Positions 1 to 26,111 of a stretch of 26,111 nt of DNA are shown here, one piece after another. The notes beneath the pieces are model-generated. The model was not told the origin of the DNA. It was given only the letters and a program-made list of their open reading frames with translations, and did no database searches. Source of the DNA: a virus; IMG/VR virus record IMGVR_UViG_3300002835_000952, positions 1 through 26,111 of that record; one strand, written 5' to 3'. A program made the translations under genes and the position numbers. The first letter of the stretch is position 1, and the number at the start of each line of letters is the position of its first letter.

Positions 1-179
1 ATGAAGCCGGGCAGGATCGATGCGGTCCAGCCGAGTTGCATATCATCATAGGAGCAGCTAACCGACCACGGATGTTTCCACTGACTCGCGAAAACCCGAC
101 CGCCGAGGACCTGGTTCCGAACCAGCATGTCACACATGCGGTTCCATTTGCTCGCGGGAATGGTGCTGTCGAAGGTCAT
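1..179 (-). CDS. Distal tail-region protein, 3' part cut by window edge
   Basis: An open frame begins at an ATG at 179-177 and runs off the left edge, giving at least 59 residues (start MTFDSTIPASKW). The ATG overlaps the TGA stop of the preceding gene in an ATGA junction, the same coupling used across this phage, which is the main reason to accept it. The visible part is rich in Trp, Cys and polar residues and has no membrane segment. It is the last gene of the tail block seen here, downstream of the tape measure, so a distal tail or tip role is possible by position only. I do not recognise the family. Confidence 0.6.
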   Translation of the reverse strand, partial: MTFDSTIPASKWNRMCDMLVRNQVLGGRVFASQWKHPWSVSCSYDDMQLGWTASILPGF

Positions 180-763
180 TTGGCAAAGAACAAATGCCTG
201 CTGCCTCTCGCCTCGGTTTTAACGACGTAGTAATGACCGAGGTTGTGATGCACGATCTGGAAGACTTCCGGCGTCCCAGATCGCCATTTGAGCATCGCGA
301 GCGGTTGGAGGCCCTCCTCTTCTTTGCGCCTGGCCAGCTCGCCCACATGGATGACCTCGGCGGCTTCGCTGTCCTCGGGATCGAGCCCGCCCATCGTAGT
401 CGCGACCCGGAGCGCGACATAGCTGACTCCATCTTTCGCGTCCTTCTCGGAAATCCGCAACCGAGGAGGTGTCGGAGCATCGAGCTTGAGACCGCCGCGC
501 TCGGCATCTTTTGCAAACGGAACAATGCCTTCGACGGTTCCGAGGTCAACCGTTGCATAGTTGCCGCCGAGGACGGCGACTCGGAACGGATGGGCAAACG
601 ACTGCCGAGGTGGTTCGGCAGTTATGTATGTCCCGTCAGACATCTGCGTCAGCCGGATTCCGGGTGACGGAATGATTTTAAACCGCTCGATGAACTTGAG
701 CAATTTTTCCCACGCGGGCAGCACCGGATCTCCCGGCTTAACCCTTAGGTCTTTCATGCTCAT
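176..763 (-). CDS. Unknown distal tail-module protein (195 aa)
   Basis: This 195-residue protein is not one I recognise. It starts MSMKDLRVKPGDPV, has a mixed alpha/beta-looking middle (VLGGNYATVDLGTVEGIVPF) and a charged segment near residues 145-152 (ELARRKEEEG). There is no signal peptide or membrane segment. The start at 763 lies 3 bases after the stop of the upstream gene, and a second in-frame ATG at 757 is an alternative start. Its stop overlaps the next ATG (ATGA). It sits two genes downstream of the tape measure, where siphoviruses keep distal tail, tail tip or fibre genes, so a virion role is inferred from position only. Confidence 0.7.
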   Translation of the reverse strand: MSMKDLRVKPGDPVLPAWEKLLKFIERFKIIPSPGIRLTQMSDGTYITAEPPRQSFAHPFRVAVLGGNYATVDLGTVEGIVPFAKDAERGGLKLDAPTPPRLRISEKDAKDGVSYVALRVATTMGGLDPEDSEAAEVIHVGELARRKEEEGLQPLAMLKWRSGTPEVFQIVHHNLGHYYVVKTEARGSRHLFFAK

Positions 764-766
764 TCG

Positions 767-1486
767 TTACAAATCCTGGTTGTAGCCGACCGCCGCCGCA
801 ATTTCAGGAAGGTGCTTTCTGCCGGGCAAAGACAATTCCCATTCCTCGATGACCTCCCAAACATTTCCGCGCTTGGCGATCTTTGGCGGCCTAATTAACC
901 AGTTGCGCCCTTTTGGCGTCGGAAAGCCCTTCGGGAGCTTTTCGCGAGTCGTGCCAACCGCTTCGAGCTGCTTTTGCGGGAACCTACGCTGAACGTAGCT
1001 GCGCCGGAATGTCTGGAGCAGTGCCTGGTAGGTCTGCACTCCAGCAAGCGGGTTGCGGACCTCCTCACCTTGCGCTGCAGTCGAAAGGCCTTTTTTGGAA
1101 ATATTGCCGCGAGGGATGGTCTGAGCCCAAACGATCTGGTTGGTCTGCGAGTCGAACGATCCTCCGTATTTTTGTGAAATCCTCCACCAATTCGGGTGAT
1201 TAACGAGCGGTATTTCCTTGAAGCCACTGTCGAACTCGTAAGTTGAGGCCTCGGATTCGTTGGAGCCTTCCGCGCCCTTGTTACCCTCGTACCTAATCCT
1301 GACCTCGTAGCCAATTGATTCAACTTGGCTAATCGACCGCGAAACTTCCGGCAGACCGAACGGGTTTCCGCCTGAGATCGTCAGGGCCTCGTTGAGAGTT
1401 TCGCAGAACATCGGAACCTCAGCCGAGATGAAGCCGCGTTCATCAATTGCCGCAGAAAATCCGAGAGTTTGAAAACCAGTTGGCAT
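767..1486 (-). CDS. Tail protein directly after tape measure (239 aa), function unknown
   Basis: A 239-residue protein beginning MPTGFQTLGFSAAI, placed 2 bases after the tape-measure stop. In siphoviruses this slot often holds the distal tail protein or another tail-completion protein, but I see no motif that proves this. The N-terminal half looks beta-rich. A basic tract near residues 160-200 (TFRRSYVQRRFPQKQ) precedes a Trp-containing segment (VWEVIEEWELSLPGRKHLP). There is no membrane segment. The call rests on gene order; the coding call itself is secure, because the frame is long, uninterrupted and abuts both neighbours. Confidence 0.7.
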   Translation of the reverse strand: MPTGFQTLGFSAAIDERGFISAEVPMFCETLNEALTISGGNPFGLPEVSRSISQVESIGYEVRIRYEGNKGAEGSNESEASTYEFDSGFKEIPLVNHPNWWRISQKYGGSFDSQTNQIVWAQTIPRGNISKKGLSTAAQGEEVRNPLAGVQTYQALLQTFRRSYVQRRFPQKQLEAVGTTREKLPKGFPTPKGRNWLIRPPKIAKRGNVWEVIEEWELSLPGRKHLPEIAAAVGYNQDL

Positions 1487-1488
1487 AG

Positions 1489-3348
1489 TTACGGGCGAGC
1501 GAAAACCGCTCCTTGAGGGATCTCAACCTTCACGGGCTTAGGATTGGAGGTGTTTTTTTCGATCCGATCGAGCGCATCTTTCATTTGTTGCTGAACATCG
1601 GTCTGCTTAACATTCTGCTCAAGCACCAAATCGTTGACGGTTCGGCCAGAGATCCAGGCGATTGATTCGGCCATCGTTGCGAATCCTGATTTCTGCGGCG
1701 CGGCCTTCACCTTCGCTGCTCCGCTGAAAAGTTCTCGCGGGCTCGGCTGACCCATCATTTCGGCGGTTGTTTTCAACTTTTCGGGTCCGGCTGCAATGGC
1801 ACCCCTCCGGCGTTGAACCTCGGCCTCCAAGGCAGCAGAAAACTCGCCCGTTTTGCCCTCGACCTGCCACCATGGCCTAGCCTCTCCGGTGCCGAATTCG
1901 CGTTCCGCTTTCCGCGCCGCCAACTTTTCTTCCCGGTTGCGACGATAGTTGCGTTCCTCCTGCTTGCCCGCCAACCTGTCATTTTTGGTCAGATCGTTGA
2001 TTAGCTTTTGCGTCCGATCGTTTTGTTCTTTAATGGCGTCCGCTGAAAATATAGGCGTCTGGTTTTCGCCAAACTGCTTGATGGTCTTGGCAGGATCGAA
2101 ATCTTCTCCTGCGTTGCGGAGGTTTATGCTGGCATCGTTAATCGCCTTTGATGCCGCTTTAGCGGAATCGCCAAGCGGACCCCACATACCTTTCAAGGGA
2201 TCGATCACTGATTTAATGGCATCCAAGACGCCTCGGATCATGCCGATCAGACCGTCGGCCATGCCCTTGATGATTGCGCCCAGCAGTGGACCAAACGCTA
2301 GGGCAGCTTTTCGCAGCCCTTCCATTAGGGCGTTTGCGGCGCTCATCATTGCCGAAACGAGCGCAGATTTGACGATGTCAGCGACCGGAACGATGATCGA
2401 CCCGATAGCCTGTGGGATACCTTTCGACCAATCGGTCGAGTCGATGATGTCCGTGAGCGTCGAACTAACCGAATTCAGAACGCTTCCCAAGGCCGCACCC
2501 ATCGCCTCGGCCTCGCCTTTCATCGATCGGAGCAGACCGATGACCTGAGCAATCCAGGGGCGAATCGCATCGTTGATCGGCGTTCCGAAAGCGATTTGGA
2601 TCTGCGTATAGACCTCATCCAAAGTCGAAAGCAGACCAGTCGTTGTCTGGGAGATTCGCTTGTTCATGCCCGCGAATCGACCGCCTTCACTGGTAACGTC
2701 GATGAAAGCCTGTTTGACCTCATCGGCAGAGATCCCACCAGCTTCCATCCGCTTTTTCAATTCCATCATCGACTCTCCCGTCCTGATGGAAATCTGCTGC
2801 AACGGGTTGAACCCGGCGTTGATGAGCTGGAGGTTGTCCTGGCCCATCAAGCGCCCGGCTGCGCTGATCTGGCCGAATGCTAGAGCAATTCGCTGGAGTT
2901 TTTCCGAGGATCCACCGGCGATGGAGGTGAGGCGGTCCAAGATATTGACGACGCCCTTGGTCTCGACGCCAAAACCAACCAGCGTAGACATCGCTTGCGA
3001 AACGTCGGCAAAAGTAAACGGAGTAATATCACTCAAGGCCCTGAGGTCGGCGATCATTTTGTCGGCTTCCTCCTTTCCGCCCAACATGACCTCCAAAGAG
3101 ATCTGCGTCGTTTCAAATTGCATCGCTTTCTGGACCGATTGGCCAAGTTGCGACTGAACGGTTGATGCAAGTTGCTGAACGCCGTTGGTCAGGCCAGAAA
3201 ACAGGCCCGTGACGGCTCCTGCGCCGAGAACCCCGCCCATGACGTCGAGCATGTTCGGAGCTTTGAACCCTTTGATGGCCGTGCTGACCTTTTTCAGGCC
3301 AGGCGTTACACCGTCCTTAAAATTTGCGCTGACTGTTAAAGCTGCCAT
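1489..3348 (-). CDS. Tail tape measure protein
   Basis: This 619-residue protein is the tail-length ruler threaded through the tail tube. Residues about 75-250 match the conserved tape-measure domain: the start MQFETTQISLEVMLGG, then ITPFTFADVSQAMSTLVGFG, a segment with AGRLMGQDNLQLINAGFNPL, and ISADEVKQAFIDVTSEGGRF. This arrangement is typical of siphovirus and prophage tape measures. A hydrophobic, Gly/Ala-rich central part (about 305-375) and a charged helical C-terminal part follow, also usual for the family. By the common rule of roughly 0.15 nm per residue the tail would be about 90 nm, which is an estimate. The start ATG overlaps the previous stop by one base (TAATG), and the gene lies downstream of the frameshifted chaperone, the standard order. 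Confidence 0.95.
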   Translation of the reverse strand: MAALTVSANFKDGVTPGLKKVSTAIKGFKAPNMLDVMGGVLGAGAVTGLFSGLTNGVQQLASTVQSQLGQSVQKAMQFETTQISLEVMLGGKEEADKMIADLRALSDITPFTFADVSQAMSTLVGFGVETKGVVNILDRLTSIAGGSSEKLQRIALAFGQISAAGRLMGQDNLQLINAGFNPLQQISIRTGESMMELKKRMEAGGISADEVKQAFIDVTSEGGRFAGMNKRISQTTTGLLSTLDEVYTQIQIAFGTPINDAIRPWIAQVIGLLRSMKGEAEAMGAALGSVLNSVSSTLTDIIDSTDWSKGIPQAIGSIIVPVADIVKSALVSAMMSAANALMEGLRKAALAFGPLLGAIIKGMADGLIGMIRGVLDAIKSVIDPLKGMWGPLGDSAKAASKAINDASINLRNAGEDFDPAKTIKQFGENQTPIFSADAIKEQNDRTQKLINDLTKNDRLAGKQEERNYRRNREEKLAARKAEREFGTGEARPWWQVEGKTGEFSAALEAEVQRRRGAIAAGPEKLKTTAEMMGQPSPRELFSGAAKVKAAPQKSGFATMAESIAWISGRTVNDLVLEQNVKQTDVQQQMKDALDRIEKNTSNPKPVKVEIPQGAVFARP

Positions 3349-4088
3349 TAAGCCAGTTCTCCCTTCATCTCTTTCGCCATCTGCTTGGCAAGATAGCTGT
3401 CAATTTGGCGACCCATCGCGTTGGCCTGCATGTTGATGGCGATGTAGAGGCCGCGATTAAAATTGTTATGTTCCGATGCGTGCTTGATCGAGTTCGTGGC
3501 CTTCATCTTGATTCCGCGCTCGTTCGCCAGAAACATGATTGATCCCGGCGATTTGTGCCGCTGGACCCAAGTCGGCGTTCGCGTTCCGAACCGAGAAGCT
3601 GCGCTCTGCCAGCCCGCTGCGAGTCGCCCGACATGCTCCTGTTTCTTTTTGATATAGGCAGCTAAGACAGATTTCACCACGGGCACCTTTTTGCCGCGGA
3701 CCCGGTTGCGAGTCCGGCCTCGATTGTTTCGCGCTCCGTCATGGTATCGCTCAACCTCAGAAGCTGTCTGGATCGGTTTCAGCCTCCGAATTTGACGTTC
3801 GGATCCGATTGGCCGGAACACGTTGAGGATATCCTTTTTGACATTCCGAGTGCCGCGCTTTTTCGGCGTTCCGTAGTTCTTCGATACATTGTTCCCGTCC
3901 TCGTCCACTTTTGGAGGAATCATGTCTTGGACCATCCCGGGTGGCGTGATTGCGACCAGCCGACCGACGAACCCTTTAAAACTTCGCTCGATCACTTTCC
4001 GCGCACCAAACTTGCTGACTGCGATCATCCGGCGCATCTGCTGTTCGGCGTAACGAGTCTCAACATGCATGGTCACGGATCCAGCCAT
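3348..4088 (-). CDS. HK97 gp10-like / minor tail-completion protein
   Basis: A 246-residue, very basic protein lies between the tail chaperone and the tape measure. Its N-terminus (MHVETRYAEQQMRRMIAVSK, then a helix followed by FVGRLVAITPPG) resembles the phage neck and tail-completion proteins of the HK97 gp10 type, in which an N-terminal helix is followed by a conserved TPPGT/S-like turn. The middle is rich in Arg/Lys and Asn (ARNNRGRTRNRVRGKK), and the C-terminus returns to a helical segment. A GGAGG ribosome site lies just before the ATG at 4088. The start lies inside the last codons of the frameshift product of the chaperone (16-base overlap). gp10-like genes usually precede the tail tube, so this position is slightly unusual and the call is moderate. 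Confidence 0.65.
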   Translation of the reverse strand: MAGSVTMHVETRYAEQQMRRMIAVSKFGARKVIERSFKGFVGRLVAITPPGMVQDMIPPKVDEDGNNVSKNYGTPKKRGTRNVKKDILNVFRPIGSERQIRRLKPIQTASEVERYHDGARNNRGRTRNRVRGKKVPVVKSVLAAYIKKKQEHVGRLAAGWQSAASRFGTRTPTWVQRHKSPGSIMFLANERGIKMKATNSIKHASEHNNFNRGLYIAINMQANAMGRQIDSYLAKQMAKEMKGELA

Positions 4089-4707
4089 TCCTCCTCCGTA
4101 GCGTCAACCAGTGCTTCAAGCCTTCCTAGCATAGCCTCTCCGTCTTCCGAAGGCGCTACGGTCCAGGCCATCGCGGACCGTAAAGCACAATGGTAGTATT
4201 GCAGGGCCCGAGGGAGCGGCAGTTCCCAGAGCAGGAAACTCTCCGGCCAACCCGTTTCCTTGGCCAGGCTGAAAACGATCGACGCCGTCCAGCCTGGCTC
4301 AATTATTTTGGGCTGTTCGCCTCCGGTTTGTCGCCCGGTTTGCTCTCGACCTCGACGCTCGCGGCGGCGGCCATTTCGGCCAATCGTTGGATCTCAATCA
4401 TCAGGTCGGGCAGATCGCTGACGGCCAAACCGAACTCGAATTCGGAAACCTCGTCTTCGTAACAGCCTGACCGAACGGCTAAAAGCACCTGCTGAAGTGG
4501 CCGCGATTGCATCCAGGCGAAGGTGACGATCTGGCGTTGTTTTTCGTCGTCCGTCAGTCCGTCGTCTCCTTCGAGAAACAGGGTCAGATTCAACTTCCGG
4601 CACAACGAAAGGGTGCCGAGGGAGAACGGTCGCAGGGTAACGGTTCCCACTTTCGCGGCGGTCGGCTCGCAAAAAGCGGATTCGAGGTCGGATTCACGCT
4701 TGGTCAT
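4073..4707 (-). CDS. Tail assembly chaperone, long form made by -1 frameshift (lambda GT-type)
   Basis: The second frame continues after the short chaperone. Following a -1 shift at 4312-4306, the frame stays open for 77 more codons to TGA at 4075-4073, giving a 211-residue fusion. The added part contains IIEPGWTASIVFSLAKETGW and LLWELPLPRALQYYHCALR, typical of the T half of tail chaperones: short helices with a Trp-Glu-Leu-Pro turn followed by Ala-Leu-x-Tyr-Tyr. No other start serves this 230-base stretch, and without the shift it would be non-coding. In lambda and many siphoviruses, G and GT bind the tape measure and recruit tail-tube protein. The location two genes before the tape measure fits. 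The product's C-terminal codons overlap the next gene's start. Confidence 0.85.
4263..4312 (-). promoter_or_regulatory. Programmed -1 ribosomal frameshift site with stem-loop
   Basis: The mRNA reads C CCA AAA at 4312-4306 in exactly the X XXY YYZ register (zero frame CCA AAA, shifted frame CCC AAA), followed at once by the zero-frame TAA. After a 7-base spacer (TAATTGA) comes a perfect 9-base-pair stem: GCCAGGCTG at 4298-4290 pairs with CAGCCTGGC at 4271-4263 across an 18-base loop. Slippery heptamer, spacer and downstream hairpin are the three standard parts of a -1 frameshift signal. The shifted frame is open for 77 codons with chaperone-like sequence. Confidence 0.88.
4303..4707 (-). CDS. 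Tail assembly chaperone, short form (lambda G-type)
   Basis: A 134-residue acidic, helical protein (start MTKRESDLESAFCEP, end PDKPEANSPK-like tail before TAA at 4305-4303). The middle shows a conserved chaperone pattern: a short beta/turn start (VGTVTLRPFSLGTLSLCRKL), then TDDEKQRQIVTFAWMQSRPL and a helix ending LPDLMIEIQRLAEMAAAA. The chosen ATG at 4707 overlaps the preceding stop as ATGA; a longer upstream frame is out of keeping with the protein. The stop directly follows a slippery heptamer, so this is the zero-frame product and is expected to be the abundant one. It acts in the cytoplasm during tail assembly and is not part of the finished virion in known systems. Confidence 0.85.
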   Translation of the reverse strand: MTKRESDLESAFCEPTAAKVGTVTLRPFSLGTLSLCRKLNLTLFLEGDDGLTDDEKQRQIVTFAWMQSRPLQQVLLAVRSGCYEDEVSEFEFGLAVSDLPDLMIEIQRLAEMAAAASVEVESKPGDKPEANSPK

Positions 4708-5147
4708 AGGTTTTGAAGGAGAGATTTGCGCGTTGCAGGGGGTGCATCTGCCGGGATGATGGCGAACCGATTCCGTTTGCGAACAAGCAGGGCTGGCTTG
4801 CGACCTTTGATAATTTGCTGAAAACCTAGCAACTGGTCCGATTGGGCGCGTAGATAGCTGATGGGATGATCTGCGTTTGCGCGGACCCAATCGTCATCAA
4901 GGAAGCGTTTGCGGAACTCGGCGAACTCTACGCTTTCGCATCCGAACATGCAGGCCACGCTGCCGTCGATTGACCAAACATAGGAGCGCACCGGAGCTGC
5001 ATCGACTTCCTCAACGTAATCGACAAGCGCCTTGTCGGAGGCCAGCTTGCCTCCCGAAATGAGCCAAGCTGAGACCATCGCAGTTTCCCGCGAAAACAAA
5101 GGCGATCCGTTACCTCGAACGAACGCTATCTTTTGTCCAATTTTCAT
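4704..5147 (-). CDS. Unknown tail-region protein between tail tube and chaperone (147 aa)
   Basis: This 147-residue protein (MKIGQKIAFVRGNGSP) is not one I recognise. It lies between the tail-tube-like pair and the chaperone, with its stop coupled to the chaperone ATG (ATGA). The C-terminal third is basic (GRKPALLVRKRNRFAIIP) and the middle has a Cys pair near residues 66 and 70 (VACMFGCESVEF). It has no membrane segment. A 36-base spacer separates it from the upstream gene, one of the longer gaps in the tail block, and contains short GC-rich inverted repeats. A structural or assembly role is an inference from position. Confidence 0.65.
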   Translation of the reverse strand: MKIGQKIAFVRGNGSPLFSRETAMVSAWLISGGKLASDKALVDYVEEVDAAPVRSYVWSIDGSVACMFGCESVEFAEFRKRFLDDDWVRANADHPISYLRAQSDQLLGFQQIIKGRKPALLVRKRNRFAIIPADAPPATRKSLLQNL

Positions 5148-5183
5148 GCACCGACGGGTAGCGCGACGGGCTTATCCCGGTGT

Positions 5184-5513
5184 TCAGTCAGCCGCCGGAT
5201 AGTTCGTGCCGCTAATATCCCAGCTGTTGAAATCGGTATTATTTTCGGTTTCGGTAACGCTCGTGACGATCGTCGTTCCGGCAGCGAAGAGACCGTCAAT
5301 GCCGTCTCCGGCAATGCCAACAGCGAGGCCAGCGGGAAGATCTCCGCGCCCGCTGATGGAGAACTCGGTCACCGGATCGTAGGCTTCTGCGTGGCCGAAT
5401 TCGCCGAGGTAGTTCATGACCGAGGCGCTTTCGGTCCTAGTCGTCCGTTCAACCGATTGGGCGAGGCTATACTCGACCGATTGGATGCCAATGTTAGTGA
5501 GTGTTACGGGCAT
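5184..5513 (-). CDS. Tail-tube-like protein, second paralog
   Basis: A 109-residue protein starting MPVTLTNIGIQSVEY at 5513, four bases after the stop of its upstream paralog. A longer reading frame upstream exists but would overlap the paralog by about 40 bases and adds a low-complexity leader, so the MPVT start is preferred. It shares with the upstream gene the series V-E-x-T-T-R-x-E-S, then a segment ending S-I-x-G-R-G-D, then a run with TI-V-S-x-x-E-T-x-N-x-D-F. This indicates a tandem duplication. It is small, beta-rich, Ser/Thr-rich, without membrane segments, and lies just before the tail chaperone, which fits a major or minor tail-tube subunit. Which of the two forms the main tube is not clear. 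Confidence 0.6.
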   Translation of the reverse strand: MPVTLTNIGIQSVEYSLAQSVERTTRTESASVMNYLGEFGHAEAYDPVTEFSISGRGDLPAGLAVGIAGDGIDGLFAAGTTIVTSVTETENNTDFNSWDISGTNYPAAD

Positions 5514-5517
5514 AGAG

Positions 5518-5886
5518 TTAGTCGATGTCGAGGTAAGCGGTTGCGGTGATCTCAAATTCCGGGAAGTCGTCGTTCGTTTCGGATTGACGGGCGGAAACGA
5601 TCTTCAGGGTTCCGGCGGTAAACGCGCCCGAGGTAACTGCGCTCAATTCAGCATCTCCACGTCCGCGAATCGAAACGGAGCGAGTAATCAACGGTTTGGG
5701 AACGGCAACGACCGTTACGCCAGCTTCATCGCGAATCGTCGCGACCTCGATAGATTCTTCGCGAGAAGATTCCTGAACATAACCGCCGTCCGGCGTTGTC
5801 AGCCCAAAATTTGTATCGACTCCCAAGTGTGCAGCCATTTGCTGAAGAAGGTTGTCAACGCTCAGATCGCCAGGATCTCCGGCCAT
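5518..5886 (-). CDS. Tail-tube-like protein, first paralog
   Basis: A 122-residue protein (MAGDPGDLSVDNLLQQMAAH) with a helical N-terminus and a beta-rich remainder containing VSIRGRGDAELSAVTSG and ending EFEITATAYLDID. It is paralogous to the gene immediately downstream (shared SREES and RGRGD regions). The start at 5886 overlaps the previous gene by 25 bases; an in-frame ATG at 5838 (MAAHLGVD) would remove the overlap, and neither has an obvious ribosome site. The position between receptor-type genes and the tail chaperone, and the small beta-rich composition, suggest a tail-tube subunit. This is inferred rather than shown by a diagnostic motif. Confidence 0.6.
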   Translation of the reverse strand: MAGDPGDLSVDNLLQQMAAHLGVDTNFGLTTPDGGYVQESSREESIEVATIRDEAGVTVVAVPKPLITRSVSIRGRGDAELSAVTSGAFTAGTLKIVSARQSETNDDFPEFEITATAYLDID

Positions 5887-6245
5887 GCCGCGGCCACGTC
5901 GAGGTCAAGGGATTCGGCGACCAGGCCGACCAATGGATGCTCGAATGGAAATTCGGGCGCGTGTTGCCATCGAAGAATAGCCTCATCCTGCTCCGGTCCG
6001 GCTCCAATAGCCTGCCGAATCGTCGCCTCAATATCAGATGAGGAAAGACCCTGACGGATCAGCCACACTTTGACTTTCCAGCTAGGTGCAGGCTCGTAAA
6101 CGGTCGGGCGGACCCACCGAGGAATGCCCGCAGCAACGGCATCCTCTTCAAGCATCTGGGTTCCGTTTTCCGGCGGCGTCCAGTCGTCATTCGCCAAACT
6201 GACGTTAACGATTTGGCCGTCAGCAATGTGTGCGACTCGCTTCAT
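5862..6245 (-). CDS. Small protein paired with Gly-rich adhesin, tail-fibre-assembly-like
   Basis: A 127-residue protein (MKRVAHIADGQIVNVSLAND) whose ATG overlaps the TGA of the Gly-rich protein upstream (ATGA), so the two are translationally coupled. The opening Met-Lys-Arg-Val-Ala-x-Ile-x-Asp-Gly-x-Ile-Val-x-Val pattern and the helical segment SWKVKVWLIRQGLSSSDIEA resemble small proteins that follow fibre genes and help them fold or attach. It is acidic toward the C-terminus with several Trp/Pro pairs. No membrane segment is present. The assembly role is an inference from pairing and shape; a small virion protein is equally possible. Confidence 0.55.
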   Translation of the reverse strand: MKRVAHIADGQIVNVSLANDDWTPPENGTQMLEEDAVAAGIPRWVRPTVYEPAPSWKVKVWLIRQGLSSSDIEATIRQAIGAGPEQDEAILRWQHAPEFPFEHPLVGLVAESLDLDVAAAWPEILAI

Positions 6246-7138
6246 AGGTAGGTAATAATAAGGACGTAACCCGGCGCGCCATTCCCGCCAGCACCCGAAT
6301 CCGTCGCGTCGTTCTCTCCGGCGCCACCTCCGCCTCCGCCAGCTCCAAATCCGCCGCCGTTTCCTCCGGCTCCGGCAGCGCCGCCGCCAGTCCGTTTGGC
6401 CGCTCCTCCTCCGCCTCCGGTCCCGACGCCTTTGCCCGGGTTGCCGTTGCCTCCCGCGCCGCCAGACGCCCCGGCAGATCCGCCGGAAACTTGACCAATC
6501 ACCGAGTTCCCGAGTTGGCCTCCAGCGCCTCCATTGCTGGCGGAATTCCCTGAGGTTATACCTCCGCCAGCGCCGCCTCCTGTCGGGATCTGGAGGCCAG
6601 TCGCAACTGCCGCCGAGCCTGTTCCGCCGGTTGCAGAGGCCGCGCCGCCGCTGTTACCGGATGCAGTTATTAAACTAATGCTGTGACCGCTAGACGTTCC
6701 GGCTCCTGCGCTCCCGGTCGTGGTTGTCCCGCCTCCGCCTCCGTTGCCGCCAGATGCCAAGAAGTTGCTAAATGAGCTGTCTCCGCCAGGGTTTCCGGCG
6801 GCTCCGTCAGTTAAGTTTGCCGTCCGGCCCGCGCCACCAGTCCCACCCGCGCCGACGACAACCGAAACCGTAGACCCTAGGTCAGTCGTCAGGAGCCAGC
6901 CCTCGACGACGCATCCGCCAGCTCCGGCTCCTCCGCCACATCGCACCGCGCCAGCCGCACCTTTTCGGCCAGATCCGCCACCTCCTCCGCCCGCAACAAG
7001 CCGAACGAAAACGCGTTTTGCGACACTGGGCGAAGGATTCGTCCAGGTATCGTCAGCAGTGTATAGTTTGACATCAGTTCCGGTAGGAGCTTTTAGGGCA
7101 AAGCCGGTCCCGGTCCAGACGTGGTTCAGATCTGGCAT
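6242..7138 (-). CDS. Glycine-rich adhesin / fibre-like protein
   Basis: A 298-residue protein. The short N-terminus (MPDLNHVWTGTGFALKAPTG) is followed by a domain reading TADDTWTNPS then KRVFVRLVAGGGGGG, the hallmark of the glycine-rich domain seen in phage fibres, in which a Trp-Thr-x-Pro opening leads to V-x-V-x-x-V-A-G-G-G. Beyond residue about 50 the protein is dominated by Gly, Ala, Ser and Thr, with poly-Gly patches that in related receptor proteins form polyglycine-II-like receptor-binding tips. It ends GNGAPGYVLIITYL, a short beta closing strand typical of the domain. Its ATG shares one base with the upstream stop (TAATG). It probably sits on the virion surface and contacts the host. 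Confidence 0.75.
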   Translation of the reverse strand: MPDLNHVWTGTGFALKAPTGTDVKLYTADDTWTNPSPSVAKRVFVRLVAGGGGGGSGRKGAAGAVRCGGGAGAGGCVVEGWLLTTDLGSTVSVVVGAGGTGGAGRTANLTDGAAGNPGGDSSFSNFLASGGNGGGGGTTTTGSAGAGTSSGHSISLITASGNSGGAASATGGTGSAAVATGLQIPTGGGAGGGITSGNSASNGGAGGQLGNSVIGQVSGGSAGASGGAGGNGNPGKGVGTGGGGGAAKRTGGGAAGAGGNGGGFGAGGGGGGAGENDATDSGAGGNGAPGYVLIITYL

Positions 7139-7653
7139 TAGGCAATGACCGGAGGATTGGTGTCAGGCTGGTAGAGCAGCTTGGTTGCGCTGACCGCCTG
7201 ACCAACGAACTGGATCAGATTGCCAGTCGTCGTTGGAACCGAAGCCTCGATGGTCAACCCTCCAGCCGTCGCCGAAAGATAGTAACGGCCTCCAACGGTC
7301 AGGGACGTCAGGCCGGTAATCGCGCCATCGTGGAAAACTTCAGCGTTCGCTGGACTCGTAACTCCGGCCAGAACGTAACCGTCAGCCCGTTTGGCTGAGG
7401 ATGTCGCGTCGGCTTTTCGCACTTTGAGCGTGCCAGAATCGGACCAAATATTGACCAGGTCGCCCGCTGCGAGGTTTTCGCTTGCTGGCAGGGTCGTCGA
7501 ATCGGCCTCCTGGTTTGGAAGCATGGACGAGTCAATTTCGCCGGAACTATTGAGGGCCACGGGCTTCCCGGCGTCCGCTGCTCCGGCTGAGGTCTGGAGA
7601 AACGGTTTGAGTTTCTGCCCTCCGTCCCAAGTTTGGTATTTTTCTACTGGCAT
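7138..7653 (-). CDS. Decoration/short-fibre-like protein sharing a C-terminal beta domain with its neighbour
   Basis: A 171-residue protein. The N-terminus (MPVEKYQTWDGGQKLKPFLQ) and the phrase DAGKPVALNSSGEIDSSMLP are typical of phage decoration and fibre-base proteins. The remainder (from ENLAAGDLVNIW to the end) aligns with the C-terminal part of the upstream 253-residue protein: both have N-L-x-x-G-x-x-V, a Gly-Leu-x-x-Leu-T segment, a Y-Y-L strand, and G-x-[IL]-I-Q-F-[VL]-G. This is a shared, beta-rich module of about 100 residues. There is no membrane segment. A head or tail surface location is inferred; the exact role is unknown. Confidence 0.65.
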   Translation of the reverse strand: MPVEKYQTWDGGQKLKPFLQTSAGAADAGKPVALNSSGEIDSSMLPNQEADSTTLPASENLAAGDLVNIWSDSGTLKVRKADATSSAKRADGYVLAGVTSPANAEVFHDGAITGLTSLTVGGRYYLSATAGGLTIEASVPTTTGNLIQFVGQAVSATKLLYQPDTNPPVIA

Positions 7654-7662
7654 TTGATTATG

Positions 7663-8424
7663 TTAGGTTGCTGAAATCGGGCTGTCAATTTCGACCAAAA
7701 TCACGTCCGTCGATATCGATCTGCCGAGAAATTGGATGATACCTGATGCGGTGCTAGGGTTCAGAGTCGGCTGACCGTTTGCGCCGAGGTAGTAATCTCG
7801 ATTGGAAGTCAATCCAGCGAGGCCATCCAGCCTGCCTTGACGGTAGACCTTGACGCTGTCGCCGGAAGTTACCGCCTGCTTGATGAAGCCCATTGCAGGC
7901 AGGCTGGTCGATGCGTTGGCGTATGATGCGCTTGATCCTGATAGGTAAACAAATCGACCGCCTGACAGGTTCGCGGCGGCGTCGAAATAGTCATCGGTTG
8001 CAGGCTCGGGCCAAGGCTCGGCCTCAACTTCCGTTTCGAGCCCGCAGATCAGCCGAATCGTGTGCGTCCACGAATCATCGGTCTGGCTTTCGGCTGAATC
8101 CTGAATGGCGATGCCGCGAAAGGCTGCGATTGGTGCGAGGGCAGTGACCAAGGCTCCGAAATTCTGCGACTGAATAGGTGCCAGCACTTCTGCCGCGACG
8201 TTCCGGTAGTTGCTCAATGAAGCATGAAATGCAGGCCCGCCGATCAGGATTTCAACGGTTGCCTTGTGTAACTGGTAGAGAACAAACTCAACCTGCGGAA
8301 CCGTAACGACAATCGCCAGATCCGTAACGTCCATTTCTGTTGCAGACGAACCGGTATAGACCGGAGCCGAATTGACCAGGCCGCCGATCCATTGGGCGAA
8401 TGCTGCCTCTATTTGCGAGTTCAT
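7663..8424 (-). CDS. Neck/tail-terminator-like protein fused to a decoration-type domain
   Basis: A 253-residue protein with two parts. The N-terminal ~130 residues (MNSQIEAAFAQWIGGLVNSA) have alternating strands and a helix containing SLSNYRNVAAEVLAPIQSQ, and end at HTIRLICGLE, suggestive of a tail terminator or completion protein that follows the head-tail joining gene. The C-terminal ~110 residues (FDAAANLSGGRFVYLSG onward) match the beta domain of the downstream gene and include DYYLGANGQPTLNPSTASG and IIQFLGRSIS. Its ATG overlaps the previous TGA (ATGA). The combined architecture suggests a neck protein carrying an exposed domain; assignment of the N-terminal half rests on gene order. 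Confidence 0.6.
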   Translation of the reverse strand: MNSQIEAAFAQWIGGLVNSAPVYTGSSATEMDVTDLAIVVTVPQVEFVLYQLHKATVEILIGGPAFHASLSNYRNVAAEVLAPIQSQNFGALVTALAPIAAFRGIAIQDSAESQTDDSWTHTIRLICGLETEVEAEPWPEPATDDYFDAAANLSGGRFVYLSGSSASYANASTSLPAMGFIKQAVTSGDSVKVYRQGRLDGLAGLTSNRDYYLGANGQPTLNPSTASGIIQFLGRSISTDVILVEIDSPISAT

Positions 8425-8729
8425 TTTCTGGCGACGTGCAAAACCAGCATCGGAGAAGACGGAGAGTCAGTTACTCCGCGAACGACGTAAATAGCTCCGG
8501 CGATCGTTACTTGGTCCTTTGCTGCCGGAGCAGATCCCTCCGGAAGATCCGTTTTCCTGATCTTGATTGAGTAATCCGCCTCAGCCGAAAATCCGCCAGT
8601 CGTCAGGTCGAGGTCAACCCGAGGCTCAGTCAGAATAGCGTCGTAGTCGTCGCCGTCCCAGCTAATCTGGGTGCCAACATCGGCGAGGATCTCGGCCATA
8701 TCGGCCTCAATTTCGGAGTATCGGCTCAT
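8421..8729 (-). CDS. Head-tail joining protein (lambda gpFII-like)
   Basis: A 102-residue protein (MSRYSEIEADMAEILADVGT) in the position of lambda FII, after capsid and cement and before tail genes. It has a helical start, then a beta-rich body with TTGGFSAEADYSIKIRKTDL and VTIAGAIYVVRGVTDSPSSP, ending MLVLHVARK. This matches the usual size and shape of small head-tail joining proteins, in which a strand series ends in an I-x-G-x-x-Y-x-V-x-x-V pattern. Its start codon lies one base after the U-tract of a strong terminator hairpin and has no ribosome site in front, so its expression probably depends on read-through and weak initiation. Confidence 0.7.
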   Translation of the reverse strand: MSRYSEIEADMAEILADVGTQISWDGDDYDAILTEPRVDLDLTTGGFSAEADYSIKIRKTDLPEGSAPAAKDQVTIAGAIYVVRGVTDSPSSPMLVLHVARK

Positions 8730-8730
8730 G

Positions 8731-8768
8731 AAAAAAAGGGCGGACCAGAGTAGAAGTCTGGCCCGCCC
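8731..8768 (-). terminator. Strong intrinsic terminator after the capsid/cement genes
   Basis: On the minus strand, GGGCGGGCCAGA (8768-8757) pairs with TCTGGTCCGCCC (8749-8738) in a 12-pair stem with one G-U pair and a 7-base loop, followed by seven T (8737-8731). This is a textbook rho-independent terminator. It lies between the cement gene stop (8797) and the joining-protein start (8729), so it should enrich capsid/cement transcripts over the downstream tail genes. Confidence 0.9.
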
Positions 8769-8796
8769 AATTCGCGTGACTACGGACCAAAACGAA

Positions 8797-9189
8797 TCAG
8801 AAAATCAGGCCGATAGTGTAGGACACCGCCGTATTCGTTCCGCCTGCGCTCTCAACGGCGGCAGCGGCCCGAATGTAGCGGCGAGTCACTCCCGGGAGTC
8901 GAACGATGCGCTCGGCGGCAGCTCCGCCAGATGCTGTTCCGGTGACCACCAAAGTCGCGAGCGGAGCGATGGCCGCGAACGAGCTATTGTCAGCCGAGTC
9001 CTCGAACGTAAAGGTGATTTTTTTCGTATCAGCCAGGTTAGGCGTCGCAGGGACGCTCAAGCTGACCTCGAACGGAGACTCGTCCTGAGTCGTCGCCGTC
9101 AGATCGATGGAGGCAGTATGGTTCGAGGCATTGGCCGCAGGCAGCGCGGAGGATTTGATCAGAAGGGCGTCTTGGAGATTGCGAGACAT
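8797..9189 (-). CDS. Capsid cement/decoration protein (Bbp16-like)
   Basis: A 130-residue protein (MSRNLQDALLIKSSALPAAN) directly downstream of the major capsid gene. It is rich in Ala, Thr and Ser with a predicted all-beta body, including LTATTQDESPFEVSLSVPAT, TKKITFTFEDSADNSSFAAI and RYIRAAAAVESAGGTN. This matches the Bbp16-type capsid cement proteins that follow Bbp17-type major capsid genes. It would bind the outside of the shell and stabilise it. It lies 12 bases after the capsid stop and is followed by a terminator, consistent with high-level co-expression with the capsid. No catalytic motif is expected. Confidence 0.72.
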   Translation of the reverse strand: MSRNLQDALLIKSSALPAANASNHTASIDLTATTQDESPFEVSLSVPATPNLADTKKITFTFEDSADNSSFAAIAPLATLVVTGTASGGAAAERIVRLPGVTRRYIRAAAAVESAGGTNTAVSYTIGLIF

Positions 9190-9201
9190 GGTAGAAAAAA
9201 G

Positions 9202-10101
9202 TTAGGATTCGCTGGAGGAGATCGAGGCGGTTCGGATGATCGGGATGCCTTCCCATTCAGTCGGGAGAGGAGCGGGCAGACCAGCGGCGTTCGTGGCGGT
9301 GCGACCCGAACGAAGCTGTTCCCGGGAGCGACCGTTCATCAGAATGTGGGTCGGCTCGAATCCGAACTCGGTGAATTTTTCGTAGGCCGAATAGAGCATC
9401 GCGTCGGTCAATTTCTTCGTGGTCGATTCGATGTTTTTGATCCGAACCGCAGCATGGCGATTGGCGAGGCGAAGACCGACCCGGCCAGTTAGCCAGTTAG
9501 TCCACGCTTGGTATGGGTTGCCGGAACCGTCGGTAACCGTTTCTTGCTCCCACTGATCGTTGAGGCGCAAGGTTTGGTCGTTCCCGAAAAGAATCTCCAA
9601 GGTCTCGACTCCCAACCGAACCATCCAAACGGACGTCTTGTTGGTCGATCCAGCGGCATCAACTTCGTGAGCCGAGTCAGCAGAATACTGGGCAAGCAGG
9701 CCCGGGAAACCCTTGGCGTCGTTTCCGGTTCCGTAGTAGATCTGGGAGCCGATATACCTCATGGCAGCCTCAACGGCTCCAGTTGCGTGGTTCGACAACC
9801 AACGACCCGGATCCTTTGCTCCGGCCAGAACCTGCTTATCGACCGCAATTTGGTGATCCAAGATGTGGGTCTGGAACACTTTCGTGTCGTAGGTGCTTTT
9901 CGAGCGGGCCACGCCCTCATTCGCGTCCCGGAAAGCCACACTTGGGAGGCCAGTGCGCACGGTCAGTTCCATAGTGCTGCCCGTAATAGTGGCAGCTGGG
10001 AAGATGCTCATCTCCGGCGCGGATTTGAGGCTATCTTCAATAATTGGGTAGAGAATCCCGGCATCAGTCCGGGCAAGGTCAAGCAGGGTTGGGAAGGACA
10101 T
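9202..10101 (-). CDS. Major capsid protein (HK97 fold, Bbp17-like)
   Basis: A 299-residue shell protein. The N-terminal helix (MSFPTLLDLARTDAGILYPI) leads to TGSTMELTVRTGLPSVAFRD and ANEGVARSKSTYDTKVFQTH, the order typical of this capsid family (a strand with T-R-T/G-L-P-x-V-x-F-R followed by N-E-G-V). The middle has the helix and glycine loop around NHATGAVEAAMRYIGSQIYYG, and the C-terminal part includes EFGFEPTHILMNGRSREQLR and WEGIPIIRTASISSSES, a normal A-domain end. It is a little short compared with HK97-like proteins but usual for the Bbp17 type, and no long N-terminal scaffold domain is present. Scaffold and protease are upstream. Confidence 0.9.
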   Translation of the reverse strand: MSFPTLLDLARTDAGILYPIIEDSLKSAPEMSIFPAATITGSTMELTVRTGLPSVAFRDANEGVARSKSTYDTKVFQTHILDHQIAVDKQVLAGAKDPGRWLSNHATGAVEAAMRYIGSQIYYGTGNDAKGFPGLLAQYSADSAHEVDAAGSTNKTSVWMVRLGVETLEILFGNDQTLRLNDQWEQETVTDGSGNPYQAWTNWLTGRVGLRLANRHAAVRIKNIESTTKKLTDAMLYSAYEKFTEFGFEPTHILMNGRSREQLRSGRTATNAAGLPAPLPTEWEGIPIIRTASISSSES

Positions 10102-10123
10102 TGTAGTGTGTCAGGGAAAATTG

Positions 10124-10489
10124 TTAGCGTTTGGCAAATTGGCGGTTCCAGATCTCGGCGGCGCTCAGGGCTTTCTGAGGCTGGTCGTCTCCGACTGGAG
10201 AAACTGCGAGAGGAGCGGCACCGGAGTCAGCGGCGATTTGGGCGGCCCGGGCGGCGATGCGGGCATCGATCTCCTCGGCTTTGACTTTCAATTGCTCGTT
10301 TTCGATGGCAAGCTGCTCGGCGAGTTCGGTCAGGGCGTTAACGTCTTCAGCGAGCTTCCCGATCCGCTCTTCGTAGGAGGTGCGGGCGGTATCAAGCGAG
10401 GCCTGAAACTCAACCAGCGCGGACTGGCTCGCTTCGAGCTGTTGGAGCCGCTCAATCGCAGCCTGTAGAGTTTCTTCAGTGCTATCCAT
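10124..10489 (-). CDS. Possible nested scaffold protein (Nu3-like) from an internal start
   Basis: An in-frame ATG at 10489 (Met283 of the protease, MDSTEETLQAAIERLQQLEA) could give a separate 121-residue product made only of the coiled-coil tail, with heptad-like repeats rich in Glu, Leu, Ala and Gln up to about residue 360 and a short C-terminal motif ALSAAEIWNRQFAKR. Lambda C/Nu3 works this way: the C-terminal part is translated on its own as scaffold. No separate scaffold gene exists in the window. The sequence before the ATG has only a weak GGA (about 12 bases upstream), so independent initiation is a hypothesis. Confidence 0.4.
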   Translation of the reverse strand: MDSTEETLQAAIERLQQLEASQSALVEFQASLDTARTSYEERIGKLAEDVNALTELAEQLAIENEQLKVKAEEIDARIAARAAQIAADSGAAPLAVSPVGDDQPQKALSAAEIWNRQFAKR

Positions 10490-11335
10490 GGTCTGGTATT
10501 TTCCGGTGCGGCTCTTGTCAACTGCCATAGCCATCGCAGCGCCGGTCATCGCCCTGAGCTTCCGCCTGACCGCTTCCTTGTTTTTTTCGACTCGGCTCAA
10601 ATTTCGAGCGGATGCCTGGCGAGCCGAAAACATCTGGCCTTGCATACTCTCCTCGGAAATTTTCCGGCCCTTCGCCAAGACCGCGCTCTTGAAGTCGCCG
10701 AAAAGTTCCTCCACGTCGGCCTGGATCGATGCCCGTTGTTCGTCGGTCAGGGAAACTCCGGGCATTCCGGCAGCCTTGTATTTGCCGCTCGCGAAAACCT
10801 CCATTTTGAGGCCATCTTTTTCCATTGCTTTGCTGCGATCTAAAAATGGAACGACAACGCCGATCGACCCGACCCTGGCAGACGGAGATGCGAAAATGCC
10901 GTCGGCCTGGCTGGCGACCCAATACGCTGCCGAAGCCATCCGACCTCCCGTCCATGCGTAGATGGGTTTTTTCTTCGAGGCTTCCGCGACAGCTTCCGCC
11001 AGTTCGGGAACTCCGGCAACGGATCCGCCGGGAGAGTCGATATCGAGCAGGATTGATTCAATGGAATCGTCAGCAGCCGCCAGCCTGACCGCCTCAAGAA
11101 CCTGCTCGGTGTCCGTGGCTTCCGTGAGCCACCTGGTCAGGTCGTTTGGCCTCCGTGCCATCGTGCCGTGGATGGCGATTTCCGCAATGCCGTCGCGGAC
11201 TTCCGTCAGCGGAATCTGCGCGGCGGGCTGTTCCTTAATGAGACCGCGCCCGTAAGCCTCCGCTCGGGAAGCGAGATGATCGAGGGCATCCGGCGCAATC
11301 AGCCAGGATTCATGAGCGAGCAGCAGGTCGAGCAT
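10124..11335 (-). CDS. Capsid maturation protease, S49 (SppA/lambda gpC family)
   Basis: A 403-residue serine-lysine protease that digests scaffold during head maturation. The S49 core is clear: SILLDIDSPGGSVAG (oxyanion turn, residues about 95-108), the catalytic Ser135 in GGRMASAAYWVAS, Gly-rich RVGSIGVVVPFLD, and the likely general-base Lys187 in SGKYKAAGMPGV. Residues 233-245 (GQMFSARQASAR) match the G-x-x-F-x-x-x-x-A element after the core. From about 283 the protein becomes a long charged coiled coil, as in lambda gpC where scaffold Nu3 is encoded in the same frame. It acts inside the procapsid, lies between portal and capsid genes, and starts 15 bases after the portal stop. Confidence 0.92.
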   Translation of the reverse strand: MLDLLLAHESWLIAPDALDHLASRAEAYGRGLIKEQPAAQIPLTEVRDGIAEIAIHGTMARRPNDLTRWLTEATDTEQVLEAVRLAAADDSIESILLDIDSPGGSVAGVPELAEAVAEASKKKPIYAWTGGRMASAAYWVASQADGIFASPSARVGSIGVVVPFLDRSKAMEKDGLKMEVFASGKYKAAGMPGVSLTDEQRASIQADVEELFGDFKSAVLAKGRKISEESMQGQMFSARQASARNLSRVEKNKEAVRRKLRAMTGAAMAMAVDKSRTGKYQTMDSTEETLQAAIERLQQLEASQSALVEFQASLDTARTSYEERIGKLAEDVNALTELAEQLAIENEQLKVKAEEIDARIAARAAQIAADSGAAPLAVSPVGDDQPQKALSAAEIWNRQFAKR

Positions 11336-11350
11336 CGACCCATCGACCTG

Positions 11351-12772
11351 TCAACCCGGAAGCGGCAGTGCAGGCATTGGTGGAGGCGTCGCTGGCTGCC
11401 AGAGCAGGCCAGCCGGAACGCCGAACTCGGCAGCAACGTCGAGGACCAGCCTCATGTCGCGAGCCCGACGCCGAAGCTCTTCGGAGAAGTCTGCGCCGAG
11501 TTCCTCATAGTGGTCGGAGAGGGTTTTGAGTCCGACGATCACGTCTTCCCGGTTGGCTTGCGCTTCCCGGCCAGCGTCAGCCGTAACTCGTCGCGGCGTA
11601 ACTGCGCTGATGCGCCACCAGTCTGCCGTTGCAGGCAACTGGCCATTGGAGATTGCGTCGCCAATCACGTAGAACCAGACGGGTTTGATCAGGCGATTGA
11701 TGATTGCGTTCTGCCGTTGCTGGAATCGCCGATCGGCCTTGGCGATGACCAGCCTAGTTGATGCGCCTCCCACCTTGCTTGGATCGGCGGCAAATTCGTA
11801 GGGCAGGACGCCAAGGGCAGTGTCCCGGCGAAGGTGTTCGAGGAAGCCGGTAAACGTCGGGCTTGGTCTGGACGGTTGGAAGGATTCGAGACTTTCGTGC
11901 GGCTTGAGGGCGACGACTTTCCCGCCCGTGATCTGTTGCAGGCTGGCCGGATCGCTTGAGCTGATCTGCTCCGAGGAATCGACGAACGCAAAATCAGTTC
12001 CCTCATCAAGAGCCGCATCGGCTTTCAAGATCCTGGTTATGTCGCAATTGTCTTTGACCGCATGTTTCTCTAATGCCAAAAGCTCCATCTCATCGACGAC
12101 GTGATTGATCGAATGCTGGATGACCGGAGCGCACCGAATCGCGGATGCCGCTTCGGGCTCGTAAATGTGACAGAGCGAGTTTGCAGGAACGTCTCGATAC
12201 CCGACATCTTCGACAACCCGGTAGGCCGCCGGAGCGCCGAACCGATCCATGACGATTCCGTCGATTGCGTCCGTCCCGTATTCCTCGCCTCCGACTCGGT
12301 GCGTCTCGACCAATTGGAGCGAAGGAAGACCATACCGGTCCCGGGTTTTCAAAACGAAAATTTCGCCATCGACGTCGATCGCCCGACAAACAAGGTGCTG
12401 GACCTCCTCCCACGAAAACCGTCCGGTCACTTCGCATCGACTCGACCAGTCTCGAAAGTAGCGTTCTGCTCGGGCATTCCAATCGGGATCGCTCGATTGA
12501 GCTTGGGCCCGGATCCCGTCGCCGATTGAATAGGTAGCCATGTTCGCGACCAGCTCTCTGACAAAGCCGGAGTTGCGGGCCAAATACCGGGCCCGGCGGA
12601 CCAACTCCTTGCGCGTCGAGGGAGTCAAATCCCGGCGAGCATCGCGAATCGGAGCGCCAGGAATTGATCCTCGGCGACTCGATTGCTGAGCGTTATCATA
12701 GCTCGACGTCCAGCCCTTGAAGTCGAGGCCCGGGAACAAAGACTGAATCGCGTTGAGGATCGGATTGGCCAT
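11351..12772 (-). CDS. Portal protein (lambda gpB family)
   Basis: A 473-residue portal that forms the dodecameric vertex for DNA entry and tail attachment. It has the lambda-portal layout: a disordered N-terminus, then TPSTRKELVRRARYLARNSG and FVRELVANMATYSIGDGIRA, EIFVLKTRDRYGLPSLQLVE, a clip/stem region with NSLCHIYEPEAASAIRCAPV, and helix ESLESFQPSRPSPTFTGFLE followed by LGVLPYEFAADPSKVG. The C-terminal tail is Pro-rich (TPPPMPALPLPG). Size is close to that of the family. Its ATG shares one base with the stop of the gpW-position gene (TAATG), and it precedes the capsid protease, as in lambda. Confidence 0.93.
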   Translation of the reverse strand: MANPILNAIQSLFPGLDFKGWTSSYDNAQQSSRRGSIPGAPIRDARRDLTPSTRKELVRRARYLARNSGFVRELVANMATYSIGDGIRAQAQSSDPDWNARAERYFRDWSSRCEVTGRFSWEEVQHLVCRAIDVDGEIFVLKTRDRYGLPSLQLVETHRVGGEEYGTDAIDGIVMDRFGAPAAYRVVEDVGYRDVPANSLCHIYEPEAASAIRCAPVIQHSINHVVDEMELLALEKHAVKDNCDITRILKADAALDEGTDFAFVDSSEQISSSDPASLQQITGGKVVALKPHESLESFQPSRPSPTFTGFLEHLRRDTALGVLPYEFAADPSKVGGASTRLVIAKADRRFQQRQNAIINRLIKPVWFYVIGDAISNGQLPATADWWRISAVTPRRVTADAGREAQANREDVIVGLKTLSDHYEELGADFSEELRRRARDMRLVLDVAAEFGVPAGLLWQPATPPPMPALPLPG

Positions 12773-13029
12773 TACTTTTCAATCGAGATGATCCGGGTCA
12801 TGCCAACCCGCCTCTTTCCGGAGTAGGTATCCGGGTCCAAAATAGGGAGAGCGTAGGCGCATTCGGCAAGCACATCGACCACCGGCATCGCAAACTGCTT
12901 GCTTGCTGAGGAACCGCCCTCGCCCCAGCTCATCAGCGTCTTCCCTTCGGTTAGCATTTCTTTGGCCTTGGCGAGAATAGCCTCGACTTCCTCGGCGGTG
13001 AATCCAACAACGAATAGACCTTTAGCCAT
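12772..13029 (-). CDS. Head-tail connector-position small protein (gpW slot)
   Basis: An 85-residue protein (MAKGLFVVGFTAEEVEAILA) in the position of lambda W, immediately before the portal. It has a helix (AEEVEAILAKAKEMLTEGKT), a polar Gly/Ser turn (GEGGSSASKQFAMPV) and a second helix (VVDVLAECAYALPILD), a pattern seen in small proteins next to portals in other phages. gpW stops DNA leaking from the filled head in lambda; a similar role here is inferred from order and size, not from a motif. Its start overlaps the upstream membrane protein stop by 8 bases. Confidence 0.6.
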   Translation of the reverse strand: MAKGLFVVGFTAEEVEAILAKAKEMLTEGKTLMSWGEGGSSASKQFAMPVVDVLAECAYALPILDPDTYSGKRRVGMTRIISIEK

Positions 13030-13234
13030 TACTCTTCCTCCTTGTAGGCTTTTTCTTTCCTTCCCTGATCTCTTGAATTCGCAGGTAAATTCCCAATCCG
13101 AGAAAAACGCAGGTCAGTAGCCCGACAATCACTTTCAGCAAATTGTCCGCTTCGCTGGCAGCGAGGGCAAACATGCTCCCAGCTGAGAGAGCCAAGCCAT
13201 CGGACATCGACTTGTGAAGGTCCAGAGACATCAT
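13022..13234 (-). CDS. Small single-pass membrane protein, lysis-type candidate
   Basis: A 70-residue protein beginning MMSLDLHKSMSDG. I chose the start at 13234 because this ATG overlaps the TGA of the upstream holin-like gene (ATGA); a longer frame reading upstream runs into that gene and lacks support. One membrane segment, about residues 34-55 (LLKVIVGLLTCVFLGLGIY), is followed by a strongly basic cytoplasmic-type tail (EIREGKKKPTRRK). Together with the two-segment gene before it, it resembles a holin pair or a holin/spanin-like lysis set. The function is not proven. Confidence 0.55.
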   Translation of the reverse strand: MMSLDLHKSMSDGLALSAGSMFALAASEADNLLKVIVGLLTCVFLGLGIYLRIQEIREGKKKPTRRKSNG

Positions 13235-13653
13235 CGGCCCGGGATCCTGAAACGACCATATAGAGCGGTGACGAGGCCGACAAATTCGAGGACGACGTGC
13301 CAATTGGCCTGAACGAAGTCGATCAGCGCTTGAATATCGTTCAAGGGAATCGCAATCCCGGTTGTTTGGGCGAAAGCGCCCAAAGCAGTCATGATCAGGC
13401 CGATGTAGGTCAATTTGCCCTGAAGGAACTGCTCCCCGAATTTCTCCGCCGCCTTCTTGACCAATGCCTCTTTGATTTTGGAGATCAAGTTGCTTTTTGG
13501 TTGCTCGACAATAGTGGGCTTTGGTGCAGGCTTCGGTGCCGGAACAGGTTTTGGAGCGGTTGACGAAGTTGGCGCGGGCTTCGGCGCGGGTGCAGGTGCC
13601 GCTTTGGCTACCTGTTTCGGTTGGCGTTTTTTCGGTGCGGGACGGTCGGCCAT
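13231..13653 (-). CDS. Holin-like membrane protein with Pro-Ala-Lys N-terminal domain
   Basis: A 140-residue protein. Residues 1-48 are a TonB-like Pro-Ala-Lys linker (APKPVPAPKPAPKP), followed by a charged helix (KIKEALVKKAAEKFGEQFLQ) and two hydrophobic segments, about 81-100 (LTYIGLIMTALGAFAQTTG) and 119-133 (HVVLEFVGLVTALYGRF). The second half, ending VTALYGRFRIPGR, matches a common phage holin-type pattern with a final A-x-Y-G-R motif. Holins form the membrane lesion that ends infection. The basic linker is unusual for a holin and could cross the periplasm or bind the wall or DNA. An endolysin is not obvious in the window. Confidence 0.6.
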   Translation of the reverse strand: MADRPAPKKRQPKQVAKAAPAPAPKPAPTSSTAPKPVPAPKPAPKPTIVEQPKSNLISKIKEALVKKAAEKFGEQFLQGKLTYIGLIMTALGAFAQTTGIAIPLNDIQALIDFVQANWHVVLEFVGLVTALYGRFRIPGR

Positions 13654-13671
13654 GGCAAGTTTTTTAGGCTG

Positions 13672-13926
13672 TCAACGGATCTCAATTTCGGAGATGCGAA
13701 GGGTTCGACCTTCAGCCTTGGCTTTTTTCATTTTGGCCCGGATCTCCAGGTCGCGATACTCGATGTAGGCCGAGGCGGCTTTTAGGTCCTCGCCCACCCA
13801 TCCAGGGAGAATTCGAATTTTGCCCGAAAGGGATGCAATCAAATGCTCGCCCGCCCTTACTAGTTCTTCCGTGATCCAGGGCGCCTCGTTTTGCAATTCG
13901 GCTAGCTTCTGCGGGTCAATTTTCAT
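13672..13926 (-). CDS. Small unknown protein coupled to the metallopeptidase gene
   Basis: An 84-residue protein (MKIDPQKLAELQNEAPWITE) whose ATG overlaps the TGA of the HExxH peptidase gene (ATGA). It is helical, with an acidic N-terminal half and a strongly basic C-terminal half (LEIRAKMKKAKAEGRTLRIS). No membrane segment. It could be a partner, inhibitor or carrier of the peptidase, or an internal head protein, but nothing in the sequence settles this. Confidence 0.5.
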   Translation of the reverse strand: MKIDPQKLAELQNEAPWITEELVRAGEHLIASLSGKIRILPGWVGEDLKAASAYIEYRDLEIRAKMKKAKAEGRTLRISEIEIR

Positions 13927-14570
13927 AGGTTGTTGGCCTCGAGAATTTTCATCAATTTCCTCGTATACCGATCTCTCGATCCCATCGCATGTTTGGTCAA
14001 GGCTTCGGCGACAAATTCATTCCTATTGACGCGAGCGTAATTGCCCCAGCCGGGTCGCTTTTCGCGTCTCCATTGCCTGTAAAGTTTGCTAATTTCGGGC
14101 GCCGCCTTCCTTGCGTTCCGCGAATTTTTCTGACTGGACCATTTTGCGTGGGCCAGCTCATGGATGATGATGTGCCGGACCGGTTTAGTTGTAGGAGAAA
14201 ACCAACCTAAATCGTACTGCTCGCGGACTCGTGCGCGGAACTCTTTCGGGTTGTCAGTGTATGCTCGGTTAATGAAGATGCCTCGGTAATACCACGAATT
14301 AACACCACCTTCTGCCTGGACCGCGAAACTGTCGGCGAACTGAGCGCCAAAATCAGCGGCCAGATCGACGACTTTAACTACTCGTTCTGGGACTCCGCCG
14401 AAAACGGTCGAAAACCTGGAAATCGCCTCTTGGACCTCTTTCCTTAATTTTGGATCTGCGATCGACGACAATCCTTGGGCGGTCGATGGAACCAGGTCAA
14501 ACCTGGCCGAACGATCCGGTCGAACGCCGCCCGCGCCAGTTCCTCCCTTCCGCTGACCGCTTTTTGCCAT
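13923..14570 (-). CDS. HExxH zinc metallopeptidase-like protein, possibly virion-delivered
   Basis: A 215-residue protein with a clear zincin motif, HIIIHELAHAKW (metal ligands His137 and His141, catalytic Glu138), and candidate third-ligand glutamates at 185 and 189 in VNRNEFVAEALTKH, the usual gluzincin spacing. The N-terminal 20 residues are basic and Gly-rich (MAKSGQRKGGTGAGG), resembling the start of the neighbouring 129-residue protein. The middle (VNSWYYRGIFINRAYTDNPK) is not recognisable. Metallopeptidase-like domains of this kind occur in phage minor head proteins and in injected toxins. The target here is unknown: it could be a processed virion protein, host protein or the wall. No signal peptide is visible. 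Confidence 0.62.
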   Translation of the reverse strand: MAKSGQRKGGTGAGGVRPDRSARFDLVPSTAQGLSSIADPKLRKEVQEAISRFSTVFGGVPERVVKVVDLAADFGAQFADSFAVQAEGGVNSWYYRGIFINRAYTDNPKEFRARVREQYDLGWFSPTTKPVRHIIIHELAHAKWSSQKNSRNARKAAPEISKLYRQWRREKRPGWGNYARVNRNEFVAEALTKHAMGSRDRYTRKLMKILEANNL

Positions 14571-14616
14571 CTATGCCAAGTTTAACAATGTTAGGGTTTT
14601 CCAATAAACTCGGCGA

Positions 14617-15006
14617 TCACCTGGGCGGTTTCGGCTTTTTCGGGTAGAGGATGTCTTTGACCTCATTCCCGGTCACGTTCCTCACAACGCCATCCGGGAA
14701 GCGCACATCTACCGTGTCCGTTTTCCATTTGTAAGTGTCCCAGCGGTACTCGTATCCTCGTTCCGCGAGGGCTTCTCGCGTAACGTCGATTGTTAGCTTT
14801 CGCGGGTTTTTCGGCAGGCGGATACGGTATGGACCCTCGACGAAAACTTGCGATTCCTGAACGGCCTGGACGATCGCTGCCGTCGCCGTCGGAGCGGTCG
14901 CCTCCGCGGTTGCAGGCGCGCTGGAAACCGACGTTGGATTTGCCAGCGGACCCGCGCCAGATCGACCAGCGCCCGCTCCAGTTGTCCGGGATGAGCTTTT
15001 TGCCAT
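14617..15006 (-). CDS. Unknown protein with basic Gly/Ser N-terminus, downstream of TerL
   Basis: A 129-residue protein that starts 4 bases after the terminase stop. The first ~50 residues are low complexity: a Ser/Arg/Gly start (MAKSSSRTTGAGAGRSGAG) followed by a Pro/Ala/Thr segment with TAEATAPTATAAIVQAVQE. The C-terminal ~75 residues form a compact domain (YRIRLPKNPRKLTIDVTREA, YEYRWDTYKWKTDTVDVRF, ending DILYPKKPKPPR) whose strand/helix alternation suggests a small fold. It is strongly basic at both ends. The N-terminus resembles that of the metallopeptidase. A head-located or DNA-binding role is possible; I do not recognise it. Confidence 0.6.
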   Translation of the reverse strand: MAKSSSRTTGAGAGRSGAGPLANPTSVSSAPATAEATAPTATAAIVQAVQESQVFVEGPYRIRLPKNPRKLTIDVTREALAERGYEYRWDTYKWKTDTVDVRFPDGVVRNVTGNEVKDILYPKKPKPPR

Positions 15007-15010
15007 AACT

Positions 15011-16789
15011 CTATTCTTCTCCTACTTCTCGATCTCCGCCAAGCAATTTCAGCATTAGGGCCGCTGTCACCTGCATTGCTTCGCAGTCAAAATAGTGGTT
15101 TGCCCGTTTTCCGATCCGCTCCCAAATGTATTTGTCCGCTTTTTTAACTCGGCGCTCAGATTCCAGCTGCTGAAGGTAGTCCGGCGATGCGTCTCCAGCA
15201 ACTTCCCAGGTTGGCCCTCCGGATCCAGACCTTAAACGGGCCAAGACGTCCTTGACGTTCAGGTTCGACCAATAGAATACCGAACAGGCGAGCGTCGGAG
15301 TTAACGCGACTTTTCGTTTCTGGGAGTAAAAACGCCAGACCTTGCGCCCATTTGGAAGGCGGTGCTGGTAGGTGGTTCGGGCGTCGCCCATGAGAGCGGT
15401 CCATCGTCTGGCGGCGCATCCTCGATAGACGTCGTAGGTGGCGTAACCTGCGTCGACGAAAACAAGCGAAGGATGAACCTCCAATCGTTGGGCTAGGTTG
15501 GAAACATCGTCGAAACTGATCAGTTTTTCGTGCCACAACAGCCTCGAAGATCCGTCGGCGGCCCAGCTTCGAGCAACAACGAAAACGTGATCCATTTGGC
15601 AGTCCACGGTGATGATTCGCAATTTCGCGCTTGCCATCGATGCCTCATAGGGTGCAGGCAAGACGTGGCCGGACTTGTCGAGCGCAGCCTCCGTTTCCCA
15701 GTTTTCTCCCAGCTTGTAATCGGAAGGCGTCAGGTCTACCGAGTAATCCTCATAGGCTTCTGCCCACGGTTGGCCCAATCGTTTTTGGTAGAAAATTTTG
15801 AGAGGCTCGATGTCGCCAAGTTTGGCGCTTTGTTTGGCTCGGAGGTAAAGCTCAGCCAACCTACCCCAGCTCATCGCGCAAAGGGCGTTCCAATGGAAGC
15901 CTACGTTTTCGGGCGAGGCGCTTGGATTCTGTCGAACGTAACAACCAGCTTGGTTGAGCCGTTTTCTGGTCCGGTCATCATCCGGGAATTCGGCTTGGCA
16001 GGCGGAACACAACATGACCGTCGAAGCCCTGACCGCTGCGTAATCCCAGCCTTGTTCGGTCCTCGCATCTGCTGACCACTTGATTTGATCCCACTGGTAT
16101 GGCTGGCGGGCCTGGCATTCCGGGCAAGCGAAAGTCCATTCGCGCTGATCGGTCATCTGGTGCCGTTTGGTCATGTCGTCATCGGCGTGACCGCCTTGAG
16201 ACATGAACAAGCATTTGCCCAGCCATCCGAACGCGGTCACCCGCGCTTCCGCCTCGGCCATATGGCCCGTTGGCCATCTCCAACACTCGTCGCCAATGAG
16301 CCACCTAATTGACCTTCGCTGAAGGTTTGTTTTGTTGTGAGCACCCAACACCCACAAGGTCATGCCGTTTGTGAACTGCTTGATGGCCGTTTTGTTAAGG
16401 TGTCTGTTAGGCGGAAAAAGCGACGTTACTGCCTGGCATTCGCCAAAAAGCAAACCCATTCGGCTTTCCGCCTGGTCGCGGGCGTCCTCGTCGGTCTGAT
16501 CCAGCCAGAGCGTAGGACCGGGCAGGTTCGCGATGATGTAGCAAAGCCCGACCTCGGCGACTGTTGTTTTGCTGGATTGGACCGAGGCCAGCAAGGTGAT
16601 GACTCGAACGGTCGGATCGACGAGAGCTTCGAGCGGTTCCTTCAGCCAAGGCGAGTTGTCAGAGCGGAAGCGACCCGGAATCGGCGAATACGGGATGCCG
16701 CGAATGTTGTCCTCGGCCCATGCCCACGGAGGTCGGCGGTCCGGCGGACGCCAGGCTTCACGCCAGATCTGTTGGAGCCTCGGATTCAT
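15011..16789 (-). CDS. Terminase large subunit (GpA family)
   Basis: A 592-residue packaging motor. The N-terminus (PPWAWAEDNIRGIPYSPIPG) is typical of lambda gpA relatives. The ATPase part has a Walker-A-like SVQSSKTTVAEVG (69-81) and a Walker B IRWLIGDE (161-168). Two CxxC pairs (222/225 and 261/264: FACPECQ and MLCSACQ) form the zinc-type insertion of the family. The nuclease part shows RIITVDCQMDHVFVVARSW (Asp396) and SLVFVDAGYATYDVY (Asp446). It cuts and pumps DNA into the head and would pair with the upstream small subunit, whose last 32 bases overlap this start. The length agrees with GpA-type terminases. Confidence 0.95.
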   Translation of the reverse strand: MNPRLQQIWREAWRPPDRRPPWAWAEDNIRGIPYSPIPGRFRSDNSPWLKEPLEALVDPTVRVITLLASVQSSKTTVAEVGLCYIIANLPGPTLWLDQTDEDARDQAESRMGLLFGECQAVTSLFPPNRHLNKTAIKQFTNGMTLWVLGAHNKTNLQRRSIRWLIGDECWRWPTGHMAEAEARVTAFGWLGKCLFMSQGGHADDDMTKRHQMTDQREWTFACPECQARQPYQWDQIKWSADARTEQGWDYAAVRASTVMLCSACQAEFPDDDRTRKRLNQAGCYVRQNPSASPENVGFHWNALCAMSWGRLAELYLRAKQSAKLGDIEPLKIFYQKRLGQPWAEAYEDYSVDLTPSDYKLGENWETEAALDKSGHVLPAPYEASMASAKLRIITVDCQMDHVFVVARSWAADGSSRLLWHEKLISFDDVSNLAQRLEVHPSLVFVDAGYATYDVYRGCAARRWTALMGDARTTYQHRLPNGRKVWRFYSQKRKVALTPTLACSVFYWSNLNVKDVLARLRSGSGGPTWEVAGDASPDYLQQLESERRVKKADKYIWERIGKRANHYFDCEAMQVTAALMLKLLGGDREVGEE

Positions 16790-17438
16790 GGAGAATTGTT
16801 AGGACTTCATCGATCGCCTTACGGGCCTCGGCCTGGATCTCGGCGGCTTGCATCCCAGCTAGAATCGGCGGAAGCTCGGACTCAAATTTGTTGCGGAGAA
16901 GGCTCACGGCCTTGCCTGCCCTCGTCGTCCACTCGCGGGCCACTTCATCGATTTGGACGTATTCGCCACGACGGATCGCAACTTTCAGTTCTCGCTCTTC
17001 GACTTCGGCCAACAGCTTCCGGGCCTTTAGTTCTTCAGAATCTTGCGGACCGGATTGTTGCGCCTGGTCCTTGGTCGCCATGAATTCCTGCCACTCGGAG
17101 ATGAGTAGCCTCCCATCCGGTCGAGGCGCTGGGCATCCTATGAGTTTCCGCCACGCCTGGAGGGTTCGGCGGTGGACGCCTAGCACGTTAGCCAGCTCAA
17201 CGTAATTTTTGGCGAACCCGACAGGCACCGGATCAGCCGGAGCGGTCGGCTCCTCACCCTGATCGTCAGCCAGTTGGCGGAGCATCTCGCGTTCAGCTTT
17301 GGTCAGGCGTTTTCCGTCCGCCACCCGACGCTGTAGCTCGTCAAGATCCTGTTCTAGGACCGCCTTGGCTAGCTCTGGTGTTCGTTTCTTCACTGGTCTG
17401 GTGTTCGGATATTCGTTGCGCAACGAGGATCCGAACAT
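16758..17438 (-). CDS. Terminase small subunit (Nu1-like DNA-binding)
   Basis: A 226-residue protein from the ATG at 17438. A helix-turn-helix-like segment (FAKNYVELANVLGVHRRTLQ, then AWRKLIGCPAPRPDGRLLIS) recognises packaging sites in relatives, and a charged C-terminal helix (ELKARKLLAEVEERELKVAI) would bind the large subunit and mediate oligomerisation. Its stop overlaps the TerL start, the classic TerS-TerL order. A GTG at 17393 (VKKRTPELAKAV), overlapping a short ORF stop as GTGA, is an alternative start and would give 211 residues; the long upstream extension beyond 17438 is rejected. The DNA upstream is a likely place for the packaging site. Confidence 0.85.
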   Translation of the reverse strand: MFGSSLRNEYPNTRPVKKRTPELAKAVLEQDLDELQRRVADGKRLTKAEREMLRQLADDQGEEPTAPADPVPVGFAKNYVELANVLGVHRRTLQAWRKLIGCPAPRPDGRLLISEWQEFMATKDQAQQSGPQDSEELKARKLLAEVEERELKVAIRRGEYVQIDEVAREWTTRAGKAVSLLRNKFESELPPILAGMQAAEIQAEARKAIDEVLTILHESEAPTDLA

Positions 17439-17557
17439 GAAGCGGTTTCTACGGGCTTTCTTGCGCGTTGCAGGGAGTTGATTGTTCCTGGACGAGTCAA
17501 CGGAAGAGTGTCTGGCCAATCGCCTAACTGACTGCTCAATTCGTCGCCTTTTTGCAT
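17390..17557 (-). CDS. Possible small gene upstream of TerS (55 aa)
   Basis: An ATG at 17557 opens a 55-codon frame (start MQKGDELSSQLGDW) that ends in TGA overlapping a GTG as GTGA, the coupling style used elsewhere in this phage, with that GTG in frame with TerS. Its composition is plausible for a protein (no long homopolymer, two Cys near the end, CSDPRC). No ribosome site is seen at a good distance. If real, TerS starts at 17393 rather than 17438. It may also be chance within the region that carries the packaging signal. Confidence 0.3.
   Translation of the reverse strand: MQKGDELSSQLGDWPDTLPLTRPGTINSLQRARKPVETASCSDPRCATNIRTPDQ
17413..17426. repeat. 14-bp perfect palindrome near TerS start
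   Basis: TCGTTGCGCAACGA is a perfect palindrome, and its right part (GCGCAACGAG) recurs at 17599-17608. It lies next to the terminase small-subunit start, where phages of this type commonly have TerS-binding or cos sites. A binding role is inference. Confidence 0.35.
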
Positions 17558-17610
17558 AACTGCTTGTTTTTTTCTCCGTCAGGATGCACAACCGGGTAGC
17601 GCAACGAGAG

Positions 17611-18723
17611 TTACACCGTGCCGAGGTTGAAAATTCTGCCCGCTTTTCGCAACTCGTCGAAAATGTCGGCCTCAACATCGCCGTCATGCTCTCTTGGTCT
17701 GCTGAACGTGCCTGTGAGCCAGTAGTGATGTTGCCTTGAGCGATCCTTCGCAAAGTGATCGAATCCAGCTAAGACTAGTCGATCCACGCCAACTATATTG
17801 AGGAGGAAGGTAGCCATTAACAGACCGGAAGACGGCAGGAAGACGCCAACATCTCGACGATAGCCAGACCTTACAAGCGCCCGCTCCTGAATCATTCGGC
17901 GGATTTCGTTGTAGTGTCTTGCAGGCACTTTGTAGACCTCGCTTGCGCTTGGATCAGCGTTGGTCTGTTCGTGCGGGAGCAGGATTCTAGGGTGCTGGGC
18001 TTTTTTGGAAATCGGAGCAAAACATGACCAGAGCGTCGTTTTGCTGCCTGTATGTAGTTCGAATCCGGCGGTCACAAAATCGTTGAACCTGACAACTTCC
18101 TCGAACTCATCAATCTGCTCGCCCAGTTCCTCGGCAAGAATGGAAGGCCCGTTGCCCACCAGAACGACCTTGGCATCTTTCGCAATTCGTAACGGCCTGA
18201 TCCAGCGGCCATGAATGAATCGACCTTCGATTTTGATTTCGACCGCTCCGGCCCGCATGAGCCTGTCGATCCACCAGCCTTCCGGTCTGACCGTTGGGTG
18301 CAGGGTTTGACCTTGCCAGCGATTTTTGCTGTCGACGTAGGAAATCGAAACGCAGAACCTTTCCGCGATCCGCGACCACTCGGAAAGGGTCTTATCTACG
18401 TCCTCCGGCGGAAGATGCTCAAGAACGTCGAACGCGGTCACCACGTCGAAACTTTTGTCAGGAGCCGGGATTTCATGCGCCCAGCAAATCAGATCTGCCG
18501 AGGTGCACGCGAAGTCGGCTCCTATTACGCTTGCCTCCGGAAGCGACTGCCGGAGTCGCTGGGCGAATTCGTTGTGCCCGCATCCAACATCGATGACCCT
18601 TTTCGGCTGCCATCGAGCGACGATAGGAACCGCCCTCGCACCGTGGCATGTGTGGCCGTATTGCGAAAAATCGACCGAGCCATAGATACCTTGGTATTTT
18701 TCCAGTTCGGTCATGCTCAGCAT
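17611..18723 (-). CDS. Methyltransferase-GT29 sialyltransferase-like fusion
   Basis: A 370-residue two-domain enzyme. Residues about 1-175 are a class I SAM methyltransferase: motif I RVIDVGCGHNEFA (42-54), Asp70 region VIGADFA, and motif FDVVTAFDVLEHLPPE (92-107). Residues about 183-370 match GT29 sialyltransferases: L motif KVVLVGNGPSI and DEFEEVVRFNDF, S motif FLPSSGLLMATFLLNIVG with LVLAGFDHF, motif III HYW (333-335), and H-x4-E (His346, Glu351) as in motif VS. The family moves sialic acid or a related sugar from CMP-sugar to an acceptor. Its start overlaps the stop of the Pro-Ser repeat gene (ATGCTGA; an alternative ATG is at 18714), so the two are coupled. GT29 genes occur in some marine phages; this fusion is not one I know. 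Confidence 0.85.
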   Translation of the reverse strand: MLSMTELEKYQGIYGSVDFSQYGHTCHGARAVPIVARWQPKRVIDVGCGHNEFAQRLRQSLPEASVIGADFACTSADLICWAHEIPAPDKSFDVVTAFDVLEHLPPEDVDKTLSEWSRIAERFCVSISYVDSKNRWQGQTLHPTVRPEGWWIDRLMRAGAVEIKIEGRFIHGRWIRPLRIAKDAKVVLVGNGPSILAEELGEQIDEFEEVVRFNDFVTAGFELHTGSKTTLWSCFAPISKKAQHPRILLPHEQTNADPSASEVYKVPARHYNEIRRMIQERALVRSGYRRDVGVFLPSSGLLMATFLLNIVGVDRLVLAGFDHFAKDRSRQHHYWLTGTFSRPREHDGDVEADIFDELRKAGRIFNLGTV

Positions 18724-19817
18724 CCAGTCGTGGCTCCCAGTTGCCCGCTTGTTGCCTGCCAGAAATTTGTTCCATCCGAGTAGTAACCATCAGGTGCCGC
18801 GGTTGTTCCGCCGGAGTCCGTGTAGACCATCGTCAATTCGGCCAGAATTGAGGAGTTAGCGTAATACGTTGTGGCCGATCCAGGCATGGCGCATGCGCCA
18901 GATCCGCTAGTTGCCGAGTAATACAACGAGTGGCTGTAGAGCGTAGGCGGTGGCGAAGAGCTAGGCGGTGCCGAGGACGACGGAGGCGGAGTCGAGGATG
19001 GAGGTGGACTTGAACTGGGCGGCGGAGTCGAAGACGGCGGCGGAGTCGAACTCGGAGGAGCCGAGGAAGACGGCGGCGGAGTCGAAGAGGGCGGAGGCGA
19101 AGACGACGGCGGAGGCGAGCTTGAAGGAGGCGCTGACGAGCTAGGAGGCGGCGATGAACTCGGAGGCGCCGAGGACGACGGAGGCAAAGTCGAGCTTGGA
19201 GGCGGAGTCGAGCTTGGCGCAACTCCGCATTCAACGTGCGGCACAAATGGGAAGAGCGTCAGAACCCGTCCCTCGCTTGAGAATGCCTCAAAATAGAGCG
19301 GAGCTACACTCGTCGATCCGTTAATGAAGGTCTGCCCAACAGGACCGTCGAATGTCCGAGTGAAAAACGAGCCTTCCTCCGCAAAATTAACAACCTGCGA
19401 CCCGCTGGTCCGAACGATCGTTTCGGACCAGATGCTTTCCTCTGTGATGTCCCCGCCAACGAATCTGTGCCAGTAAAGGTTCAGGGTATATGATGCGCCC
19501 TCGATTCCTCCATCGAGCGTAACGAACGGCGGGAGTTCGGATCCCTCGTTTCGATAAAACGTTGCGCTATACGGGTAGGTGATCGGCAGTTCATCGACGC
19601 AGGCCCGAGCCATTGTTATGACCGCAGAGAGCGGAGCAGGCGGAGGCGGAGGAGTCGGCGGAGGCACCAAGGGCTCGTAAGGACGTCCGCGATCCCGCCT
19701 CGGCGACCAAACAACTGAAGGCCAGCTTGCCTTTGGCAGTGCAGGCGCGGGCGGAAACGAAGGCCGCGAAAACTTAATTGCGACCCGGCGACCTGAAATC
19801 TTTGGCGGCTTGATCAT
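18717..19817 (-). CDS. Pro-Ser repeat surface/fibre protein, likely glycosylation acceptor
   Basis: A 366-residue protein. The basic N-terminus (MIKPPKISGRRVAIKFSRPS) leads to a poly-Pro linker near 50-62, then a beta-rich domain (about 65-198) that includes SYTLNLYWHRFVGG. Residues about 200-291 are some 15 copies of a six-residue unit of the type P-P-S-S-[ST]-[PAL]. The C-terminal domain (292-366) includes TLYSHSLYYSATSGSG and the strand segments PDGYYSDGTNFWQATSG, with Cys309 and Cys366, a type of module that I associate with Bacteroidota phage and surface proteins. The Ser-rich tract is an obvious O-glycosylation substrate, and the next gene, overlapping its stop, is a glycosyltransferase. 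Its own ATG overlaps the previous stop (ATGA). Confidence 0.8.
   Translation of the reverse strand: MIKPPKISGRRVAIKFSRPSFPPAPALPKASWPSVVWSPRRDRGRPYEPLVPPPTPPPPPAPLSAVITMARACVDELPITYPYSATFYRNEGSELPPFVTLDGGIEGASYTLNLYWHRFVGGDITEESIWSETIVRTSGSQVVNFAEEGSFFTRTFDGPVGQTFINGSTSVAPLYFEAFSSEGRVLTLFPFVPHVECGVAPSSTPPPSSTLPPSSSAPPSSSPPPSSSAPPSSSPPPSSSPPPSSTPPPSSSAPPSSTPPPSSTPPPSSSPPPSSTPPPSSSAPPSSSPPPTLYSHSLYYSATSGSGACAMPGSATTYYANSSILAELTMVYTDSGGTTAAPDGYYSDGTNFWQATSGQLGATTGC
18945..19220 (-). repeat. Tandem 18-bp coding repeats (Pro-Ser hexapeptides)
   Basis: About 15 in-frame units of 18 bases with a GGCGGCGGAGTCGAAGAC-like pattern on the plus strand encode the hexapeptide tract of the surface protein. 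Units differ at a few positions, mostly switching Ser/Thr and Pro/Ala. Such repeats can change copy number by slippage, altering linker length. Confidence 0.92.
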
Positions 19818-20161
19818 TTCTTGATCGAATCAATCGTTGGAAGGTTGCATCCGAGGCCAAGAGGATCAGCGGAATCAGGCAAGCCGTCATATGGGCGAAC
19901 GGTCATCAACTCTTTCATGTCAGGCTCCTTTCCTAGAAGCTCGCAATCGACTGGAAGCGTCGTCCAGTCCCAGCTTAGTAGGTCATCAGCGTCGTAATCG
20001 GTTGACTGAACTGGCCTGTTATCTTCGCCCGTTTCGACTTGGACGACAACGCCACCACGCCATATCCACCACCGATCCGTCCAGCCGAGCCGGCGCACGG
20101 CATGACCTGCCCTCATGACCCGGAGAGCGTAAGGAAAATGGAGCTTCGGAGGAATCGTCAT
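19814..20161 (-). CDS. DUF2829/Tad2-like protein, possible anti-Thoeris factor
   Basis: A 115-residue protein whose first ~65 residues resemble DUF2829: a helix (PYALRVMRAGHAVRRLGW) ending in the R-x-x-W typical of the family, a beta stretch (WWIWRGGVVVQVETGEDNR), and the closing YDADDLLSWDWTTLP, like the family's D-x-x-A-x-D-W. Tad2 members of this family block Thoeris immunity by binding its cyclic nucleotide signal. The C-terminal ~50 residues (from CELLGKEPDMKELMTVRPY) are an added tail that I do not recognise. It lies in a minus-strand accessory run next to surface-protein genes rather than in an early region, which is odd for an anti-defence gene; a structural role cannot be excluded. 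Confidence 0.55.
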   Translation of the reverse strand: MTIPPKLHFPYALRVMRAGHAVRRLGWTDRWWIWRGGVVVQVETGEDNRPVQSTDYDADDLLSWDWTTLPVDCELLGKEPDMKELMTVRPYDGLPDSADPLGLGCNLPTIDSIKK

Positions 20162-20928
20162 GCCAGATCGCGGTGAAGAACGAGCCAGAAATTGAGCGAT
20201 GAGCGGCTCGCTGTCCGGGTCAGCTCTTCTCCGAGGTCAACAGTATACTCGGCCCTGATTTCTGCCAACATACTAACAGTTGTTCCGTCGTCATCCTCGT
20301 AGTCGTAAAGGGCGGTATCAAGCGCAGCAGCGGTTAGATCAACCCAAATGACGTAGCGAGCGGTTTCGCCGGATCCGACCTGGAGGATGGTGTCGTCGTT
20401 GGCTGCCTGCAAAGCAACGGGAGGCTCCGGCTCGTTGATTTTTCCGGCAATCTGAAGTTCGGTGATGGGAAGCTCAACGATTTGTTCGCGCCTGACAAAT
20501 TGGACCGAAAGTGGGAATTGGTCATTGGCTTTGGCATGGACAACAGCCAGGCCATCGTCGGAAACTTGATCTAGTCCGCGAAACGCAACGGCACCGGAGT
20601 CCAAATCAAAAACGCAATGGATGGCTCCGTCGATTTCGACTTCCGGGTATTCGACGCCGAACGTCAGCCGGACCGCATCCGAAACTCCATCCTCGTTTTC
20701 GGCGGTCAATTGCGCCACCCAGATCGAGCCTTGGGCTTCGGTCGAAACGACGCCGGAGATGAGGCCGGTATCTTCGTCGATGGAAACTCCGGTGGGCAAA
20801 CTTCCGCTGGCGATCGCCCACGAATCTGCGGATGTCGAAGCAGCAGTCAGGGCGGGCTGAAAAGCGTAGTATCGTCCGCGTTGCCAGGCGAGAACGGAGG
20901 TTGTCGGGTCGATAATAGGAGCGGGCAT
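20158..20928 (-). CDS. Ig-like (He_PIG-type) surface protein
   Basis: A 256-residue protein. Residues about 10-95 match the putative Ig-like fold of phage and surface proteins: SWAIASGSLPTGVSIDEDTG, then LISGVVSTEAQGSIW and VAQLTAENEDGVSDAVRLTF, i.e. an L-P-x-G-[VL]-S-[IL]-D turn, T-G-x-I-S-G, then G-x-x-x-x-x-V-x-x-x-N. The rest is beta-rich with acidic loops (LYDYEDDDGTTVSMLAEIRA) and ends WLVLHRDLA. There is no signal peptide. Such domains often bind carbohydrates on the virion surface. Its stop overlaps the DUF2829-like start (ATGA), suggesting an operon of four coupled genes through to the glycosyltransferase. Confidence 0.65.
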   Translation of the reverse strand: MPAPIIDPTTSVLAWQRGRYYAFQPALTAASTSADSWAIASGSLPTGVSIDEDTGLISGVVSTEAQGSIWVAQLTAENEDGVSDAVRLTFGVEYPEVEIDGAIHCVFDLDSGAVAFRGLDQVSDDGLAVVHAKANDQFPLSVQFVRREQIVELPITELQIAGKINEPEPPVALQAANDDTILQVGSGETARYVIWVDLTAAALDTALYDYEDDDGTTVSMLAEIRAEYTVDLGEELTRTASRSSLNFWLVLHRDLA

Positions 20929-20931
20929 ATG

Positions 20932-21630
20932 CTAGTCGGCCAAAAGTGTCAACTGAGGGATCGGGTCGGCGGAACCTTTGGTGGCTAGCCACCAACTGGC
21001 GTCGTGGTCCCGATAGTAGTCGCTCAAAACAACCGGGATCTTCGCATCCCTCAAAACACGGGCTTGGGTGATGCCGCCGCCGTAAACGTAGTAAAGGATC
21101 TGGTCAGTCCCTGCATGTTCGGATGCCCGATAGAACAGCGAAACGGTCGCCTCGGGATCCTCGGCGCTTCCTCGGGTTGCGTAAGCTCGCCAACCTCTCG
21201 GGATGCCCATCCAATTGTGCGCTTGGTATTTTGCGCCAACATACAAGTCCGCGATGATATCGATTCCTTGATCCTGCCACCATCGAGCAACCCACCTTTT
21301 TCGGTAGAGGTTGTTCCAGCCGACCGGGAAAGGCATGGAGTCGAGAGCCGAGAAATTAGGCTCGACGCAGACTTTTGCTCCGGTCGCGACAACGTCTTGC
21401 GGGTGCGTCCAAAGTCGCGAAAAACGGTAGTCGTCAGTGTAAAAATGCCACGAATTGACATTGCGTTGATCCCGCCGCCTGACCGTGCCCCAGCAGGCCA
21501 TCGGAGCAACGATAGCCGAGGCCTGGCGATCAAGTCGAAGCGTCGGAAGTTCGAGCGGGTTGTCGGTCGGGAAGACGAGGTCGAGTGGCGCTGTCGGTTG
21601 ACTCGGTTGACTCGGCGGATCGGTAGTCAT
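20932..21630 (-). CDS. DUF4417 protein, first paralog
   Basis: A 232-residue protein of the DUF4417 type, common in phages and with no settled function. Key parts: WHFYTDDYRFSRLWTHP, CVEPNFSALDSMPFPVGWNN, RWVARWWQDQGIDIIADLYV and GIPRGWRAYATRGS, then LYYVYGGGITQARVL. The preferred start MTTDPPSQPSQ at 21630 is level with its paralog; a GTG at 21756 would add a Gly-rich leader lying antisense to a convincing plus-strand gene and is disfavoured. The ATG shares the CATG tetramer with the start of that divergent gene. It is 3 bases from the Ig-like protein downstream. Confidence 0.75.
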   Translation of the reverse strand: MTTDPPSQPSQPTAPLDLVFPTDNPLELPTLRLDRQASAIVAPMACWGTVRRRDQRNVNSWHFYTDDYRFSRLWTHPQDVVATGAKVCVEPNFSALDSMPFPVGWNNLYRKRWVARWWQDQGIDIIADLYVGAKYQAHNWMGIPRGWRAYATRGSAEDPEATVSLFYRASEHAGTDQILYYVYGGGITQARVLRDAKIPVVLSDYYRDHDASWWLATKGSADPIPQLTLLAD

Positions 21631-22027
21631 GAAGCGGAACGAAACTTCGGGCGTAGGTTTGCCCGGGCGGGAGGTTGTCAACCCGCCCGCGCCGGATGTT
21701 GTTCTGCCGCCGGGCCCTCCGGGAGGGCCTCCGCCCGCGCCTCCCGGCCCGCCCACGCCTCCTCGCCCAAATCCGCAGGACCTTGCGAACGCAAGACTGC
21801 TTTACGACGATTGGCAGTCTGCGCGAAGGGCATCGATCCGAGCCGAGGCGGAAATGATCTTGGCTCAGCGGGCCATCGATGGAACAAAAAAGCCGACGAT
21901 GGAAATGTTCCAAGAATCGATGCGAGCGATTCGCATGTTTTCAGCGCGGGAAAACGTCGCGCAGGAAAAACGCGAACGACTCCTCAACTACCTCGTTGAT
22001 CGAAATCTGAAGTTCGGGGACTTATAA
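21629..22027 (+). CDS. Lone plus-strand gene between the DUF4417 paralogs, unknown
   Basis: A 132-residue protein on the strand opposite to its neighbours. Residues 1-48 are Pro/Gly-rich (PPGPPGGPPPAPPGPPTPP) and the remaining ~85 form a helical domain rich in Ala, Arg, Glu and Met (LLYDDWQSARRASIRAEAEM, MEMFQESMRAIRMFSAREN, ending LLNYLVDRNLKFGDL). The composition is protein-like, and frames on the opposite strand here are Arg/Cys-rich nonsense. The start is head-to-head with DUF4417 paralog 1 (2-base overlap) and the stop is tail-to-tail with paralog 2, both stops read from one TTATAA. The Pro-rich DNA includes two GC-rich hairpins (21664-21689 and 21713-21729) that may affect transcription. 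Function unknown. Confidence 0.65.
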   Translation: MKRNETSGVGLPGREVVNPPAPDVVLPPGPPGGPPPAPPGPPTPPRPNPQDLANARLLYDDWQSARRASIRAEAEMILAQRAIDGTKKPTMEMFQESMRAIRMFSARENVAQEKRERLLNYLVDRNLKFGDL

Positions 22028-22642
22028 CGGGCGGCTTCGTCCTGTCGCCGGAATCCATTCGGCGGACCGACGACGGCACCAGTCGCGGACTCGATCGCCG
22101 CCGCCATAGACGGCAAAGACCAGTTCCGAGGGATCATCGACTTCGGCGTGCGCCATTGCCAGCATGTGCTCGCTTTCGAGATCAACGATCCGAGTTTCGG
22201 CGGCTCGGGTCGCATACGCCTTCCATCCGGCTGGAACGCCAATGAGGTTCGTCACCTGGAATTTCGCCGGAACATGCAGATCGACGAGAATCCGGCGGCC
22301 TTGACTTTGCCAGTAACGGCTGATCCACCGTTTCCAGCCGATCTCATGGAGTCCGAGCCAATGTGGCGTCGAATCGCCAAGGCTGAAATTCGGCTCAACG
22401 AGCGTGGGCGCGGGTGTTTTCATGGGAAGGTCCGGCTCGCGCTTGAGAGCCGAAAAATACTTGTCCGCGACGTAGAAGTGCCACGTCCCTCGGAACTCTT
22501 TCTGGCGGGAAATTCGCCAGTGTTTGCTTTCTCCACCCCACGGGAGGAATGGCTGGTCGATGGCGTCAGCCTGAAGAGCAAGGCGGAGGGTTGGAACCTC
22601 CGCCAGGTTGTCGGTCGGCCAGATTGCGTTTGGGACGCTCAT
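22022..22642 (-). CDS. DUF4417 protein, second paralog
   Basis: A 206-residue protein homologous to the first DUF4417 gene: both share PTDN-L-x-[EL]-x-PTLRL near the start, then WHFY, VEPNFS, a K-R-W-[IV]-[AS]-R-[WY]-W-Q-x-Q-G series, G-[IV]-P-[RA]-G-W-[RK]-AYATR, and VYGGG. The start at 22642 overlaps the preceding stop (ATGA); an in-frame ATG at 22657 is an alternative. Its C-terminus (DWCRRRSAEWIPATGR) differs from that of the paralog. The two are separated by an opposite-strand gene, suggesting an insertion between duplicates or a gene cassette. The molecular function of DUF4417 is not known to me. Confidence 0.75.
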   Translation of the reverse strand: MSVPNAIWPTDNLAEVPTLRLALQADAIDQPFLPWGGESKHWRISRQKEFRGTWHFYVADKYFSALKREPDLPMKTPAPTLVEPNFSLGDSTPHWLGLHEIGWKRWISRYWQSQGRRILVDLHVPAKFQVTNLIGVPAGWKAYATRAAETRIVDLESEHMLAMAHAEVDDPSELVFAVYGGGDRVRDWCRRRSAEWIPATGRSRPL

Positions 22643-22890
22643 GGGACTGGAAACCATTTGCGGTCTTCCCGGCGAACCAATCCCTCGGTCTCCAGCTCTC
22701 GGAGGATTTCTCCGAGTCTGAGTGCGGCCTCGACTTGGCCGATTTTTCTCCAGGGCCGAATAGCCCGGAACCAACCATAAGCCAAATCTCCGGTCGTGTG
22801 CCCGGGTTTGCGCCCGACGAGGGCGATAGCCTCCCTTCGCAGGATGTCCCGGACCAGCTTCTGCTGGGCGCTTTGGAGGATCCGTTTCAT
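22639..22890 (-). CDS. Small winged-helix-like protein
   Basis: An 83-residue basic protein (MKRILQSAQQKLVRDILRRE). The C-terminal half (VEAALRLGEILRELETEGLV then RREDRKWFPVP) has the helix-helix-wing look of small winged-helix DNA-binding proteins, where a recognition helix ends in E-G-L-V-x-R followed by a short hairpin. It is coupled at both ends: its ATG follows the stop of the acidic protein upstream in ATGA fashion and its stop overlaps the DUF4417 start. A local regulator is the natural guess, without direct support. Confidence 0.5.
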   Translation of the reverse strand: MKRILQSAQQKLVRDILRREAIALVGRKPGHTTGDLAYGWFRAIRPWRKIGQVEAALRLGEILRELETEGLVRREDRKWFPVP

Positions 22891-23081
22891 TTGGTTTTGA
22901 TTAAGTACAGCCCCTCGGTTTCGTGCTGATTATCCTCCGTGTCGCAAACCTCCCAGCCTGCCGGAATTTTGCAATTTTCGGCAGACTCATCTTTGGAAAA
23001 AACGGCCCAAGCCAATTCGTCGCCCCCGTCCTCTTCCTCCTCGAACCAAGTGTGCTCAAACCAAGTGTGCTTAATTTTCAT
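22887..23081 (-). CDS. Small acidic protein with a tandem HTWFE repeat
   Basis: A 64-residue, very acidic protein. Its N-terminus contains a direct repeat of five residues, HTWFE-HTWFE, from a 15-base tandem duplication, followed by an acidic run (EEEEDGGDELAWAVF) and two Cys (positions near 37 and 46: ENCKIP and VCDTED). The start overlaps the upstream stop and its stop overlaps the next ATG (both ATGA). DNA mimicry or inhibition of a host protein is possible for such acidic small phage proteins, but this is only a guess. Confidence 0.45.
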   Translation of the reverse strand: MKIKHTWFEHTWFEEEEDGGDELAWAVFSKDESAENCKIPAGWEVCDTEDNQHETEGLYLIKTK

Positions 23082-23752
23082 GCTGCCACCGCCTTTCTGG
23101 CGAGTTGTTGGCGGGCTCCGGCAAGGCTCGTTGTTGAGAAAGCGATCTGATCGCCTTCGACGGCAAGGTAGCCGTTTTCGGCGACCAATTGTTTGTTGCT
23201 AACCCGCACCCAAGTGCAGCGCCCGTCTTCGTCCAGGGCGACGACGACCTTGCCCAGGCGTTTGCTGGCCTGGACGACCTCTCGGGTCAGGAGGTGAATG
23301 CGCCGGGCATCAATGCTGACGGTGTGAACTGCGTCTGTTTTGCTGTAGGGACAGGAACGAGAATACTTGTCTCCGTAGCTGGTCTTGGTCCAGGCTCCGG
23401 CGAAGGACTGCCACTCGACCGCCGTTTCCGTTTGGCCGGAATATTGGCCACCAAGTTCGGCGGCCCAGTTGGCTGCGTCGATGGCCAGCTTGATCTGGCC
23501 TTCAGCGAAGTCCCGTCTGGCCTTTGGAAGTTTCTTCCATTCACCCTCTTTTGCCAGCATCACGTCGAGAGCAATTTGCGCCTCCCTGACTGATGAGTTG
23601 AGGGCCTCTTGGAGGCCTCCTGCGCTGGTTCGCTCGATGCAGCGTTGGAGTGATGTTTGGGCGTTTTCGGTTGCCTCTTCGGAAGCGATCCGAGCCGTAG
23701 TGAGTTCTGCCCGCTTGAGGCAGTCCGATTGCTTGGTCTTGTTCGTAGTCAC
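23078..23752 (-). CDS. Unknown protein, first gene of the minus-strand accessory run (224 aa)
   Basis: A 224-residue protein that I do not recognise. The N-terminal half is helical (start MTTNKTKQSDCLKRAELTTA, with SVREAQIALDVMLAKEGEWK). A central polar part carries a Cys (SRSCPYSKTDAVHTVSIDAR), and a second domain from about residue 150 has RLGKVVVALDEDGRCTWVRV. It has no membrane segment. It begins the run that continues through the DUF4417, surface and glycosyltransferase genes, and its start faces the XRE-like regulator across a 95-base region. Part of its coding DNA (23544-23560) is repeated near that regulator's start. Confidence 0.55.
   Translation of the reverse strand: MTTNKTKQSDCLKRAELTTARIASEEATENAQTSLQRCIERTSAGGLQEALNSSVREAQIALDVMLAKEGEWKKLPKARRDFAEGQIKLAIDAANWAAELGGQYSGQTETAVEWQSFAGAWTKTSYGDKYSRSCPYSKTDAVHTVSIDARRIHLLTREVVQASKRLGKVVVALDEDGRCTWVRVSNKQLVAENGYLAVEGDQIAFSTTSLAGARQQLARKAVAA
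23544..23560. repeat. 17-bp direct repeat, copy 1 (inside 224-aa gene)
   Basis: CCCTCTTTTGCCAGCAT occurs here, within the coding frame as the antisense of Met-Leu-Ala-Lys-Glu-Gly, and again at 23833-23849 at the start of the XRE-like gene. Flanking bases are also similar. Confidence 0.7.
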
Positions 23753-23847
23753 GCCGGAAGATTGCGTAAATTTTTCGGGCGCGCAACAAGGAATTGCATT
23801 TTTTGGTTTTTCGTTGCAAAAAGCGGAAATCGCCCTCTTTTGCCAGC
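23753..23847. promoter_or_regulatory. Divergent regulatory region with operator-like inverted repeats
   Basis: Between the minus-strand gene starting at 23752 and the plus-strand regulator starting at 23848. It is notably AT-rich for this phage and holds two inverted repeats of similar span: TTGCG (23762-23766) with CGCAA (23782-23786), and TTGCA (23794-23798) with TGCAA (23815-23819). These share a TTGC...GCAA form, as expected for two binding sites of one regulator. No clear -35/-10 pair was found. Confidence 0.5.
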
Positions 23848-23849
23848 AT
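23833..23849. repeat. 17-bp direct repeat, copy 2 (at XRE-like gene start)
   Basis: Exact second copy of CCCTCTTTTGCCAGCAT, ending in the ATG of the regulator. Could be an operator or a relic of a local duplication. Confidence 0.7.
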
Positions 23850-24099
23850 GACTATTGACTTGCATGAATGGAGCGAAATTTCGGCGGAAGGCTACTTGCT
23901 GCTGAGGAAGCTATTGGGCAGCCAAGGCGAAGTTGCCCAATTGCTGGGCTTGACGACCGCAACCATCTGCCTTCGGGAGCGCGGGAAAATTCAGATCAAG
24001 AGAGAGGCCTGGCTCGCCATCGTCGCCCTTTGCCGCGAGATGCTGGATCCGGCCAGCATGTCGACGATGGAGTCGCCGGATGATTCGGCGATGATCTGA
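23848..24099 (+). CDS. XRE/Cro-like helix-turn-helix regulator
   Basis: An 83-residue protein with an HTH at about residues 24-50: SQGEVAQLLGLTTATICLRE, typical of lambda repressor-like folds (Q-x-E-V-A-x-L-L-G-[LV]-T/S), followed by a basic RGKIQIKREAWLAIVAL helix. The acidic C-terminal tail (MSTMESPDDSAMI) is short; no cleavage or dimerisation domain like that of CI is present. It is divergent from the minus-strand accessory run, so it probably regulates that run and itself through the 23753-23847 region. The ATG start is chosen over an upstream non-ATG start because that leader is low complexity. No ribosome site is seen. Confidence 0.7.
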   Translation: MTIDLHEWSEISAEGYLLLRKLLGSQGEVAQLLGLTTATICLRERGKIQIKREAWLAIVALCREMLDPASMSTMESPDDSAMI

Positions 24100-24121
24100 G
24101 CAGCTTAGCGAAAGTTGGATG

Positions 24122-24152
24122 AACGGGCGGATCCGAAAAAGGTCCGCCCGTT
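24122..24152. terminator. Bidirectional hairpin terminator between convergent genes
   Basis: AACGGGCGGA (24122-24131) pairs with TCCGCCCGTT (24143-24152), extended inward by CC/GG around a GAAAAA loop. It lies between the plus-strand regulator stop (24099) and the minus-strand nuclease stop (24151). A weak T-run (ATTTT) follows on the plus strand. It most likely ends both transcripts. Confidence 0.8.
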
Positions 24153-24483
24153 ACATTTTGATCGCATGGCCCAGCTCAATCATCCGCTGGTTGACGGAAG
24201 TTCCGCCGAAAAGGAAAATGGTCGCAAGCAGTCGCCCGTATTTGTCGGAGCGGTCCTTTTGGGTCGAAATTAGCACGTTCTCCCGGCCCTGCTCGAACAT
24301 CTCCCGCAGACCTCGAGCGGCAGCTTCGCCTTGTGGAGTCGCGGCATCCGGTGCGTTGATTCCAGCCAGCCGCAGCCGGACGTTTTTTCGCCAGAGATTT
24401 AGGCCAAGGTCGATATCGGCGATGACGGTATCTCCGTCAACGACCCGGGTGATTTGAGCCTTGTAGGTGTATGGTTGGTTCAT
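24151..24483 (-). CDS. Thermonuclease-family nuclease (SNase domain)
   Basis: A 110-residue Ca-dependent nuclease of the staphylococcal nuclease type. The family motifs are clear: ITRVVDGDTVIADI (Asp16/Asp18), VRLRLAGINAPD (Arg38, Asn43, Asp46), GEAAARGL and DKYGRLLATI (Arg84, the R87 equivalent). Relative to the nuclease prototype, the D40 equivalent is Asn43 and the E43 equivalent is Asp46; the GINAP form occurs elsewhere in the family, so activity is still plausible. No signal peptide, so it should act in the cytoplasm, perhaps degrading host DNA or in phage DNA metabolism. It follows the SSB-like gene after a 71-base gap with a strong inverted repeat, and its stop lies in the terminator stem. 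Confidence 0.88.
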   Translation of the reverse strand: MNQPYTYKAQITRVVDGDTVIADIDLGLNLWRKNVRLRLAGINAPDAATPQGEAAARGLREMFEQGRENVLISTQKDRSDKYGRLLATIFLFGGTSVNQRMIELGHAIKM

Positions 24484-24502
24484 TAAAGTCTGATTTGGTT
24501 TT

Positions 24503-24529
24503 CTTTAATAACAGGGTTTCTTATTAAAG
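24503..24529. promoter_or_regulatory. Operator-like perfect inverted repeat before the nuclease gene
   Basis: CTTTAATAA at 24503-24511 and TTATTAAAG at 24521-24529 form a perfect 9-base inverted repeat with a 9-base loop. A further half site (ATTAAAG at 24482-24488) overlaps the nuclease start codon. It is AT-rich in a GC-rich genome, 20 bases before the start at 24483. Operator or attenuator function is inferred. Confidence 0.5.
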
Positions 24530-24554
24530 TTTCGGGCCGGTAACAACCGCCGTT

Positions 24555-24857
24555 TCAAAACGGGATGTCATCGGCTTCGGTCGGTTGCTGGTTAAACGGG
24601 ATCGGCTGGTTGGATGGCAGGGTAGCCGCTTGGCTGGATGGCTGAGCGTCTGGCAGTGTCAAACTTCCGACGAACGGCGAACCTTTTGCGCGTTCGTCTC
24701 CTGCTGGGTAGCTTTGTTTGAGGCTGTGCGTTTCGCCAAATCGGCTTTCCTTTGTCGGCCAGGCCACGAGGTCGAGCCATTTGTCGCCGGAGCGAGACTC
24801 GAAGAAAGCGGTCTTGTCGAGCTTCGACAAATTGATCTTGATGCGGATCGGTTTCAT
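24555..24857 (-). CDS. SSB-like protein with acidic C-terminal tail
   Basis: A 100-residue protein (MKPIRIKINLSKLDKTAFFE) with an N-terminal beta domain (KWLDLVAWPTKESRFGETH), a Gln/Pro/Ser-rich linker (QPSSQAATLPSNQPIPFNQ) and a C-terminus ending EADDIPF. The overall form (compact domain, flexible linker, acidic tip ending in Phe) is that of single-stranded DNA-binding proteins, whose D-D-x-P-F tip recruits partner proteins. The core is shorter than a full OB fold, so it may be a mimic or small variant. The start at 24857 has an AGGAGG ribosome site 8 bases before it and overlaps the stop of the membrane gene (ATGA). Grouping with a nuclease and a phosphoesterase supports a replication role. 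Confidence 0.65.
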   Translation of the reverse strand: MKPIRIKINLSKLDKTAFFESRSGDKWLDLVAWPTKESRFGETHSLKQSYPAGDERAKGSPFVGSLTLPDAQPSSQAATLPSNQPIPFNQQPTEADDIPF

Positions 24858-24973
24858 CGGGCGGCCTCCTGAAGGATTTGAGCCAACCTCCAAAATTCGG
24901 AGATGGCAATGGCGACGGAACCGCCAACAAGGGCGATCAGAAGCAACCAAGATAGGTGTTCAATTGGTTTCAT
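24854..24973 (-). CDS. Small membrane protein (39 aa)
   Basis: A 39-residue protein from an ATG at 24973, too short for usual gene finders. Residues about 7-24 are a clear membrane segment (LSWLLLIALVGGSVAIAI), followed by a short helical tail with Trp28 and Glu/Arg residues. Its TGA overlaps the SSB-like ATG in an ATGA junction, and the ribosome site of that gene (AGGAGG) lies within its last codons. This tight coupling supports that it is real. Role unknown: superinfection exclusion or a membrane anchor for replication proteins are possibilities. Confidence 0.55.
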   Translation of the reverse strand: MKPIEHLSWLLLIALVGGSVAIAISEFWRLAQILQEAAR

Positions 24974-25168
24974 AATCAAAAAACGAGCAGGAAGGGCATT
25001 TTTAGAAGGGTTGATGGGCGTCTGCTACCGTGAGTCAATTTTGGCCAAAAACCTCGAAATTCGGCCATTTCTGGCGCAGGAAAAAGGAATCTATTAAGCT
25101 GGCTGAAAAGTCGCGAGAGCCTTGGCGCCCATCCTGAAATTTTGTGACAGATTTTTTTTGACAGGCGC

Positions 25169-25411
25169 TCATATGCCTTTCTGCGCAGATACGGGCCGGA
25201 AATGCGGCGTTGCCCGAACGAATTCGCCGATCCGGATTCGGTAAACAGCCCGCTCCCACGTTCCCTGTTCGACGCACCGGTTGAGAAGTTGGCTTGCCCA
25301 GCATCGAGAGATTTTTTCATCGTTGGCGATCTGCCGCACGGTTCTCCAACCATCGGGAACTTCGTCAGGAGCGAGTTGAGCGTGGCGAACAAGGTTAGGA
25401 TTCGCGGTCAT
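25169..25411 (-). CDS. Small winged-helix-like DNA-binding protein
   Basis: An 80-residue protein with ATG at 25411 overlapping the previous stop (ATGA). The segment DGWRTVRQIANDEKISRCWA then SQLLNRCVEQGTWERAVY has the form of a helix-turn-helix followed by a wing (R-T-V-x-x-I-A-x-x-x-x-I-S-x-x-x-A-S-x-L-L). It ends in a basic/aromatic stretch (FVRATPHFRPV). A longer upstream frame is rejected since it reads antisense-like Arg-rich sequence through the neighbour. A regulator role is a reasonable guess. About 195 bases after it hold no supportable gene, apart from a repeated CTGTCA and TTTTGGCCAAAA. Confidence 0.5.
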   Translation of the reverse strand: MTANPNLVRHAQLAPDEVPDGWRTVRQIANDEKISRCWASQLLNRCVEQGTWERAVYRIRIGEFVRATPHFRPVSAQKGI

Positions 25412-26111
25412 TTGGCAAAGATGCTGGATCCAAGGCTGACTCCGTCGATGATCGGCACGTTGATCATCAAAAACTTCCCGGTGCGCGAGATCCACCGAAC
25501 GAGGTAACCGTGCGTCCATTCGGTTGGGCGAGTCTGGCAGTAGAGAGGTTGAAAACGACAAAGACAACCGGGATTCCACGCAGCGATGTGGCCGGTTCCG
25601 ATTTTCCTGACTGGCAGGTAGTCGGCCCTGTGGGTGTCGAAATACACAACATTCGCGGCAGCACTCTGGACTGCGGCCCTTGCCGAGTTAGCCGACCGTG
25701 ACAATCGATGGACGAACCAAACATCGTCGAACCGAATCCAACCGGGAACATGCGAGTCTCCATGCGTTTCGCCCGACCGATAGTAACGAATCCCTCGGTC
25801 AGCCAGGCCGAGGACGTGTTCGGCTGCGAAGGTTCGGCGAAGCAGTTCGATGTCTTTGGCGTGGCTGAGCTTTTGGCCCAAGGCCCACCTTTCGACTCGC
25901 CACTCGTGGTTCCCTTCGAGGTAGTGGATTTCCGAGGCGAGAGACTGCACTTGATCGAGGAGCCCGTTCGCGGTCGCCACATCATCTTCGTAGCTATCTG
26001 CCGACTCGGCAACGTAGCCAAGCGTATGATGCTCGGCAAGGAACCCGCCGCAGTCGAGGATGTCTCCGCCAAGGATGAGTCGGTCCGGCTCGATCATCTT
26101 CAGATCGGCCA
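25408..26111 (-). CDS. Calcineurin-like metallophosphoesterase, 5' end beyond window
   Basis: At least 233 codons are visible; the frame stays open to the right edge (ADLK precedes the first in-window Met at 26097). Numbering from that Met, motifs are: LILGGDILDCGG (GD at 11-12, Asp15), YLEGNHEWRVER (GNHE at 62-65), VWFVHRL (His130), and VVYFDTHRADY (153-157), followed by AAWNPGCLC and a Trp/Gly end. The first D-x-H motif must lie upstream of the window. The usual G-H-x-H is here F-D-T-H, so one metal-binding His is replaced by Asp. Family members hydrolyse phosphodiesters, cyclic nucleotides or RNA/DNA ends; the substrate here is unknown. It starts the replication-like block. Confidence 0.82.
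   Translation of the reverse strand, partial: ADLKMIEPDRLILGGDILDCGGFLAEHHTLGYVAESADSYEDDVATANGLLDQVQSLASEIHYLEGNHEWRVERWALGQKLSHAKDIELLRRTFAAEHVLGLADRGIRYYRSGETHGDSHVPGWIRFDDVWFVHRLSRSANSARAAVQSAAANVVYFDTHRADYLPVRKIGTGHIAAWNPGCLCRFQPLYCQTRPTEWTHGYLVRWISRTGKFLMINVPIIDGVSLGSSIFAK

Follow-up and report, generated by a model that had tools for sequence, protein, structure and literature searches.

The window analysed here is a 26,111-nucleotide stretch of DNA from a freshwater phage (positions 1 to 26,111 of IMG/VR record IMGVR_UViG_3300002835_000952). A preliminary description made from its letters had pointed to a single gene in which a class I SAM methyltransferase (MT) is joined to a domain resembling the GT29 sialyltransferases. 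Two questions arise from this locus: whether the fusion is genuine, and what a phage might modify with such an enzyme.

The fusion gene and its two domains

The open reading frame occupies positions 17611-18723 of the minus strand and its product is 370 amino acids long; stops are present on the plus strand over the same coordinates (17611-18723). Because the first ATG, at 18723, is missing in relatives, the conserved start is M4 (window position 18714), which gives a protein of 367 amino acids and places the gene at 17611..18714 (-). Genes for a terminase, a portal, a head protease and a tape measure lie around it, in keeping with its description as a phage gene.

The N-terminal half (residues 4-178; 18190..18714, minus strand) is, as claimed, a class I SAM methyltransferase domain. 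The Pfam families Methyltransf_23, Methyltransf_25 and Methyltransf_11 score above their curated cutoffs on the fusion protein, and the domain carries motif I (VIDVGCG), FDVVTAFDVLEHL and LHPTVRPE.WWI. Residues 1-177 of the structural model match class I methyltransferases of Rossmann-type fold, with Z scores that reach 17.8 across about 160-170 residues; ties among these matches are numerous and include the sugar methyltransferases TylM1 and CalS10.

The C-terminal half (residues 183-370; 17614..18177, minus strand) is assigned to GT29 by sequence and by modelled structure. Glyco_transf_29 (PF00777) scores 53.4 bits in Pfam (E 3e-14; curated cutoff 23). Porcine ST3Gal1 (2wnb) is matched over residues 180-360 with E 5e-10 by the single protein, and over residues 176-368 with E 7e-17 by a profile of the fusion family. 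The four GT29 hallmarks that had been named are all found as described: VLVGNGPS...VVRFND, PSSGLLMATFLL, HYW and H346-x4-E351. On the minus strand, sialylmotif L covers residues 186-231 (18031..18168), including N191 and N214; sialylmotif S, aligned to ST3Gal1, covers residues 297-322 (17758..17835), where PSSGLLMATFLLNIVGVDRLVLAGFD follows the pattern P-S/T-S/T-G...GF; sialylmotif III (HYWL) covers residues 333-336 (17716..17727); and sialylmotif VS (HDGDVE) covers residues 346-351 (17671..17688). The key residues of human ST3Gal1 are N147, N170, H299 (catalytic acid), Y300, H316 (catalytic base) and E321 (PMC6884586). Their equivalents in the fusion, N191, N214, H333, Y334, H346 and E351, do not vary among window-type fusions and hardly vary across the aligned viral GT29 domains.

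Structure prediction had been proposed as a check on this half. An AlphaFold2 model built from a 50-row alignment reached a pLDDT of 91.2 and a pTM of 0.89 (five rows of close relatives gave a pLDDT of 36), and its C-terminal half adopts the GT29 variant of the GT-A fold, so that the refuting outcome named for this check, a fold outside GT29, did not arise. At 2.7 A in both cases, residues 153-369 of the model superpose on human ST6GalNAc2 with Z 16.2 (184 residues) and on porcine ST3Gal1 with Z 15.9 (178 residues, 25% identity). On every feature that can be tested in sequence and model, the protein belongs both to GT29 and to the class I methyltransferases, and its catalytic activities are predicted from this membership.

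The chance that the gene is an artefact, either a frame error joining two unrelated genes or a fortuitous likeness of motifs, is practically nil, and nothing was found in favour of it. The sequence matches to ST3Gal1, together with the fold, exclude a chance resemblance to GT29. An assembly frameshift, which the preliminary description had raised, is ruled out by relatives in which both halves stand in one frame: six further IMG/VR contigs (100, 100, 93, 84, 84 and 84% identity) and five more distant lineages (44-52% identity). Moreover, comparison of the window with its relatives gives a dN/dS of about 0.05-0.11 for each half, indicating that both domains are kept under purifying selection, and the two-domain model is confident. 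The fusion of a class I methyltransferase to a GT29 enzyme is genuine, and both folds are supported.

Distribution of the fusion and of viral GT29

A degenerate DNA pattern for the L motif was used to gather viral and bacterial GT29 loci, and placed GT29 in, at the least, more than 100 IMG/VR contigs. By our own count, 11 phage lineages among the matches listed carry an MT-GT29 fusion. The distant fusions with the same methyltransferase type as the window are those of L038, L043, L257, L047/L118 and L094/L128; in other phages (L127, L100, L357, L376 and L382) GT29 is fused to a second type, a Methyltransf_24 domain, and in L382 the domain order is GT29-MT-MT. Elsewhere (L395, L396, L407, L412, L427 and L428) MT and GT29 are encoded by adjoining, unfused genes. 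The original reading of the gene thus holds in its identity and phage setting and was incomplete in treating the fusion as a single case, since it left out the other fusion lineages, other GT29 fusions and these unfused pairs.

Several further arrangements were seen. A GT8-like domain is fused ahead of GT29 in IMG/VR contigs, recognized by Pfam in L018 and by sequence in L029, L040, L044, L046, L055 and similar contigs. The GT29 protein at L023:5642-6670 (and in L116) has an N-terminal region resembling 2OG-Fe(II) oxygenases, a weak match below the curated cutoff. A group of AT-rich contigs labelled viral (L106, L126, L067, L082 and L107) has GT29 that groups with the fusion clade and almost no other ORFs nearby; these may be algal DNA. 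In Bathycoccus, 69 sialyltransferase-like genes are reported (PMC5811610).

Bacterial GT29 is found in many genomes, often within long multi-domain proteins. Like the GT29 enzymes of Idiomarina, Alteromonas and Loktanella (PMC5811610), the phage enzyme keeps the motifs in a prokaryotic setting. Unlike the phage fusion, the bacterial GT29 proteins examined carry other N-terminal regions, with the exception of a distantly related MT-GT29 fusion in one Rhizobiaceae MAG (L144). A sample of about 1,165 genomes of Verrucomicrobiota, Alphaproteobacteria and Planctomycetota yielded no instance of the fusion; two of these searches gave no control match. It is not described in the literature searched for phage with GT29 or sialyltransferase, and a word search of two papers on GT29 evolution (PMC5811610, PMC10225777) returned no mention of phage. 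In the literature consulted, GT29 figures as a family of eukaryotes with a handful of bacterial representatives; here it is widespread in viral contigs. The kinds of enzyme are known, their combination is new, and the larger story set out below is plausible.

Serine- and threonine-rich repeats beside the fusion

The fusion belongs to the late structural module: on one side are the terminase genes, on the other a module that includes an Ig-like protein. The terminase large subunit (15011..16789, minus strand; PHROG 15, E 6e-76) is downstream, and the Ig-like (He_PIG) protein (20158..20928, minus strand; Pfam He_PIG, with a weak PHROG tail match), probably a tail or fibre module, is upstream. 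Directly upstream is a gene for a 366-residue protein (18717..19817, minus strand), whose end is overlapped by the fusion ORF and directly abutted by the fusion when read from M4. It contains a 92-residue PPPSSS/T repeat (18945..19220, minus strand) with 39 Ser, 6 Thr and 41 Pro, and it is the only one of the 152 ORFs of the window with Ser/Thr low complexity. The repeat varies in length between close relatives. Both ends of the 40.4-kb contig of one relative lie inside the Pro-Ser/Thr repeat, and the contig is therefore probably a complete circular genome that assembly opened at this repeat.

Other genes in the window and its relatives deserve mention in their own right. Two related genes at 20932-21756 and 22022-22774 (minus strand) match PHROG 940 ("nuclease"), the first also containing DUF4417, and are probably a duplication. 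A Gly-rich protein (Pfam Gly_rich_2) at 6242-7138 (minus strand) is perhaps another fibre or adhesin. In relatives of the window phage, queuine-tRNA-ribosyltransferase-like (DpdA-like) and QueD-like genes (L007:544-1932 and 1748-2242; also L008) suggest 7-deazaguanine modification of DNA.

A Ser/Thr low-complexity repeat within 1.6 kb upstream, counted per lineage at position -1 or -2 from the fusion, accompanies 8 of the 11 fusion lineages among the matches listed; among the same matches the 90 other viral GT29 genes yield 2 such cases, and 1,655 other ORFs likewise 2. Fisher's test of the fusions against other GT29 genes gives p ~3e-8, a value uncorrected for the ancestry that the lineages share. 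Besides the window family, the repeats are TPSPSP in L038, TPTPTP in L043, PPSSSA in L257 and PPSSSV in L127. Additional glycosyltransferases stand in some cassettes: in L094/L128 a GT8 gene separates a TPDVSP repeat from the fusion, and in L357 a GT25 gene lies between a nearly Pro-free SDSASS repeat and the fusion, the repeat coming first in both. In L100 a PTPTPT repeat overlaps the start of the fusion, and it had been expected before the upstream DNA was examined. The two matches among non-fusion GT29 genes, L056 and L099, have a poly-Thr protein followed by a GT2 gene and GT29, and L099 further has a pair of MT genes and, upstream, a Peptidase_S74 gene for a tail fibre.

The association was noticed post hoc, and several lineages share one type of structural locus as well as ancestry. 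The repeat was defined at first by Pro plus Ser/Thr and the definition was widened once, after L357, to Ser/Thr low complexity; under the first definition five GT29 ORFs, all of them fusions, had such a neighbour, as compared to none of 80 non-fusion viral GT29 genes. Three of the five fusions examined after the idea had formed (L257, L100, L357, L376 and L382) fit it. MT-only relatives (L262, L264 and 52 Methyltransf_24 loci with an upstream ORF) have no such repeat neighbour, indicating that the association tracks GT29 and not the methyltransferase alone. A search for relatives of the upstream structural protein of L043 returned only the protein itself.

There are exceptions. In L047/L118 and L049 the repeat consists of His-Pro and is free of Ser/Thr, in L376 it is collagen-like and built of Gly-Asp-Pro, and L382 has no repeat neighbour. 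A shifted frame, which would turn the repeat of L047/L049 into Pro-Thr, was considered and rejected, as the variation falls at third positions of the His-Pro frame. A stand-alone GT29 gene follows this repeat (L047:948-1520, plus strand; L049:386-967, minus strand), and in it Met replaces the His of the VS motif, the only two cases of a non-His residue at this position among 45 aligned domains; the fusion in L047 retains the His. If the repeat serves as acceptor, an enzyme whose neighbour is free of Ser/Thr would be expected to lose its hydroxyl-activating base, as here. The two genes are 87% identical and represent one evolutionary event, which proves nothing.

The neighbourhood would be functionally meaningless if the MT-GT29 gene were a mobile extra gene inserted at repetitive DNA acting as a recombination hot spot. 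Cassette contents do vary as in a variable slot, in the type of MT and in the presence of GT8, GT25 or GT2, and repeat length differs among close relatives. We nevertheless consider this origin quite improbable: start/stop overlaps are conserved across lineages, in the loci read only glycan enzymes fill the slot, and the fusion is under purifying selection.

A possible glycan on the phage particle

The reading that we prefer, for which the balance stands about even, is that a Ser/Thr-rich protein of the phage's own particle is O-glycosylated from a CMP-ulosonate made by the host, and that the resulting glycan is methylated. Late in infection, the host would supply a CMP-activated 2-keto acid sugar, be it sialic acid, Kdo or a different ulosonate, and the GT29 half would transfer this sugar by an inverting mechanism, with H346 as the base and H333 as the acid. 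The most likely acceptor would be the Ser/Thr residues in the product of the upstream gene that overlaps the fusion, the Pro-Ser/Thr repeat protein, or else an initial sugar attached to those residues. The same glycan would be capped or altered through methylation by the MT half, leaving part of the particle coated with a mucin-like glycan. Activity, donor, acceptor, methylation site, location on the particle and benefit are all inferred.

No CMP-sugar synthase (PF02348) was detected in nine contigs by searches whose positive controls matched, suggesting that the donor would be supplied by the host. The preliminary description had proposed a methylated or sialic-acid-like sugar on a phage or host target. 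Of the two targets, the Ser/Thr repeat neighbour and the setting among late structural genes favour a phage particle protein. Nothing points to sialic acid in particular, given that these contigs lack a CMP-sugar synthase, and host CMP-Kdo or another CMP-ulosonate is as likely a donor; CMP-Kdo would be the simplest guess in a Gram-negative host. The plant GT29 enzyme RCKT1 has been proposed to use CMP-Kdo (PMC11288761). Some phages appear to bring their own donor pathway: jumbo phage LR756508.1 (484 kb; L013, L014) has four GT29 genes, NeuB-like and NeuA-like genes (CMP-nonulosonate synthesis) and sugar-nucleotide enzymes in one region. Its GT29 genes are unfused, as is the MT/MT/GT/GT29-like cluster of Stenotrophomonas phage DLP_6 (L012), and in both phages no Ser/Thr repeat protein was recognised beside them.

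Known systems offer partial parallels. The phage enzyme shares all four sialylmotifs, the catalytic His pair and the fold with CAZy GT29 enzymes such as vertebrate ST3Gal1 and ST6GalNAc2 and plant RCKT1. It differs from the sialyltransferases of that family in its fusion to a methyltransferase, in a compact catalytic domain of about 190 amino acids and in that no membrane anchor was seen. ST3Gal1 and ST6GalNAc2 act on mucin-type O-glycans, a system with which the locus has in common a Ser/Thr/Pro-rich repeat encoded nearby, proposed here as acceptor. Mucin-type O-glycosylation in animals is started by an initiating polypeptide glycosyltransferase, GT27. No such initiating enzyme was recognised among the scanned genes of the window, and we therefore do not class the locus as a mucin-type O-glycosylation system; other lineages have GT8, GT25 or GT2 in the cassette. 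Maf flagellin glycosyltransferases transfer Neu5Ac or Kdo directly to protein Ser/Thr (PMC11339370), likewise using a CMP-ulosonate, as proposed for the phage fusion. Maf enzymes, probably a different family since none appears among the Pfam results for the fusion, act on flagellin and not on Pro-Ser/Thr repeats. Particle glycosylation by phage enzymes is known from mycobacteriophages, whose glycosyltransferases and methyltransferases are believed to act on the virion (Freeman et al. 2023, cited in PMC12894461); these are actinobacterial phages, unlike the window phage, and the portion of PMC12894461 consulted mentions neither GT29 nor Ser/Thr-repeat acceptors.

Several observations count against modification of the phage's own repeat protein, namely the His-Pro, Gly-Asp-Pro and repeat-free lineages, the many other phage GT29 genes with no Ser/Thr repeat close by, the lack of a recognisable initiating glycosyltransferase or CMP-sugar pathway in the window, and the fact that vertebrate GT29 enzymes usually extend a sugar and not bare Ser/Thr. 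It is unlikely, in our estimate, that the glycan has another carrier, either a free or lipid-linked phage glycan or a different virion protein, with the Pro-rich rod as a mere spacer on the same fibre. Such a carrier would suit the Pro-rich repeat, including His-Pro, that is common to all neighbours in the window clade, and the activity of vertebrate GT29 enzymes on sugars, by which an initiating enzyme would be needed. It fits poorly with the dominance of Ser/Thr in the repeats of 8 of the 11 lineages, among them that of L357 with almost no Pro, and with the poly-Thr proteins of L056/L099.

There is a minor but real chance that the enzyme instead alters host surface glycans (LPS or capsule), blocking superinfection or freeing progeny from receptors, and that the repeat neighbour is coincidental. 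Phage glycosyltransferase genes classically serve seroconversion, GT29 is present in many bacterial genomes and often part of a long multi-domain protein, and most other phage GT29 genes are without a nearby Ser/Thr repeat. What speaks against the host surface is that the fusion sits in the late structural module and overlaps a structural-type gene, that pairing with Ser/Thr repeat proteins recurs, and that no lysogeny gene was seen in the scanned part of the 40.4-kb relative.

Extended beyond the window, own-particle modification would make these cassettes a mucin-like O-glycosylation module of tailed phages. Its parts would be a particle protein with a Ser/Thr repeat, a GT29 enzyme using a CMP-ulosonate and a fused or adjoining MT that caps the glycan, joined in some lineages by an initiating GT8, GT25 or GT2, and together they would give methylated acidic glycans on particles. 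We put this generalization forward tentatively, as somewhat short of an even chance. If it is true, phages have evolved a counterpart of mucin sialylation that bears on phage stability, adsorption and immune recognition, and they would be a source of soluble, compact GT29 enzymes for glycoengineering.

As to the host, Planctomycetota genomes contain MT-only relatives (E ~1e-45) next to tape-measure-like genes, and a terminase large subunit with a 39% match is found on a 3.7-kb contig of a Planctomycetota MAG; these are a hint, not proof, of a planctomycete host for the window phage. At the Planctomycetota loci L339-L344, where GT29 was not found, tape-measure-like genes are followed by a solo MT relative and this in turn by a gene with a Ser/Gly-rich repeat, and these loci are perhaps prophages or domesticated tails.
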